DNA from: Truepera sp. | Lineage (GTDB): Bacteria > Deinococcota > Deinococci > Deinococcales > Trueperaceae | Assembly (NCBI GenBank): GCA_032027045.1 | Contig: JAVSMU010000001.1 | Span: forward strand, 2,182,039 to 2,246,038 | Direction: 5' to 3' | Length of the DNA stretch: 64,000 nucleotides | In this document: one piece after another, positions 1-64,000 of the stretch | Layout: each line of letters starts with the position of its first letter | Position numbering within the stretch: the stretch's first letter is position 1 | Notes under the pieces: model-generated | What the model saw: only the letters and a program-made list of their open reading frames with translations | What the model was told of the DNA's origin: nothing | Database searches by the model: none | Translations under genes and position numbers: made by a program

Positions 1-538
1 CGGTGTCGTCGACGGGCGCAGCGAGCTCGAAGGTGCCGAGCATCGCCACTTGCGGCACGATGATGTCGAACGTCTTGCCGACCCCATCCTTCAATACCTG
101 GTCGACGAGGACCTGGTAGCCATCGATGAAGTTGTTGTCGAGCACGTGAACGGGGCCGGTCAACGGCAAGGAGACGTTCTGCTTCTGGCCCCCCTGCTCG
201 ATGGCGAAGTCGGCGCTGGTGGCGCTGAAGGTGACGTCGATGACCACCTCGGTCCCGTGAACGGTCCCTTGGAGGTGATAACTCTTGGCTGCGCCGGTGG
301 CATCGGTGACGAGCACGTCGGAGAGGTCGAAGCCGCTCGCCACCTTGGCGGTGCCGTGTGACCGGGTGCCGTCTTCCTCGCGCACTAGCGCCATCCCGGC
401 CTCCCCGACGGTATTGCCGCCGACGAGGATGTCGAACTGCAGCGGCGCCGGAGCGTCGCCGCCCTGGCCGAAGGCCGCGCCGGCTCCCAGGACCACGGCA
501 ACCTTGACGGCTCGCCAAACACTCGAAAGTGCTCGCAT
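1..538 (-). CDS. Secreted protein of unknown function (3' end outside window)
   Basis: An open frame starts at the ATG at 538-536 and runs off the left edge without a stop (about 179 residues visible). The N-terminus (MRALSSVWRAVKVAVVLGAG, then AAFGQGG) is a typical signal peptide with a likely cut after AFG or GQG. The mature part is rich in Val, Thr, Gly and Asp and reads like a beta-rich extracytoplasmic protein; I recognise no family. The start follows the SPFH gene stop by 19 bp and has a purine-rich ribosome site (GAAGGGAGAGA), so it is probably the second gene of the SPFH operon. Confidence 0.75.
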   Translation of the reverse strand, partial: MRALSSVWRAVKVAVVLGAGAAFGQGGDAPAPLQFDILVGGNTVGEAGMALVREEDGTRSHGTAKVASGFDLSDVLVTDATGAAKSYHLQGTVHGTEVVIDVTFSATSADFAIEQGGQKQNVSLPLTGPVHVLDNNFIDGYQVLVDQVLKDGVGKTFDIIVPQVAMLGTFELAAPVDDT

Positions 539-557
539 GTTCACGTTGTCTCTCCCT

Positions 558-1436
558 TCAACCGCTGTACAGGGTGCCCGCGTTGACGATGGGCGACACC
601 GCCTGCTCGCTCACCAGGGCAACCATGAGGTTGTTCGCCATGGCGGCGCGCTTCTCGTCGTCGAGTTCGACCACGCCGCGTTCCGACAGGCCGTTGAGTG
701 CGTCCTCGACCATCCCGACGGCGGCCTCGACGATGAGCCGGCGCGCCGACACCACCGCCTGCGCCTGCTGGCGCCGCAGCATGGCCTGCGCGATCTCGGG
801 AGCGTACGCGAGGTGGGTGAGGCGCGCCTCGATGACGTCCACGCCGGCCACCTCGAGCCGCTGCTCGAGCTCCTTGCGCAGCGCGTCGGCCAGTTCGTCG
901 GGGTTCTCGCGCAGCGATGGCCTGTCTTGACCCGAGGCGTCGTACGGGTAGCGGGTTGCCAGCCCGCGCAGGGCGGTCTCGGACTGGATGCCGACGAACT
1001 GCTCGTAGTCGTCCACGTCGAACACGGCCTTGGCCGACTCGGCCACGCGCCAAACCACCACCGCGGCTATCTCGACCGGGTTGCCGTCGGCGTCGTTCAC
1101 CTTCACGCGCTCGCTGGTGAAGTTGCGCACCCGCAGGCTGACCGGCTTCTTGCTGGTGAAGGGGTTCACCCACCAGAAGCCGGCGCTGCGCAACGAGCCG
1201 GCGTACGAGCCGAACAGCGTGAGGACGCGCGCCTGGTTGGGCTGCACGGCCTGGAGCCCGAAGGCAAGCAGGGCGCCCAAGGCGAGCGCCAGCAGGCCCG
1301 CGACGAGGGGAAGGACGAGTTCGCTGGAACCGCCGTAAACGACGAGCGCCGTTCCACCCAGGAGCAGGACGACGGTCACGGTCAACCCCAGGAAGCCGTT
1401 GGCGGCTCCGGCTTCTCTCTCGACGACTTGGTTCAT
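558..1436 (-). CDS. SPFH/Band 7 (stomatin/prohibitin-like) membrane protein
   Basis: 292 residues from ATG 1436, chosen because GGGAGG lies 6 nt upstream; longer starts would read through the GATATC repeats. Two hydrophobic segments (about residues 18-40 and 45-65) are followed by the SPFH core, with family-like stretches [39 protein letters not shown] and [10 protein letters not shown], and a helical [20 protein letters not shown] region typical of these oligomerising proteins. They form large membrane-bound rings or microdomain scaffolds; no enzymatic role is expected. The gene is divergent from dcd and lies upstream of a secreted-protein gene. Confidence 0.88.
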
Positions 1437-1450
1437 TACGCCTCCCGTGT

Positions 1451-1478
1451 GATATCCGCGTGATATCAGCGCGATATC
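1451..1478. promoter_or_regulatory. Three GATATC boxes at 11-bp spacing (candidate operator)
   Basis: GATATC occurs at 1451-1456, 1462-1467 and 1473-1478, exactly 11 bp apart, so one helical turn each. They lie between a possible -10 (TATGTT, 1489-1484 on the minus strand) and the ribosome site of the SPFH gene. GATATC is self-complementary, so the array reads the same way on both strands. A regulator binding cooperatively on one DNA face is an inference. Confidence 0.55.
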
Positions 1479-1483
1479 GGCCC

Positions 1484-1489
1484 AACATA
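1484..1489 (-). promoter_or_regulatory. Candidate -10 box of the SPFH gene
   Basis: TATGTT on the minus strand, 47 nt before the SPFH ATG; the GATATC array would overlap the transcription start and 5' leader. No clear -35 box. Confidence 0.35.
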
Positions 1490-1525
1490 ACATGCCGCCC
1501 GTGCCTCCTGGATGAGGCCCGTTGG

Positions 1526-1531
1526 TAAAGT
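1526..1531 (+). promoter_or_regulatory. Leaderless-type -10 box of dcd
   Basis: TAAAGT preceded by TGG (extended -10) and followed after 6 nt (GCCGGC) by the dcd ATG. There is no ribosome-binding site in that gap, so the transcript is probably leaderless. Confidence 0.6.
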
Positions 1532-1537
1532 GCCGGC

Positions 1538-2557
1538 ATGAGCATCAAACCGGACTGGTGGATCCGCGAGAGGGCGCGCGAGGGGATGATCGTCCCCTTC
1601 GAGGAGAGCCTCGTGCGCGAAGGCGTCATCAGCTACGGCCTGTCGAGCTTCGGCTACGACCTGAGGGCCGCACCCGAATGGCGCATATTCGTCAACGCCT
1701 TCAACACGGTGGTCGACCCCAAGAACTTCGACACCAGCAGCCTGGTCGAGTATGGCGGCGACACCTGCATCATCCCGCCCAACAGCTTCGTGCTTACGAG
1801 GTCCGTCGAGCGCCTGCGCATACCCGACGACACTATGGTGATCGCGCTCGGGAAGTCCTCGTACGCCAGGTGTTTCAGCGCAGACACCCGCGTGGCCCTG
1901 GCCGACGGAACGGCTCCCACTCTCGAGGAGTTGGCGTCGCGGCGGGCGGGCGACGAACCCCCTCTCGGCTACTCGATGGCGGCGAGCGGCCGCGTGGTGA
2001 CCTCGCACCTGCGCGCCCCGCGGTTCATCGGCCGCGACTCCCTCCTGCTCATCACCCTCGGTAACGGCGCGAGCATCGAAGCGACGCCCGATCACGACTT
2101 CATGCGCCGGGACGGCAGCTGGGCCGCGGCCGCCGACCTTAGGCCGGGCGACGCGCTGATGCCGCTATACCGCACGCCCACTCTCGAGGGACCGCTGACC
2201 TACCAGCCCTTCGAGGACCGGCGCTACAGGAACCACAAGGTGGCCCGCGTGCAGGAACTGAAGGGCGACCACGACGTCTACTGCCTCACGGTGCCCGAGA
2301 CCGGGAACTTCGCGCTCGACGCCGGCGTGTTCGTCTCGAACTGCGGCATAGTGGCCAACGTCACACCACTGGAGCCCGGCTGGGAGGGTCACGTCACGCT
2401 GGAGCTCTCCAACACCACGCCGCTGCCCGCCAAGGTCTACGCCCACGAGGGCATCGTGCAGCTGCTGTTCTTCCAGGGCGAGAGGCCCGAGACGACGTAC
2501 GCCGAACGCGCGGGCAAGTACCAGGGTCAGACGGGCGTCACGTTGCCAAAGCTCTGA
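1538..2557 (+). CDS. dcd: dCTP deaminase, interrupted by an in-frame mini-intein
   Basis: Converts dCTP to dUTP (or dUMP in bifunctional forms) for thymidylate synthesis. The 339-codon frame is host protein 1-111, intein 112-268, host protein 269-339; the spliced protein would be 182 residues, the normal family length. The two halves join as [23 protein letters not shown], the conserved active-site region, and the catalytic Glu region [20 protein letters not shown] lies in the C-part. The start is set by the -10 box 6 nt upstream. Without splicing the enzyme should be inactive because the intein splits the nucleotide-binding/catalytic segment. The gene stands alone, divergent from the SPFH gene. 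Confidence 0.95.
1871..2341 (+). mobile_element. Mini-intein in dCTP deaminase (157 aa, no homing endonuclease)
   Basis: Residues 112-268 of the precursor. Block A is [10 protein letters not shown] with the nucleophile Cys1; block B has Thr72 and His75 (TPDHDF); block F is around [15 protein letters not shown] (residues 135-149); block G ends VFVSN (Asn157), followed by the +1 Cys of the host. The penultimate residue is Ser156 where most inteins have His. There is no DOD/LAGLIDADG endonuclease between B and F, so it cannot home by itself. The NHKV-to-GNFAL layout resembles RIR1-type mini-inteins. Base composition matches the host gene, suggesting long residence. Confidence 0.93.
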
Positions 2558-2569
2558 GTCGGCAGGGCT

Positions 2570-3907
2570 TCAATCGTCCTCGTCGGCGTCGGCCAGCGGC
2601 AGCCGCACCCTGAAGACGGTGGCGCCCGGCCGACTGCTCACCTCTATGGACCCATGATGGCGCTCGGCCACCTGGCGGGCGATCGCCAACCCCAGGCCGG
2701 AGCCGCCGCCGGGGCCCTTGTAGAACTTCTCGAAGATCCTCTCCAGCGACTCGGGCGCTATCCCCGGCCCGTCGTCGGTCACGCTCACCACCGCCTCGGC
2801 GCCGAGCACCTCGAGGCCGAGGACCACGCCCTCGGGCCCGCTTGCCGCCCTGACCGCGTTGGCGGTCAGGTTGCGCACGAGCTGCATGAGGCGTTGCGGG
2901 TCCCCGAGCACGAGGGCAGGCAGCCCGCCCGTCACCGCCACTCCGGGGAACTCGTCGGCCACGTGGACGAGGACGTCGCTGCGGAGCTCGACCAAGTGCG
3001 GGTTGGGGTCCACGATGAGTTCCCCGCGCGAGAGTTGGAGCAGGTCCTCCACCAGGCGCGCCATGCTTCCGGCGACGCGCTGCGCGTCCATGAGGTCGTC
3101 GCGCGCCTCCGGCGTGGTGCGCCTTACCGCGCGGTCCAGGAAGCCCCTCAGGCTCGTGAGCGGCGTCCGCAACTCGTGGCTGGTCTCGGCGAAGAACACC
3201 CTCTGGGAGTCGAGGGCCTCGCGCAGCCTGCCCACGAGCCCGTTCAGCGCGGCCGTCAGCCGGCCGATCTCGTCTCGCGGCCCGTCGTATTCGATGACGT
3301 CCAGCCGCTCGGGCCCGAGTGTGGACGCCAGCCGCGCGAGCCGCGTGAGGGGCCTGAGCGAGGCTGCGGCCACGGCGTAGCCGACGAGCAGGCTGACCAC
3401 CACGAGCAACACGGCGGCCACGAGCAGGTTGCGCGACAGGTCTGTGAGCAGCGCGCCGATATAGGAGGGATCCGTCAGCACCGCGACCACGCCGAGTTCG
3501 AACGGCGCCAGCGCCGCTTCCATCTTCTTGCCGCCGATGGTCCCGCTCCAGGAGGTCGGCACGCCCATGCCGCTGATGACGTCTGCGGCCGGCAGCGCCA
3601 TCTCCGCGCGCTCGAACTCCGGGCGGCTCGCCACGAGCAGGTGCCCGCTAGGGTCGTAGACCTGCAGCACCACGCCGCCGGTCGGGCCGCTGAGCGTCGT
3701 GCTCGCGCTGCCCTCACCAGAGTTGTAGAGGTTGGCCACCACCGCCGCGTCGCTCTTCAGGGCTCGCCGGACCTCGGCGTAGAGGCCGCCCCTAACCACC
3801 TCGTACGCCACCACCATCGTCAAGCCTGCCAGCGACGCGGTGGCGGCCGCGGCCAGTAGCGCGACGCGCCACTTGAGCGCTACTCGGGGGGTCTTCAGGA
3901 GTGGCAA
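2570..3907 (-). CDS. HAMP-containing sensor histidine kinase
   Basis: 445 residues. A transmembrane helix (about 12-36) leads to an extracytoplasmic sensor of about 120 residues, a second helix (about 160-182), a HAMP linker, then the HisKA box FFAETSHELRTPL with phospho-accepting His244. The HATPase domain shows the N box (RNLTANAVRAAS), G1 (DDGPGIAP) and G2 (GSGLGLAIARQ). It should phosphorylate the OmpR-type regulator encoded just upstream; their genes are 25 bp apart on the same strand. The signal is unknown. The small secreted protein at the head of the operon may belong to the same pathway. Confidence 0.94.
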   Translation of the reverse strand: MPLLKTPRVALKWRVALLAAAATASLAGLTMVVAYEVVRGGLYAEVRRALKSDAAVVANLYNSGEGSASTTLSGPTGGVVLQVYDPSGHLLVASRPEFERAEMALPAADVISGMGVPTSWSGTIGGKKMEAALAPFELGVVAVLTDPSYIGALLTDLSRNLLVAAVLLVVVSLLVGYAVAAASLRPLTRLARLASTLGPERLDVIEYDGPRDEIGRLTAALNGLVGRLREALDSQRVFFAETSHELRTPLTSLRGFLDRAVRRTTPEARDDLMDAQRVAGSMARLVEDLLQLSRGELIVDPNPHLVELRSDVLVHVADEFPGVAVTGGLPALVLGDPQRLMQLVRNLTANAVRAASGPEGVVLGLEVLGAEAVVSVTDDGPGIAPESLERIFEKFYKGPGGGSGLGLAIARQVAERHHGSIEVSSRPGATVFRVRLPLADADEDD

Positions 3908-3932
3908 TGGCGGAGCTTAAGCGGGCGGCGCC

Positions 3933-4601
3933 TCAGGACTTGAGGGCGTAGCCCACCCCCCGGACGGTCCGGATGACTCCGTAGCCTCCCGCGTCGCGCA
4001 GCTTGCCCCGGATGTTGGCGATGTGAACGTCGACCACGTTCGAAGACGGCGGCAGCTCCTCGCCCCACACGTTGTTCTCGATCTCCTTGCGGCTATACAC
4101 CCGCCCCGGCTGACCCGCCAGGTAGTGGAGCAGCTCGTACTCGCGGGGGCTGAAGCGGATCTCCTCGGCCACCCAGAAGACCTGGCGGCGGGCCGGGTCG
4201 ATGGTCAGCTCGCCGATCTTCTGCGCCACCCCGAGCGTCCGTTTCCTGAGCTGAACGTTGACGCGCGCCACCAACTCCTCGACGTGGAAGGGCTTGGCGA
4301 GGTAATCGTCGGCCCCGGCGTTGAGCATCTCGACCTTGGTGCCCACCTCGTCGGCGGCAGTCAGGATGATTATAGGGATGTTCCCGGTGTGCCGCAGGCG
4401 CCTGGCGATCTCCTGGCCACTGATGTCGGGCAGCCCCAGATCGAGGATGACCAGATCGGGGTTGGACTCGCGCACCGCAGTCAGGCCCCGCATGCCACTA
4501 TCGTAGGCCAGGACCTCGAAGCCGGCGTCCTCGAGCTCGCGCGAGAGGAGGCGCAGGATGTCTACGTCGTCCTCGACGATGAGGATACGTTTGGTCACCA
4601 T
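3933..4601 (-). CDS. OmpR/PhoB-family response regulator
   Basis: 222 residues from ATG 4601, which shares one base with the stop of the upstream gene (TGATG), so translation is probably coupled; a longer upstream ATG at 4634 lies inside that gene and is rejected. The receiver has the acidic pair Asp11/Asp12, phospho-acceptor Asp54 (LVILDLGLPD), Thr81 and Lys103 (YLAKPF). The C-terminal winged helix is of the OmpR type (RFSPREYELLHYLAGQPGRV, then VDVHIANIRGKLRDAGG). It should act as a DNA-binding regulator controlled by the adjacent histidine kinase. Confidence 0.95.
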   Translation of the reverse strand: MVTKRILIVEDDVDILRLLSRELEDAGFEVLAYDSGMRGLTAVRESNPDLVILDLGLPDISGQEIARRLRHTGNIPIIILTAADEVGTKVEMLNAGADDYLAKPFHVEELVARVNVQLRKRTLGVAQKIGELTIDPARRQVFWVAEEIRFSPREYELLHYLAGQPGRVYSRKEIENNVWGEELPPSSNVVDVHIANIRGKLRDAGGYGVIRTVRGVGYALKS

Positions 4602-4981
4602 CACTGGATCCTTCCCAAGGGCAGGTCGAGCCACACGTCGCGCTCCTCCAGGAGGAGTTCACGCAGTGAGACCGGGTGATCGATGCCGTCTATCGCCAGC
4701 AGCACGTCGTTGCCCCTGTCGGTGATATGGCCCTTGTAGGCGGTTGCGCCCGCAAGGGCGGCCGCCTGGCCACGAAGGTCCTCTCCCGGCGGGAAGATCA
4801 ACACCCGGACCCGGGTACCCGGCGGCGGGAACTCCCGGAACACGAGGTGTCCGTCCTCGACGCGCGCCGAGACGTAAACCGTGAGCAGGTCAACCGACAC
4901 GAGCCTCACCTCGGTCCCCTCCGGCATCGCCGGCAGCTGCAACCCTGCCTGCGCGAGCATGAAGAAGAAGGCTAGGCTCAT
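4601..4981 (-). CDS. Small secreted/membrane-anchored protein ahead of the two-component genes
   Basis: 126 residues from ATG 4981 (GGGAGGG ribosome site 4 nt upstream). The N-terminus MSLAFFFMLAQAGLQLPAMP is a short signal or anchor; the rest (MPEGTEVRLVSVDLLTVYVS, LIFPPGEDLRGQA) gives a small soluble domain of no family I recognise. The stop overlaps the response regulator start by one base, so the three genes form an operon. A role as accessory or output of the two-component system is inferred from position only. A longer start at 5047 would place the -10 box inside the gene and is rejected. Confidence 0.7.
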   Translation of the reverse strand: MSLAFFFMLAQAGLQLPAMPEGTEVRLVSVDLLTVYVSARVEDGHLVFREFPPPGTRVRVLIFPPGEDLRGQAAALAGATAYKGHITDRGNDVLLAIDGIDHPVSLRELLLEERDVWLDLPLGRIQ

Positions 4982-5025
4982 CGGCCCTCCCGGGCGAATC
5001 CAGGTCCGGGCCACTTCCGTGTCAT
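4978..5025 (-). CDS. 15-codon upstream ORF overlapping the next start (ATGA)
   Basis: Reads MTRKWPGPGFAREGR and stops with the TGA of the ATGA that begins the 126-aa gene. Its ATG sits 6 nt after TAGCAT (5037-5032, minus strand), the leaderless spacing seen elsewhere here. It could load ribosomes that then restart on the main gene. No experimental support; it could be chance. Confidence 0.4.
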   Translation of the reverse strand: MTRKWPGPGFAREGR

Positions 5026-5031
5026 TCACAG

Positions 5032-5037
5032 ATGCTA
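5032..5037 (-). promoter_or_regulatory. -10 box of the two-component operon
   Basis: TAGCAT preceded by TGG (extended -10), 6 nt before the upstream ORF at 5025 and 50 nt before the first annotated gene start. Confidence 0.5.
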
Positions 5038-5182
5038 CCAGCGGCACGTGATACGCCCAAGGGGCAGCGCTTCAGGGAACCTTAACCGGCACGGCGTTCC
5101 TCCAGGACGCACCTCCTCGATTAGTGAACGAAGTAACCCCATGTGGCATAGGCTTCGCGTAATCATGGCGGCAGGATTTTGC

Positions 5183-5188
5183 TAGGCT
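5183..5188 (+). promoter_or_regulatory. Extended -10 box of the TPR-CPBP gene
   Basis: TGC-TAGGCT followed by a GGAAGGAA ribosome site and the ATG at 5205, giving a very short 5' leader rather than a leaderless start. Confidence 0.5.
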
Positions 5189-5204
5189 GCTCGGAAGGAA
5201 ACGC

Positions 5205-6851
5205 ATGAGGATGAACCTGGGAGGGGCTCGAAGGGCGAGGCACGCGGCCGTGTTGGCGCTGGCCGTCGCCTTCTTCATAGCGTTCGCGGCTCACACGGCG
5301 CACGCCCAAGGTTTCGACGAGAACCGCTACTTCCAACAGTGTTTGCTCTTCGAGGCCGGCGGCGACCTCGAGACCGCGCGGCAGGCGTGCCTGAACGCTC
5401 TCCAAGTGAGGCCGAACTTCGCCGCCGCCGAACTGGCCCTCGCCCGGATCGAACTGAAGCTCGGCGACGTGGCCAGCGCCGAGAACCGCCTGCGCCGCGT
5501 CCGCGACAAGATCGACACCGCGGAGCCGCTGGTGCTCCTGGCCGAGGCGGCGCTTGCAAGCGAACGCCCGTCCGACGCCGAGGCCCTGCTGCAGGAGGCC
5601 GAGGCGCGCCTTGCCCAGCAAGGCAACGTCGAGTTGGAAGGGCGCGTGTCGTTCCTCCGGGCACGCATCATGCAGTCGCAGGGCCGCTTCCAGGAGGCGC
5701 TGGACGCCTACCGGGCCGCCATCCTGGGCAACCCACTCGACGCCGATTATCGCCTGGCCGACGCCGCGCTGCGGCTGCGGCTCGGTGAGGCCGCCTCGGC
5801 CGAGAAGCAGCTCCAGAGCTACCTGAACTTGACTGGCGACGACCGCAACGCCGACGTGCGGTCACTCCTGGGCCGCGCCCAGTGGGCGCAGGGCGAGTTG
5901 GAGGCCGCCAACGGCAACCTCGCCACGGCGCACCAGTTGCGTGGCGCGCGCAACATCGAAGCCCAAGCGCTCGATCTGCGCGCACTGGCGTTCATCGCCT
6001 ACGCCAGGGGCGACCTCGACTCCGGCGGCCTCGCGCTGCGCGAGTCGCTGAAGCGGGAGAACCTGTCGTCGTTCCTCCGCGGCAACACGCTGCTCTGGCT
6101 CCTGCTACTGCTCTTCCTCGTCGGGGCGCACCTCATCGGGGAGAGCCGCATCGCCTCTTCCTCGACGCTCGAAGTGGTGGAGGGTCCGCGCGACTGGAGC
6201 GTCGGCCAGGTGTACGGCACGCTCATAGCCTCGCTGCTGGTAGCCCTGTTCGTGACGATCATCTACGGCCTCGTCCGCTACGACAACGTCCTGGCGTTCC
6301 TCACGCCGCCGCTTGCCGGCGAGACACGCGCGCTCTTCGTCCTCGTCCTCGCCGTGACCCTGGCGTTGCTGGCATGGCGCCGCGTGCAGGCGAACGGCTT
6401 CGACGCGCTGGAGACGCTCCTCGGTCCCGGCCACGTCATCTACGGTTTGGGCTGGGGCATCTTGTTCCTGGCCGCAACCCTGGCGTACTTGCACTACGTG
6501 GGCGGCGGGGGCGCCTTCGGCCGCTTCTACCTCGACTACGTGCGTAATACGCCGCTGGTCGTGGCAGCGGCCCTGCTCGTGCCGCTCTCCGAGATCTACT
6601 TCCGGTCGTTCGTGATCCCGCCGTTCACGCGGCGCTACGACGCCACCATAGCCACCGTCGGCTCCGCGGCCCTCTACGCGCTCACGTTCGGGACCCCGCT
6701 GGTGCTGCTCCTGCCGTTCGGGCTGTTGCTGGCGGACGCCTACCGGCGGCGGCGCAGCGGCTGGGAGGTGCTCGTTGCCCAGCTCACGCTGCACGTCGGC
6801 CTGCTCGTTGCCGCCCAGGTGAGTCCTTGGGTACGGGCACTGTTCTATTAG
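5205..6851 (+). CDS. TPR protein fused to a degenerate CPBP-type membrane domain
   Basis: 548 residues. A signal peptide (about 1-35, ending AHTAHAQ) is followed by about 250 residues of TPR-like helical repeats (for example GDLETARQACLNALQVRPNF, QGRFQEALDAYRAAILGNP), then at least six membrane segments. The last segments resemble CPBP (Abi/Rce1-like) proteins: LSEIYFRSF corresponds to the EExxFR motif but the first Glu is Ser, no FxxxH is visible in the next helix, and the final motif is LTLHVGLL. Protease activity is therefore doubtful; the TPR part would face the outside and bind partners. Start chosen by GGAAGGAA 4 nt upstream. It stands alone, divergent from the two-component operon. Confidence 0.75.
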   Translation: MRMNLGGARRARHAAVLALAVAFFIAFAAHTAHAQGFDENRYFQQCLLFEAGGDLETARQACLNALQVRPNFAAAELALARIELKLGDVASAENRLRRVRDKIDTAEPLVLLAEAALASERPSDAEALLQEAEARLAQQGNVELEGRVSFLRARIMQSQGRFQEALDAYRAAILGNPLDADYRLADAALRLRLGEAASAEKQLQSYLNLTGDDRNADVRSLLGRAQWAQGELEAANGNLATAHQLRGARNIEAQALDLRALAFIAYARGDLDSGGLALRESLKRENLSSFLRGNTLLWLLLLLFLVGAHLIGESRIASSSTLEVVEGPRDWSVGQVYGTLIASLLVALFVTIIYGLVRYDNVLAFLTPPLAGETRALFVLVLAVTLALLAWRRVQANGFDALETLLGPGHVIYGLGWGILFLAATLAYLHYVGGGGAFGRFYLDYVRNTPLVVAAALLVPLSEIYFRSFVIPPFTRRYDATIATVGSAALYALTFGTPLVLLLPFGLLLADAYRRRRSGWEVLVAQLTLHVGLLVAAQVSPWVRALFY

Positions 6852-6903
6852 CCGGGCACGCTTACCCGCCTGCCCCCGGCCGCTCGTTCGCGCCGTCGGC
6901 ACC

Positions 6904-6909
6904 TAGAAC
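6904..6909 (+). promoter_or_regulatory. Leaderless-type -10 box of truB
   Basis: TAGAAC, 6 nt before the truB ATG, with no ribosome site between them. Confidence 0.45.
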
Positions 6910-6915
6910 CTCCCG

Positions 6916-7896
6916 ATGCCAATCTTCGCGGTTGACAAACCCCTCGGCATCACTTCGCATGACGCCGTGGCGCGGAGCCGGCGGCTGCTTGGCACGCGCA
7001 AGGTGGGCCACGCTGGGACGCTAGATCCGCTGGCCACGGGCGTGCTCGTGCTGTTGTCGCACGAGGCGACCAAGCTCTCCCCTTTCCTCAGCGCGGGCGA
7101 CAAGGAGTACCTCGCTTGGGTGGCCTTCGGCCTCGGCACCCCGACGCTCGACGCGGAACCGCCTGCCGACCCGGGCGCCTTGAGCCGTGCGGAGCCTCGG
7201 GACCTCGCGCGGTTGGGGGCCGCCGACGTCGCGCCGGCCGCAGCCTCCTTCCTTCGAGTGACCACGCAGCGGCCGCCGGCCTACTCGGCGGTGCAGCGGG
7301 CCGGCGTGCGCAGCTACGCCGCGGCCAGAAGCGGCGCGGCCGAAGAGCCGCCGGCCCGGCCCGTCGGCTACCGTCAGGTGGAACTCCTGGGCTTCGCGCC
7401 ACGCCGCGCGGGCCTGCCCAACTCGTTCGCGCGCGTGGCGGAGGGCTGGCGCCCCACGCCGGACAGGGCCGGGTGGACGCCCACGTTGCCTCCCGAGCTG
7501 GGCGAGCTGCCCACCGCCCTCATCGCCCTCAAGGTGGCGGCCGGAACGTACATCCGCTCGTTCGCACGCGACCTGGGCGCGGCGTTGGGCGTCCCGGCCC
7601 ACCTGTCCGGCCTGGTGCGCACGGCGGCCGGCGCCGTCGACCTGACCGACTGCGGCGGCCTCGACGAGCTGGCAATGGCGACGCCGCTCGACCCCGCCGC
7701 CGTCCTCCCTTTCCCGCAGTTGCGGCTGGACGCTGCCACCGCCGAGGCCGCGCGACACGGCAAGCAGCTCGACCTGGACATCGCCGGCACGACCGCGCTG
7801 TTCGACGAGACGGGCGCGCTGGCCGCCGTCGTCGAGCCGCTGGGCGCGGGGCGCATGCGCTACCTGCGCGTGTGGCAGCGCGACCTCGCGCCCTGA
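6916..7896 (+). CDS. truB: tRNA pseudouridine-55 synthase
   Basis: 326 residues, typical for TruB with a short C-terminal PUA-like tail. It makes pseudouridine-55 in the tRNA T-loop. The N-terminal motif VDKPLGITSHD and the catalytic motif GHAGTLDPLATGVL with Asp37 are intact, as is GTYIRSFARDLG further on. The middle (about residues 70-195) carries a proline-rich stretch. It appears to be a single gene with its own leaderless promoter; the usual rbfA/ribF neighbours are absent. Confidence 0.96.
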   Translation: MPIFAVDKPLGITSHDAVARSRRLLGTRKVGHAGTLDPLATGVLVLLSHEATKLSPFLSAGDKEYLAWVAFGLGTPTLDAEPPADPGALSRAEPRDLARLGAADVAPAAASFLRVTTQRPPAYSAVQRAGVRSYAAARSGAAEEPPARPVGYRQVELLGFAPRRAGLPNSFARVAEGWRPTPDRAGWTPTLPPELGELPTALIALKVAAGTYIRSFARDLGAALGVPAHLSGLVRTAAGAVDLTDCGGLDELAMATPLDPAAVLPFPQLRLDAATAEAARHGKQLDLDIAGTTALFDETGALAAVVEPLGAGRMRYLRVWQRDLAP

Positions 7897-7955
7897 GCCC
7901 ACCCGCGGGATACTCGGCCGTCCTTGGAGGCGCCCAAGAGGTGCCCCACACTCGC

Positions 7956-7961
7956 TAGACT
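7956..7961 (+). promoter_or_regulatory. -10 box upstream of ald
   Basis: TAGACT, the same hexamer as in front of ftsK, the GNAT gene and the LytM gene; 13 nt before the small upstream ORF and 78 nt before ald. Confidence 0.45.
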
Positions 7962-7974
7962 CAGGTAACGACCA

Positions 7975-8043
7975 ATGAACCAGCCTGCAATGGGCGCCGG
8001 CCGCGGTGGTTGGCGTCAAGCGGCTTCAGGGAGCGACAGATGA
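7975..8043 (+). CDS. 22-codon upstream ORF overlapping the ald start (ATGA)
   Basis: Reads MNQPAMGAGRGGWRQAASGS then DR, and its TGA overlaps the ald ATG by 4 bp. It lies directly downstream of the TAGACT box. The composition (Gly, Arg, Ala) gives no hint of function; a leader that couples translation into ald is possible, chance is the alternative. Confidence 0.35.
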   Translation: MNQPAMGAGRGGWRQAASGSDR

Positions 8044-9164
8044 ACATCGGCATTCCGAAAGAGATCAAGGCCCAGGAGTACCGCGTGGCCTGCACCCCCG
8101 GCTCCGTTCATGCGCTCGTCGGCGCCGGGCACCGCGTCGTCTTGGAGGCCGGCGCCGGACTGGGCTCGAGCTTCACCGACGACGAGTACCTTGACGCCGG
8201 CGCCGAGTTGGGCACGGCCGACGACGCCTGGGCGCAGCAGCTGGTGATGAAGGTCAAGGAGCCGGTGGCGTCGGAGTACCACTACCTTCGCGAAGGGCTG
8301 ATCCTGTTCACCTACTTGCACCTCGCGGCTGACGGGCCCCTCACCGAGGCCCTCGTCGCCAGCGGCGCCACGGCCGTGGCCTACGAGACCGTGCAGCTGC
8401 CCAACGGGTCACTGCCGCTCCTCACGCCCATGAGCGAGGTGGCCGGACGCATGGCGCCACAGGTCGGCGCCCACTTCCTGGAGCGAGCGCACGGCGGCAA
8501 GGGCGTGCTCTTGGCGGGCGTCCCCGGAGTGCAGACCGGGTCCATCACCATCCTTGGCGCGGGCGTGGTGGGCACGAACGCCGCCAAGCTGGCGCTCGGG
8601 CTGGGCGCCAGGGTGAACCTCCTCGACGTCAACCACGCGCGCCTGCAGTACCTCGACGACGTGTTCAACGGCCGCGTGCAGACGCTCTCCAGCAACGTGG
8701 GGAACATCCGCGAACTCCTCCCGACCACCGACCTGCTGATCGGCGCCGTCCTCATCCCCGGCGCCCGCGCCCCGCGCCTGGTCAGCCGCGACATGCTGAG
8801 CCTCATGAAACCGGGCACGGTCATCGTCGATGTGGCAGTGGATCAGGGCGGCTGCATCGAGACCATCCACCCCACCACGCACGAGAACCCCACCTACGAG
8901 GTCGACGGCGTCGTGCACTACGGCGTGGCCAACATGCCGGGCGCCGTGCCCAACACGAGCACCAGGGCCCTGTCCAACCAGACGCTGCCGTACGCCTTGC
9001 GCCTGGCGGCCTCGGGAACGGCCGCGCTGCTGGACGACCCGGCCTTCCTTAGCGGCCTCAACGTTCACGCGGGCAATATCACGCACCCCGCCGTCGGTCG
9101 GGCGCTCGGCGCGGCGACGCAGGACCCCGCGGCCGCGCTCCGGGCTCAGGCCGTGACCGCCTAG
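8040..9164 (+). CDS. ald: Alanine dehydrogenase
   Basis: 374 residues from ATG 8040 (weak AGGGAG 6 nt upstream; the ATG is overlapped by a small upstream ORF). Interconverts L-alanine and pyruvate plus ammonia with NAD. The N-terminus MNIGIPKEIKAQEYRVACTP is diagnostic, followed by a catalytic-type Lys in MKVKEP and the Rossmann motif ITILGAGVVGTNAAKLALGLG. The C-terminal region HYGVANMPGAVPNTSTRALS matches the family. The last codons form the first copy of a 31-bp tandem repeat that continues downstream. Confidence 0.96.
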   Translation: MNIGIPKEIKAQEYRVACTPGSVHALVGAGHRVVLEAGAGLGSSFTDDEYLDAGAELGTADDAWAQQLVMKVKEPVASEYHYLREGLILFTYLHLAADGPLTEALVASGATAVAYETVQLPNGSLPLLTPMSEVAGRMAPQVGAHFLERAHGGKGVLLAGVPGVQTGSITILGAGVVGTNAAKLALGLGARVNLLDVNHARLQYLDDVFNGRVQTLSSNVGNIRELLPTTDLLIGAVLIPGARAPRLVSRDMLSLMKPGTVIVDVAVDQGGCIETIHPTTHENPTYEVDGVVHYGVANMPGAVPNTSTRALSNQTLPYALRLAASGTAALLDDPAFLSGLNVHAGNITHPAVGRALGAATQDPAAALRAQAVTA

Positions 9165-9241
9165 ACCAAGGCCGGCTCAGGCCATGACCGCGTTGGCCCA
9201 ACCCGGCCCCGGCCGTAACCACCTAGGCCTACTCCGGCCCC
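9149..9241. repeat. Three imperfect 31-bp tandem repeats at the ald 3' end
   Basis: Copies begin at 9149, 9180 and 9211, each opening with GGCC(G/A)T(G/A)ACC. The first overlaps the last codons and stop of ald; the other two fill the gap to the convergent ruvA. They differ at many positions, so the duplication is old. No terminator-like T-run is visible here. Confidence 0.6.
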
Positions 9242-9263
9242 TGCCGGCGGTGGTGCCCCGGCC

Positions 9264-9854
9264 TCAGCGCAGGCGGCCGAGCGCCTTGCGGATGAGGGCC
9301 TCCGCCGGGTCGTCCGGGCCCTGCGCCACGAGTTCCGCAACCACGCCGCGCACCTGCGACTCGCGGTAACCGAGGGCGAGCAGGGCGGCAGCGGCGTCCT
9401 CGCCCGCTCCCTTCATCCCGCTAGCGGCACCGCCGGCGCCCAGGGCCAGGAGCTCGTCCGACAGCCGCCCCTTGAGCTCGACGACGATCCGCTCCGCGGT
9501 GCGTTTGCCGACGCCCGGGGCGCTCGTGAGCAGGCCGGGGTCTGCGTTCACCACCGCGGTCACGATCAGTGGCACCTGCAGGTGCGAGAGCAGCGCCAGC
9601 GCCAGCTTAGGCCCGATGCCCCCCACCTCCAACAGGCGCCTGAAGAGTTGCAACTGCTCGTTCATGTGGAAGCCGTAGAGGCTCGGCTGCTCGTCTCTCA
9701 CTATGAGCTGCGTGCGCAGGTGGATGGTCTCCCCCACCGCGCAGCGAGCCAGTGTGGAGCTTGGCGCCAGCACCTCGAGGCCAACGCCGCCCACCGCCAG
9801 CGTCACGCTGACCTCGCTGATCTCGGCCACCTGGCCGTCCAAGAAGGCGATCAC
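9264..9854 (-). CDS. ruvA: Holliday junction branch-migration protein RuvA
   Basis: 196 residues from GTG 9854. It binds four-way junctions and targets the RuvB helicase. Domain I begins MIAFLDGQVAEIS; the tandem helix-hairpin-helix motifs are visible as LLEVGGIGPKLALALL and LTSAPGVGKRTAERIVVELK; domain III is the C-terminal 50 residues (ALGYRESQVRGVVAELVAQ). The GTG overlaps the upstream stop by 4 bp (GTGA), so the gene is coupled to an FMN-enzyme-like ORF instead of the more usual ruvC. No ruvB in the window. Confidence 0.95.
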   Translation of the reverse strand: MIAFLDGQVAEISEVSVTLAVGGVGLEVLAPSSTLARCAVGETIHLRTQLIVRDEQPSLYGFHMNEQLQLFRRLLEVGGIGPKLALALLSHLQVPLIVTAVVNADPGLLTSAPGVGKRTAERIVVELKGRLSDELLALGAGGAASGMKGAGEDAAAALLALGYRESQVRGVVAELVAQGPDDPAEALIRKALGRLR

Positions 9855-10630
9855 GGTTCGTCGAAGAGGGGCGCGAAGAGCGAGTCGTAGCCGACGTCGC
9901 CAAGGTTGGCGCAGGCGGTCAACCGCATGGCGTACGCCAGCTCGGCGGCGAGGTCGGTGAGGTCGCGGTCGCCCTCGACCACCACCAGCTCGGCGCCTAC
10001 GGCGAGGTACCGCAGCACGTCGACGCCGTCGCGCACAGGTCCCCCGGCGGCGATCGTCACCATGCCTCCTACGGCGTCCACCACCTCCGGAAGCAGCTCG
10101 ATCGCGGCCGGGGCACCGACGCGCCTCCCGAGGCCGCCACTCACGACGACCCCGTCGGTCCCCGCCTCGGCGGCGACCTCCGCATCGGCCGCCGACGCCA
10201 CCCCGAACAGCCACAGCGGGCAGCCGGCCGCCGCCCTGAGTTCGGCGAGGTCCTCCCGGGAAAGCGGGCGCCACTCCACGCTCCCGAAGGGTGCGCCGTC
10301 GGCGAGGGGCGCCAGATCGATGCCCACGGCGGCCACGCGCTGCGCAGCCAGGAGCTTGACCTGCGAGAGCAACTCGGCCATCCCGCGCGGCTGCATGACG
10401 GCGAGCGTGGCGGCGGCGGGGTGCCTCTCGCCGCGCGTAAGCGCCACCTCGGCGGGCAGCGCGATCAGCTGCGTGCCTGCCACGCCGTCACCGCGGCGCC
10501 GGCGCGGCACGATCGGCGAGGACAGCGCGAGCCCGAAGGCATGAGCGGCCATGTCGACGCTCGTCACGTCGTGCAGGCCGCGCGGGAGGAACTGATAGCC
10601 GTCCAACGCGGCGAAATCGCGCTGTGTCAC
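9851..10630 (-). CDS. Degenerate alpha-hydroxy-acid dehydrogenase-like (FMN) protein
   Basis: 259 residues, about 90 shorter than active family members. The start (FLPRGLHDVTSVDMAAHAFG, then LALSSPI) and end (GAPAAIELLPEVVDAVGGMV, then VRDGVDVLRYLAVGA) follow the FMN-dependent L-lactate/glycolate oxidase barrel. Where active enzymes have SNHGGRQ with the catalytic His, this protein has SGGLGRR (Gly166), so it cannot use the known mechanism. The start is GTG 10630, 6 nt after a TATCAT box. The stop overlaps ruvA by 4 bp. Possible roles: a flavin-binding non-enzyme, or a decaying gene kept as the translational lead for ruvA. A type-2 IPP isomerase relative is a weaker alternative. Confidence 0.65.
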   Translation of the reverse strand: MTQRDFAALDGYQFLPRGLHDVTSVDMAAHAFGLALSSPIVPRRRRGDGVAGTQLIALPAEVALTRGERHPAAATLAVMQPRGMAELLSQVKLLAAQRVAAVGIDLAPLADGAPFGSVEWRPLSREDLAELRAAAGCPLWLFGVASAADAEVAAEAGTDGVVVSGGLGRRVGAPAAIELLPEVVDAVGGMVTIAAGGPVRDGVDVLRYLAVGAELVVVEGDRDLTDLAAELAYAMRLTACANLGDVGYDSLFAPLFDEP

Positions 10631-10636
10631 CGCTCG

Positions 10637-10642
10637 ATGATA
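10637..10642 (-). promoter_or_regulatory. Leaderless-type -10 box of the FMN-like/ruvA pair
   Basis: TATCAT with extended -10 TGC, 6 nt before GTG 10630 on the minus strand. Confidence 0.55.
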
Positions 10643-10694
10643 GCAAGCCTGCGCCCGCGGAGCCCGCGAGGGGAGTGGCGCCGGGGCCGTCTGG

Positions 10695-10700
10695 TAACAT
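10695..10700 (+). promoter_or_regulatory. Leaderless-type -10 box of the NatA-like gene
   Basis: TAACAT preceded by TGG, 7 nt before GTG 10708. This decides the start against the ATG at 10624, which lies inside the divergent gene. Confidence 0.55.
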
Positions 10701-10707
10701 CGCCGCC

Positions 10708-11460
10708 GTGTCCGAACTGATCTCCGTACGCGGCATCGACAAGAGCTTCGGCGCCGTCAAGGCGGTAGCCGACCTGAGCTTCTCGGTCTCGTCGGGCGAG
10801 GTCTACGGCCTCCTCGGGCCCAACGGAGCCGGCAAGACCACGACCCTGCGCATCCTCGCCACCCTCCTCACGCCCGACGCCGGCGAGGCCACCATCGCGG
10901 GCCACGACCTGAAGCGTGAGGGGGAGGCCATCCGCAGCACCATCGGCGTCGTCAACGGCGGCATGGGCCTCTACGACCGCCTCACCGGCCGCGAGATCCT
11001 CCACTACTTCGGTGGCCTTTACGGCATGAAGCGCGCCGACATCGACCGCCGCATCGAGGAACTGGACGAGCTCCTGCAACTGGGCGACACGCTGAGCCGG
11101 CGGGCCGGCGGCTACTCGACGGGCATGAAGCAGAAGATCGTGGTGGCCCGCGCCGTGCTGCACGACCCGACCATCATCTTCTTCGACGAGGCCACCAGCG
11201 GCCTGGACGTCGTTGCCCGCCGCGCGGTCATCGATTTCGTGAAGGCATACCCGAGCGCCGGCCGCGCCGTCATCTACTCCACTCACGTCATGGGCGAGGT
11301 GGAGGAGCTCTGCGACCGCGCCTGCATCATCTACCAGGGCCGCAAGATTGCCGAGGGCACCGTGAAGGAGCTGGCGGCGGCGGGCGAGGGCAAGGGTCTC
11401 GAGGACGCGTTCTTCCAGCTCATCAAGCGCTTCGACCTGTCGACGGGGGCGGCGGCGTGA
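10708..11460 (+). CDS. NatA-type ABC transporter ATP-binding protein
   Basis: 250 residues from GTG 10708. It energises the export permease encoded next. Walker A GPNGAGKTT, the signature-like GGYSTGMKQK (Gly-Tyr-Ser-Thr-Gly in place of LSGGQ), Walker B TIIFFDEATSGLD and the switch His (YSTHVMGEVEEL) are present. The signature and overall order fit the NatA sodium-extrusion/ABC-2 class. The stop overlaps the permease GTG by 4 bp. Confidence 0.93.
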   Translation: MSELISVRGIDKSFGAVKAVADLSFSVSSGEVYGLLGPNGAGKTTTLRILATLLTPDAGEATIAGHDLKREGEAIRSTIGVVNGGMGLYDRLTGREILHYFGGLYGMKRADIDRRIEELDELLQLGDTLSRRAGGYSTGMKQKIVVARAVLHDPTIIFFDEATSGLDVVARRAVIDFVKAYPSAGRAVIYSTHVMGEVEELCDRACIIYQGRKIAEGTVKELAAAGEGKGLEDAFFQLIKRFDLSTGAAA

Positions 11461-12683
11461 GGCCGGGGATCATCTCCCGCCTGGCGCGCAAGGAGATCGT
11501 CTCCACGCTGCGCGACACGCGCGCCATCGTGTCGAACCTGCTCATCCCCCTGCTCCTCGTTCCGCTGATGATGCTGGGCCTGCCACTCTTGCTGGGCGGC
11601 CTCTTCGAGCGCGAGCAGGTGACCGTCACCGAGGTGGGCGTGGTCGGCCTGGAGAACGCGCCCGCCAAGCTGCTCGAGGCGTTCAAGGCAGGCAACCTCG
11701 GGCTAAAGCCGGTCGACGACGCCACCCAGGCCGTGCAAGACGGCACCGTCACGGTTGCCGTAGTCGTGCCGGACGACATCGAGCGGCTCATCACGTCGGG
11801 CGGCAGCGCGCAGCTGGAACTCGTGTCCAAGGTCGGCAACATGAAGAGCGAGCTCAACGCCTCCAAGGTGCAGCAGGCGGTCAGCGCCTACCAGTCGGAG
11901 ATCGTGGCGGCGCGACTGCAGTCGGCCGGCCTCGACACGGCCGTCTTGCATCCGGTGACGGTGAAGACCGTCGATGCCAGCAGCAAGGCCGAGCGCAGCA
12001 GCGGCCAGCTCTCGTGGCTCATCCCGTTCTTCATCGCCATCTGGACGCTCACGGGCGGGCAGATGACCGCCATCGACGCCACGGCGGGCGAGAAGGAGCG
12101 GGGCACCCTCGAGGTCCTGCTCGTCGCGCCCGTGCGCCGCTCGGAGGTGGTGGCCGGCAAGTTCATCGCCACCATGCTCTTCGGCCTCAGCGCGGCGACC
12201 ATGGCGATCGTCGGCTTCTTGGTGGGCAGCCTCGTCATGCAGAGGGTGTTCGTGCCCCGCCTGGGTGACCAGGCCGACTCGATCGTGAGCGTCATGGGGG
12301 GCAGCATCGCCGTCGGGCCCCTCGCGATCGTCCAGCTCCTCGTCAGCGCGGTGCTCCTGGCCGCCTTCGTGTCGGCGCTCCTGCTCGGCGTGGCGATGTT
12401 CGCCCGCTCGTTCAAGGAGGCGCAGAGCTACGTGGCGCCGCTCTCGTTCCTCTTCATCCTGCCTGCGGTCGGGCTGCAGTTCAAGGACCTCATCGGCGTG
12501 TCCGACTCCGTCTACTACGTGCCAGTACTCAACACCTTGCTGCTAATGGACAACGTCGTGCGGGGCACCGCCGTCGGCAGCGAGATGCTCGTCACGTGGG
12601 CGGTCATGCTCGTGGCCGTCCTCATCTTGTTACGGTTCGCGCTCAGGAACTTCCAGCGCGAATCGGTGATCTTCAGGAGTTGA
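11457..12683 (+). CDS. NatB-type ABC-2 exporter permease
   Basis: 408 residues from GTG 11457 (GTGA overlap with the ATPase gene). One N-terminal membrane helix, an extracytoplasmic domain of about 150 residues (from REQVTVTEVG to about PVTVKTVDASSK), then five or six helices. The sequence GEKERGTLEVLLVAPVRRSE is characteristic of ABC-2/NatB permeases. The exported substrate (sodium, drug or lipid) cannot be read from sequence. Its 3' end overlaps the convergent malQ stop by 11 bp. Confidence 0.9.
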   Translation: MRPGIISRLARKEIVSTLRDTRAIVSNLLIPLLLVPLMMLGLPLLLGGLFEREQVTVTEVGVVGLENAPAKLLEAFKAGNLGLKPVDDATQAVQDGTVTVAVVVPDDIERLITSGGSAQLELVSKVGNMKSELNASKVQQAVSAYQSEIVAARLQSAGLDTAVLHPVTVKTVDASSKAERSSGQLSWLIPFFIAIWTLTGGQMTAIDATAGEKERGTLEVLLVAPVRRSEVVAGKFIATMLFGLSAATMAIVGFLVGSLVMQRVFVPRLGDQADSIVSVMGGSIAVGPLAIVQLLVSAVLLAAFVSALLLGVAMFARSFKEAQSYVAPLSFLFILPAVGLQFKDLIGVSDSVYYVPVLNTLLLMDNVVRGTAVGSEMLVTWAVMLVAVLILLRFALRNFQRESVIFRS

Positions 12684-14226
12684 GGTCGTCGGTGACCGAC
12701 TGGCGGTAGGGCGTGTCAGCGCCGCCGCTGCCCGGCAGGCGACCGTAGAGCACCGCCAGCTCGCGGAGCTGCGGCGCCACCCAGTAGGGCACGTCCGCCC
12801 AGTCGAACCGCCAGCTCCAGTTGCCCGAGGCGCTCCCCGGGGTGTTCATGCGCGCCTCGCTCCCCAGTCCCAGCACGTCCTGCAGGGGAGCCACTGCCGT
12901 TTCCGCCACGGAGGCCTGTGCCAGCCGCACCAGTTCCCAGGCCACGTTGGCGTCGTCCCTGGCCAGGTAGCGGCGCAGCATGTCGCGCTCGGCCTCGGAG
13001 GCCGTCTCGAACCAACCCACCGTCGTGTCGTTGTCGTGCGTTCCCGTGTAGACCACGCAGTCGCGGTCGTAGTTGTGGGGTAGGTAGGGGTCGTCGGCGT
13101 CGCCGGCGAAGGCGAACTGCAGCACCTTCATGCCGGGCAGGCCGTTGCCCAGGCGCAGCTCGTCGACGTCCGGCGTGATCACCCCGAGGTCCTCAGCCAC
13201 GAGGGGCAGCCGGCCCAGGGCCGCTGCCAGCGCGTCGAACAGCGCCTGCCCGGGACCCGGGCGCCAGCGGCCGTGCTCCGCCGTCGGCTCCGAGGCCGGG
13301 ATCTCCCAGTAGGCTGCAAATCCCCGGAAGTGGTCGATGCGCACCGTATCGACCAGCTCGAGGGCCGACCTCACGCGCGCCACCCACCAGGCGTAGCCGT
13401 CTTGCGCCATGACCTCCCAGCGGTAGAGGGGGTTGCCCCAGCGCTGGCCCGTCGCCGAGAAGTAGTCGGGAGGCACGCCGGCCACGACGGTCGGGCGGCC
13501 GTCGGCGCCCAGGTAGTACTGCTCGGGGTGAGCCCAGGCGTCGGCCGAGTCGAGCGCGACGAAGATCGGGATGTCGCCCAGCACGGCCACGTCCCGCTCG
13601 TTGGCGTACGCCCGCAGGCGCAGCCACTGCGAGTAGAACCAGTACTGCCATAGCTCGTGCTTGGCCATGGCGGGGGCCAGTTCGGACCCCGCGCGCGCCA
13701 GCGCGCCGGGGTCACGGTCGCGCAGTTCGTCGGGCCAGTCCGTCCAGGCGCGGCCGCCGTGGCGCTCCTTGAGCGCCATGAAGAGCGTGTAGTCGGCAAG
13801 CCAGCCGGCGTGCCTGGTCGCGAAAGCGGCCACCGCCCCTCGCTCCTCCGGCGTGGCCTTGGCCTCGAAGCGCTCGGCCGCCAGCGCCAGGAGCTGAAGC
13901 TTCTTGGGGATGAGCCCCCCGAACTCGACCGCTTCGCGCGGCAGGGCTCTAAGTGGCGCGAGCTCGTCCGCCGTCAGCAGGCCCTCGCCCTCCAGCTCGG
14001 CGAGGTCTATCAGGTAGTGGTTGCCCGCGAAGGCGCTGAAGCACTGGTAGGGGCTATCGCCGTAGCCCGTAGGGCCCAGCGGCATGACCTGCCAGATGCG
14101 CTGTCCGGCCGACTCGAGGAAGTCGACCCACGCGTACGCTTCGCGCCCCAGCTCGCCGATCCCGTGGGGTCCGGGCAAGGACGTGGGGTGCAAGATGACC
14201 CCCGCGCGCCGCGCGCCTAAGCTCAT
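12673..14226 (-). CDS. malQ: 4-alpha-glucanotransferase (amylomaltase)
   Basis: 517 residues from ATG 14226, chosen because it overlaps the upstream permease stop by 4 bp (ATGA). It transfers alpha-1,4-glucan chains between maltodextrins. The GH77 start ILHPTSLPGPHGIGELG, QVMPLGPTGYGDSPYQ, and the catalytic regions VRIDHFRGFAAYWEIP (Asp nucleophile), VAEDLGVITPDV (Glu acid/base) and YTGTHDNDTTVGW are all present. The end overlaps the convergent exporter gene by 11 bp. A glycogen/maltodextrin role is expected; no glycogen genes are nearby. Confidence 0.95.
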   Translation of the reverse strand: MSLGARRAGVILHPTSLPGPHGIGELGREAYAWVDFLESAGQRIWQVMPLGPTGYGDSPYQCFSAFAGNHYLIDLAELEGEGLLTADELAPLRALPREAVEFGGLIPKKLQLLALAAERFEAKATPEERGAVAAFATRHAGWLADYTLFMALKERHGGRAWTDWPDELRDRDPGALARAGSELAPAMAKHELWQYWFYSQWLRLRAYANERDVAVLGDIPIFVALDSADAWAHPEQYYLGADGRPTVVAGVPPDYFSATGQRWGNPLYRWEVMAQDGYAWWVARVRSALELVDTVRIDHFRGFAAYWEIPASEPTAEHGRWRPGPGQALFDALAAALGRLPLVAEDLGVITPDVDELRLGNGLPGMKVLQFAFAGDADDPYLPHNYDRDCVVYTGTHDNDTTVGWFETASEAERDMLRRYLARDDANVAWELVRLAQASVAETAVAPLQDVLGLGSEARMNTPGSASGNWSWRFDWADVPYWVAPQLRELAVLYGRLPGSGGADTPYRQSVTDDLNS

Positions 14227-15161
14227 TCGTTCCACGCCTTGCCGAGGCCCTTGGGCGCGACCGAGCGGCCCACGAAGCCCGCCAGCACGAGCATGGTGAG
14301 GATGTACGGCAGGCTCTGGACGACTGTGGGCGGCAGCAGCTTGCCGCCGCCTAACAGGACCTCCGTGGCCTGGAAGGCACCGAAGAGCAGCGTGGCCCCC
14401 AGCACTCCGAGCGGGTGCCACTTGCCGAAGATGAGGGCCGCCAGTGCGATGAAGCCGCGGCCCCCGGACATCTCGCTGATGAACTGGTTGAGGTTGCCTA
14501 TCGACAGGTAGGCGCCTCCCAACCCCGCCAGGACGCCCGAGAGCATGACGCCGGTGTAGCGCATGCGGGTGACGCTGATGCCTAAGGAGTCGGCGGCCTC
14601 GGGATGCTCGCCCACGGAGCGCAGGCGCAGGCCGAAGGGCGTCCGGAACACCACGAACCACACGACGGGCACGAGCAGAAACGCGACGTAGACCAGCACG
14701 CTGAACTTGAGGCTGGGGACGCCGAACAGCATGAACTCGGGCAGGCGGTTGCGAACGGTATCGGAAGTGGCCGTGTTGTGGTACAGGCCCATCAGGACGA
14801 CGGCGGGGATGCCGAGGCCCATGAGGTTGATGGCCGTGCCGGAGATGATCTGGTCGGCCTTGTACTTGATGGAGACCAGCGCGTGGATGCCGGCGACCAG
14901 GGCGCCCAACCCCATGGCAGCCAGCAGGCCGAGCCACGGGGCGAACCATACGCGGGCGTTGGCGTTCGCGGCCAGGTAGGGCGCCTCCACGAGCTGCGTG
15001 ACGATGGCGGCGGCCATGGCGCCGAAGAGGATGATGCCTTCCAGTGCGATGTTCACGATGCCGGACCGCTCGCTCATGAGGCCGCCGAGGGCTGCCAACA
15101 GCAGCGGCGTCGTCGCGCGGAGCATCGACGAGGCGAGGGCCAGCAGTAGGACGACGTCCAC
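14223..15161 (-). CDS. ABC transporter permease, nucleoside/simple-sugar type (second permease)
   Basis: 312 residues, eight or more membrane helices. The N-terminus LRATTPLLLAALGGLMSERS then GIVNIALEGIILFGAMAAA is characteristic of the BPD_transp_2 permeases of BmpA-type nucleoside importers (YufQ/NupQ class). The conserved GLRLRSVGEHPEAADSLGIS loop is present. It follows the larger permease by one base and overlaps malQ by 4 bp. Neither the ATPase nor the lipoprotein binding protein is in this window. Confidence 0.88.
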   Translation of the reverse strand: MDVVLLLALASSMLRATTPLLLAALGGLMSERSGIVNIALEGIILFGAMAAAIVTQLVEAPYLAANANARVWFAPWLGLLAAMGLGALVAGIHALVSIKYKADQIISGTAINLMGLGIPAVVLMGLYHNTATSDTVRNRLPEFMLFGVPSLKFSVLVYVAFLLVPVVWFVVFRTPFGLRLRSVGEHPEAADSLGISVTRMRYTGVMLSGVLAGLGGAYLSIGNLNQFISEMSGGRGFIALAALIFGKWHPLGVLGATLLFGAFQATEVLLGGGKLLPPTVVQSLPYILTMLVLAGFVGRSVAPKGLGKAWNE

Positions 15162-15162
15162 G

Positions 15163-17361
15163 TCAGACCTCCTCGGCGTGCGGGGGAGCTTCGGCGACCG
15201 GGCCCTCGCGTCGCTCGCGCCAGTTGAGTGGGTCGAGCAGCCGCGCCGGCAGGAAGCCTCGGGCGGCGATGAACAGCACGACCAGCGCGAGGATCATGCT
15301 GACGACGTCACGGGTGAGCTTCGGGAACGTGATGTTCAGTACGGAGCCGCCGTACTTCAGGACGCCGAACAGGAAGGCCGACGCCACGATGCCGACCGGC
15401 TGGTTGAAGCCCAACAGGGCGACGGCGATGCCGTCGAAACCGTCGGTGGTGGGGATCGACTGGCGCAGTGAGTAGTCTTCCAGCCCGCCCCCCAAGACGT
15501 AGTGCGTGGCGGTGAGGCCGGCGAGCGCCCCGCTGATGGACATGGCCAGGATCGTGTTCCTGGCGATGCGCGCGCCGCCATACTGCGCGGCGCGGGGCGC
15601 GAACCCGACCGCCCTCAGCTCGTAGCCCCAGCGGGTCTTGAAGAGGAAGACGTGCACGAACACCGCCATGAGTATGGCGAGCAGGAACGACAGGTTGAGC
15701 TTGGTCGGCGGGATGGCCGTCGCCAACCCCGCCAGCCCCAGGAGGGCGCCGACCCCGTAGGCCAGACCCCCCACCACCAGCGCGCCGACTATGCGAGCGG
15801 GCCAGCGGCGGAAGCGCTGGAAGCGCGGCAACAGGAAGAGGGCGAGAAGGGCCGCGAGCGGGGCCAGAACCGCAGCGTAATCGATCTTGACCACGTTGAC
15901 GCCGCCGCCCTCGATGCCCAACACGGCGGGGAGCTGCGGAATGCGGGCCCCCATGCTGAGCGGCTTGGACTTCGGCTCGTTGCCCGGCACCTTGAACGGC
16001 ATCTGAACGGTGACGGGAGCGTCACCCTCCCGGGGTAGGCCGGCGACCACCGAGGCGCCGAGCAGCACCACCGCGCCCACGGCGAACGCAACTCGCGGGG
16101 CCCTGGCGATCACGCGCCTGACGGGCTTCACTAAGGCCAACACGATCATGAGCAGCACGAACACGCCGATGACGCTCAGGATGCGCAGCGACGCGGCGGC
16201 GAAGACGTTGCCGGCCGACAGGATGAAGAGCAGCGCCGACGCGGCCACGAAGTTGAGCAAGATGGTGTTGATGACCTCGTTGGCGCCGAAGCGCGCCTTC
16301 AGCCAACCCGGCAAGGCGCCCCACAATCCCCCGCCGAGAGCGGCGGCGAGGATGGCGAGGGGCATGACCACGATCTTGGGACCCGGGATGTAGATGCCCG
16401 CGAACATGGCGAAGATGGCGCCCATGACCATCTGGCCGGGGGCGCCGATGTTGAAGAGGCCCGCCTGGAAACCGAACGCCACCGCGAGCCCGGTGAAGAT
16501 GAGCGGCGTCGAGAACTTCAGCGACTCGGCGAAGCCGTTCACGGTGCCGAGGGAGTCGTGGAACATGGAATAGTACGCGTACCAGAGGGTGTCGAGCCGC
16601 CCCACGAGGGTATCGAAGATGCCGCCGACCTGGGCCGCGGAGCCCATCGGCGTCGGTTGCAGCACCAGGATCACGACGGCCGCCGCCAGCAGGGCCAACA
16701 TGATGGCCGTGGCCGGCACCGCGGCCGCATGGAGCAGGCGATCGACGAACTTCGACGCCGCGGGCAGGATGCGGCTTCCGAAGAGGAGCGCGAAGCCGCC
16801 GGTGACGAGGGCGAGGAATGCCGTGAGGCCGAAGCTGGCGTTGGTGTAGGGCAACCGCCTGATCACCAGGCCGGCGTCGTCCACCACGGCCAGGTTCTCG
16901 GCGAGGCTCCGCTCGTCGACCGTTGCCAACGCGGCCTGCAGTTTGTCGACGTCGTAACTGGGTTTCGGTTTGAGGGTGGCGTTTCGAACCTCCCCCACGA
17001 AGGCTTGGAAGCGTGCCTCGTCGACTGACGCGGTGAAGTGGCTCAGGCCCCAACTCGTGCCCACGACGAGGACCAGGCCGCCCAGCAACCACGCCAGTTG
17101 CCGCGGCCGCTGCCGCAGGGCGCTGCCAGCGCCGACCATGGCCAGCCCCGCCAGGGTGAGGACCAGCACCGCGCCCTGCTGAGGCAGGTCGACGGGCTGG
17201 GTGCGGCCGGTGAAGTCGACGACGCGGTTGGGCAGGAGCACCAAGGAACTTCGGGCGCCCGTCTCGCGGTTCACCGCGGCCCACGGCGCGAAGACGACTG
17301 CCAGCGCCGTCAGCGCCACCAGCACCACAACTGCCACGCGTTCGTTCACGGGCGCCATCAT
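15163..17361 (-). CDS. Oversized ABC transporter permease, nucleoside/simple-sugar type
   Basis: 732 residues, about twice the length of YufP/NupP-type permeases. The permease core is recognisable as KFSTPLIFTGLAVAFGFQAG then LFNIGAPGQMVMGAIFAM, and later TRWGYELRAVGFAPRAAQYG. An added N-terminal region of about 250 residues has four membrane helices and a soluble loop (about residues 105-165), and some 170 residues with extra helices and a polar loop separate the two halves of the core. Starts ATGATG at 17361/17358; the second ATG is an equal candidate. It pairs with the 312-aa permease; the substrate is unknown. Confidence 0.83.
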   Translation of the reverse strand: MMAPVNERVAVVVLVALTALAVVFAPWAAVNRETGARSSLVLLPNRVVDFTGRTQPVDLPQQGAVLVLTLAGLAMVGAGSALRQRPRQLAWLLGGLVLVVGTSWGLSHFTASVDEARFQAFVGEVRNATLKPKPSYDVDKLQAALATVDERSLAENLAVVDDAGLVIRRLPYTNASFGLTAFLALVTGGFALLFGSRILPAASKFVDRLLHAAAVPATAIMLALLAAAVVILVLQPTPMGSAAQVGGIFDTLVGRLDTLWYAYYSMFHDSLGTVNGFAESLKFSTPLIFTGLAVAFGFQAGLFNIGAPGQMVMGAIFAMFAGIYIPGPKIVVMPLAILAAALGGGLWGALPGWLKARFGANEVINTILLNFVAASALLFILSAGNVFAAASLRILSVIGVFVLLMIVLALVKPVRRVIARAPRVAFAVGAVVLLGASVVAGLPREGDAPVTVQMPFKVPGNEPKSKPLSMGARIPQLPAVLGIEGGGVNVVKIDYAAVLAPLAALLALFLLPRFQRFRRWPARIVGALVVGGLAYGVGALLGLAGLATAIPPTKLNLSFLLAILMAVFVHVFLFKTRWGYELRAVGFAPRAAQYGGARIARNTILAMSISGALAGLTATHYVLGGGLEDYSLRQSIPTTDGFDGIAVALLGFNQPVGIVASAFLFGVLKYGGSVLNITFPKLTRDVVSMILALVVLFIAARGFLPARLLDPLNWRERREGPVAEAPPHAEEV

Positions 17362-17409
17362 ACGTTCCGCCGGCGCCGCCGCTACGGGGTCGGGTCGGTC
17401 GGCGAACGC

Positions 17410-18279
17410 TCAGCGCTTGACGAGCAACCCCAGCCGGACCAGCGACGCGAACGCGGCGGTCTCGTCCGCGCCCTCGGCGCCCGGCGCCAGCTCGAGCAAC
17501 TGGTGGCGGTAGCCGGCCTTAAGGACCGCCGCACGGATGCGCTTGAGGTAGTTGCGCGCCTCCTCTCGGTAAGCCCGCACCTCTTCGGGCCCCACGGGCA
17601 GGCGCTCGCCCGTCTCGACGTCGTGGAGCTCCAACAGGCCTGCGGGGGGGTCGAGCTCCTGGGCGGAGACGACCTGCAAGAAGCCGACGTCGAAGCCCCG
17701 CGCCCTGAGCGCCACGAGGCTGGGCTCGATGGGGACGTCCTCGAGCAGGTCGGAGACGACGAGCACGAGGGCGCGCCCTTGTACGGTGGGCAGGCTGGTC
17801 GCGAAGCGCACCAGGCCCGTCAGGGGGCCGACGCCGGCGCCTGGGAGCGGAGGCGCGGAGTCGATGAAGCGCCACGTCTCGAGCATGCCCAGCCGCCCCC
17901 TGGCGCGTGGGGTGGAACTGCCGTCCAGCAAGTGGACCTGCGTGGGGGCGTCGCGTTGGGCGACGTAGGAGAGTAGGCGCACGAGCGTGCGGGCGTAGTC
18001 GAGCTTGCCGCCCTGGGCCATGCTCATGGTGGTGTCGAGCACCAGGTGCAGGCGGACGGCGCGCTCGGCCTGGTAGAGGCGGGTGTAGAGGCGCCCGGTG
18101 CGCGCGTAGACGCGCCAGTCCACGTACCGCAGCTCGTCACCGGGCTGGTAGGGCCGGAAGTCGTGGAACTCGACGCTCTGCCCCGGCTCCAGGGCGCTGC
18201 GCTCGCCACCGACTCGTGACAGTGCGCGCGACGCCAGGGCGTAACGGTCGAGCAGCGCCCGCGTTCTACCCGCCAGCAC
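17410..18279 (-). CDS. DUF58 domain protein
   Basis: 289 residues from GTG 18279, 3 bp after the moxR stop. The DUF58 signature EFHDFRPYQPGDELRYVDWR is followed by a von Willebrand A-like fold with LHLVLDTTMSM (MIDAS-like DxTxS). It has no membrane helices, so it is the short cytosolic form. The moxR-DUF58 pair is widespread and is thought to act in chaperone-like assembly or maturation of partner proteins, often von Willebrand factor A or transglutaminase-like proteins; none is found next door. Confidence 0.9.
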   Translation of the reverse strand: MLAGRTRALLDRYALASRALSRVGGERSALEPGQSVEFHDFRPYQPGDELRYVDWRVYARTGRLYTRLYQAERAVRLHLVLDTTMSMAQGGKLDYARTLVRLLSYVAQRDAPTQVHLLDGSSTPRARGRLGMLETWRFIDSAPPLPGAGVGPLTGLVRFATSLPTVQGRALVLVVSDLLEDVPIEPSLVALRARGFDVGFLQVVSAQELDPPAGLLELHDVETGERLPVGPEEVRAYREEARNYLKRIRAAVLKAGYRHQLLELAPGAEGADETAAFASLVRLGLLVKR

Positions 18280-18282
18280 CCC

Positions 18283-19278
<996 letters not shown>

Positions 19279-19336
19279 GGTTACCTCGAATGCCGCAGGC
19301 CTCGGCGCTGGGCCGGAGGGCGCGGTGAGTAGGGGG

Positions 19337-19342
19337 AGTATA
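19337..19342 (-). promoter_or_regulatory. -10 box of the moxR operon
   Basis: TATACT on the minus strand, about 58 nt before the moxR ATG; unlike most starts here it leaves a real 5' leader with a GAGGT ribosome site. Confidence 0.5.
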
Positions 19343-19405
19343 GCCGCGGCGCCAGCGATCTCGCGTCCTGCCTCGTCAATTGCCGCGCGGTCCTGGGCTT
19401 GCGGT

Positions 19406-19411
19406 TAGACT
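19406..19411 (+). promoter_or_regulatory. Leaderless-type -10 box of the GNAT gene
   Basis: TAGACT, 9 nt before ATG 19421, with no ribosome site between. Confidence 0.5.
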
Positions 19412-19420
19412 TGAGCGCGT

Positions 19421-19981
19421 ATGAGACCGGCTTACGGGCGTGTGACCCTGCGGCCGCTGGAGGAGTTCTCCGACGCCGACTGGCGGCGGCTGCAGAGCCA
19501 CTTCCGCGACCCGGAGATCGCCTACCTGAACGGCACGCCGCCAAACCGCATGCCGTTATGGCTCCTGAAGCGCCTGCTGAAGACCGACGCTAAGCGCAAC
19601 GACCGCGCCACCTTCGGCATCTTCGACGAGCGCGACGAGTACATCGGCACCACGGAGCTCTACGACGTGCGGGGCGACCAGGGCACGCTGGGGATAATCA
19701 TCGGCGAGCGCACGCATTGGGCCGGCGGCTACGGCCCCGAGGCCATGCACGCGCTTCTCGGCTACGCCTTCGAGGTCCTGGGCCTGCACACTGTGCGCCT
19801 CAACACGTTCGGCGACAACGTGCGTGCCCAACGCGCCTTCAAGAAGGTCGGCTTCCACGAGGTCGAACGGCGCGTCGACGCGACGGGGCGCGTAGACATC
19901 CGCATGAGCCTGCCGCGCTCGGACTGGCACCCGGGTTCCACGCCTCGCGTGCTGGGGCCCTCGAAGGCGGGCCTCGTCTGA
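19421..19981 (+). CDS. GNAT-family N-acetyltransferase (RimJ/RimL-like)
   Basis: 186 residues. MRPAYGRVTLRPLEEFSDAD opens the fold; the acetyl-CoA-binding region is GIIIGERTHWAGGYGPEAMH and the terminal strand-helix is HTVRLNTFGDNVRAQRAFKK then VGFHEV. This pattern is typical of RimJ/RimL-type enzymes that acetylate protein N-termini or small amines. The substrate is unknown. Single gene between moxR and uvrC, both on the other strand. Confidence 0.88.
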   Translation: MRPAYGRVTLRPLEEFSDADWRRLQSHFRDPEIAYLNGTPPNRMPLWLLKRLLKTDAKRNDRATFGIFDERDEYIGTTELYDVRGDQGTLGIIIGERTHWAGGYGPEAMHALLGYAFEVLGLHTVRLNTFGDNVRAQRAFKKVGFHEVERRVDATGRVDIRMSLPRSDWHPGSTPRVLGPSKAGLV

Positions 19982-20037
19982 GTGCCGGCCGCCGCGCAAT
20001 GTCACCTGCCCTCGCCCCCTCAGTAGCTCTCGCTCCC

Positions 20038-21831
20038 TCACTCACTCTCGCCCTCGAAGTAGTTCTTGACCGCGCGTGCCGCCGCCGGCCCGACGCCCGC
20101 CACCGCGGCGAGGGTCTCCAGGTCCGCGCCGCGGAGTTCGTCGAGGCTCGAGAAGTGCGCCAGCAGCGCGTCGCGGCGCTTGGGCCCGATCCCGGGCACG
20201 TCTTCGAGCAACGACCGCGTTGCCGACTTGCCGCGGCGTTGCCGGTTGTAGCCGACGGCCGTGCGGTGCGCCTCGTCGCGAACGTGCATGAGTAGCCGCA
20301 GCGCGGGGTGGCTCAGGGGCACGAGGACTTCCTCCCCCGCTTCCGTGATGAGCGTCTCCTGCTTCTTGGCCAGGCCCACGAGCGGCACCTTCATGCCGGC
20401 CTCCCGGAGTGCGCGCTTGGCGGCGGTCATCTGCCCCTTGCCGCCGTCGATCAGGAGCAGGTCCGGGGGCGGCAGCTTGTCGGCAAGCGCGCCCGTGAAG
20501 CGCCTGTACACCACCTGATGCATGCTGTAGAAGTCGTCCGGCTTGTCCAGGTCGCGGATGCGTACCCGCCTGTAGTCGCTCTTCTTGGAGCGGCCGCCCT
20601 CGAACGCGACGATGCTCGCCACGGTGTGAGTGCCCATCAGGTTCGAGATGTCGTAGCCCTCGATGCGCCACGGCGGGTTCTCCAGCTCCAGTAGGCGCTG
20701 CAGCTCGCCCACGCCCGGCGCCTCGCCGCGCCTCTCGAGCAGTGCGATCTCGGCCTCCACGCCGGTAACGGCGTTGCGGTTCGCCAGTTCGACCAACTCG
20801 AGCTTCTCGCCGCGCTGCGGCACCCTCACCTCGACCTTCTTGCCCGCGCGCGCCGCGAAGAACTTGTGCCACACGCCCAGGTCGAGGTCCGAGGGCGGCA
20901 ACAGCACGAGCGGCGGCAGTTGCGTGGCCAGGCCGTAATAGTCGCCCATGAAGCGTTCCAGGATCTCGCCGTCGGTGGCGTTCTCGGCGTTGGTCATGAG
21001 GCGCTTGTCGCGCCCCACCACGCGCCCGTTGCGCATCTGGAACATCTGCACCATGGCCAGGTCGCCCGCCTTGGCCACGCCCAGGAAGTCGAGATCGTCG
21101 GCGCCGGTCTGCACGATGCTGCTGTCGTAGCCGGTGATGCGTTGCAGGGCGTCGAGGCGGTCGCGGTAGGTGGCGGCCAGCTCGAAATCGCGACGCTCGG
21201 CGGCGTCTCTCATCTGCCCCTCGAGCCGTTCGACCACGTCGGCTACCCGGCCCTCCAGGAAGGCCTTCACGTCGACCACCACCTCCGCGTAGGCGACCGG
21301 GTCGGCCCAGCCCATGCACGGCGCGAAGCAGCGGCCCATGTGGTAGCGCAGGCACGGCCGCTTGCGCCTCTCCATGGGGACGCCGCTGTTCTTGCGCAGC
21401 TTGAAGACGCTGTAGACAAGGTCGAGGACCTGCCGCACGGCCCCGGCGCTCGGGTAGGGCCCGTAGTAGATGCCGCCGTCCTTCACCACCCGCCGCGTGA
21501 AGATCAGCGTCGGGAACTCCTCGTTGGTGAGCTTGAGGAACGGGTAGCTCTTGTCGTCCTTCAGCAGCACGTTGTAGTGCGGCTGGTACTCCTTGATCAG
21601 GTTCGCTTCGAGGATGAGCGCCTCGACCTCGCCTTGCGTGACGATGAAGTCGAGGTGGTGCGCGGAGTGCGTGAGCAGCCGGGCCTTCTGGCCTGCCTGG
21701 CGCCCGAAGTAACTGCCGACGCGGCTGCGCAGGTTCACGGCCTTGCCCACGTAGAGGACGGTTCCGTCCTCCGCGTGGAACAGGTAACAGCCGCTCGATG
21801 TCGGTAGTACCGGCAGGTCGCCGCGCTTCAC
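20038..21831 (-). CDS. uvrC: Excinuclease ABC subunit C
   Basis: 597 residues. It makes both incisions in nucleotide excision repair with UvrA and UvrB. Domains in order: GIY-YIG nuclease ([20 protein letters not shown]), a Cys-containing [15 protein letters not shown] segment, the UVR motif for UvrB binding (around residues 200-235), the RNase H-like nuclease ([29 protein letters not shown]) and a C-terminal double helix-hairpin-helix ([16 protein letters not shown]). Complete and of normal length. Confidence 0.97.
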
Positions 21832-21881
21832 TACTCGATTCTACGGTGCGTTGGGCGCGGGCCCGGTTGTCGGGCGCCCGC

Positions 21882-23291
21882 TCAAAGGTCGAGCATCATC
21901 GTCTCGGGGTTCTCGAGCAGGTCGATCACGCGGCTGGTGAACAAGGAGGCCTCGGCGCCGTCCACCAGGCGGTGGTCGAACGACAGGCTCAGGTAGAGCA
22001 TCTGCCGCGCCACTATCGAGTCGTCCTCCAGCACCACGGGGCGCTTCTTGATCGAGTGAACTCCCAGGATGGCCGCCTCGGGAACGTTGATGATGGGGAA
22101 CGAGAACAGCCCGCCAAGGCTGCCGATGTTCGTGATCGAGAAGGTGCCGCCCTTGAGTTCCTCGATGGTGAGCTTGCCGGCCTTCGCCACCTCGGCCAGG
22201 CGGTTGACCTCGGCTGCCAGCTCCATGATGGTGCGCTGGTCGACGTCGCGCAGCACGGGCACGACCAGGCCGGCGTCGGTGGCGACGGCCATGCCGAGGT
22301 TGTAGTAGCGCTTGCGCACGATCTCGCCGTTCACGTCGTCGAGGCTGGAGTTCAGTGCCGGGTATTCGGACAGCGCCGTGGCCACCGCCTTCATCACGAA
22401 CGGCAGGTACGAGAGCTTCACGCCACGGGCGGCGGCGCGAGGCTTGAGCTTCTCGCGGAGTGCGACCAGGTCGGTGACGTCGGCCTCGTCCACGTGCAGG
22501 GTGCGCACCGCGTGCAGGTGCGAGGCCACCATCTGGTTGGCTATGACGCGCCGCAGACCGCGCAGCGGCACCCGCTCCTCGAGTTCCTCGTAGCCGGCGG
22601 GCGTGTGGTAAGCCACCGGCGCCGGCATGCCGGCCATGCCGGCCACGCCGGCGGCCGCGGGCGCGGCCCGGTGGTCGCGGACGTCCTCGACGCGCACGCG
22701 GCCGTGCGGGCCACTGCCCACGACCTGCTCGACGTCCACCCCGAGTTCGCGCGCCAACTTACGGGCCGCGGGCACCGCCAGCACGCGCCCGAACGCCCCG
22801 CGAGCGGCGGGCTTGACCGCCGGCGGCGCGGGGGCCGGCGCTACGGCCGCACTGCCGCCCGGGGCGCCGCGCCTCAACTGTGGGAGCGTCTCGTTCGCCC
22901 CGCCCACGCCGGGCTTGAAGAGGCTCAGGCGCTCACCCTCGTCCTCCTCGACGGCCCCCGCGGCAGGCTCCACTATGGAACGCTCCTCCGCCGCCTGGAC
23001 GTTGAGTGCCCGCTTCGGACCGGCGGCGGCGCCGGCGGCCTCGGTGGGCGCCTCGGCGTCGGAGAAGAGGGCGATGGCGCTGTTGACCTGCACCACGTCC
23101 CCCTCGGCGGCCAGATGTTTGATGAGCACGCCGGCGTAAGGGCTCGGCAGTTCCACGGTGGCCTTGTCGGTGAGCACTTCCGCCACCGGTTGGTCGTGCG
23201 CGACGGTCTCGCCCTCGGCGACCAACCAGCGGATGATCTCGCCCTCTACGACCGACTCGGCCAGTTCTGGAAGCCGTAACTCTCTAGCCAT
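21882..23291 (-). CDS. 2-oxoacid dehydrogenase E2 (dihydrolipoyl acyltransferase)
   Basis: 469 residues. One lipoyl domain at the N-terminus (VLTDKATVELPSPYAGVL, lipoyl Lys43), an alanine/proline linker, a peripheral subunit-binding domain (AVPAARKLARELGVDVEQVV then GSGPHGRVRVEDV) and the catalytic acyltransferase core ending in SFDHRLVDGAEAS. It is the core of the complex formed with E1-alpha and E1-beta encoded upstream. The E1 types point to branched-chain oxoacids. No E3 (lpd) gene in this operon. Confidence 0.95.
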   Translation of the reverse strand: MARELRLPELAESVVEGEIIRWLVAEGETVAHDQPVAEVLTDKATVELPSPYAGVLIKHLAAEGDVVQVNSAIALFSDAEAPTEAAGAAAGPKRALNVQAAEERSIVEPAAGAVEEDEGERLSLFKPGVGGANETLPQLRRGAPGGSAAVAPAPAPPAVKPAARGAFGRVLAVPAARKLARELGVDVEQVVGSGPHGRVRVEDVRDHRAAPAAAGVAGMAGMPAPVAYHTPAGYEELEERVPLRGLRRVIANQMVASHLHAVRTLHVDEADVTDLVALREKLKPRAAARGVKLSYLPFVMKAVATALSEYPALNSSLDDVNGEIVRKRYYNLGMAVATDAGLVVPVLRDVDQRTIMELAAEVNRLAEVAKAGKLTIEELKGGTFSITNIGSLGGLFSFPIINVPEAAILGVHSIKKRPVVLEDDSIVARQMLYLSLSFDHRLVDGAEASLFTSRVIDLLENPETMMLDL

Positions 23292-23342
23292 GCTCTACTC
23301 CTCGTGGGCCGCGGCGCCAGCGGGGCGCCCAGGCGGCGGTCG

Positions 23343-24320
23343 TCAGTAATCGAGCACGCGCTGGACTGCCTTCATGATGCGCGCGGGGCTCGGCAGGTAC
23401 TCGCGGTCCTGAGCGTAAGGGTAAGGGGTGTCGAAGCCCGTCACGCGCAGCGGCGGGGCAAGCAGCTGGTCGAGTAGCTGTTCGGCGATGGTGGCGGCAA
23501 CCTCGCTCATGACGCTCACGCTGCGGGGCGCCTCGCTTACGAGCACCACGCGGCCGACGCGAGCGACGGCCTCGAGCACGGTCTCCTCGTCCCACGGCGA
23601 TAGCGACCGGAGGTCGATCAGGTGAGGCGAGAAGCCCTGAAGCGCCAGCTCGTCCGCGGCGCGGGTCGTCTCGGCCATGGAGCCGCCGTAGCTCACGAGC
23701 ACGACGTCGTCGCCGACGCGCCTGACGGCCGCCTTGCCGATCGGGATGAGGTGCTCGACGTCGTCATCCAGCTCCTCCTTCACGGCGCGGTAGAGGCGCT
23801 TGGGCTCGAGGAACACCACGGGGTCCTCGTCGCGGATGGCGCTCCTGAGGAGCCCGCGCGTGTCGGACGGCGTGGAGGGGAAGACGACCTTGAGGCCGGC
23901 CGTGTGAACCAGGTGCGCTTCCGGGCTCTGCGAGTGGTGGTGGCCGCCCCGGACGCCGCCACCGGCCGGCATGCGCACCACCATGGGGGCGGTGAACTGC
24001 CCGCCGGAGCGGTACCGCAGCTTCGCCACCTGCGATACCAACTGGTCGAAGCCCGGGAAGACGTAGTCGGCGAACTGGATCTCCGCCACGGGGCGCAGGC
24101 CGTGCACGGCCATGCCCAGCGCGGCGCCGATGATGGCCGCCTCGGAGAGCGGCGAGTCGATCACGCGGTCGGGACCGTACTTGTCGAAGAGCTTATCGGT
24201 GGCGAGGAAGACCCCACCCCGCTTGCCCACGTCCTCGCCCACGACGACGACGCGCTCGTCGCGCGCCATCTCCTCGTCGAGGGTGCGCGCGATGGCTTGA
24301 ACCATTGTCATGGCGCTCAT
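23343..24320 (-). CDS. Branched-chain 2-oxoacid dehydrogenase E1 subunit beta
   Basis: 325 residues, normal length. The thiamine-binding partner of E1-alpha: [40 protein letters not shown] and [20 protein letters not shown] are conserved family blocks. The SPEA and HxxS region contacts the TPP. It lies between the E1-alpha gene (21 bp upstream) and E2 (51 bp downstream). Confidence 0.95.
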
Positions 24321-24341
24321 CAGAGAACCAACCTTCCGCCG

Positions 24342-25672
<1,331 letters not shown>

Positions 25673-26082
25673 GTCCGGGTTCCGTTTCCGGTGTCGTCGT
25701 TAGGGCGGCAGGCGACCTTCCGCGGACCGCCGGGCCTGGTTGACCGGCAGGCACGCTCCGGCCGCTGCTTCGAGCGCTGAGGAAAGCTTACCACCCGACC
25801 CCCATCCGGGCCGTAGCAGACTTCCCACCGGGGTAACCCAGAGGTAGCCCACGAACGTGGGGTCGGAGAGCGCGTGCATCGCCGCCAGGCGCGGCTAGCT
25901 ACCGGTCGCCCACGAACGTGGGCCCGAGCGGCCTTGGCGGTGGTATGAGAGGGCATGACGTGGGGGCGAACGTGGTGGCAGCGGTTAAACGGTGAGTTCC
26001 ACGCCGGCCGCACCGCTGACCCCGGCTCTGGTGACGCCGCCGGAGTTCGTGGCCGCCAGGGCAACACGGGGTACCGGGGCTG
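25673..26082. other. Gene-free region upstream of the BCKDH operon
   Basis: About 410 bp between the 78-aa ORF (minus strand) and the small membrane protein (plus strand). It holds two identical 14-bp palindromes and a third half-site. Short frames exist on both strands but none shows a family, a good ribosome site or the leaderless spacing, so I call no gene here. It should contain the promoters of both divergent units. Confidence 0.6.
25848..25922. promoter_or_regulatory. Pair of identical palindromes CCCACGAACGTGGG (candidate operators)
   Basis: CCCACGAACGTGGG occurs at 25848-25861 and 25909-25922, 61 bp apart; each is a 6-bp inverted repeat around AA. The half-site CGAACGTGG recurs at 25967-25975. 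A 2-nt loop cannot form a hairpin, so a dimeric regulator site is more likely than a terminator. The spacing is close to six helical turns, which would suit looping or cooperative binding. The regulator is unknown. Confidence 0.55.
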
Positions 26083-26514
26083 ATGTCAAACGTTGCACGC
26101 GCACTGTTGGGCCTGGCGGTGCTGGCCGGGCTGGTCCTCCTCGCCGCCCTGGTTTCGAGCGCCGCGTGGTTGTGGTTACTGCTCGCCGGGGTCATCTTTC
26201 TGCTCCTGTACGCGCGTAGCGGCGGTTACGCCGCGCTGCTGACGGGGGCGCTCCTGACCGGTGCCGCCGTGGGCATCCTGCTGGAGGTGGCCCTCAGGTG
26301 GCAGGGGGCGTTCCTCGTGAGCGTCGGTGCGGCCGCGCTGATGGTGGAGGGGATCGAACAGCGACGGGGTCACTGGGCCTTCGTGTTCGGGGTGGCCTTC
26401 GTGGGCATCGGCGCAGTGGTCACGCTCGCGGCGGCGGGAGCCCGGGGGTACCTGGCCGCGAGCCTGGCCGCAGCCGTGGCCGCGGCCGTCTTGGCTCTCC
26501 GGCTACGGCGTTAG
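26083..26514 (+). CDS. Small membrane protein of unknown function
   Basis: 143 residues, almost entirely hydrophobic, with four or five predicted membrane helices (about 5-27, 30-45, 48-70, 80-90 and 97-140) and an EQRRGH loop near residue 88. No recognised family. The start is ATG 26083 without a clear ribosome site. It precedes citrate synthase by 76 bp on the same strand, but gltA has its own -10 and ribosome site. Confidence 0.6.
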   Translation: MSNVARALLGLAVLAGLVLLAALVSSAAWLWLLLAGVIFLLLYARSGGYAALLTGALLTGAAVGILLEVALRWQGAFLVSVGAAALMVEGIEQRRGHWAFVFGVAFVGIGAVVTLAAAGARGYLAASLAAAVAAAVLALRLRR

Positions 26515-26557
26515 CCCGATCGGGCCATGGGCTGCCCGAAAAGCCCGCACTTCCGGG

Positions 26558-26563
26558 TAAACT
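26558..26563 (+). promoter_or_regulatory. -10 box of the citrate synthase gene
   Basis: TAAACT, followed by GGAGG at 26582-26586 and ATG 26591, giving a roughly 20-nt leader. Confidence 0.45.
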
Positions 26564-26590
26564 GGCCTTCGGTAAAGACGCGGAGGAATA

Positions 26591-27733
26591 ATGGAGCAGA
26601 CCATCAACCGAGGACTCGACGGCGTCTACATAGACACTAGCGCCGTCTGCTTCATCGACGGAGCAAAGGGCCAACTGGTCTACCGTGGGTATGACATCAA
26701 CGAACTGGCGGACAAGGCCAGCTACGAGGAGGTCGTCTACCTGCTGTGGCACGGCTCGCTTCCGAACCGCGAGCAGTTGGAGACTTTCAAGGCCGACCTC
26801 GTGCCTCATTACGAGGTGCCGACGGCGATCTACGACATGTACCGCAACCTGCCACCGGGCCACTCGCCCATGCACGCTGTGCGCACCGCCGCTTCCATGC
26901 TCGGGTCGTACGACGAGGATCCCGACGACGTAGGCGACGCGAACGTGCGCCGCATCGGCTCCAAACTGCTCGCCCAGTTCCCGACCCTCACTGCGGCCTA
27001 CGAGCGCGTCAGGCGGGGCCTCGACCCGGTTCCCCCCCGGTCCGACCTCGGCCTTGCCGCCAACTTCCTCTACACCCTGAGCGGCGAGGTCCCTTCGGAG
27101 GCCGCGGCGCGCGTCATGGACGTGGCCCTGGTGCTCCACGCCGAGCACGGCTCGAACGCCAGCACCTTCGTGGCTCGCGCCACGGCGTCCACCCTCACCG
27201 ACGCCTACAGCGCGATCACGGCGGCAGTCGGCACGCTCAAGGGACCGCTGCATGGCGGCGCCAACACGGCCGTCATGAACGCGCTCGAGGGCATCGGCAG
27301 CGTCGAGGCCGTGGAGCGTTACGTCATGAGCATCCTCGCCAAGCCCGGCGGCCGCGTGATGGGCTTCGGGCACCGCGTCTACAAGGTGTTGGACCCCCGC
27401 GCCCAAGTGCTCAAGGAGGTCAGCCGCAAGCTGGCCGAGGAGTCGGGCGACTCTAAGTGGTTCGACATGAGCCTGGAGATGGAGCGCGTCATGGACCGCG
27501 AGATGACCCAGCGCGGCAAGCAGGTGAAGCCGAACGTCGACTTCTTCTCGGCGTCCGTCTACCGCATGCTCGGTTTCCCGAGCGACATGTACACGCCCAT
27601 CTTCGCCGTCGCTCGCATCTCCGGGTGGATGGCGCACCTGTACGAGCAGTACGCGGACAACCGCATCATGCGCCCGCGCCTCGCCTACTCCGGGCCCATG
27701 GGGCTCAAGTTCAAGCCCGTCGACGAGCGCTGA
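26591..27733 (+). CDS. gltA: Citrate synthase (type II-like, short form)
   Basis: 380 residues, the length of the Gram-positive/Thermus form. It condenses acetyl-CoA and oxaloacetate. Catalytic regions are visible: LKGPLHGGANTAVM (His), VMGFGHRVYKVLDPRA (His) and QVKPNVDFFSASVYRMLG (Asp). The 2-methylcitrate synthase alternative cannot be excluded by sequence alone. Start set by GGAGG 4 nt upstream. Its 3' end overlaps the convergent hydrolase gene by 23 bp. Confidence 0.94.
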   Translation: MEQTINRGLDGVYIDTSAVCFIDGAKGQLVYRGYDINELADKASYEEVVYLLWHGSLPNREQLETFKADLVPHYEVPTAIYDMYRNLPPGHSPMHAVRTAASMLGSYDEDPDDVGDANVRRIGSKLLAQFPTLTAAYERVRRGLDPVPPRSDLGLAANFLYTLSGEVPSEAAARVMDVALVLHAEHGSNASTFVARATASTLTDAYSAITAAVGTLKGPLHGGANTAVMNALEGIGSVEAVERYVMSILAKPGGRVMGFGHRVYKVLDPRAQVLKEVSRKLAEESGDSKWFDMSLEMERVMDREMTQRGKQVKPNVDFFSASVYRMLGFPSDMYTPIFAVARISGWMAHLYEQYADNRIMRPRLAYSGPMGLKFKPVDER

Positions 27734-28903
27734 GGCCCGCTAGCGCGCGCACCTCCAGCGACCGGACGAACTCCCCTAGCCACTGCGCGTACCGTGCGGG
27801 GTCGTGGTTCCACGCCTCCACGTGCTCCACGCCCGGCAACCGCAAGTAGGTGATGGGGGAACTGACGGCCGCCGCGAAGGCGTCGACCGCCCCGATGGGA
27901 ACCGTCGAGTCGTCCTCGCCGGCTATCAGCAGCACGGGGACTCCGATGCCCGGGGCCGAGGTCCGCTGCTCCAACCCGGCGAAGTCGACGCCCGTCCTGA
28001 TGCGCGCCACCAGCAGCGCGAGGCGCGCCAGGGCGCCCTGTAACGGCATGCCGGCCTTCCTCGCCCCCAGCTCGACCACCGCGGCCGGGCTCACGAGCGG
28101 CGAGTCGAGGACGACCGCGACCACCTCGGGCGCCGCCTCCGGCCAGCGCTCCAGCGCCTCGAGGGCAACGGCGCCTCCCATCGACAGCCCGTAGAGGATC
28201 ACGCGCTCGTGGCCGCGCCTGGCGAGTTCGAGCGCGCCAACCAGCGCGTCCTGCCACTCGCTGCCACCGTAGTGGTAGAGGCCGTCCGGGCTCTCGTCGC
28301 TGCCGTCGTGGTTGCGGTACGCGAGCGCCAGGACCGGCAGGCCCAGCTCGTTCAGCGCCTTGGTGAAACGCAGCGTCTCTATCAGCTCGCCCCGTCTCCG
28401 GCCATGCAGCAGCAGCACGGCGGTGCGCTGCTCGGCCGGAACGTACCAGGCGCGCAGTTCGCCGACGGGGCCCTCGAGCGTCAGGTCCTCGAACTCCAGG
28501 CCGAGGTCTGCCTTGGGGTCTTGCCGGTAGTAGAAGTTGTCGATCCGCGCCGGCGCTCCCGAGGTCGGCGCGGCGCCATGCAGCGTGGTGAGCGTGCGGG
28601 TGACCGTTCCGTCCCCCTCGGCGGTCGTTTCTCCCAGCGCCCCGTACCCTCCGTCCCACATGAGGGCGTAGGTGCCCTCCACGCGTGGGTTGGCGTGTTG
28701 TGCGGGGGTGTCCCCGGGCTCGGGGATGGTCACGGCGTAGGCGCCGCCGCCAAGGTCGCGGACGGCGGCCAGCTCGAACTCGGGTTCGAGTCCGTATGGC
28801 TTGGGCACGATGACGCGCCCGGACAGCACCCAGCCCACCCCCGCGACGATGACGGCGGCGAGGACCAGCAACGCGACGACCGACCACAGCAGCATCCTGG
28901 GCG

Positions 28904-28907
<4 letters not shown>
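27711..28907 (-). CDS. Membrane-anchored alpha/beta-hydrolase
   Basis: 398 residues. GTG 28907 is chosen because it overlaps the purA stop by 4 bp (GTGA); ATG 28895 is the alternative. One N-terminal helix (about 5-27) then a beta-rich region of about 150 residues and the hydrolase core: TAVLLLHGRR (oxyanion region), nucleophile elbow YGLSMGGAVALEAL, an Asp in LLIAGEDDSTVP and His in LPGVEHVEAW complete the triad. The substrate is unknown. It probably sits outside the cytoplasmic membrane, judged from the anchor. It overlaps the citrate synthase 3' end. Confidence 0.85.
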
Positions 28908-30115
<1,208 letters not shown>

Positions 30116-30225
30116 CGACCCTCCACTGCCGCCGCGTCATCACGTTGCCATAAGCGCGTCGACCGTGAGGCAGCGTACCAGGAGTACGTTCGGGCCGGGC
30201 TATGCCACCGCGTTGGGCCGCGGCG

Positions 30226-30266
30226 GTTACGGCTAGCGCGGGGCGGTGCCGTTACGGCTAGCGCGG
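30226..30266. repeat. Two copies of GTTACGGCTAGCGCGG, 25 bp apart
   Basis: Copies at 30226-30241 and 30251-30266, in the leader of the amidotransferase gene just before its ribosome site. Each copy contains the palindrome GCTAGC. Could be a small tandem duplication or an operator; nothing else supports a function. Confidence 0.5.
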
Positions 30267-30287
30267 CGCCCCGGCCAGGAGTACCCT

Positions 30288-31034
30288 GTGCGAATGCACG
30301 AGTCGAACAGGCCTCGCGTTCTCCTGAGCACGAGCACCAGCATCCGTTCCACGGGCCTCATGCGCGAGGACGCGCTGACCGGCCGTAACTACTCGCAGGC
30401 CGTGGTGGCCGCCGGGGGGCTGCCTTCGATGGTGGCCGTTCTCGACGAAAGGCTTGCGGGCGAGTACGCATCGATCAATGACGCCCTACTGCTGACCGGT
30501 GGCGTCGACGTCGACCCCGCCGCCTTCGGCGCTTACCCCGAGCCGGGCCTGGGCAGCGTGGACGAGCGGCGCGACGCCTTCGAGATTGCCCTTTACCGTG
30601 CCTTCCGCGCCCTACGCAAGCCCGTGCTCGGCGTGTGCCGCGGGCTCCAGGTGATCAACGTCGCGGAGGGTGGCACCCTTCACCAGCACATCCCGGCTCT
30701 GCCCCAGGCCTGGCAGCACGAGCAACGGGACCTGCGCGGGACGCCGCTTCACCCCGTGAAGCTGGAGCCCGGCAGCCGCCTGGCGAGCGCCTTCGGCACC
30801 ACCAGCGTGCGCACGAACAGCTACCACCACCAGGCGATAGACACGGTCGGCGCGGGCCTGAGGGCGGTGGCGCACGCCGGTGACGGCCTGGCCGAGGCCG
30901 TAGAGGAGCGTAGCGGTTCTTGGGTGTTGGCGGTGCAGTGGCACCCCGAGATGTCCTACCGCGAGCATCCCGAACACCTCGCGCCGTTCAACTTGCTGTT
31001 GGACGCCGTGGCGGTCATGAACGCCCTGGCCTGA
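30288..31034 (+). CDS. Class-I glutamine amidotransferase-like hydrolase (peptidase C26, PuuD-like)
   Basis: 248 residues from GTG 30288 (AGGAG ends 6 nt upstream); ATG 30294, 12 nt from the AGGAG, is the alternative. The nucleophile elbow is PVLGVCRGLQVINV (Cys), the oxyanion/LLTGGVDVDPA region precedes it, and the His-Glu pair is in VQWHPEMSY. C26 enzymes hydrolyse gamma-glutamyl compounds such as gamma-glutamyl-GABA. No polyamine genes are nearby to support that pathway. Confidence 0.9.
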   Translation: MRMHESNRPRVLLSTSTSIRSTGLMREDALTGRNYSQAVVAAGGLPSMVAVLDERLAGEYASINDALLLTGGVDVDPAAFGAYPEPGLGSVDERRDAFEIALYRAFRALRKPVLGVCRGLQVINVAEGGTLHQHIPALPQAWQHEQRDLRGTPLHPVKLEPGSRLASAFGTTSVRTNSYHHQAIDTVGAGLRAVAHAGDGLAEAVEERSGSWVLAVQWHPEMSYREHPEHLAPFNLLLDAVAVMNALA

Positions 31035-31137
31035 ACCCGGGACAACCAAGGTTCCACCGCGCGAAGGTCAGGGCTGCCTGCCCTACCGCGCCGAGGAAGC
31101 GTGGCAGTCAGGTCCCCGCGCTCAACCCGGGCGGCCG

Positions 31138-31737
31138 CTACGTCCCCAGGCGCTGAGAGTGTGTTGCCGCCCGCCAGTCCACGCGCGAAACGAGGTCACG
31201 GACGATCGTCTCCAGTGCCCGCCGGTCCTCGATGTCGAAGTTCGCCGGCTGAGCGCTGTCCAGGTCGAGCACGCCCACTACTTCCCCGCCACTTACGATA
31301 GGAACCACGATCTCGGAACGCGAGCGGGCGTCGCACGCGATGTGACCAGGAAACTCCCGCACGTCCGGCACCACCTGCGTTCGGCGTTCGACGACCGCCG
31401 CCCCACACACCCCGCGCCCCACCTTGATGCGCACACAGGCGGGGCGCCCTTGGAACGGCCCGAGGACGAGCTCGCCGTCCTTCATGAGGTAGAAACCGGC
31501 CCAGTTGAGGTTCGGTACGTGATCAAAGATCGCGGCGGCGGCGTTCGCCAGGTTCGCCAACCAATCGGGTTCGCCGTCCGTGAGGGCGTGCACGTAGCCA
31601 CGCAACGTGACGTAACGCTCGGTCTTGGTTGCGCCCGGGGCCGACGGGGCAACGTACCCGACCTCCGTGTCCGAGGTGGCGACGCTGTCGCGGTCGCAGT
31701 CGGGTGCGCTTTCGAGGCCGCCCGCTGCGCCGCTCAT
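31138..31737 (-). CDS. msrC: Free-methionine-(R)-sulfoxide reductase (GAF domain)
   Basis: 199 residues with an unusual 40-residue N-terminal extension before the GAF core. It reduces free Met-R-sulfoxide. Family blocks LNWAGFYL, LVLGPFQGRPACVRI, GVCGAAV and FPGHIACDARSRSEIVVPIV carry the three conserved cysteines Cys101, Cys111 and Cys135. The ATG at 31737 is overlapped by the TGA of a 27-codon ORF (ATGA), and a 26-bp duplication sits across this start, so the true N-terminus is uncertain. Confidence 0.9.
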   Translation of the reverse strand: MSGAAGGLESAPDCDRDSVATSDTEVGYVAPSAPGATKTERYVTLRGYVHALTDGEPDWLANLANAAAAIFDHVPNLNWAGFYLMKDGELVLGPFQGRPACVRIKVGRGVCGAAVVERRTQVVPDVREFPGHIACDARSRSEIVVPIVSGGEVVGVLDLDSAQPANFDIEDRRALETIVRDLVSRVDWRAATHSQRLGT

Positions 31738-31774
31738 CGCGCCGCCGTCGTGGGGGCGCTCATCGCGCCGCCGT
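31732..31774. repeat. 26-bp duplication across the msrC start
   Basis: The 17-bp word GCTCATCGCGCCGCCGT occurs at 31732-31748 and 31758-31774. On the minus strand each copy supplies an ATGAGC start-like sequence; because the unit is 26 bp, the two copies lie in different reading frames. Confidence 0.6.
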
Positions 31775-31817
31775 TGGCGTCGGGGTTGCGGCCGGCCGTT
31801 TCCAGGTCACGCGACAT
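31734..31817 (-). CDS. 27-codon upstream ORF overlapping the msrC start
   Basis: Reads MSRDLETAGRNPDANGGAMS then APTTAAR; the TGA overlaps the msrC ATG by 4 bp. Its ATG is 7 nt after TAACCT, a leaderless-type spacing. It may deliver ribosomes to msrC, or it may be the original N-terminus put out of frame by the 26-bp duplication. Confidence 0.4.
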   Translation of the reverse strand: MSRDLETAGRNPDANGGAMSAPTTAAR

Positions 31818-31824
31818 GCGCTAG

Positions 31825-31830
31825 AGGTTA
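31825..31830 (-). promoter_or_regulatory. -10 box upstream of msrC
   Basis: TAACCT on the minus strand, 7 nt before the upstream ORF ATG at 31817. Confidence 0.45.
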
Positions 31831-31901
31831 CAACTTCGGCCGCTCCAAGACGCGACCAGAGCTGACGACGGGGCGGCATATGCAGGTGCGGTGAGGCCGC
31901 C

Positions 31902-32336
31902 TCAGCTCGGCGCCTTGTTCCCGGCGAAGAAGACCATCCAATGGATCCCGTAGCGGTCCTGCAGGCTGGCGTACAGCTCGGCGAACCCCGTCTCGCCCAG
32001 TGGTTCGGTCACGCGCTCGGCGCCGTCGCTCAGGCGCTCGAATACCTGCCGCGCCTCCGCTGCGCTCTCCGCCCCGATCATCACGTGCGTGGCGTTGCCG
32101 AAGGTGACACCCCCACGTTGCTCGGGCACGTCGCTGGCCATGAGCAACCCGCCACCTGGTAGCTGGAGGGACGCGTGCATGCTGAGGCCGCCTTCGGCCT
32201 CGGACAAGCCGGCAGTTCCCCCCGGGAAGTCCGCGAACCGGACCACATCCACCTTGCCACCAAAGACCGTCTGATAGAACCTGATGGCCTCTTCGGCCTT
32301 ACCTGCGAAGTTGAAATAAGGATCGAACCTTGCCAT
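31902..32336 (-). CDS. VOC-superfamily protein (PhnB/glyoxalase-like)
   Basis: 144 residues. The start ARFDPYFNFAGKAEEAIRFY then FGGKVDVV and the end YGIHWMVFF are typical of the PhnB/3-demethylubiquinone-methyltransferase-like VOC group. These proteins have paired beta-alpha-beta-beta-beta units; most have no assigned activity. Start supported by GAAGGAAGCGAGGA upstream. Single gene. Confidence 0.88.
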   Translation of the reverse strand: MARFDPYFNFAGKAEEAIRFYQTVFGGKVDVVRFADFPGGTAGLSEAEGGLSMHASLQLPGGGLLMASDVPEQRGGVTFGNATHVMIGAESAAEARQVFERLSDGAERVTEPLGETGFAELYASLQDRYGIHWMVFFAGNKAPS

Positions 32337-32476
32337 GAGAAATCCTCGCTTCCTTCTTGCTCGCGTCGCCCCCCGGGGAAGATCGACCGGTCGATGGTAA
32401 GGGGCCTCGGGCCGCCCGTCAGTGAGCCTGGTCGGATCGGTTGCCGCCCTGCCGTATACGAAGCCACGCCACCTGT

Positions 32477-32482
32477 TAGACT
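32477..32482 (+). promoter_or_regulatory. -10 box of the aroF-tyrA leader
   Basis: TAGACT preceded by TGT (extended -10), 7 nt before ATG 32490. It places the transcription start at or next to the first mini-ORF and gives a leader of about 260 nt before aroF. Confidence 0.55.
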
Positions 32483-32489
32483 CTGCGCC

Positions 32490-32534
32490 ATGAATCTCGC
32501 TATCCGGAGGTGGTGCCGTGGACGATGGCTATGA
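32490..32534 (+). CDS. 14-codon leader peptide with two Trp (aroF-tyrA leader, first)
   Basis: Reads MNLAIRRWCRGRWL and stop, with Trp at 8 and 13. The ATG is 7 nt after the TAGACT box, the spacing of leaderless genes in this window, so it would be read from the mRNA 5' end. It overlaps the following Tyr-rich ORF in another frame and contains that ORF's ribosome site. A Trp-sensing function is an inference; two Trp in 14 codons is more than expected by chance. Confidence 0.5.
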   Translation: MNLAIRRWCRGRWL

Positions 32535-32589
32535 CTATAGCTACGCGTATCAGCTCGCCCGACCCTCCGTAGACGGCGGCAGCGCCTAG
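32518..32589 (+). CDS. 23-codon Tyr-rich leader peptide (aroF-tyrA leader, second)
   Basis: Reads (V/M)DDGYDYSYAYQLARPSVDGG then SA and stop TAG. Four Tyr codons fall in seven (positions 5, 7, 9 and 11), three of them TAT, a rare codon in this GC-rich DNA. GGAGG at 32506-32510 is 7 nt before the GTG, one of the better ribosome sites in the window. It lies 160 nt ahead of DAHP synthase, followed by an ACT-domain prephenate dehydrogenase, both Tyr-pathway genes. This fits a leader peptide that stalls ribosomes when Tyr-tRNA is scarce. Confidence 0.7.
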   Translation: MDDGYDYSYAYQLARPSVDGGSA

Positions 32590-32748
32590 GTTCAACGCCG
32601 GGGCGCCCTCACTTACACGCAGCAAGCCTCCGGTCGTTGGTGGCCCACGCCGCACCAAGCGGCCCGCCGGCCCAGCGGTCCGGTCCCACGCGGTGCACCG
32701 TCGACCGCACCCCACATAGCGCCCCAAGGCGCAGCCAGGAGTTGCCCC
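32590..32748 (+). promoter_or_regulatory. Candidate attenuator region between the leader peptides and aroF
   Basis: GGGGCGC at 32600-32606, 11 nt after the Tyr-leader stop, is fully complementary to GCGCCCC at 32719-32725. The latter can instead fold locally as GCGCC-CCAA-GGCGC (32719-32732), ending 4 nt before the aroF ribosome site AGGAG (32737-32741). TTGGTG (32637-32642) pairs with CACCAA (32653-32658), and GCACC/GGTGC words at 32652, 32692 and 32707 allow alternative pairings. No T-run follows, so control of translation or Rho-type termination fits better than a classical terminator. GC-rich complementarity by chance is a real alternative. Confidence 0.4.
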
Positions 32749-33780
32749 ATGGTCATCGTCATGGCCAAGAACGCCCCCACCGAAGTCCTAGACCGTGTGT
32801 TGAGCGAGGTGAAGTCGCTCGGCTTCACCCCGCACGTAAGCGAGGGCGAGTCGCGCACCCTCATAGGCGCCATCGGCCCCGCTCCCACGGAGGAAGTGCG
32901 CGAACACCTGGCCGCGATGCCGGGAGTCGACACCGTCATGCGCATCACGCAGCCCTACAAGCTGGCGTCACGCGAGTTCCGACACGACGATTCGAAGGTC
33001 ACGATCGGCAGGCCAGGGCAGGGTCAGGTCGAGACCGGCAACGGGAACTTCGTGGTGGCCGCCGGCCCGTGCGGCGTGGAGAGCGCCGAGCAGCTCCAGA
33101 ACGCTGCGGCCATCGTCAAGAAACACGGCGGCACCGTGCTGCGCGGCGGCGCCTACAAACCGCGCACGAGCCCGTACTCCTTCCAGGGCCTTGGCGCGGA
33201 GGGTCTCAGGATCCTCGAGGAGGCCCGCGCGGCCACCGGCCTACCCATCGTCACCGAGGTCACTGCGCCCGAACTCGTCGAGTCGGTGGCCGCCAGCGCC
33301 GACATGCTCCAGATCGGCGCACGCAACACGCAGAACTTCGCCCTGCTCGCCGAGGTCGGCAAGTCGGGCAAGCCGGTGCTCTTCAAGCGCGGCATGAGCA
33401 CGTCCATCAGCGAGTTCCTGCAAGCGGCCGAGTACGTCCTAAGCCAGGGCAACCCCAACGTCATCCTGTGCGAGCGCGGCATCCGCACCTTCGAGACGAG
33501 CACCCGCTTCACCCTCGACGTCAGCGCCGTGCCCGTCCTCAAGGAGCTGTCTCACCTGCCGGTGTGGGTGGATCCGAGCCACGCCGCCGGCCGCCGGGCC
33601 CTCGTGCCGTCGCTGGCCCTGGCCGGCGCCGCCGCCGGGGCGGACGGCCTCATCATCGAGGTGCATGCCAAGCCGGAAGAGGCGAAGTCCGACGCCGCCC
33701 AGCAGCTGAACGACGCGGAGTTCGGGCAGCTGATGGCGCGCCTGCGCGGGGTGGTCGCCGCGCTCGGCAAGGCCCTGTAG
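32749..33780 (+). CDS. aroF: 3-deoxy-7-phosphoheptulonate (DAHP) synthase, type I-beta
   Basis: 343 residues from ATG 32749 with AGGAG 7 nt upstream. It condenses PEP and erythrose-4-phosphate, the first step to aromatic amino acids. The N-terminal 85 residues form a ferredoxin-like regulatory domain ([20 protein letters not shown]) as in Thermotoga/Thermus-type enzymes that bind Tyr or Phe. The barrel shows [52 protein letters not shown] and [13 protein letters not shown]. The tyrA gene follows 3 bp later. Expression is probably controlled through the upstream leader peptides. Confidence 0.96.
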
Positions 33781-33783
33781 GCC

Positions 33784-34881
33784 GTGCGCCCGAGGGCGAT
33801 GTTCCGCACCGTCGTCGTCGCCGGCGTGGGGCTCATCGGGGGTTCGGTGGCGCTGGGCACCCGGCAGCGGTTCCTGGCAGACAAGGTCATAGGCTACGAC
33901 CGCGACCCGGGGGTGCTGGACGCCGCCCGCGGCCTGGGCGCCATCGACGAGGCGCAGCTGGCGGAGGGCCCCTGGCTCGAGGAGGTCGACCTGCTCGTCC
34001 TCGCGGCACCCGCGCGCTCCGTCGTCGCGCTCGGTGCTCAGCTCCGGGGCCACCTGAGGCCCGACGCCGTCGTCACGGACGTGGCCAGCGTGAAGGGCGC
34101 CGTCGTCGACGGCATGCGCGCGCCGCGCTTCGTGGGTGGCCACCCCATGGCCGGCAGCGAGCGCGGCGGGATCCTCAACGCCGACGCGGCACTGCTCGAG
34201 AACGCCGTGTGGGCGCTCACGCCCGAGGAGGGCGTAACGGACCCGGCGGCGCTGTCCCTCGTGAGGGCCTTCGTCGAGGGGCTCGGGGCCCGGCCCATCG
34301 AGGTGAGTCCCGCCCAGCACGACCGCCTGGTTGCCACCGTCAGCCACCTTCCCTACCTGGCCGCGGTGGCGCTGACCGCGCTGGTGGACGAGGGCGAGGA
34401 GCGCTCGCTGATGATGCTGTTGGCCGCGGGCGGCTTCCGCGACCTCACCCGCGTCGCTAGCGGTGACCCGGTCATGAGCCGCGACATGGTGGCGGGCAAC
34501 CGTGAGGCGGTGCGCGGCGCGTTGAGCGCTTATCGCCATCAGCTGGAGCACCTGGACGCGCTGCTCGACGACCCGGACTTCCTGCTGGCTGCCGGCGAGG
34601 CCGCCAAGCGGACGCGCGATGGCATCCCCATCGTGCGCCGTGGCCTGCTGCCCGCCCGGCACGAGGTGGTCCTCGCCGTACCCGACAGGCCCGGCGAGCT
34701 GGCCCGCATCACCAACGCGTTGGGCGACGCCAACGTCAACGTCAAGGACATCGAGGTGTTGAGCATCCGCGAGGCGGGCGGCGCCATCCGGCTGGCGTTC
34801 GAGACCGCCGACGAGCTGGTGCGCGGCGCCGCGTCCTTGCGCGCAGCGGGGTACGAGGTCCGCAGTCGGAACGGCGGCTAG
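33784..34881 (+). CDS. tyrA: Prephenate dehydrogenase with C-terminal ACT domain
   Basis: 365 residues from GTG 33784. It oxidises prephenate to 4-hydroxyphenylpyruvate for Tyr synthesis. The NAD motif [28 protein letters not shown] and [15 protein letters not shown] are conserved; the last 75 residues ([20 protein letters not shown] then [12 protein letters not shown]) are an ACT domain, which in this family gives Tyr feedback. Operon with aroF; together they commit carbon to Tyr, which matches the Tyr-rich leader. Confidence 0.95.
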
Positions 34882-34938
34882 CGGGCCCGGCTTCTCGCGC
34901 CAAGGGACGGCCCCTGAACAACGGCCAAGGTGCCGGTT

Positions 34939-34944
34939 TATCGT
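34939..34944 (+). promoter_or_regulatory. Possible leaderless -10 box of the 77-aa gene
   Basis: TATCGT, 8 nt before ATG 34953. Confidence 0.35.
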
Positions 34945-34952
34945 CGGGGCGG

Positions 34953-35186
34953 ATGTCACGCACGGAACTCTCCACCCTTGCCGTCACGCGCGCGGCCACC
35001 TACCTGGACCGCCTGCGGCCGGGGTGGCGCGAGTCGGGCCTGCCCCCGGCCGAGCTGACGCGGCTGTTGGAGTTGTGGTACCTGCGGACGCGCTTCGCCT
35101 ACCGCGTGCCCCTCGAGGAGGTGGTGGCCGCGCTCCTGGCCGCGGCGGACACGGAGCCTCCCGAGGGCCCCGGGCGCCAGGGGTAA
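34953..35186 (+). CDS. Small helical protein of unknown function
   Basis: 77 residues, MSRTELSTLAVTRAATYLDR and then LELWYLRTRFAYRVPLEEVV; mostly amphipathic helix, soluble, no recognised family. It has a leaderless-type start and lies 71 bp after tyrA on the same strand. Codon use matches the neighbours, which supports a real gene, but nothing indicates a function. Confidence 0.5.
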   Translation: MSRTELSTLAVTRAATYLDRLRPGWRESGLPPAELTRLLELWYLRTRFAYRVPLEEVVAALLAAADTEPPEGPGRQG

Positions 35187-35219
35187 CGCGCCAGGGGTAG
35201 CGCCCGCGGCTCAAGCCAC

Positions 35220-36392
35220 TCAAGCCAGCCGGAAGAGCGCGGCCATGCCCTGCCCGCCGCCCACGCACATGGAGACGATGCCGTACTCGGAGCCGCGGCG
35301 GTGCATCTCGGCGAAGAGGTCAGCCGCTATGCGCGCGCCGGTGGCGCCGAGCGGGTGGCCGATGGCGATGGCGCCGCCGTTCACGTTGAGCTTCTCGTCG
35401 GGGATGCCCAGTTCCTGTTGGCAGTAATAGGCCTGGCTGGCGAAGGCCTCGTTGATCTCGATCAGGTCCACGTCGGCGAGCGTCATGCCCGTCTTGGCGA
35501 GCAGCTTGCGGATGGCAGGCACGGGCCCGATCCCCATGATCTCCGGCGCCACGCCCACCACGGCGGCCTGCACGAGCCGCGCGAGTGGCTTCAGGCCAAG
35601 GGCGCCTGCCTCCTCGGCCCGCATGATGACGCTCATGGCGGCGCCGTCGTTGAGGGGGCTCGAGTTCCCGGCGGTCACGGTCGCGGCCTCGTCCTGGGCG
35701 AACACCGTCGGCAGGCTCGCGAGCTTCTCGAGGCTCGACCCGGCGCGCGGACCCTCGTCCTGCTCGACCACCACGTCGTGCCACGCGCCCGCCTCGTCCT
35801 TCACCCGAGTGGCGACGGGCACCACCTGGTCGTCGAAGCGGCCGGCGGCGCGTGCCGCCAGCGCCTTCTCGTGGCTCGCTAGCGCGAAGCGGTCCTGCTG
35901 CTCGCGCGTGATGCCGTAGCGCCGCGCCACCTCCTCGGCCGTCTGGCCCATCGTGTGGTAGGCGCCGGGCTTGCTGCGGACCAGGTCGCGGTTGAGCGAC
36001 ATGTGGTGCCCGCCCATGGGCACGCGGCTGGTGCAGTCGCTGCCGCCGGCCAGCACGACCTCGTTCATGCCGAGCGCCACGGAGTGAATGCCCTGGACTA
36101 TCGTCTGCAGTCCAGAGGCGCAGAAGCGGTTGATGGTGGCGCCGGCGGTCTCGTCGGGCAGTCCGGCGATCTGGACTGCGATGCGCGCGAGGTTGTATCC
36201 CGCCTCGCCCTCCGGGTGGGCGTTGCCCACGAGGACGTCGTCGACGCGGGTCGGCGCCAGGCCCGGGGTCCGCTCGAGCGCCGCGTTTATCACTAGTGCG
36301 GCCAGGTCGTCCGGGCGAGTGTCCTTGAGCATCCCCTTGTGGGCGCGCCCTACGGGGGTGCGGATGGCGGTGGTAATGACGACGTCGTGCAC
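35220..36392 (-). CDS. Acetyl-CoA C-acyltransferase (thiolase)
   Basis: 390 residues from GTG 36392 with AGGAGG 8 nt upstream. It cleaves 3-ketoacyl-CoA with CoA in beta-oxidation, or condenses two acetyl-CoA. The nucleophile Cys is in TINRFCASGLQTIVQG; the C-terminal blocks VNGGAIAIGHPLGATGARI (His) and MCVGGGQGMAALF (Cys) complete the active site. It follows minC by 59 bp on the same strand, an unusual neighbour; no other beta-oxidation genes are present. Confidence 0.94.
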   Translation of the reverse strand: MHDVVITTAIRTPVGRAHKGMLKDTRPDDLAALVINAALERTPGLAPTRVDDVLVGNAHPEGEAGYNLARIAVQIAGLPDETAGATINRFCASGLQTIVQGIHSVALGMNEVVLAGGSDCTSRVPMGGHHMSLNRDLVRSKPGAYHTMGQTAEEVARRYGITREQQDRFALASHEKALAARAAGRFDDQVVPVATRVKDEAGAWHDVVVEQDEGPRAGSSLEKLASLPTVFAQDEAATVTAGNSSPLNDGAAMSVIMRAEEAGALGLKPLARLVQAAVVGVAPEIMGIGPVPAIRKLLAKTGMTLADVDLIEINEAFASQAYYCQQELGIPDEKLNVNGGAIAIGHPLGATGARIAADLFAEMHRRGSEYGIVSMCVGGGQGMAALFRLA

Positions 36393-36451
36393 TGCGTGTT
36401 CCTCCTACTGCGGGGGAGCGGGCGCCGGCGTGCCACGGTGACGAGGCGCGC

Positions 36452-37018
36452 TCAGTTCGTGTGCCAGGGCCGGACCACGATGGCGCCGTCCTTGAGGTAC
36501 GCCACTTCGGGCCCGTCCCCTCCCGGCTCGCTGTCGCCCCCGGCCTGGGCCAGGGCGTTGCCAATCCTCAGTTGCGGGCTCAGGATGCGCTCGGCCCAGA
36601 TGACGGCCTTCTCGTTGCCGCTGGCGCCCGCGTGTGCCAGGCCTCGGAGCGCGCCGATGACGATGATGTCGTCGTTGGCGAGGATCTCAGCGCCGGCGTT
36701 GACGTCGCCCAGCACCACGACGGAGCCCGTCGAGTCCACCTTGCCGCCGCTGCGCACGGTGCGAGACACTATGACGGTCTCGCCGCGCGCCTGCATGATG
36801 GCCGTGGGCGGCCTCACGTCGACCAGCGTGCCGCCGGCGGCGCCCACGCGCTCGGCGATGGCCGCCAGAAGCGCGTATGGGGTGCGCTCGCCGATCTCGA
36901 CGAACACCTTGTCCACTAGCAACTCGGCGTGCGCATCGAGCGAGTCTGCCACGCTGGCGACGTCGTCACCGGCTTCCAGGCTCAGCAGGATTCCGCCGCG
37001 GGTTCCTCTGGCTTTCAT
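36452..37018 (-). CDS. minC: Septum site-determining protein MinC
   Basis: 188 residues from ATG 37018, which overlaps the PBP2 stop by 4 bp (ATGA). It inhibits FtsZ polymerisation away from midcell. The C-terminal beta-helix domain is clear (VSRTVRSGGKVDSTGSVVVL then GDVNAGAEILANDDIIVIGA and LRGLAHAGASGN); the N-terminal FtsZ-contact domain is about 85 residues. The partner minD usually follows minC but here a thiolase does, so MinD would have to be encoded elsewhere. Confidence 0.93.
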   Translation of the reverse strand: MKARGTRGGILLSLEAGDDVASVADSLDAHAELLVDKVFVEIGERTPYALLAAIAERVGAAGGTLVDVRPPTAIMQARGETVIVSRTVRSGGKVDSTGSVVVLGDVNAGAEILANDDIIVIGALRGLAHAGASGNEKAVIWAERILSPQLRIGNALAQAGGDSEPGGDGPEVAYLKDGAIVVRPWHTN

Positions 37019-38817
37019 GGTTTCTCCGGCACCTCCACGCCACGCAGCCTCCAGTACCCCGCGAGAAAGTCCCGTGCGATGGGGACGGAGACGCGTGAGC
37101 TGGAACCGCCGTACTCGATGAATACCACGACCGCGACCTCGGGAGCCTCGTAAGGTGAGAACCCCATGAACCACGCGTGCGTGTAGTCGCCCCCCCGCGA
37201 CGTCTGCGCCGTGCCCGTCTTGCCCGCGACGCTCACCGGGAAGACACGCGGCCCCAGGGTGTTGCGCGAGGGGAAGTCGGTGAACATCATCCGCATGCCC
37301 TCTTTGAGGGTCGAGTAGTAGTCGCCGGGGATCTGCCTGGTGGTGGTCTCGACCGGGTGGTCTCCCACCTTGGCTATCAGGTGCGGTTCCGCGTCGAACC
37401 CGTTCATGGCGACGGTGGCGATGAGCTGGGCAAGCTGCAGGGGCGTCGTCAGCACGTCGCCCTGCCCGATGATCGTGTTGAGCGTGAACCCCGGCAACCA
37501 GCCGTGCTGGTACTGGGGTTGCGCCCGCACCCACGCCCGATCGGGCACGCGCCCCGCCTTCTCCTCCGGCAGGCCGATGTCGAGCCGCGCCCCGAACCCA
37601 AGTTCGTGAGCCCTGTCCACCACGTCGCTGATCAGTGGAGCCCAGCCCACCCCGAAGTCGGGCGTCACCGCCGCGGCGTGCCAGAAGTAGGTGTTGCAGC
37701 TGTCGGCTATGGCCTCCTTGACGTTGTAACCGCCCTTGCCGTAGGTGTCCCAGTTGCGCCACGTGCGGCCGCCGAAGGTGAAGCTCGCGGAACATTGGTA
37801 CTCGGTGTTGGGGCCCACGTAGTGGTTCTCGAGCAGGGCCGAAGACGTGACGATCTTGAAGGTCGACGCCGGCGCGTACGCCTCCACGGCCCGGTTGGAC
37901 AGTGGCATGTGAACGGCGTCCGAGAGGATGGCCGTCACGGCCTCCGGGTCGGACGGGCGCCGGGTGAAGACGTTCTGGTCGAAGGTGGGCGCGCTCGCCA
38001 TCGCGAGGATCTCGCCGGTGCGAGGGTCGAGCGCGATGATGGCCCCGCGCAACACGTCCTCTGGCGGCAGCTTCACGCGCGCGCGGTCGGTGTTCACGTA
38101 GCCGAGCGCCCCCGCAAGCACGTCCTCGGCCAGGCGTTGGATCTTCGGGTCGAGCGTGAGCGTCACGTCCTGCCCCGGCTGGGCGGTGAAGACGACCTTG
38201 GAGGCCACCTCGGCTCCCCGGTTGTCGACCTCCACCTGACGCGTGCCCGGGGCGCCGAAGAGCACGGGCTCGAGGCCCGCCTCGAGCCCCATGACCCCGA
38301 CCAGGTCGTTGTTCGAGTAGCCGGGATTGCGCCCCGGGTCGGCCTGCGAGGTATAGCCGATGGTCTGCGCGGCCAGGTTGGTGGGGTAGGTGCGCTCCAG
38401 GCGCTCTCTCAAGTAGAGGTTGGGGCTCGCGGCCACGCGCTCCTCGACGGCGCTGACGAGCTGATCGGGGATGTTCCAGGCGACCACGGTGCCGTTCTGA
38501 ACCTCCTCCGCCTTGGTGCGGTCCGGCTGCCGCGGCTCGCTCCCGAGGCCCAGCAGCGCGCTCAGGTGCTCCCAGTCGGCTATCGGCCCACCGCGGTACA
38601 GCAGGTCGTAGGCCACGCGGTCGTCGGCCAGAACGGTGCCGTCGCGCGCCAGGATGCGCCCGCGCAGGGGCACGATATGGCGCTGCTGGATGGCGTTCTG
38701 CTCGGAGCGGGCCGTGAACTCGTCGACCATCACGAGCTGCAAGTACATGAGCCGGGCCGTGTACAGCGCCAGGATCGTGAACACCCCGGCCAGGAGCAGC
38801 TTCATGCGGCCCTGCAT
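37015..38817 (-). CDS. mrdA: Penicillin-binding protein 2 (elongation transpeptidase)
   Basis: 600 residues from ATG 38817, sharing one base with the mreD stop (TGATG). A single anchor helix (about 7-28) is followed by the pedestal domain (IVPLRGRILARDGTVLADDR) and the transpeptidase with SxxK at Ser318-Lys321, SxN at Ser373-Asn375 and KTG at 533-535. It cross-links peptidoglycan during elongation with the Mre/Rod machinery, consistent with mreD directly upstream. minC follows by a 4-bp overlap. Confidence 0.96.
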   Translation of the reverse strand: MQGRMKLLLAGVFTILALYTARLMYLQLVMVDEFTARSEQNAIQQRHIVPLRGRILARDGTVLADDRVAYDLLYRGGPIADWEHLSALLGLGSEPRQPDRTKAEEVQNGTVVAWNIPDQLVSAVEERVAASPNLYLRERLERTYPTNLAAQTIGYTSQADPGRNPGYSNNDLVGVMGLEAGLEPVLFGAPGTRQVEVDNRGAEVASKVVFTAQPGQDVTLTLDPKIQRLAEDVLAGALGYVNTDRARVKLPPEDVLRGAIIALDPRTGEILAMASAPTFDQNVFTRRPSDPEAVTAILSDAVHMPLSNRAVEAYAPASTFKIVTSSALLENHYVGPNTEYQCSASFTFGGRTWRNWDTYGKGGYNVKEAIADSCNTYFWHAAAVTPDFGVGWAPLISDVVDRAHELGFGARLDIGLPEEKAGRVPDRAWVRAQPQYQHGWLPGFTLNTIIGQGDVLTTPLQLAQLIATVAMNGFDAEPHLIAKVGDHPVETTTRQIPGDYYSTLKEGMRMMFTDFPSRNTLGPRVFPVSVAGKTGTAQTSRGGDYTHAWFMGFSPYEAPEVAVVVFIEYGGSSSRVSVPIARDFLAGYWRLRGVEVPEKP

Positions 38818-39308
38818 CAGAGGAGCTCCTTCTGCAACACGCGGCTGCGCTCCAACAGCGCCGAGCCCCACGGCAGCACGAGGAGGCCGGCGGCGACGGT
38901 GAGCACGCTCTCGACGAGCGCGACGCCCCCGACGGCGCCCCAGCGCCCGACGCTGCCGGAAAGCCAGAAGACGACTCCCGCCATCACCACCCACTTGCCC
39001 ATGCTCGCCACGAACACGACGAGCATGCGCTCGAGCACGCCGGCGTTGGAGAGCTGCGCCCGCACCATGGAGCCCGCCAGTGCCGCCGCTGCGAGCGCGA
39101 ACGCATGGGTTCCGAGCACGCCGCTACCGATGACGTCTTGCAACAGGCCCACGCCGTAAGCGACCAGCACGAGCTGCCAGGGCTGGATGCGCCACAGCAG
39201 CGTGAGCACGGCGAGGAGGAAGAAGTCGGGTGCCGGGATGGGCGCCAGCAGCGCCGCGAAGAAGCCCTGCGCCACGATGAGAATCAGGTAGAACAGCACG
39301 AGGCGCAC
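38817..39308 (-). CDS. mreD: Rod shape-determining protein MreD
   Basis: 163 residues with five or so membrane helices; LIVAQGFFAALLAPIPAPDF then FLLAVLTLL and GLLQDVIGSGVLGTHAFALA fit MreD. It is part of the elongation complex with MreC, RodA and PBP2. mreB and mreC are not in this cluster; the upstream gene is ftsK. It shares one base with the PBP2 start. Confidence 0.9.
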   Translation of the reverse strand: MRLVLFYLILIVAQGFFAALLAPIPAPDFFLLAVLTLLWRIQPWQLVLVAYGVGLLQDVIGSGVLGTHAFALAAAALAGSMVRAQLSNAGVLERMLVVFVASMGKWVVMAGVVFWLSGSVGRWGAVGGVALVESVLTVAAGLLVLPWGSALLERSRVLQKELL

Positions 39309-39356
39309 GCGTCAAGTGTAACCAACGCGGGAGGGTGCCTCGGTCGGGCAACTGCG

Positions 39357-42300
39357 CTACTTGCCGAAGATCTCCGGCAGCTCCGCGAACTCGACCAGCA
39401 CGTCGCGCGGCTTGCTCCCCTGGTGCGATCCGACCACCCCCAGCGCCTCGAGCGAGTCCATCAGCTTGCCCGCGCGTGCGTGGCCCACCGACAACCGCCG
39501 CTGGAGCCTGGACACGCTCGCCTGACCCTCGTTCACGACGAGTTCGGCCGCCGCGCGCAGCTTGTCGTCGTTCCAGTCGATGAGCCCCATGGCGGTCGAC
39601 TCGTCGGGCGAGGGTGGGTCGAAGTCGGCGCCGTAGGCCTCCACGAAGTCGTCGTCGAAGTACTGCCGGCGGAGCAGGTCGGCCAGCCTCGCTATCTCGT
39701 TCTCGCTCACGAACGGGCCCTGCAGGCGCACGGCCTTCACCAGGCCGGGTTGGTAGAAGAGCATGTCGCCCATGCCTATCAGCCGCTCGGCGCCCATGGT
39801 GTCGAGGATGGTCCGCGAGTCGTGGCTGGAGGACACCGCGAACGCCATGCGCGCCGGCACGTTGACCTTGATCAGGCTCGTGAGGATGTCGACGGACGGG
39901 CGCTGCGTCGCCAGGATCAGGTGCATGCCGGTGGCGCGCGCCATCTGCGCCAGGCGCATGATGGCGGACTCGACCTCCTTGGGGCTGGTGATCATGAGGT
40001 CGGCCAGCTCGTCGATGATCACGGCGATGAAGGGAAGCGGCGGAAGGTCGAGGCTGCGGGCCTTCTCGTTGTACTGGTCCAGGTTCTTGGCGCCGACCTT
40101 CGACATCATCTTGTAGCGCCGCTCCATGTGCGCGACGGCTCCCAGGAGCACGCCGGCGGCGTCCGCGGGGTTGGTCACCACGGGGCGCAGCAGGTGCGGG
40201 ATGCCGTCGTAGGGCGTCAGCTCGACCATCTTCGGGTCGATCATCAAGAAGCGCATCTCGGTGGGCAGGAAGCGGTAGAGGAGCGACGACACGAGCGTGT
40301 TCACGGCCACCGACTTGCCCGAGCCGGTCGAACCCGCGATCAGCAGGTGCGGCATGCGGGTCAGGTCGCCGACGAGCATCTCACCGTCGATCGAGCGGCC
40401 CAACACGATGGGCATGCGGGCCTTGGAGCGCCGGTAGCTGTTGCTGGCAACGGCCTCCCGGAAGCGCACGAGTTCGCGGTGCGCGTTCGGGACCTCGAGG
40501 CCTATCACGCTCTTGCCGGGGATCGGCGCCTCGATGCGCACGGAGCCGACGGCCATCGCCAGCGCCAGGTCGTCGGCCAGGTTCGCGAAGCGGCTGATCT
40601 TCTCTCCCGGTGCGGGCTCTACCTCGAAGCGCGTGACGCTCGGGCCGCGCACGGAAGACGTGACGCGTCCGCCCAGCTTGAAACTCGCGAGGGTCTCGTC
40701 GATCTGGCGCGCCCGCGCCCTGCTCTCGGCGGCGACGGCGCGCGGGTCCAGGCTGGGGGCCTCGGGCTCGTCGAGCAGCTCGAGCGGCGGGATCTGGATG
40801 GGGATGGCGCCCACCGCCTGCGGCTCGCGCGCACTGGGCTGGGGAGCTTCCTCGGAGCCGGTGGTCGGGAACTCGCCCTCATGGATGAGCGCGTGTTCGA
40901 GCCGCGGATCCCTGGCCATCACGGCGGAGGCGGCGTCTCCCCCCGGTTCTCGCGCGCTTGGCCCTTCCGCGAAACCCCAATCGGCGCCCTCGCCCAGGAA
41001 GTCGGCGGCTTGGGGGAAGGCGCCGGAGGCCTGCGCGGCGCCTCCAGCCTGCGCACCATCGCCAAGGTGTCCGGCGCCCTCAGAATGCTCGGCACCCCCA
41101 ACGTGCAGGGCACCGCCAACGTGCCCGGCGGCGCTACGCTGCATGCCACCGCCCACCGACGCGGCGCCCCCGCCGCCCGCTACCCCCGCAGCCGAGCCAC
41201 GCTGCTCGGCCTCCAGAGCCTCTTGGAGCTCCTCCGCCTCGCGGATCAGGGCAGCCTCGGCAGCCTCGGCGTCGGCCGCCGCGCGGCCGGCCACGGCCTG
41301 CAGCGCCTCGCGCACGTGATCCAGGTCGCCCAGGAGCTTGCGTCCCTTCGAGTCGAGCTCCGCGGCGAGGGTGGAGTGGAAATCGGCCAGGAGGGCGTGG
41401 TCCGGGAACGCTTCGAGCGCCTCCTGCAGTTCGGCCATGAGCGGTCGCCAGGCGTCGAAGCGCAGGCTCGCCCCCTCCGATCCTTCGGCCTCCGACTCGA
41501 GGGCGCGCAGCTGAGTGAGGCGCTTGTGATGCGCCTGCGACGCCCCGGCCAACTGGCGTGGGGTCATCCCCTTGAGGGCACGACGGTCGAGATCACGCTC
41601 GCGCCCCAGGCGTCGGTTGCGCTCGAGGAGGGCCGTCACCTCGAGCAGCAGGCTCTTGCGCAGGCGCTCGAGGGCGTCGGCCGCGCGGGCACGCTCCGGC
41701 ACGGGGTCGCCAAGCAGCCGCTTGACGTCGTTGCCCCAAACGTCGAAGGTGGCCGCGCGGGCACCGAACGGATCGGCACCGGCAGGCGGCAGGGCCGACT
41801 CGGATTCGACCAGGATGGCCAGCTCGGCGGCGCGGTCCTTCGCGAAGCCCACCACCGCGCCCTGCCAGGCGGTGAGGTCGGCGCGAGCCTCGCGCAACAC
41901 GGCGGGCGTGGCGCTACCCAGGCGGGCCCGGCAGCTCTTCACGTCGTCTTGCCAGTGCTCCAGCTCGCGGCTCCCCGGGTAGAGTTCGGCCAACGCCTCC
42001 AGGTCGCGGCCGAGGTCGGCGAGCGCGCGGCGGGCCTGCGCCACGTCGGCCTGGAACGCCGCCTTACGCTTGGCCGTCTCGCGGGTCCTGACGAGCCAGC
42101 GCCAGGTCCGCTTGAGGCCCGTGATGATCGCCCCCAGCACCATGCGCAGCAGCCGGGTCGGTGGCCAGCCTGCAAGGAGGTCCACCCCGACGCTTCCCAC
42201 CACCACGGCGGGGACGGCGGCGAGCGCGCCCCACGCGCCTCCCAACCACGCCCGCAGGTTGCCGCCCCACGAACCCGCCGCGTCGGGCAGACCCGCCACG

Positions 42301-42608
42301 ACCAAGCCCCACACCCCGGCTGCCGTGAGCAGGTAACCGGCCGTTGCGCGCGGCCACCAGCGCGGGTTTCGTCGCACCAGGAAGAGCGCGCCGAGCACGA
42401 TGAAGGGCAGCGGCAGGGCGTAGGCGCCCACGCCGAGGCGGCCGGTCAGGCCCTCGCGTACGGTCCGGCCGAGTTCTCCCGAAGGCAGCTGCGGGACGAG
42501 CACGCCCGCAAGGAAGGCACCCGTGGTCAGGACGACGAGGCCCACCGCCTCTATGTCGAGGCGGTGGCCATCGCTGCGCTTCCGTTCCCGGCGGGCCCGC
42601 TTCTTCAC
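39357..42608 (-). CDS. ftsK: DNA translocase FtsK/SpoIIIE
   Basis: 1083 residues from GTG 42608, 7 nt after a TAGACT box. It pumps chromosome ends to daughter cells at division. Four N-terminal membrane helices (about 18-165) are followed by a long, mostly helical, charged region (about 175-460) and a Gly/Ala/His-rich repetitive linker (about 470-550; [20 protein letters not shown]). The motor starts near residue 620 with Walker [19 protein letters not shown] and Walker [13 protein letters not shown]; the C-terminal winged-helix gamma domain ([20 protein letters not shown]) would read KOPS-type sequences. Confidence 0.95.
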
Positions 42609-42615
42609 TTCCCTT

Positions 42616-42621
42616 AGTCTA
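42616..42621 (-). promoter_or_regulatory. Leaderless-type -10 box of ftsK
   Basis: TAGACT on the minus strand, 7 nt before GTG 42608. Confidence 0.55.
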
Positions 42622-42772
42622 CCGCCCGCGTCAACCGCGCCTGGAGGTCATTTCCACGCGGTACCCCGCTCCGAGAACCCGACCGCCCACGCTTGTAGGG
42701 CGCGAAACGGACGGCGGCACAAGTGACAATTGGTAAGGACGCCGTGATACCTCGTGGACCAAGATCGTAGCC

Positions 42773-45220
42773 ATGAGGACGATGGTCCCGGCTTCCAGCG
42801 ACCTACGGCAGCGCGTGCGCCTCAGCGCCCGCCCGGTCATGTGGGCCGCCATCTCCCTCTTCGTGTACTTCGCCTCCTACCCGCTCGGCCATCTGGGGGT
42901 TCCGCACGGGCTCCTGCTCGCCACACCGTTCCTGCTTGCAACGGCGGGCCTGGGGTGGAAGGCGGGAGTGGTCCTTGCTCCCTTCGCCGTCTTGCTCATG
43001 TGGGCGCGCACCGCGCTCGAGGGCAAGGCGCCCGACGCGACGGACCATCTCCTGCTGGCGATGGGGCTGGCCGTGGCCACCTTCGCGGGCAGTGGCCTCT
43101 ACGACGTTTGGCGCCGCACCGAACAGCTCGCGCGTCACGCGGAGCGCCGGTCGAAACTGCTACAAGAGGCGGCGGTCGACCTGAACCATGAGACAGATCA
43201 GGCGGGCCTCTTCGCCGCGGCGCCGCGGCTCCTCTCCGACATCCTGCCGTTCGCCCATGCCTCGATCTTCGTGCCGTCGGGCACAGGCCTCCAGCTCGCC
43301 AGCACCTGGCGGTGGCACCCCGACCCGGGCCTCGAGGTGCCACTGGCGAGCGTCATGGGACGCGCGTTGCTCGCGCGGGAACCGCAGTACGTGGCCAACA
43401 CGGCCCTCGACCAGGACTACGTCTCGGCGCCCGCGGCGGAAGCCACGCGTTCCGAGCTGGCGCTGCCGCTGATCGTCGGCAAGGACGTGCGGGGAGTATT
43501 GAACCTGGAGCACGTCGAGGTGGACGCATTCTCCCAGGCCGATCACGTTGCGCTCGCGGCGTTCGTAAGGATGATCGAGGAAGTTCTGGAGCGCATCGAC
43601 GCCACGACGGCCCTGGCCGAGACGGTTGCCTTCCAGCAGTTCATGGCACGGCTCAACCAGCGCCTGTTGCTGGCGGTCGATTCCAACGACGTCGCCGAGG
43701 CCGCGCTCGACGAGGTGCTCGAGATGTTCGAGCTGGATATGGGCGTCCTGCTCGAGCTGCACGACGGAAAGTTGCGCCCGACCGCGGTCCGGGGCGATCC
43801 CCCGCCGGGGCTCGCCGCACGGGTACGCGATGGTTTCCCGTTCGAAGGCGTCTTGCGCCACGCGTGGGAAACCCGCGAGATCGTGCTCATCGACGACATC
43901 TCGGAACACCCCACCTGGACCACCAGCACCGAGGCCCGAGCGGTCGCTCTCGTGCCGATCGTCGACCCCGCGGGTCAGATGCAGGCCCTGCTGGTGATGA
44001 CTCGTTACCGCGAACCGCTGCCACGGTGGGGAGATAACATGCGCGAGCTCCTCGCCACGGTCTCCGTGCCGTTGGGCGCCGCGTTCAGCCGGGCCACCCT
44101 GAACCGTCAGCTCGTCGCGACCCTCGACGCTATCAAGCAACTCAGGTCGGCCGATGGACCGGAGGCCCTCTACCTTCACGCCGCGAAGTCGGCCTTCGAA
44201 CTCGTCCGGAACGCCGAGGCCGTCTCGATCCTGGTCCGCCACGGCGACGACTTCTATTACGAGGCGGCCGTCGGCTACGAGCTCGAGTTCCTGCAGACCG
44301 AGGCGGGGCCGTTCAGCTACAGCGAGATGCTCGGCTGGTACCGGCACCCCTCGGAGTACTTCGAGGCGGGGCGCGGCCGGATCTTGAGAGGCTCCGAGAT
44401 CCTCGAGACCAGTTCGTCTGCGGCGCACAGCCCAGCGAACAAGGTCGAGACCCGGGTGAGCGCGATGCAGTGCCAACTGGCCGTACCCATCGTCGACCGC
44501 GACGTCGTGGTGGCACTCCTGAACGTCGACAACTTCTCGACCCCCGACGCGTTCAGTGACGACGCAGTGCGCATCGCCGAGGCCTTTGCTCAGCACGTGA
44601 CGGCGGTGGTGCGGGAGGCGGAGCACATGCTCGACCTCGAGCGTTCGGCCGTCACGGACGAACTTACCGGACTAGGCAACCGTGCCGGGTTCGAGCGGGC
44701 CTTCAAACAGGAACTGGCCAGGGCCCGGCGCTACGAGCACCGCCTGAACCTGGTCCTGATCGACCTCGACAAGTTCAAGCAGATCAACGACCGCTTCGGC
44801 CACGCCGAGGGTGACAAGGTCCTCATCGCAGTCGCAAGTGTGTTGAGGAATGCCGTTCGGGCCACGGACCAGGTGTTCCGCTGGGGCGGCGACGAGTTCG
44901 CCCTGCTGCTGCCGGACGTGAAACCCGAGGAGGCCCAAGCAGCCGTCAAGCGTGTGGGGCAGCTCCTCGAGAAGGTGGAGACCAACGGTGTGCCGGTGAA
45001 GGCGAGCATAGGCGTCGCCAGCTATCCGGTGGACGGCCTCGACCGCGAGACGCTACTGGGCTCCGCCGACCACAAGATGTACACCGAGAAGCGAGCGGCC
45101 GACGGTACCTCCAGGCGCCGCCCCCGGGGCGGGTCCTACTCGTCGGCGCCGTCGGGCGCGACCGGCACGTCGACCTCGACCGGAGCGACTTCCTTGAAAG
45201 TGGGCCTGGACAACACGTAG
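42773..45220 (+). CDS. GAF-domain diguanylate cyclase
   Basis: 815 residues. Three short membrane helices (about 22-105), a coiled stretch, then three GAF-like domains (about 130-270, 285-445 and 460-620), then GGDEF (about 625-790). The GGDEF domain has DELTGLGNRAGFE, DKFKQINDRFGHAEGDKVL and an intact FRWGGDEF active site with an RATD inhibitory I-site just before it, so it should make c-di-GMP and be feedback-inhibited. The last 25 or so residues (SYSSAPSGATGTSTSTGATS) are low-complexity and encoded over the end of the convergent gene (85-bp overlap). Confidence 0.92.
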   Translation: MRTMVPASSDLRQRVRLSARPVMWAAISLFVYFASYPLGHLGVPHGLLLATPFLLATAGLGWKAGVVLAPFAVLLMWARTALEGKAPDATDHLLLAMGLAVATFAGSGLYDVWRRTEQLARHAERRSKLLQEAAVDLNHETDQAGLFAAAPRLLSDILPFAHASIFVPSGTGLQLASTWRWHPDPGLEVPLASVMGRALLAREPQYVANTALDQDYVSAPAAEATRSELALPLIVGKDVRGVLNLEHVEVDAFSQADHVALAAFVRMIEEVLERIDATTALAETVAFQQFMARLNQRLLLAVDSNDVAEAALDEVLEMFELDMGVLLELHDGKLRPTAVRGDPPPGLAARVRDGFPFEGVLRHAWETREIVLIDDISEHPTWTTSTEARAVALVPIVDPAGQMQALLVMTRYREPLPRWGDNMRELLATVSVPLGAAFSRATLNRQLVATLDAIKQLRSADGPEALYLHAAKSAFELVRNAEAVSILVRHGDDFYYEAAVGYELEFLQTEAGPFSYSEMLGWYRHPSEYFEAGRGRILRGSEILETSSSAAHSPANKVETRVSAMQCQLAVPIVDRDVVVALLNVDNFSTPDAFSDDAVRIAEAFAQHVTAVVREAEHMLDLERSAVTDELTGLGNRAGFERAFKQELARARRYEHRLNLVLIDLDKFKQINDRFGHAEGDKVLIAVASVLRNAVRATDQVFRWGGDEFALLLPDVKPEEAQAAVKRVGQLLEKVETNGVPVKASIGVASYPVDGLDRETLLGSADHKMYTEKRAADGTSRRRPRGGSYSSAPSGATGTSTSTGATSLKVGLDNT

Positions 45221-46395
45221 TCCTCCATCACGACCTTTACGAGGGCCACCACGGGGACGGCAAGCAGTGCCCCGAGCAGTCCCATGAGCCCGATGCCGGC
45301 CATGATTGCGAGCATCACCGTTACGGGGTGGAGGTTCGTCTTGCGCGAGAGGATGAGCGGGCCGAACAGGTGGGCCTCCAGCTGGTTCGCCACCAGGAAA
45401 ACGAGCGCGGCCAGTACGGCGGCCAAGGGGCTGACCGTGAAGCCCAGCAGGACGGCCGGCGTGACTCCCAAGATCGGGCCCAGGTAGGGCACGAGGTTGA
45501 AGACGGCCGCCAAGAAGGCGATGGCGGTGGCCAGCGGGATGCCGATGATGCTGAGCCCGGCCCAGATGATCACGCCCAGGATCAAGGTTATGAGAAGCTG
45601 GCCGCGCAGGTAGCCGCCGACCGCCAGGTCGGCCTTTGCGCCCAGGTCCGCGGCCAGGCTCCGGTAGCGCACGGGCACGAAGCGCCGGAAGTTGGCGATG
45701 AAGCGCGGGAAGTCGTACAGGAAGTAGGCGCCGGCGAGGAAGATCAGGAACACCTGGAAAGTGGTGGAGATGACGGCGGTGGCGCCCGTGAGCAGTAGTC
45801 CGGGGCCGCCCGCCACGAGGCTCTCGAGCAGCCTCTTGAGGCTCTCCCCAAGCTGTTGCAGGAACGAGGCGATCTGCTCTTTCACCTGGATGCTGATGGC
45901 GCCCGTCTCGTCGGGCATGCCAAGGCGGTCAGACAGGAAGCTGGGCAGCCGGTCGGAGAACGTCGCGATCCAGTTCTGCAGTTGGCCCGACCAGTGCGTG
46001 ACCTGTTCGATCGCCGTGGGCACCAACTGCACGAACTTGCCCATCTCGACGACCACCTGGCTCACGATCACCGAGCCGAACGCCACCAGCAGCAACAGCA
46101 ACGCGTACGTGATGCCGACGGCCAGCGCCCGCCTCATGCGCAGCTTCATGAGCCAGCCGACGACCGGGTTGAGGATGTAAGCGATCAGGAATCCGATCAC
46201 GCCCACCTGCAGCGCGAACGCGTAGCCGCTTCGCAGGTGCCAGAGCACGAGGACGAGGATGATCGCGAACGCGACGTAACTCACGGCGCGCACCCACACG
46301 TTGCGCCATACGGTCTCGATGGCGGTGGCCTCGGCGCCCGGGTCGGGCTGCCGCGGCGCCGGCGTCACGTCGTTCGGTGTCTCCTCAGCCGTCAT
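45136..46395 (-). CDS. AI-2E family transporter (TqsA/YdiK-like)
   Basis: 419 residues, about eight membrane helices with a long soluble loop between helices 3 and 4. FQVFLIFLAGAYFLYDFPRF, LGVIIWAGLSIIGIPLATAI and FNLVPYLGPILGVTPAVLLG are family hallmarks. The family includes an AI-2 exporter and Na+/H+ antiporters; the substrate here is unknown. The C-terminal 28 codons are antisense to the GGDEF gene 3' end. It follows the LytM-like gene by 9 bp. Confidence 0.9.
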   Translation of the reverse strand: MTAEETPNDVTPAPRQPDPGAEATAIETVWRNVWVRAVSYVAFAIILVLVLWHLRSGYAFALQVGVIGFLIAYILNPVVGWLMKLRMRRALAVGITYALLLLLVAFGSVIVSQVVVEMGKFVQLVPTAIEQVTHWSGQLQNWIATFSDRLPSFLSDRLGMPDETGAISIQVKEQIASFLQQLGESLKRLLESLVAGGPGLLLTGATAVISTTFQVFLIFLAGAYFLYDFPRFIANFRRFVPVRYRSLAADLGAKADLAVGGYLRGQLLITLILGVIIWAGLSIIGIPLATAIAFLAAVFNLVPYLGPILGVTPAVLLGFTVSPLAAVLAALVFLVANQLEAHLFGPLILSRKTNLHPVTVMLAIMAGIGLMGLLGALLAVPVVALVKVVMEDYVLSRPTFKEVAPVEVDVPVAPDGADE

Positions 46396-46404
46396 GCTCG
46401 CCCT

Positions 46405-47220
46405 TCATGGTCCCACGAACAACGATGCCGCCGCCATGCGAACCGCCTCAGGCTCCATGCCGGCGCCGAAGAAGGTGTCGCCGGTCGTCCAGACCTCGAA
46501 GCGAAGCCGCGCCTGGTCGGAGCGGCCCGCCACCGCGACGTCGGTGCCTGAGTTGCCGACGAAACCGATGACCTGCCCGCGGTAGACCATCGTGCCCGTG
46601 CGGATGCCGTCGCGTACGGCTGCCAGGTGACCATAGCGGAGAACGGTGCCACCTTCGAGGCGCAACCAGACCTGGCGCCCCCTGAGCCGGTCCAGTTGCT
46701 CGTCCGTGGCCCCCGAACGCGCGACGTCGGCCATCAGTACCTCCCAGGCCCGCGGGTCCATCTCGGTGTAGGCAACGTCGGCACGTACGATCTGACCGGC
46801 TTGCGAGGCCACCACGGGAGTGCCCATCACTATCGGTATCCCCGAATCGTCGCCGTAGAAATCGAACCCCTGGCTGACGCCCTGGCGATAAGGGCGCGCG
46901 GCGTTGGGCAGGTTGTCGTCCGACGCCGGGAGGCGCGCCCCCGGAACCGGGAACCAGAGGCCGACCGGCCCGTAGGCCGACTGGGCGTCACGGCCCGAGG
47001 TGGCCCCCGAGGCGGGCGTCACGCCACCACTACCGGCGGAGCCCTGCGACGCGCTCGTGGCGCCGTCCGCAGCGGTCTGGCGCGGCCCCGCACCGGCGGG
47101 GCGGCCGAGCAACACCACGGTGACGACCACCGAGTAAAGGAACAGGCCCACGAGGACGTACCAGCCTGGCTTCACGCCGGCAATCACGCTCCACGGGGAC
47201 CCTCGGCTTCCGCCTCTCAC
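46405..47220 (-). CDS. LytM/M23-like protein lacking the zinc ligands
   Basis: 271 residues from GTG 47220. A signal anchor (about 16-39), a Ser/Gly/Thr-rich linker (about 43-80), then a LytM fold: GVSQGFDFYGDDSGIPIVMG then TPVVASQAGQIV, RYGHLAAVRDGIRTGTMVYR then GQVIGFVGNSG, ARLRFEVW. In active M23 peptidases these read HxGxD and HLHFE; here the first His is Ser and both His of HLH are Arg, so zinc binding is lost. Such proteins (compare EnvC, NlpD) usually regulate amidases. It shares a unit with the AI-2E gene. Confidence 0.8.
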   Translation of the reverse strand: MRGGSRGSPWSVIAGVKPGWYVLVGLFLYSVVVTVVLLGRPAGAGPRQTAADGATSASQGSAGSGGVTPASGATSGRDAQSAYGPVGLWFPVPGARLPASDDNLPNAARPYRQGVSQGFDFYGDDSGIPIVMGTPVVASQAGQIVRADVAYTEMDPRAWEVLMADVARSGATDEQLDRLRGRQVWLRLEGGTVLRYGHLAAVRDGIRTGTMVYRGQVIGFVGNSGTDVAVAGRSDQARLRFEVWTTGDTFFGAGMEPEAVRMAAASLFVGP

Positions 47221-47227
47221 CGGCCGA

Positions 47228-47233
47228 AGTCTA
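47228..47233 (-). promoter_or_regulatory. Leaderless-type -10 box of the LytM-like gene
   Basis: TAGACT with extended -10 TGC, 7 nt before GTG 47220 on the minus strand. Confidence 0.55.
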
Positions 47234-47259
47234 GCATGCCATCGTTACCGGCCAGGACG

Positions 47260-48300
47260 TCATTCCTGCGCTTTCGAGAGCAGCAGCACGAGGGGGTTGT
47301 GGCCGCCATGCGCCACCTGGAGTTCGCGCTCTATCCGCCACGCCGACTGGCCGCCCACCACGGCCCGCAGGAGCTTGATCTCGTGGCTCAACAGGCAGAA
47401 ACGCGCGCCGGGCCGCGCCACGCTTGCGGCCGCCGTCAGGATCTGGGGGTACAGCCGGCGGTTCGCGGCGTGAGCGCCTACTGCGTCGCCCCAGGGCGCG
47501 TCGGCGGTGAGCGCGTCGAAGTAGTCACTGGTCGTGGCCCTCAAGCCCCTCATGAAGGCGGCATCGGTCACGTCGCCCAGCCGCCACTCGCACGCGGGTG
47601 CCCGCGCCGCGGCGGCGTTCGCCTCGGCGCACGCGACCGCTTCGGGGTCGACGTCGAAGCCCACCAGCCGCCTCGCGGGCGCCCGCAGGGCGCGTTCGAT
47701 CAGCAGAGTCCCGGAGCCGGCCATCAGGTTGAGGTAGGCGTCATCGGCGCCGAGCCCCACCAGTTCGTTCATGGCCGCCGCCACGGCGGCGTTTAGCCCA
47801 CCGGGGCGGTTGCACACGCGCCAGGCGCGCGTCGTGGCCGGCCTCGGGGTGAGCCTGACGAGCACTTCCCAACCGCCTTCAGGGTCGGGCCGGACCCGCA
47901 CCAGGAGTTCACCGCCCTCCTGATCGTGCTCTAGCCCGGTGGCCTTGCAGAGTTCTCGGGCGAAGCGCGTGAAGGTGGGCGAGTCGGCGCCCGCCGCCGA
48001 GACCCGGAGGCCATCGAACCCGCCCCCCTCGAGCACGCCCTTCACCGCCGTGACGAGTTCGCGAAAGGCGGCGTCTCCGAGCAGGGCCTTGGGCCGCGGG
48101 ACGTCGAAGGTGAGCGACAGGTACGTGGCCGAGATAGTGGCGGCCCGGGAGGCCCTGGCCAACGCCGCGCCGTCGGCGCCTGAAAGCCTGAACCCGCCGG
48201 GCACGAGCTGGAGCCCCCTCACGCCCAGCCGCTTGAGTTCGCCGCGCGTCACGGCCTCGACGCCGCCCGGCACCTCCAGGAAGTAGCGACGAGAGGCCAC
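47260..48300 (-). CDS. THUMP-domain RNA guanine N2-methyltransferase (TrmN/Trm14-like)
   Basis: 346 residues from GTG 48300; the GTG at 48306 is closer to the -10 box than other leaderless starts, while 48300 has the usual 6-nt spacing. A ferredoxin-like and THUMP part (about 1-155) binds RNA; the Rossmann methyltransferase has LNLMAGSGTLLIERAL (SAM motif), FDVDPEAV and the catalytic DAPWGD (in place of NPPYG/DPPWG). The layout matches Thermus TrmN, which makes m2G6 in tRNA; an rRNA target (RlmL type) is possible. Confidence 0.85.
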   Translation of the reverse strand: MASRRYFLEVPGGVEAVTRGELKRLGVRGLQLVPGGFRLSGADGAALARASRAATISATYLSLTFDVPRPKALLGDAAFRELVTAVKGVLEGGGFDGLRVSAAGADSPTFTRFARELCKATGLEHDQEGGELLVRVRPDPEGGWEVLVRLTPRPATTRAWRVCNRPGGLNAAVAAAMNELVGLGADDAYLNLMAGSGTLLIERALRAPARRLVGFDVDPEAVACAEANAAAARAPACEWRLGDVTDAAFMRGLRATTSDYFDALTADAPWGDAVGAHAANRRLYPQILTAAASVARPGARFCLLSHEIKLLRAVVGGQSAWRIERELQVAHGGHNPLVLLLSKAQE

Positions 48301-48306
48301 CCGCAC

Positions 48307-48312
48307 ATGCTA
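48307..48312 (-). promoter_or_regulatory. Leaderless-type -10 box of the THUMP methyltransferase gene
   Basis: TAGCAT with TGC extension on the minus strand, 6 nt before GTG 48300. Confidence 0.5.
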
Positions 48313-48382
48313 GCAGTGGCTCCGGGCTTCACCGTTGGCCCGGCAAGGCCGCGGCAAAGACCAGCCAGGCTAGAGGGTTCGC

Positions 48383-48388
48383 TATAGT
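48383..48388 (+). promoter_or_regulatory. Leaderless-type -10 box of the sugar ABC importer
   Basis: TATAGT, 6 nt before GTG 48395. Confidence 0.55.
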
Positions 48389-48394
48389 TGGGTC

Positions 48395-49573
48395 GTGACA
48401 GTAGCCAAGGCTCCGGCGGACAGCCCACGGGGTCCAACGCGCCAGCAGCGTAGGAACTGGCTTACCGCCTACCTGTTCGTGCTGCCGGCCACACTGCTCA
48501 TAGCGGTCTTCGGCCTCTTCCCGATCGGCTACTCCGTGTACATGAGCCTCTACACCTGGAGGGTGCGCAAGGGCGCCTTCATCGGCCTGCGCAACTACGA
48601 GTCCGTAATCGGCGACTGGTGGGGCGCGCTCGCGTTCTTCGGTGGCCTGGCCCTCATCCTCGTGGCGCACTGGCTTTGGACCGACGCCTTCAAGGGCGAG
48701 CGCGCCAGGGTCCCCGCCGCGCTGCGGGTCGTGGCCGCGCTGACGCTCCTGAGCGCCGGCGTCTCGATCGCGCTCGGCTGGGGCCTGATGGTGGACGCGG
48801 GCAACAAGGGCTACCTGAAGGGGCTCGTCAGGACCGTGTACTACGGCTTCGGCTCGGTGCCGGTCCAGATCGTGTTGGCGCTGGTGATCGCAACGCTCCT
48901 GTTCCAGAAGATCCGCGGACAGGAGTTCTTCCGCATGCTCTACTTCTTGCCGTACATAACTCCGGCCGTGGCCGGGGGAGCCATCTTCCGCAACCTCTTC
49001 AGCCCCCGCGAGGAGCGGTTGGCTAACGTGGTGCTCGGTTTTCTCGGCATCCCGCCGCAGCGGTGGCTGTTCGAGACGAAGCCCGTCACGCAGCTCCTCT
49101 TCGGTGGCCTGTTCCCCAACGCCAACTGGTCCGGCTTCTGGGCCGGCCCTTCGTTGGCGCTGGTGACCATCATCATCTACGGCATCTGGACCTTCACGGG
49201 TTACAACGCCGTCATCTTCCTGGCCGGCCTGGGTGGCATCTCGAAGGAGCTGTACGACGCCGCGGCCATCGATGGCGCCGGCCGCACCCAGCAGTTCCGC
49301 TTCATCACGGTGCCGCTCCTCGCGCCCGTCACCTTCTACCTGACGGTGCTCGGCTTCATCGGCACGTTCCAGGCGTTCACGCACATCTACGTCATGCGGG
49401 CGCCCGCCACGCGCGACGCGGTCGACACGGCCAGCATCGTGATCTTCGACACCTTCTACAAGCTGAACAACTTCAGCCTGGCGGCGGCGCAGTCCGTCAT
49501 CCTGTTCGTGATCATCTTGTTCCTCACGCTCCTGCAGAGCCGCATGTTCGGGAGGAGGGCCCTAGGTGCCTGA
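48395..49573 (+). CDS. Sugar ABC transporter permease (MalF-like)
   Basis: 392 residues from GTG 48395. It has six core helices plus an extra pair near residues 75-140, which explains its length. The EAA loop ELYDAAAIDGAGRTQQFRFI then TVPLL contacts the ATPase. It pairs with the MalG-like permease (8-bp overlap) and the binding protein downstream to import a sugar or oligosaccharide. No ATPase gene is in the cluster; a shared MsmX/MalK-type ATPase from elsewhere would be needed. Confidence 0.92.
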   Translation: MTVAKAPADSPRGPTRQQRRNWLTAYLFVLPATLLIAVFGLFPIGYSVYMSLYTWRVRKGAFIGLRNYESVIGDWWGALAFFGGLALILVAHWLWTDAFKGERARVPAALRVVAALTLLSAGVSIALGWGLMVDAGNKGYLKGLVRTVYYGFGSVPVQIVLALVIATLLFQKIRGQEFFRMLYFLPYITPAVAGGAIFRNLFSPREERLANVVLGFLGIPPQRWLFETKPVTQLLFGGLFPNANWSGFWAGPSLALVTIIIYGIWTFTGYNAVIFLAGLGGISKELYDAAAIDGAGRTQQFRFITVPLLAPVTFYLTVLGFIGTFQAFTHIYVMRAPATRDAVDTASIVIFDTFYKLNNFSLAAAQSVILFVIILFLTLLQSRMFGRRALGA

Positions 49574-50501
49574 CGCTCCGACCCGTTCCCGGCGCACGAA
49601 GCCGCCCGTCGCCACCACCGAGGTCATAGGCGGCGTGGAGCGCGTGGTGCGCCCGCGCATGCGCGAGGCCTATCACTTCCAGCCCTCCCACCTCCCCGTC
49701 TACTTCCTGCTCCTCGTGGGGGCGATCGTCAGCGTCACGCCGTTCTTCTACATGGTCTCCACCTCGCTCATGACCCTGGGGGAGACGATCAACCGCGTCC
49801 TGCTGCCGGCCTCGCCGCAGTTCGTCAACTACGAGATCGCCTGGAACGAGTCGCACTTCGCGCTCTACTTCCGCAACAGCGTCATCATCACGGCCGTCGT
49901 CATCATCGGCGTGCTGTTCACGTGCACGCTGGCCGGCTACGCCTTCGCGCGCATCGAGTTCCCCGGCCGGGAGTTCCTCTTCAGCGTCCTGCTCGCCACC
50001 TTGATGATCCCCGGCACCGTGACGTTCATCCCGAACCTCCTGCTCATCCGCGGCCAGATCATCCCCTGGGGCTCCTGGATGAACAGCCTGCCGGCCCTGA
50101 CGGTGCCCTTCATGGCCACGGCCTTCATAATCTTCCTTCTCAGGCAGTTCTTCGTCGGCATCCCCGGCGAGCTCTTCGACGCCGCCCGCATCGACGGCGC
50201 GGGGCACCTGCGCTTCCTCACCGCGGTCGTCATCCCCATGTCGAGGCCGGTCATGATGACGGCCACGCTGCTCACGTTCGTCACCAGCTGGAACGAGTTC
50301 CTCTGGCCACTGCTCGTGACCACCACCCCCAAGTGGCGCCCCCTCGGGGTGGGCCTTTACACCTTCATCTCGGAGGCGGGCCCCGAGACGCAGTTGCTGA
50401 TGGCCGGGACGGTCATCACTGTCATTCCGGTGCTCGTGGTGTACTTCTTCACTCAGAAGCAGTTCACCGAGGGCATCGCCACCTCGGGGCTCAAGGGTTG
50501 A
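49566..50501 (+). CDS. Sugar ABC transporter permease (MalG-like)
   Basis: 311 residues from GTG 49566, overlapping the MalF-like gene by 8 bp. Six membrane helices; the EAA loop is GELFDAARIDGAGHLRFLTA and the start of the last helices reads SWNEFLWPLLVTTTPKWRPL, typical of MalG-type permeases. The N-terminal 45 residues are a cytoplasmic extension. Confidence 0.93.
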   Translation: MPDAPTRSRRTKPPVATTEVIGGVERVVRPRMREAYHFQPSHLPVYFLLLVGAIVSVTPFFYMVSTSLMTLGETINRVLLPASPQFVNYEIAWNESHFALYFRNSVIITAVVIIGVLFTCTLAGYAFARIEFPGREFLFSVLLATLMIPGTVTFIPNLLLIRGQIIPWGSWMNSLPALTVPFMATAFIIFLLRQFFVGIPGELFDAARIDGAGHLRFLTAVVIPMSRPVMMTATLLTFVTSWNEFLWPLLVTTTPKWRPLGVGLYTFISEAGPETQLLMAGTVITVIPVLVVYFFTQKQFTEGIATSGLKG

Positions 50502-50658
50502 GCGTGCTGGAGTTCATGCCCTTCTCTCTAGGCGTCAGCGGGCGCGAGGCGCCCGTTCGTGCCGTGGCGGCCGCCGGCCACCACGTGAACCATCGTCCAC
50601 CGCGTTCGTCTCGGGCGGCGCGGAGCCACCAAGGAAGATCGCTGAAAGGAGCGAGAAG

Positions 50659-52008
50659 ATGAAGAGAAGCGTTACGACCCTTGGGGTGGTGCTGGCTCTG
50701 TTGCTGGCCGCCCCGGCCTTCGCGCAAGACTGGGAGAACGTCGACCCAAGCGGCCAGACGGTGACGTTCTGGCACCAGCACACGCGCGACCGTGAGACGG
50801 CGCTGGAGAAGATCGTCCAGGAGTTCAACGACACCAACGAGTGGGGCATCACCGTCGACGCCGAGTACCAGGGCGGTTACAACGACATCTACAAGAAGAT
50901 GGTCTCGCTCCTGGGCACCGCCGACACGCCCAACCTCGTCGTGGCCTACCAGAACCAGGCGGCCACCTACGAGCTGGTCGACGGCCTGGTAGACATGAGC
51001 CCGCTGGTCAACTCGCCTAAGTGGGGCATATCGCCCGAGGATCAGGCCGACTTCTTCCCCGGCTTCTGGAACTCCGACATCTTCCCGACCTTCGACAACA
51101 AGCGACTCGGCCTCGCGCCCAACCGTTCGATGGAGATGATGTACTACAACGCCGACTGGCTCAAGGAACTGAAGGCCGCAGGCAAGATCGACTTCGACGG
51201 CCCCCCGGTCACGCCGGAACAGTTCACCGCCGCGGCCTGCGCCGCCTCTAACACGCCGTTCTCCGGCGCCACGGCGTCGGGCTCGCCCATCGGCTACGAG
51301 ATGTCGGCCGACGCCAGCCGCTTCGCCTCGTTCACCTTCGCCCACGGCGGCAACGTGTACGACTCGACGACCAACCGCTACACCCTCGACTCTCCGGCTG
51401 CCATGGACGCCATGAACTGGCTCCAGGACATGTTCACCAAGGGCTGCGCCCAGTTGCAGACCGAGGCCTACGGCGATCAGACCGACTTCGGTAACGGCCG
51501 CCTGCTCTTCGCCGTCTCCTCGAGCTCCGGCCTGCCGTTCTACCGCGACGCCGTCGACGCCGCCGCCGCCTTCGACTGGAGCGTCGCCGCCATCCCGCAC
51601 ACCACGCCCGAGCCCGTCATGAACATCTACGGCGCGAGCGTCAGCATGCCCGCCGGCCACAGCCCCGAGCAGACCCTTGCCGCCTGGCTGTTCCTCAAGT
51701 ACTACACGGGCACCAAGGCCCAGACCGAGTGGGCCATCGCCAGCGAGTACTTCCCGGTACGCAAGAGCGTGGCGGAAGGCCTCGCCGACTTCTTCGACGC
51801 GCACCCGGCTTACAAGACCGCGTTCGACCTCCTCCCCTACGGCATCTCCGAGCCGAACGTGCCGGGCTACGACCCCGTGCGCGACAACATCGCCTCCGAG
51901 ATGGTCGCGATCGCCGACGGCGAGGACGTGGCGGAGACGCTACACGCCCTCAACCAACAGGCCAACCTCATCCTCGACGACCAGCTGTCGCAGCTGCCGT
52001 CGAACTGA
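50659..52008 (+). CDS. Sugar ABC transporter substrate-binding protein
   Basis: 449 residues. A signal peptide (MKRSVTTLGVVLALLLAAPA, cut near AFAQD) leads to an extracellular solute-binding protein family 1 fold (VTFWHQHTRDRETALEKIVQ then EFNDT). There is no lipobox Cys, so the protein should be soluble in the periplasm. The gene follows the permeases after 157 bp with a strong AAAGGAGCG ribosome site, and a 13-bp GC-rich hairpin follows its stop. The strong ribosome site fits higher expression of the binding protein. Confidence 0.94.
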   Translation: MKRSVTTLGVVLALLLAAPAFAQDWENVDPSGQTVTFWHQHTRDRETALEKIVQEFNDTNEWGITVDAEYQGGYNDIYKKMVSLLGTADTPNLVVAYQNQAATYELVDGLVDMSPLVNSPKWGISPEDQADFFPGFWNSDIFPTFDNKRLGLAPNRSMEMMYYNADWLKELKAAGKIDFDGPPVTPEQFTAAACAASNTPFSGATASGSPIGYEMSADASRFASFTFAHGGNVYDSTTNRYTLDSPAAMDAMNWLQDMFTKGCAQLQTEAYGDQTDFGNGRLLFAVSSSSGLPFYRDAVDAAAAFDWSVAAIPHTTPEPVMNIYGASVSMPAGHSPEQTLAAWLFLKYYTGTKAQTEWAIASEYFPVRKSVAEGLADFFDAHPAYKTAFDLLPYGISEPNVPGYDPVRDNIASEMVAIADGEDVAETLHALNQQANLILDDQLSQLPSN

Positions 52009-52024
52009 GCAGAGCCATCGCTTC

Positions 52025-52064
52025 GCGCGGGCGGCGCCGAGGTGCGCCGCCCGCGCCTTTGTGG
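52025..52064 (+). terminator. GC-rich hairpin terminator after the binding-protein gene
   Basis: A perfect 13-bp stem (52025-52037 with 52044-52056) and a 6-nt loop, followed by CTTTGTGG, begins 16 bp after the stop codon. The T-run is short, so termination may be partial. Confidence 0.75.
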
Positions 52065-52195
52065 TCCGGCCCGGCGCCGCCGGTGCACCTCGAGCGGGCA
52101 GCGGAAGCGGCACCCGTGGCCGGGGCCACCGACCCTCGTCCCGAAGATGGCCGACGACTCCCCTTCGAGCTACCCGTGGCCGGTGGGCAGTGACG

Positions 52196-52201
52196 TAGCC
52201 T
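52196..52201 (+). promoter_or_regulatory. Leaderless-type -10 box of hemW
   Basis: TAGCCT, 6 nt before GTG 52208. Confidence 0.4.
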
Positions 52202-52207
52202 AGCCGG

Positions 52208-53338
52208 GTGACCGTCTCCGCGCTCTACTTGCACGTGCCGTTCTGCCCGAGCATCTGCCCGTACTGCGACTTCCACAAGATGCTCAGGAACGAGTCGCTG
52301 GTGGCGCGCTACCTGGACCGCCTAGGGGGCGAGGCCGCCGAACTCTCGGCGCGCTTTCCCGGGCCGCTCGAGACCCTGTACCTGGGGGGCGGCACCCCCT
52401 CGCACCTGACGGACGACGAGCTTGGGCAGGTGTTCACCGCCTTGCGCTCCGGCTGGGGTAGAGCCGCGGGGAGCGACGAGACCACTCTCGAGGCCGACCC
52501 CCTAACGTTCGACGAGGCCCGCCTCGACCGCTTCCACGGCCTCGGCGTCACGCGCCTTTCGATAGGCCTCCAATCGACCGACGACGCCACGCTGCGCTTC
52601 CTGGGCCGGGTTCACGACGGCGAGGAGGGGCGGAGGGCGGTGAGCCAGGCCCTGCAAGCGGGGTTCCGCGTGAACGTCGACGTGATCATGGCCGTACCCG
52701 GGCAGGACCTGGGCGCCGACCTGCGGCGCGTCATGGATTTAGGCGCCCGGCACGTGAGCGTCTACAGCCTGACCATCGAGCCGAACACGCCTTTCGCCCG
52801 CCGCGGCGTGACGGTGGACCCCGAGGCCGACGCCGACGCGTTCGAGTTGGCCGGCAGCGTGCTGGCGGAGTACGGGCTGGAGCGCTACGAGGTGAGCAAC
52901 TTCGCGGTGCCCGGCGAGGAGTCGCGGCACAACCTCGGCTACTGGCGCGGGCGCTACTACCTCGGGCTCGGCCCTTCCGCCTCGGCGTACCTGCCCGGCG
53001 GCGCGTTCGGCGTGCGGACCAAGAACCCGCCCATCAAGACCTGGCTGCTGGGGGCACGCCCGGAGCTGGACACGCTCGGGCCCGACGACTACCTGCTCGA
53101 GCGCTTGATGACGGGCCTGCGCACGCGGGAGGGCCTCCCCCTGCTCGAGTTGGAGGACCGCCTGGGAGCGCGCCTCGAAGCGGTGGCGCCCGCCTGGTGG
53201 CGCGACGTGACGCGGCACGGACTCCTGAGGGTCGCCGAGGGGCGGCTGCGCGCCACGCCCACCGGTCTGGAACGCCTCGACGCCCTGCTGCGCGCTTTCG
53301 TGCGTGACAGGGCGTCACTCGATGCGTTGACCGGCTGA
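52208..53338 (+). CDS. hemW: HemW-type radical SAM protein (coproporphyrinogen oxidase-like)
   Basis: 376 residues from GTG 52208. The iron-sulfur motif is CPSICPYCDF (Cys13, Cys17, Cys20), the C-x3-C-x2-C pattern of HemW; true HemN has an additional nearby Cys and an N-terminal extension, both absent. LYLGGGTPSHL and SIGLQSTDDATLRFLGRVHD are conserved. HemW is regarded as a heme chaperone for respiratory enzymes rather than a coproporphyrinogen oxidase. Single gene, convergent with gdhB. Confidence 0.92.
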   Translation: MTVSALYLHVPFCPSICPYCDFHKMLRNESLVARYLDRLGGEAAELSARFPGPLETLYLGGGTPSHLTDDELGQVFTALRSGWGRAAGSDETTLEADPLTFDEARLDRFHGLGVTRLSIGLQSTDDATLRFLGRVHDGEEGRRAVSQALQAGFRVNVDVIMAVPGQDLGADLRRVMDLGARHVSVYSLTIEPNTPFARRGVTVDPEADADAFELAGSVLAEYGLERYEVSNFAVPGEESRHNLGYWRGRYYLGLGPSASAYLPGGAFGVRTKNPPIKTWLLGARPELDTLGPDDYLLERLMTGLRTREGLPLLELEDRLGARLEAVAPAWWRDVTRHGLLRVAEGRLRATPTGLERLDALLRAFVRDRASLDALTG

Positions 53339-53346
53339 GGGGGACC

Positions 53347-53414
53347 GGCGTCGATCGACGCCCCTCACCCCGTCTGCCGGCCGAGCGGGAACGGCGTCGA
53401 TCAGGCGTCGATCA
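53347..53414. repeat. GGCGTCGATC repeats and palindrome between hemW and gdh
   Basis: GGCGTCGATCGACGCC (53347-53362) is a perfect 16-bp palindrome, and GGCGTCGATCA is repeated directly at 53393-53403 and 53404-53414, the last overlapping the gdh stop. Placed between two converging genes, the region may help stop transcription from both sides, but there is no T-run. Confidence 0.5.
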
Positions 53415-56400
53415 GGCGCCCCTCGCCGCCCCGTGGGCCGTGGTGCGCGCCTGCTCCAGAATGCGCACGAGCACCGAACCCGAGGCGAGGTCGAGCGCGC
53501 CCGGGTCTTGTAGTTGGCCGAGTGCCAGGTCGTAGCGCTTGAAGCTCCCGGCGCTCTTGAGGAACTCCTCCAGCGCCTCGGCTATGCCCTCGCCCTCGTC
53601 GGGCGCCGAGGCCAGGTAGGTGGCGGTCAGGCCACGCTGCACGGAGCGGAGGTCCATCACCAGTCCCACGAGCGCCACCTGCTCCCACTCACCGGAGCTC
53701 GGCAGCGATTCGATGACGTCACGCAGCCAACCCAGCTGGAGGCGTTCGCCCACGTAGTAGAAGCGTTCCGCGGCGTGGGCCAGGGGCACGCCCGCCTGCC
53801 TGGCCACGTCGACTATGCCGACGCTGTCGGGCAGGTAGGCGAAGCTCGTGATCATCACGGCGTCGTCGCGCTCGAAGCCCTGCTCGGTGAGGTCGGCGGC
53901 GGCGGCCTCGAAGCGCACGCGCTCGTGCGCCGGCAGGTACTTCTCCAGCGAATCACGCAGCTCCTGGAGTGGGCCGCGGTACGCGCTCACCACCGCCTCG
54001 AAGTCGCCATGGCCGACGTCGTTGAAGAGCATCCACGCAACCACGCCCTCGACGGCGCCCACCAGCTCCTCGAGCGCCCCGTAGTAGGCCTCGGCTGGAA
54101 CGTGGTCCGCGCGTAGGTCCAGATGGTCACGAACGCGCTTGGCATCGAGCAGCTCGAGCGCGATCAGGGTCGCGCGCACGACCTCGATGGGCGTGGCGCC
54201 GTTCTGGCGCATGGCCTTGTGGACGAAGGCGACGCCGAGCTGGTCGACGAGGGTGTTGGTGACCACGGTCGCCACGATCTCGCGGTGCAGCCGGTGGTTG
54301 GCTATGGCCTCGGGGAAGCGTTCCCGAAGCGCCATCGGGAAGTACTCGTGCAGGTAGTGCTGCAAGTGCGGCTCGGCCGGCAGGTCAGTCTCGAGAAGGC
54401 GCCTGTAGAGGCCCATCTTCACGTAGGCGAGCATGATGGCGAGCTCGGGGCGCGTGAGCCCGAGGCCGGCGCGGCGCCGTTCGTCGATCTGCCGCGAGGT
54501 CGGTAGGTTCTCCACGCGAGGGTTGAGGCCGGCGGCGTCGACCAGGTACTCGAGCAACGACGCGTACAGGTCGAGGTCGTCGCGGCTGGCGCGCTGCGCC
54601 ACGCTCAACGCCAGGGCCTGGGCGTGGTTGTGGCGCAACACGAGGTCGGCGACCTCGGAGGTCATCTCCTTGAGGAGGTCATCCCGCTCCGGGAGCGAGA
54701 CGGCGTCGCTCGCCACCAACGGCTGGAACAGGATCTTGATGTTGACTTCGTGGTCGGACGTGTCGACGCCCGCGCTGTTGTCGATGGCGTCGGTGTCGAT
54801 CCTCCCGCCCGCCAGGGCGTACTCGATCCGGCCCAGCTGCGTGAAGCCGAGGTTGCCGCCCTCTCCGACGACGGTGGCCTGCAGTTCGGAGCCGTCGACA
54901 CGCACGCCGTTGTTGGCGGAGTCGCCGACCTCGGCGTTGCGCTCGGTGGAGGCCTTGACGTAGGTGCCGATGCCGCCGTTCCACAAGAGGTCGACCTGCA
55001 TGCGCAGCACCGCCCTTATGAGGGCCTGGCCGCTCAAGGCGTCGTCCTCGACCCCGAGCATGGCCTTCACCTCGGGCGAGAGCGGGATGGACTTGGCCGA
55101 CCGTTCGAAGACGCCGCCCCCGCGGCTGATCTTCGAGGTGTCGTAATCGGCCCAGCTGGAACGCGGGAGGTCGAACAGCCGCCGGCGTTCGGCGAAGCTG
55201 GAGACGGGGTCCGGGTCGGGGTCCAGGAAGACGTGCATGTGGTTGAACGCCGCCTGCAACCGGATGCGGTCGGTGTAGATCATGCCGTTACCGAACACGT
55301 CGCCAGACATGTCGCCGATTCCCGCAACCGTGAAGGTATCGCGGAACACGTCCACGCCGAGCTCGGTGAAGTGCCGCTTGACGGCCTCCCAGGCACCGCG
55401 GGCGGTGATGCCCATGCCCTTGTGGTCGTAGCCGGCACTACCGCCCGACGCGAACGCGTCGCCCAGCCAGTAGCCGTACTCGGCCGCGGTCGCGTTGGCA
55501 AGGTCCGAGAAGGTAGCCGTTCCCTTGTCGGCGGCCACCACCAGGTAGGTGTCGGCATCGTCGTAGATGACCATGCCGGCCGGTGACACCACGTGCCCGT
55601 CGACGAGGTTGTCGGTCAGGTCGAGCAGGCCGCGGATGTAGGTCTGGTACTGCTCGCGCACGTGACCGCGCAGCGCCTCACGGTCGGCCGGCGCGTCCTC
55701 GAGAACGAAGCCGCCCTTCGAGCCCACGGGCACTATCACGGCGTTCTTGGTGGTCTGCGTCTTGAGGAGACCCAGCACCTCGGTGCGGAAGTCGTCGGGC
55801 CGGTCGGACCAGCGGATGCCGCCACGCGCCACCTTGCCGCCGCGGAGGTGGGTTCCCTCGACGCCGGGGGCCGACACGGCGATCTCGAACAGCGGCCTGG
55901 GCTCCGGCATGCTCGCCACCTTGGCCGAGTCGAGCTTGAAGCTGATGCGCCCCAGATCGAGGAAGTAGTTCGTGCGAACGGAGGCCGCCATGAGGTCGAG
56001 GAGCCCGCGCAGCACGCCGTCCTCCGCCAACGACGAGACCTCGGCCAGCGAGTCGATGACCTGCTGATGCGCCGCGCTCACGGCCCCGGTACGCTCCGCC
56101 GCGTGCGGGTCCAGGCCACCGGCGGGGTCGAAACGCGCCTCGAAGAAGCGCAAGAGCAGCGCGGCCACGCGCGGATGAGCCAGCAGCGCGTCGACGATGT
56201 AGGAACGGCTGGTCGTCGGGTTCACTTGCGCGTAGTACATCTGGTACGCGCGCAGGAGCGCCACCTGCCGGATCGTCAGGCCGGCGTGCAACACGAGGCG
56301 GTTGAGGCGGTCGTTGGCGACCTCGTTGCCGAAGAGCTGCTCGAGCGCCTCCACCATGCGGCCCTTGTCGGCCCCCACGTCGAGGCCGCCGCCAGTGGCG

Positions 56401-58235
56401 TTCCGCACGGTGTACACGTCCACCCCGCGCTGCTCGCCCTCGATGACCAGGGAGTAGGGGTTCTGTTCGATGACGTGCAGGCCCACGTTCTCGAGCACAG
56501 GGAGCACGTCCGACAGGGCCAGGTCGGTGCCTCGGTAGTAAACGCGTAGCAGCGCCTGCGGGCCGCCCTCGGTTGCCGCCCGCGCGGGGCTCATGTCGAC
56601 CAGGAGCGGGCGCTCGGTGAGCAACTCGAGGTGCCCGATGTCGCTCCCCGCTTGCTCGGGCGACACGTTGGCGCGGAAGCGTTCGTCGAAGACCGGCAGG
56701 TAACGGCCGGCCAGCCTCGCACCGGCTTGCTCCCCCCACTCCTCCACCAGCCGCTCGCGCAGCGCGTCCTGCCACGAGCGCGACAGCAGCCTCACCTGGC
56801 GCTCGAGGGCGGGAACGTCGATGTCGGCCAGCCGCTTCTCCGTCGAGAAGAAGAAGTGGAAGCGGGCGTCTGCCTCATCCTCGCCGAACACCAGGCGCGA
56901 GTCCACATGCTTGGCTTCCAGCGCCGCCATCAGGTAGGCCTGCACGCTGCGGCGCACGTCGTCGGAGAAGCTTGCCTGGGGCAGGACGACCATGACGGCC
57001 ACGCCGCGCCTGAGAGGGTCCTCGTGGACCGTGAGGCGGGCTACGGGGTCGGGTCCCGGACGCAGAAGCGTGCGCAGGTCCGTAGCGATCTGATCGACGT
57101 CCATCCAGAACAGCTCTTCCCGGGGCATGCGGTTGAAAGAAGCCACGATGGCCTTGTAGTCGTGGGAGCCGGGAATCGCCTGTTCGCGCTCCAAGACCTG
57201 CCTCAGTTTGCTGCGCAAGATGGGAACGTCTTCCACCGGTGTGTTGAGGCCCTTCGTCGTGAACAGGCCCACGAACCGCCGCTCACCCACCGTACTACCC
57301 TGTGCGTCTATCTTCTTAACGCCCACGTAATCCATGCGCCGCGCGCGGTGAACGGTGGCCTCGGCGTTGGCCTTCGTGACGAGGAAGAAGCGCCCGCCCG
57401 TGACGCGCTCCCTGAGCTCGGTGGGCAGCTCGTCCAATGCCACCGGCTCGCGGTAACCGCTGTCCGACACCTTGCGCAGCACGCCCAGGCCGCTTCCCGC
57501 CGACAGCACCAGCGCCGGCTTGCCCGTGGCCTCGGTCACGATGTCGTACTCCCGGTAACCGAGGAACACGAAGTTGTCGTCCTCCAGCCACAGCATGAAG
57601 TCGGCGTACTCCGTCAAGTCCGTTCCGCCGAGCGCCCGCGCCGCCGCCAGTCTGGGCCCTTCCAGGCCGCCTAAGTAATCGACCACGTCGCGGCTCTGCG
57701 CCAGCATGGCCCCGTAGTCGTCCGTCGCGAGGATGACGTCGCCCAACACGCGCCTGACGCCCTCGGCGGCCGCGGCCAACGAGGCCTCTTCACCGGCGCG
57801 GCTCAGGAAGACGACCTCGAACGCCTCCCTGGCCGACCCCGCCGCGCCCAACGCTTCGATGTTGCCGGCAAGGTCGCGCGTAACCAGCAGGGTGGGGTGG
57901 AGGTGTTCGACCACGGCGAAGCCCTGGCGGCGCAGCTCAGCCTCGACCGAATCGACGATGAAGGGCCGATCCTTGAGCGCCAACATGAGCACCCCGTAGG
58001 GCGAGTCCCAACCGTTGACGGCCTCGGTGGGTTCGAACGCCGCCACCTTGAGTTCGTCGTTGCCAAGCTCCTCGAGGAAGCGCAGGCCGCTGCCGGCCAT
58101 GGCGGTCAACCACTCGGGCGAGCGCGCCGCCAGCAGCGCCTCGCCGGCCTTCTCGAAGAGCACCTCCGCGAAGCGCGCCAGCCTGGGGTCCTCGGCGCTC
58201 AGCGTCTCGAGGTATGCGTTCAGTGTCTGAGACAT
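53412..58235 (-). CDS. NAD-specific glutamate dehydrogenase, large (180-kDa) class
   Basis: 1607 residues, complete. It oxidises glutamate to 2-oxoglutarate and ammonia with NAD. The N-terminal ~600 residues hold ACT-like regulatory segments (DSPYGVLMLALKDRPFIVDS); the central catalytic part has RGGIRWSDRPDDFRTEVLGL, VPVGSKGGFVL and the Rossmann-side block QVDLLWNGGIGTYVKAS; the C-terminal ~500 residues are helical. Enzymes of this class (Streptomyces, Pseudomonas, Caulobacter) are catabolic and often allosterically controlled by amino acids. An inverted repeat lies 55 bp upstream. Confidence 0.95.
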   Translation of the reverse strand: MSQTLNAYLETLSAEDPRLARFAEVLFEKAGEALLAARSPEWLTAMAGSGLRFLEELGNDELKVAAFEPTEAVNGWDSPYGVLMLALKDRPFIVDSVEAELRRQGFAVVEHLHPTLLVTRDLAGNIEALGAAGSAREAFEVVFLSRAGEEASLAAAAEGVRRVLGDVILATDDYGAMLAQSRDVVDYLGGLEGPRLAAARALGGTDLTEYADFMLWLEDDNFVFLGYREYDIVTEATGKPALVLSAGSGLGVLRKVSDSGYREPVALDELPTELRERVTGGRFFLVTKANAEATVHRARRMDYVGVKKIDAQGSTVGERRFVGLFTTKGLNTPVEDVPILRSKLRQVLEREQAIPGSHDYKAIVASFNRMPREELFWMDVDQIATDLRTLLRPGPDPVARLTVHEDPLRRGVAVMVVLPQASFSDDVRRSVQAYLMAALEAKHVDSRLVFGEDEADARFHFFFSTEKRLADIDVPALERQVRLLSRSWQDALRERLVEEWGEQAGARLAGRYLPVFDERFRANVSPEQAGSDIGHLELLTERPLLVDMSPARAATEGGPQALLRVYYRGTDLALSDVLPVLENVGLHVIEQNPYSLVIEGEQRGVDVYTVRNATGGGLDVGADKGRMVEALEQLFGNEVANDRLNRLVLHAGLTIRQVALLRAYQMYYAQVNPTTSRSYIVDALLAHPRVAALLLRFFEARFDPAGGLDPHAAERTGAVSAAHQQVIDSLAEVSSLAEDGVLRGLLDLMAASVRTNYFLDLGRISFKLDSAKVASMPEPRPLFEIAVSAPGVEGTHLRGGKVARGGIRWSDRPDDFRTEVLGLLKTQTTKNAVIVPVGSKGGFVLEDAPADREALRGHVREQYQTYIRGLLDLTDNLVDGHVVSPAGMVIYDDADTYLVVAADKGTATFSDLANATAAEYGYWLGDAFASGGSAGYDHKGMGITARGAWEAVKRHFTELGVDVFRDTFTVAGIGDMSGDVFGNGMIYTDRIRLQAAFNHMHVFLDPDPDPVSSFAERRRLFDLPRSSWADYDTSKISRGGGVFERSAKSIPLSPEVKAMLGVEDDALSGQALIRAVLRMQVDLLWNGGIGTYVKASTERNAEVGDSANNGVRVDGSELQATVVGEGGNLGFTQLGRIEYALAGGRIDTDAIDNSAGVDTSDHEVNIKILFQPLVASDAVSLPERDDLLKEMTSEVADLVLRHNHAQALALSVAQRASRDDLDLYASLLEYLVDAAGLNPRVENLPTSRQIDERRRAGLGLTRPELAIMLAYVKMGLYRRLLETDLPAEPHLQHYLHEYFPMALRERFPEAIANHRLHREIVATVVTNTLVDQLGVAFVHKAMRQNGATPIEVVRATLIALELLDAKRVRDHLDLRADHVPAEAYYGALEELVGAVEGVVAWMLFNDVGHGDFEAVVSAYRGPLQELRDSLEKYLPAHERVRFEAAAADLTEQGFERDDAVMITSFAYLPDSVGIVDVARQAGVPLAHAAERFYYVGERLQLGWLRDVIESLPSSGEWEQVALVGLVMDLRSVQRGLTATYLASAPDEGEGIAEALEEFLKSAGSFKRYDLALGQLQDPGALDLASGSVLVRILEQARTTAHGAARGA

Positions 58236-58289
58236 GCTTACTCTGCCTTCCGCGGGCGTCGCGGCCTGGCCGCGCCCGATGTCGTCACC

Positions 58290-58306
58290 TATCTCGGCCC
58301 AAGATA
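58290..58306. promoter_or_regulatory. Inverted repeat TATCT-N7-AGATA upstream of gdh
   Basis: TATCT at 58290-58294 and AGATA at 58302-58306 form a dyad in the 190-bp gap between gdh and lspA, 55 bp upstream of the gdh start. AT-rich for this DNA, so a regulator site is plausible. It could serve either divergent gene. Confidence 0.35.
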
Positions 58307-58414
58307 CCGCTCACCAGCGCGCGGTTCCCGCCGCGTGCGCGCCTCGGGTGAACAACCCACAGGGCGCTCGCTATCGCGCCGCGTGCGCGACGGGGCGCCT
58401 TTCCGAACCAGGCT

Positions 58415-58420
58415 TATACT
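58415..58420 (+). promoter_or_regulatory. Leaderless-type -10 box of lspA
   Basis: TATACT, 6 nt before GTG 58427; this favours the GTG over the ATG in the next codon. Confidence 0.55.
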
Positions 58421-58426
58421 GCGCCA

Positions 58427-59014
58427 GTGATGCTCTTCCTGGCCGCCGCGCTCGTGGCGCTCGATCAACTGACCAAGGCTTGGGTGGTCGCCAACCTGCC
58501 ACGTGACGGCACGGAGATAGCCCTCGCTCTAGGCTTCGGGATCACCCATACCCGAAACGGCGGCGCGGCGTTCGGCATCCTGCGCGACCTCGAGTTGAGG
58601 ATCGCCGGCCTGACCATCGACGGCACCGTGCTGCTGGGCCTACTGTCGGCCGCCGTGTCGCTCGGCCTCATCGTCTACCTGTTGCGCAACGCCAGGCGCC
58701 TGTCCGCCATCCAGGCGACCGCCGCGGCGCTGGTGCTGGCCGGGGCGGCCGGCAACATGATCGACCGTCTACGGTTGGGTTACGTGGTCGACCTGATCCA
58801 CTTCAAGGTAGGGAGCTTCGACTTCCCGGTCTTCAACGTCGCCGACGCCTGCGTCGTGATAGGCGCCGGCCTGCTCATCCTCGGCAGCCTGATGGGCAGC
58901 GACCACGCGGAGGGGGCACCCGTGAAGCGCTCACCGCTACCCCGCAATCACGTGCTGGACGATGTGCCTGACCTGCCACCGCTAGGCGGCAGGCCCCCTT
59001 CCGACGGCGCCTAG
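58427..59014 (+). CDS. lspA: Lipoprotein signal peptidase (signal peptidase II)
   Basis: 195 residues from GTG 58427. It removes signal peptides from prolipoproteins in the cytoplasmic membrane. Four membrane helices; motifs THTRNGGAAFG, GNMIDRLRLGYVVDLIHF with catalytic Asp122, and FPVFNVADACVVIG with catalytic Asp140. A 40-residue polar C-terminal tail (KRSPLPRNHVLDDVPDLPPL) is longer than usual and has no known role. A hairpin follows the stop. Confidence 0.95.
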   Translation: MMLFLAAALVALDQLTKAWVVANLPRDGTEIALALGFGITHTRNGGAAFGILRDLELRIAGLTIDGTVLLGLLSAAVSLGLIVYLLRNARRLSAIQATAAALVLAGAAGNMIDRLRLGYVVDLIHFKVGSFDFPVFNVADACVVIGAGLLILGSLMGSDHAEGAPVKRSPLPRNHVLDDVPDLPPLGGRPPSDGA

Positions 59015-59027
59015 GCCGCCGCAGGTA

Positions 59028-59063
59028 CCGGAAGGACCGGGCTAGCTCGGGCGTTCCTTCCGG
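59028..59063. terminator. Hairpin between the convergent lspA and SDR genes
   Basis: CCGGAAGGA (59028-59036) and TCCTTCCGG (59055-59063) form a 9-bp perfect stem with a GC-rich 18-nt loop that contains the palindrome GCTAGC. It can act from both strands between converging genes. There is no clear T-run. Confidence 0.5.
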
Positions 59064-59069
59064 CGGCCC

Positions 59070-60719
59070 CTACGCCGCCGGCTTCGGGCGGCCGCGCCGC
59101 TTCCAGACCTCGTCCGCGTTCGCCACGTCCTCGACCCCCGCGGCCGGGTACGGCTCCAGCTCGTCCGGATCGTGATCGGCGTGCCACGCCTGTGCGAAGA
59201 ACGGCTCGAGCAGCGCCCGCCGGCCACCGTCCCACTCCCCCAGGCAGCGGTCGCACCAGTGCCCGCCACGCAAGACCGTGTCCACCCGCGCCTCGAACTC
59301 GTGGCCCGCGGCGCACCGCCACGGCAGGCGAGCGCGCCTGTCGCCGTCCCAGTCGGCGGCCCGGCACTCGCCACCGCGGAACTCGGCGGCTCCTTGCAGG
59401 TCTGCCAGGCTAAGCGCCGAAGCCTGCTCGTCGTAACCGTGCTCCAACCGGCTCCACGGCCCGTCCGGTAGGCCCTCCTCCTCGACCCCGCCGGCGGCGA
59501 TGGCCTCGTACTCCTCGTAGCCGCCGAAGAAAGCCCTCACGCGGGCGTCGTTGCGGTGGAGGTACCAGTAGCGGGGGCTGTTGGGGTGGCGTTGCGCCAG
59601 GCGCTTGAAGCTCGCGTGCACGCCCCACTCGACCACACGCCGGAAGGGGGGCACCCGAAGCGCCAACCACCTGACGCCCTTGAGTAACGGCGACATGCTG
59701 GTTTCGAGCGCCGCGTCGTGGGCCGCGCCATCGTCGAGTTGGTAGTGGAGGTACGAGTCGGTCAGGTCCGAATCTTCGAAGTACTGCAGGTGGAAGTTGC
59801 GCAGCGCGAACCAGTTGGACTCCATGCAGCGCGTGAGGTCGAGGCCGAGCAGGCCGTACGCCGCCCGCAGGTAGGCGCGGGCCGTCGTCCTCATGCCCTG
59901 GCCGCCGCCTACGTTGTAGGCGCGCCGCCAGAAGCCGCCATCGTCGGCGACGTCCAGACAGTTGACCATCGCCAGCCCCGCGTTGCGGTCGGTGATGTTC
60001 TCCATGCGCGTGTCCAGGGGCATGTGAAAGGCGATCGGGTCGAACAGGTTCATGAGGTCGGCATGGTCGGTGGGCATGATGAACGTCATGCGCAAGGAGA
60101 CCCAGTGTTCGAGGGCCGACTCCATCACGCGCCGCTCCCCGGCGATCTTGGAGAGCGCGTACGCGTCGTAGACGGACGGGTTCATGGGGTCGCCGACGCG
60201 GCCGACGTAGTTTCCCGGCGAGCCCCCGCGGCCAAAGGCGGGGCGATTGCCGGTCTGGGCCACCGTCCCCGTATGCACGTAGCGGATGCGCTCCGCGCCG
60301 CCCGGCTCGGCGAGGATCGCGTCCAATACGTTACCGACGGCGCCATCGTTGACGGCCCACGCTAGCGCAGGGCGGTAGTCGGCCTGCGGCGAGATGTAGG
60401 CCATGGCGTTCAGCACCCAGTCGGCGCCCTGGACGGCCCGCGCGGCGTCCTCCGGCCGGGTGGCGTCGCCCCAGACCACGCGGACGCCCTCACCCTCGCG
60501 GACTCCCTCGTTACTGTCCAGGGGCACGCCGGCCGCCTTCAGGTGCGCCATCAGCTTCTTGGCCCGGCGGTCTCCGGGCAGTAGCAGCAACGTGACGTCG
60601 TAGCGATCTGAGCGCTTCCTCAGCTCCTGGAACGCCTGGAACCCCATGGTGCCGCTGCCTCCCAGCAACGTCACGCGTTGTTTCCGCCGGCCCTCGGGGG
60701 GCCCCGCAACGCCGCTCAC
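59070..60719 (-). CDS. NAD(P)-binding epimerase/dehydratase-like protein with C-terminal zinc ribbon
   Basis: 549 residues from GTG 60719, chosen because it overlaps the prmC stop by 4 bp (GTGA). The Rossmann start is RVTLLGGSGTMGFQAFQEL; the SDR-type YxxxK is YDAYALSKIAGERR. Residues about 20-345 resemble atypical/extended SDRs acting on sugars or steroids. A linker of about 130 residues leads to a C-terminal segment (about 460-500) with LPWRCAAGHEFEARVDTVLR then GGHWCDRCLG, a CxxGHxF...CxxC pattern like probable zinc-ribbon (DUF4379-type) domains. I know of no function for this pairing. Confidence 0.8.
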   Translation of the reverse strand: MSGVAGPPEGRRKQRVTLLGGSGTMGFQAFQELRKRSDRYDVTLLLLPGDRRAKKLMAHLKAAGVPLDSNEGVREGEGVRVVWGDATRPEDAARAVQGADWVLNAMAYISPQADYRPALAWAVNDGAVGNVLDAILAEPGGAERIRYVHTGTVAQTGNRPAFGRGGSPGNYVGRVGDPMNPSVYDAYALSKIAGERRVMESALEHWVSLRMTFIMPTDHADLMNLFDPIAFHMPLDTRMENITDRNAGLAMVNCLDVADDGGFWRRAYNVGGGQGMRTTARAYLRAAYGLLGLDLTRCMESNWFALRNFHLQYFEDSDLTDSYLHYQLDDGAAHDAALETSMSPLLKGVRWLALRVPPFRRVVEWGVHASFKRLAQRHPNSPRYWYLHRNDARVRAFFGGYEEYEAIAAGGVEEEGLPDGPWSRLEHGYDEQASALSLADLQGAAEFRGGECRAADWDGDRRARLPWRCAAGHEFEARVDTVLRGGHWCDRCLGEWDGGRRALLEPFFAQAWHADHDPDELEPYPAAGVEDVANADEVWKRRGRPKPAA

Positions 60720-61561
60720 CTGCGCGCCACTACGAAGCGCTCGCGGCCGACGAGGTCGCGCTCTACTTCGACGTCTTGCCACGCCCCTAAGCGCGCCCGT
60801 AGCCGCTGGACGTTCCGCGGGTCCAGTTCAAGGGCCAACGACGAGCCGGCCGGCATGAGGTGCCATGCCTCCTCCACCAGCCGCTCCACCGTCTCCAGGC
60901 CGCTGGGACCCCCGAAGAGCGCCAGCGGCGGGTCAGCCATCACCTCGGGCCCTATCCAGCCGGCGTCCGCTGCCGGAAGGTATGGCGGGTTCGCCACGAG
61001 CACGGCGCAGGCCCTCGCGGCCGCCTTGGCCTCGGCCGCCCCCAGCAGGTCGGACCTCGCGAAGGTGACCGCCAGATCCAGCCGCGCGGCGTTCGCCGCC
61101 GCCACGTCGAGGGCGTCTTGCGAGACGTCGGTCCCAATCACCGTGGCGCCCGGAAACTCGTTCTTGATCGCCAGTGCCACGGCCCCGCTGCCCGTGCCCA
61201 CGTCCAGCACCAGCGGGTCGGGCACGGCATCGGCACGCAGCCGCTCGAGGACGAGTTCCACCAGGCGCTCCGTCTCGGGCCGCGGTACCAGCACGCGTGA
61301 ATCTACCGCCAGCTCGAGCCCGTAGAAGGGCGCGCGGCCGAGGACGTGTTGGAGGGGTTCCCGCGCTTCACGCCGTGCCACCAACGCCTCCAGCCGTCGG
61401 CGCTCGGCCGCGGTCAGTTCCCTGTCGCCGCTCAATAGCAGTTCGGTGCGTTCGAGGCTCACGGCCTCCTCCAGAAGCAGCAACGTCTCTGCCGCAGGGC
61501 TCGCGGTGCCGGCCGCCGCCAGCCGCTGGTGGGTGGCGACACGTGCCTCTTGGACGGTCAC
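60716..61561 (-). CDS. prmC: Release factor glutamine methyltransferase
   Basis: 281 residues from GTG 61561. It methylates the GGQ glutamine of peptide-chain release factors. Helical N-terminal domain (about 1-75), SAM motif VLDVGTGSGAVALAI (Gly122-Gly126) and NPPY at 191-194. It is 14 bp after the jag stop and overlaps the SDR start by 4 bp. The usual neighbour prfA is absent here. Confidence 0.95.
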   Translation of the reverse strand: MTVQEARVATHQRLAAAGTASPAAETLLLLEEAVSLERTELLLSGDRELTAAERRRLEALVARREAREPLQHVLGRAPFYGLELAVDSRVLVPRPETERLVELVLERLRADAVPDPLVLDVGTGSGAVALAIKNEFPGATVIGTDVSQDALDVAAANAARLDLAVTFARSDLLGAAEAKAAARACAVLVANPPYLPAADAGWIGPEVMADPPLALFGGPSGLETVERLVEEAWHLMPAGSSLALELDPRNVQRLRARLGAWQDVEVERDLVGRERFVVARR

Positions 61562-61575
61562 ATCGACGCCGCCCT

Positions 61576-62166
61576 TCAGTCGGGCTTCACCACCACGCGC
61601 CTGTCGCTGCCCTCGCCGCTGGACTCGGTATGGACGCCGACCTCGTCGGCCAGGCTCATGTGCACCACCCGCCGCTCCGCCGCCGACATGGGCTCGAGCT
61701 CGACCGGCAGGCCGCTCTTGCGCACCCGCGCGGCCGCCTGGAGGGCCTCCTTGCGCAGCCGCTCGTCGCGGCGGCGCTTGTAGCCGCCCACGTCGACGTT
61801 GACCCGCACCCGACCGCTCTCGTCGCGGTTCACGACGGCGTTCGTCAGGTACTCGAGCGCGGCCAGGGTCCGGCCGTTCCGGCCGATGACCTTGCCGGGG
61901 TCGCCCCCGTAAACTTCCGCTCGGATCTCGTCTTCCGCCACCTGTTCGACTTCCACCGCGTAGCCGGGGTCGATGTTGAGCAGCAGGTTCACGAGGAACG
62001 ATTCGGCGCGCTCGAGCGGGTCGCCCTGGACGATGGGCCCGACCTCGACCTGCTGCACGTACTCTTCCTCTTCCGTCAGCCTGACGACCTGGCTCTCGCC
62101 CTGGTCCTCGTCGCCAACGTCGATGCCTATGCCCTCTAGGTACTTGTCGAGATCCGAGTCACTCAT
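61576..62166 (-). CDS. khpB: Jag/KhpB RNA-binding protein
   Basis: 196 residues from ATG 62166 (10 bp after the yidC stop). It lacks the N-terminal Jag-N domain; a Glu/Asp-rich segment (about 1-50) precedes the KH domain (GGDPGKVIGRNGRTLAALEY) and the R3H domain (SAAERRVVHMSLADEVGVHT then SGEGSDRRVVVKP). In other bacteria KhpB binds many small and messenger RNAs and affects cell elongation and division. The yidD-yidC-jag order is the common one near rnpA/rpmH. Confidence 0.93.
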   Translation of the reverse strand: MSDSDLDKYLEGIGIDVGDEDQGESQVVRLTEEEEYVQQVEVGPIVQGDPLERAESFLVNLLLNIDPGYAVEVEQVAEDEIRAEVYGGDPGKVIGRNGRTLAALEYLTNAVVNRDESGRVRVNVDVGGYKRRRDERLRKEALQAAARVRKSGLPVELEPMSAAERRVVHMSLADEVGVHTESSGEGSDRRVVVKPD

Positions 62167-62176
62167 CTTGAAGCCC

Positions 62177-63727
62177 TCACTTGGAGCGCTTGGCCGCCAC
62201 CGCCACTGGGGGCCTCGGTGGCTGGCCACGGCTCAGCAACCAGTACTGGATGACCTGCACCAACATGGATACCACATAGTAGACGAGCACCCCGGCCGGG
62301 AAGCCGATGATGATGAACACGAAGACGACGTTGATGATGAGCGACTGGCGCAGCATCTGAGGGTTCCCGCGCGCCGAGAAGTACGAGGTTGCCACCATGA
62401 CGCCCACGTACAGGATGGGGAGGATGTAATACGGGTCCGCCTGGCCGAGGTCGGGCAGCCACAAGAAGCCCTCGTTGAACTCGAAGTTGACGAACACGCG
62501 CCAGAGGATGATGAACAGCGGCATCTGCACGAGTATCGGCAGGCAGCCGCCCGCGGGGTTCACGCCGGCCTCGCGGTAGAGCCCCATGGTCTCTTGCGTG
62601 AGCTTCTCCCGGTCGTCCTTGTACTTGCGCTGCAGCTCCTGGAGCTTGGGCTGCAGGCGCTGCATGCCGAACATGGACTTCGTTTGCGTGCTGATCAGTG
62701 GCCAGATGAGGGCCCGGAAGAGGAGCGTGAGCACGATGATCGAGAGTCCCCAGCTGGGGACGTAGGAGTGCACGAACACGAGGATGTTGACGACGATCAG
62801 CGACAGGCGCCCGAGGATGTTCGGGTTGAAGAGCCCCGGCAGCTCCAGGTAATGCTCCTGGACGTAGCGCACCAGTTCGTTGTGCCCGGGGTAGAGGCCG
62901 GTATCGAAGGTGACGCTGGAGTTAGCAGCCGCACCCAGCTCCGCCTGCAGGGCAATGCGGTTGGGCCGCAAGAAGGTGCCCGAGATGCCCTGGCTTCCCA
63001 CCGCGGGCCGCATGACGATGGCGAAGTCGCGGTTGTTGTTGTTCATCTGCAGCGACAGGTACGTTGGGTTCGGGAAGAGCTGTTCGCCAGGGTTGAGGGT
63101 GAACGAGTCCCCATGGCCGATCTTCACGACGGGCGACTCGGTGCGGCCGATGCCCGGCGCCGCCAGCTGCACCGTGCTGGCCTCGTCGGCCTCCTCGGCG
63201 CGGGTGACGGTGACCTCCACCCCGATGGTGTCGACGCCGCTCTTCAGCGTGAGGCGGCGCGAGACCTGCATGCCGCCGACTTCGGCCTCGAAGGTCCCGA
63301 CGAGTTCGCCGTCCTCGCCGGGTTGCCAGTCCGACGAGATGACCTTCGGCGCTTCGTAGTTGCCGTCGACGAGCAGCGCTAGCCCGGGGATGACGGCGTC
63401 GAAGGGGATGAGGTTGGTCCGGCCGTCCACCGAGTAGTCGCCCAGCTTCTGGCCGCGCTGCTGTTTCCCGAAAGCCGCGACGAGCTGGCCCGCCTCGTCG
63501 AAGAAGTAGTCGACGCCCTTGCTCTTGATGAGGGTGAGGTTCTGCTCGCTCGGGTCGCAGAAGAACGACGGCGTGGCGCCGGCGCAGGTGGCATCTATCT
63601 TCTCGGAGGCCTTGAAGTCGGAGACCTGGAATGGGACTGGGTTGAATTCCACGCGCGCCTGCCCGAAAGCACTGAGGGCAAGCACCGCCAGAACTGCCAT
63701 GGTTGGTCGCAGGCGGTTGCGTTTCAA
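62177..63727 (-). CDS. yidC: Membrane protein insertase YidC
   Basis: 516 residues from TTG 63727, which overlaps the yidD stop by 4 bp (TTGA) and has GGAGG 4 nt upstream; it yields a positively charged signal ([20 protein letters not shown]). ATG 63700 is the alternative. A large periplasmic domain (about 25-290) precedes the five-helix insertase core ([40 protein letters not shown]). The groove Arg is in the RALIWPL helix. This is the Gram-negative-type YidC with a P1 domain. Confidence 0.93.
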
Positions 63728-64000
63728 GGGGCCTCCGTGTGAACGTCTTGCTGCTCCAGCGCCTTGCGGTCCGCCGCGCGGCGCGACTCGCCGCGCCGGC
63801 TGGGCGGAACGGGATCGTAGCCGCCCGGGTGGAACGGGTGACACCTGAGCACGCGCAGGAAGCCCATCCAAGTGCCACGCAGGACGCCGTGCACCTCGAT
63901 CGCCTCGATGGCGTAGGAGCTGCAGGTGGGGTGGAAGCGGCACGAAGGGGCACCCTTGAGGGGTGAGAGGTAGCGCTGATAGGCCTTGAGCGGCCAGATG
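63724..64000 (-). CDS. yidD: YidD, membrane protein insertion efficiency factor (5' end outside window)
   Basis: The last 91 codons of a gene running off the right edge. [20 protein letters not shown] then [20 protein letters not shown] is the YidD/haemolytic-domain core with its conserved cysteines, followed by [20 protein letters not shown] and DPVP. It aids YidC-dependent insertion at the membrane. It overlaps yidC by 4 bp. rnpA and rpmH are expected just outside the window. Confidence 0.92.

Follow-up and report, generated by a model that had tools for sequence, protein, structure and literature searches.

A conserved, probably tyrosine-sensing leader peptide without a recognizable terminator precedes aroF-tyrA in Truepera

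The stretch of Truepera DNA analyzed here (the window; 64,000 nucleotides) contains aroF and tyrA in one operon, preceded by a short Tyr-rich open reading frame (ORF) (Table 1). The adjacency and order of aroF and tyrA were preserved in all 32 loci that extended past aroF. A first-pass annotation of the window had described the short ORF as 23 codons starting with GTG, with GGAGG 7 nt upstream, and translation of the region confirmed this to the base (GGAGG at positions 32506-32510). It had also placed the ORF about 160 nt ahead of a DAHP synthase and an ACT-domain prephenate dehydrogenase; the measured gap from the leader stop to the aroF ATG was 159 nt, and Pfam domains supported both gene assignments. 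The four Tyr codons that it had noted within seven, three of them TAT, are codons 5, 7, 9, and 11 (TAT, TAT, TAC, and TAT). TAT is rare, as claimed: it made up 22 of 447 Tyr codons (4.9%) when 40 long window ORFs were counted, compared with 3/4 in the leader ORF. As expected of amino-acid leader-peptide control, the locus has a short ORF served by a ribosome site of its own (SD GGAGGTGGT, GTG, and stop), as well as the cognate codons, since Tyr codons are enriched and conserved in relatives, with aroF-tyrA or tyrS downstream.

Table 1. Features of the aroF-tyrA leader region and operon in the window
Feature	Positions	Strand	Basis or remark
-10 box TAGACT, leader promoter	32477..32482	+	Sequence comparison of L001-L006
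Promoter-proximal ATG, putative leaderless start	32490..32534	+	In the window opens out-of-frame ORF MNLAIRRWCRGRWL*, ending inside the Tyr ORF
Extended Shine-Dalgarno GGAGGTGGT of the leader peptide	32506..32514	+	GG[AG]GGTG kept in two families
Tyr-rich leader peptide ORF VDDGYDYSYAYQLARPSVDGGSA	32518..32589	+	GTG start, 23 codons, stop ending at 32589; translation and homologue comparison
Conserved core codons 2-5, [DE][DE]GY	32521..32532	+	Variation almost solely at third codon positions
5' arm of candidate 13-bp helix, GACGAUGGCUAUG	32521..32533	+	Leader codons 2-6
Tyr codon block TAT-GAC-TAT-AGC-TAC-GCG-TAT	32530..32550	+	Sequence; presumed stall site, stalling inferred
3' arm of candidate helix, CAUGGUCAUCGUC	32748..32760	+	Covers aroF start codon
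aroF, DAHP synthase type I, ferredoxin-like domain	32749..33780	+	Pfam PF00793, PF18152
tyrA, prephenate dehydrogenase with ACT domain, operon with aroF	33784..34881	+	Pfam PF02153, PF20463, PF01842

We take GGAGGTGGT to be an extended Shine-Dalgarno (SD) sequence because it is complementary to the 3' end of 16S rRNA. Comparison of L001-L006 showed that the leader promoter of the congeners reads TTGACA-about 17 nt-TACACT and that its -35 element is degenerate in the window. An ATG lies directly behind the TANNNT box. In 22 of 23 homologues, it shares the reading frame of the leader, the spacings being 30, 33, 39, 45, 51, and 123 nt; a -10 box adjoining an ATG is a layout often seen with leaderless starts in Deinococcus-Thermus (PMC12340547). 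The window is the sole exception among the 23, with an ATG at 32490 that is 28 nt upstream of the GTG and out of frame, so that the GTG behind the SD must be the start there. The 28-nt spacing may be real or may reflect an assembly indel.

To define the distribution of the element, we ran pattern searches in 111 genomes of the phylum, among which Deinococcus is apparently not represented. The core SD-RTG-[DE][DE]GY was found upstream of aroF(-tyrA) at 21 loci and upstream of tyrS at two, and these 23 regions represent 12 genera in two families of Deinococcota. The exact-core pattern matched once per genome, in every case at aroF or tyrS, and a reversed-pattern control for it returned zero matches. 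A looser core gave no exact match other than at aroF or tyrS in the 111 genomes, and allowing it one mismatch added four unrelated matches. Judged by these searches, the presence of the leader core at aroF and tyrS is not a chance occurrence. Within the genus of the window, the aroF leader core was present in 6/6 genomes (the window and five congeners), and the Tyr-rich short ORF that the first-pass annotation had proposed to look for ahead of aroF in close relatives was thus found in every congener. It was also detected in Trueperaceae genera g4, g5, g6, g12, g15, g16, and g17. The second family, f3, which we suspect to be Oceanithermus/Marinithermus, contributed three genera.

The core consensus, GG[AG]GGTG(n)RTG GA[CAG] GA[TCA] GG[CGT] TA[TC], encodes M-[DE]-[DE]-G-Y. 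Across the 23 homologues, codons 2-5 varied almost exclusively at third positions, D/E exchange included, and the start codon was GTG in 13 leaders and ATG in 10. This third-position drift, together with the alternation of GTG and ATG, indicates that the reading frame is under selection. Tyr occupies codon 5 in 22/23 homologues and a second Tyr codon 7 or 8 in 21/23, with TAT accounting for 44 of the 56 Tyr codons over all homologous leaders. The run of four Tyr codons characterizes the window and the congeners nearest to it; most other leaders have two (GYGY, GYPGY), the L021 and L025 leaders have one each, and the most divergent homologue is L017 (MDGDVYGYPH).

The element was absent upstream of aroF in several Trueperaceae (L009-L011, L014, L031, and L032), and no Tyr leader was found upstream of a second DAHP synthase, which is fused to a chorismate-mutase-like segment as judged from its N-terminal sequence. 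In Trueperaceae genera g11/g14 (L013, L015, L016, L176, and L177), the Tyr leader is replaced by a different ORF, which is promoter-proximal and Arg-rich; read from the sequence, this in-frame ORF has no internal SD and a single conserved Tyr in RRY (CGA-TAT, ..RRYPRVRLRA..). Thermaceae aroF genes (L029, L030, L033, and L170-L175) have yet another, aromatic leader, for example MQTSRGFASQNTHFYGYFYWPVVPVRPV, or MRTLGRHFGFYYPAGGALRPA in the Thermus type, followed in most by an intrinsic terminator.

In genus g2, which has no aroF orthologue, the same element is located 74 to 78 nt upstream of tyrS, encoding tyrosyl-tRNA synthetase (2 loci); the tyrS upstream regions of the other genera lacked the leader. 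Since aroF and tyrS differ in function and share only tyrosine, this is our strongest argument for Tyr sensing. Sequence and comparison establish the ORF, its conservation and frame, the codon bias, and the linkage to Tyr genes, and on this basis the ORF very probably acts in cis as a Tyr-sensing leader peptide.

How such a leader might act on aroF was addressed by looking for terminators and RNA structure. A promoter and terminator consensus scan of the window leader region gave no match and no hairpin plus T-run. A scan of the homologous leaders recognized no intrinsic terminator at aroF or tyrS in Trueperaceae. This second scan was positive in 7/9 Thermaceae aroF leaders and, within f3, solely in L023 and weakly in L028, and the terminator in the ilvB leader of the window's genus provided a positive control. 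The gap between leader and aroF was no more structured than shuffled sequences (mean z of +0.17), which gives no sign of a mutually exclusive antiterminator; the leader ORF itself was somewhat structured (mean z of -1.47), and the whole window leader folded without excess structure (z of -0.51). Among the homologues, the distance from leader to aroF ranges from overlap to 204 nt, and in f3 the gap from the leader stop is 30 to 38 nt. Terminator attenuation needs at least 40 nt (PMC4833913), and the f3 gap is thus too short for an intrinsic terminator.

Several other structural candidates were considered. An Rfam scan of positions 30000-36000 gave no match at E <= 1, and a T-box riboswitch was rejected on the same result. 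A local hairpin on the Tyr codons (GAUGGC-UAUG-GCUAUC) recurred, yet no more than the codons of the peptide produce. Modeled SD accessibility across the 23 leaders did not differ clearly between the free, Tyr-stalled, and terminated states (0.47, 0.43, and 0.50, respectively). Pairing of the leader 5' segment with the aroF ribosome-binding site (RBS) was strong in L028 only and was rejected as a candidate. In this locus, no stop codon separates the leader ORF from aroF, and the entire leader forms a very stable hairpin (z of -5.2), in which the 5' end of the transcript pairs with the aroF SD and start.

The first-pass annotation had proposed a Tyr-sensing attenuator. The Tyr-sensing leader peptide is upheld by its occurrence in 5/5 congeners, in 12 genera, and at tyrS, whereas an attenuator in the classical sense is unsupported: neither an intrinsic terminator nor excess RNA structure was found ahead of aroF in Trueperaceae, and the f3 gap is too short for a terminator. 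Transcription attenuation of the trpL/pheL type, with alternative terminator and antiterminator hairpins, would fit the cognate codons of the peptide and has precedents close by, in the Thermus/Meiothermus-type aroF leaders (HFYGYFYWP, FGFYYP) and in the ilvB leader of the window's own genus. Hairpins with T-runs were recovered in most Thermaceae leaders, but neither the window nor the other Trueperaceae leaders at aroF or tyrS yielded one. This explanation is very unlikely, and as far as can be seen from the sequence, the leader is not a trpL-type attenuator. The main rival is Rho-dependent attenuation, in which translation of the leader would control access of Rho to a C-rich, weakly structured gap and a Tyr-paused ribosome would block termination. 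In the GC-rich members, the gap is indeed rich in C and relatively poor in G (0.44 and 0.30, respectively, in the window), it has neither excess structure nor a U-tract terminator, and the terminator-free Cys leaders of Mycobacterium have been interpreted in this way (PMC1262725). However, the f3 gap is short for Rho loading, the C excess is missing in the low-GC members L017, L018, and L121, and ordinary GC-rich 5' untranslated regions commonly show a C excess too; we regard Rho involvement as conceivable but rather unlikely.

Two further explanations treat the Tyr codons or the whole ORF as incidental. The leader ORF could be an "antenna" that boosts aroF translation via ribosome reinitiation (PMC4833913), for which the strong, conserved SD, the short distances in f3, and the overlap with aroF in L028 can be cited. 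Distances of up to 204 nt to aroF speak against it, and it leaves unaccounted for the Tyr at codon 5 in nearly all homologues, the TAT excess, and the linkage to both tyrS and aroF, making it improbable. A conserved DNA or RNA element, such as an operator or riboswitch, is suggested by the good nucleotide-level conservation of GG[AG]GGTG...GATGGCTAT and by some species-specific pairing between the 5' segment and the post-Tyr segment (mean z of -0.87). Such an element is difficult to reconcile with the third-position drift, the GTG/ATG swaps, the preservation of frame between the upstream ATG and the leader, and the lack of an Rfam match, and it is very unlikely.

For the Tyr-sensing leader peptide, the link to aroF in Trueperaceae is probably not an intrinsic terminator, and we examined whether leader and aroF start could pair directly. 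The pairing analysis covered nested pairings and segment duplexes. In the window, GACGAUGGCUAUG and CAUGGUCAUCGUC form 13 contiguous base pairs, which are included in the minimum-energy fold. Compared with shuffled sequences, the helix reached a P of <0.05 in 9/19 tested leaders, and the nine most negative z values among the 19 belonged to eight Trueperaceae aroF loci and to L025 of f3. At Trueperaceae aroF, pairing of the Tyr block with the aroF start exceeded that with gene control windows (mean z of -2.03), and the aroF start was the best of 84 windows for this pairing in L001-L004, L007, and L018. The window helix was also better than that of synonymous recodings (P of 0.004), with no clear gain in L008, L012, and L019. 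The nearly identical rows from the genus of the window count as about one observation for the helix.

The helix was absent in f3 as a group (mean z of +0.65) as well as at tyrS (+1.1); among the Trueperaceae loci, mismatches and breaks exceeded compensatory changes. It therefore cannot be a general mechanism. Both arms are protein-coding as well. For these reasons, we keep the helix as a hypothesis for Trueperaceae, and a helix-based translational link to aroF, although the link that we prefer, is put forward tentatively.

Taken as a whole, the explanation that we consider best, and quite likely, is that the leader reports the level of charged tRNA-Tyr to aroF-tyrA, with a translational link favored. 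What we infer from the sequence features is that ribosomes stall, in which direction expression responds, and what role the helix plays. Translation of the leader would begin at the GTG behind the strong SD; most relatives would have a further start at the in-frame ATG at the 5' end of the transcript. When Tyr-tRNA is scarce, the ribosome would pause at Tyr codons 5, 7, 9, and 11, and aroF-tyrA expression would rise; when it is plentiful, the ribosome would leave, and expression would fall. In the helix-based form, leader codons 2-6 would pair with the aroF start region, and the 13-bp helix would be opened by a ribosome held at the Tyr codons. Points that weigh against the explanation are the two homologues with a single Tyr codon, the Trueperaceae that lack the element or have another short ORF in its place, the similar modeled SD accessibilities, and the precedent of the LEU element described below. 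The conserved acidic pair and the double in-frame start go beyond what the textbook model explains. A fuller and more speculative reading, to which we give limited credence, is a terminator-free, Tyr-specific system in which the mRNA of the Tyr codons is the antisense of the aroF start and stalling frees that start, with translation starting in frame both at a leaderless ATG and at a strong internal SD-RTG, a conserved acidic [DE][DE]GY nascent motif that may aid pausing or drop-off, and redeployment to tyrS in one genus.

Other leader peptides were encountered in the same genome. Upstream of trpE (L219, G000:C1 near 1830103-1830519, - strand) lies a leaderless Trp leader, MVSLHRWTGALGRWRWRA, which is conserved in the genus and has no U-tract terminator; its pairing with the RBS resembles the aroF helix and is statistically weak. 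Upstream of ilvB (L228, G000:C1 near 1235513), there is a promoter-proximal leader peptide, MTDSRFGATISWGLILSSRGRAG, and behind it an intrinsic terminator, GCCCCGCCG...CGGCGGGGCTTTTC; both are kept in congeners. No leader was found at pheA in the genus. The trpE and ilvB leaders are leaderless leader peptides that match their own pathways, which we count as support for the Tyr-sensing leader.

In the open-licence literature searched, we found no Tyr-specific leader peptide, the nearest being AroR; an earlier description elsewhere is possible. Elsewhere, tyrosine genes have been credited to T-boxes (PMC1262725). Within one lineage, the same gene, aroF, carries leaders that differ by family, Tyr-only without a terminator or aromatic with one, and the same Tyr leader serves two Tyr genes, aroF and tyrS. 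Together, these make the function of a terminator-free leader directly testable in organisms in which leaderless translation is common.

The window leader resembles a ribosome-stalling amino-acid leader peptide and, in the scans described above, lacks the terminator of the trpL/pheL type. AroR, the leader of Corynebacterium glutamicum aroF, contains Phe-Tyr-Phe and responds to limitation of Phe, not Tyr, by transcription attenuation (Neshat et al. 2014, as summarized in PMC11802643). Both are aromatic-codon leader peptides immediately upstream of a DAHP synthase gene, but the window leader has Tyr only and no terminator, and its element also occurs at tyrS. The Thermaceae aroF attenuators are alike in gene, promoter-proximal ATG, and aromatic codons and differ in their peptide (FYGYFYW or FGFYY), mixed aromatic codons, terminator in most, and lack of an internal SD-RTG. 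In the actinobacterial LEU element of leuA, a run of leucine codons pairs with the SD, and mutation of these codons left regulation unaffected (PMC1262725); it is the closest known system in the arrangement of the pairing and also a warning. Both elements have a run of cognate codons able to pair with a downstream translation start and no terminator; a conserved pseudoknot characterizes the LEU element, in which the SD is the pairing partner, whereas the window leader would pair with the start codon region, in one family only, and we claim no homology. Escherichia coli pheL/pheST and trpL likewise have cognate-codon leaders ahead of genes for biosynthesis or for a synthetase, pheA and pheST paralleling aroF and tyrS, but they use terminator and antiterminator hairpins, which we did not find in the window-type leader. 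In erm/cat-type translational attenuators, the inducer is an antibiotic, and the sequestering helix is well defined and tested; the logic proposed here is the same, in that a ribosome stalled on the leader would expose the downstream start site.
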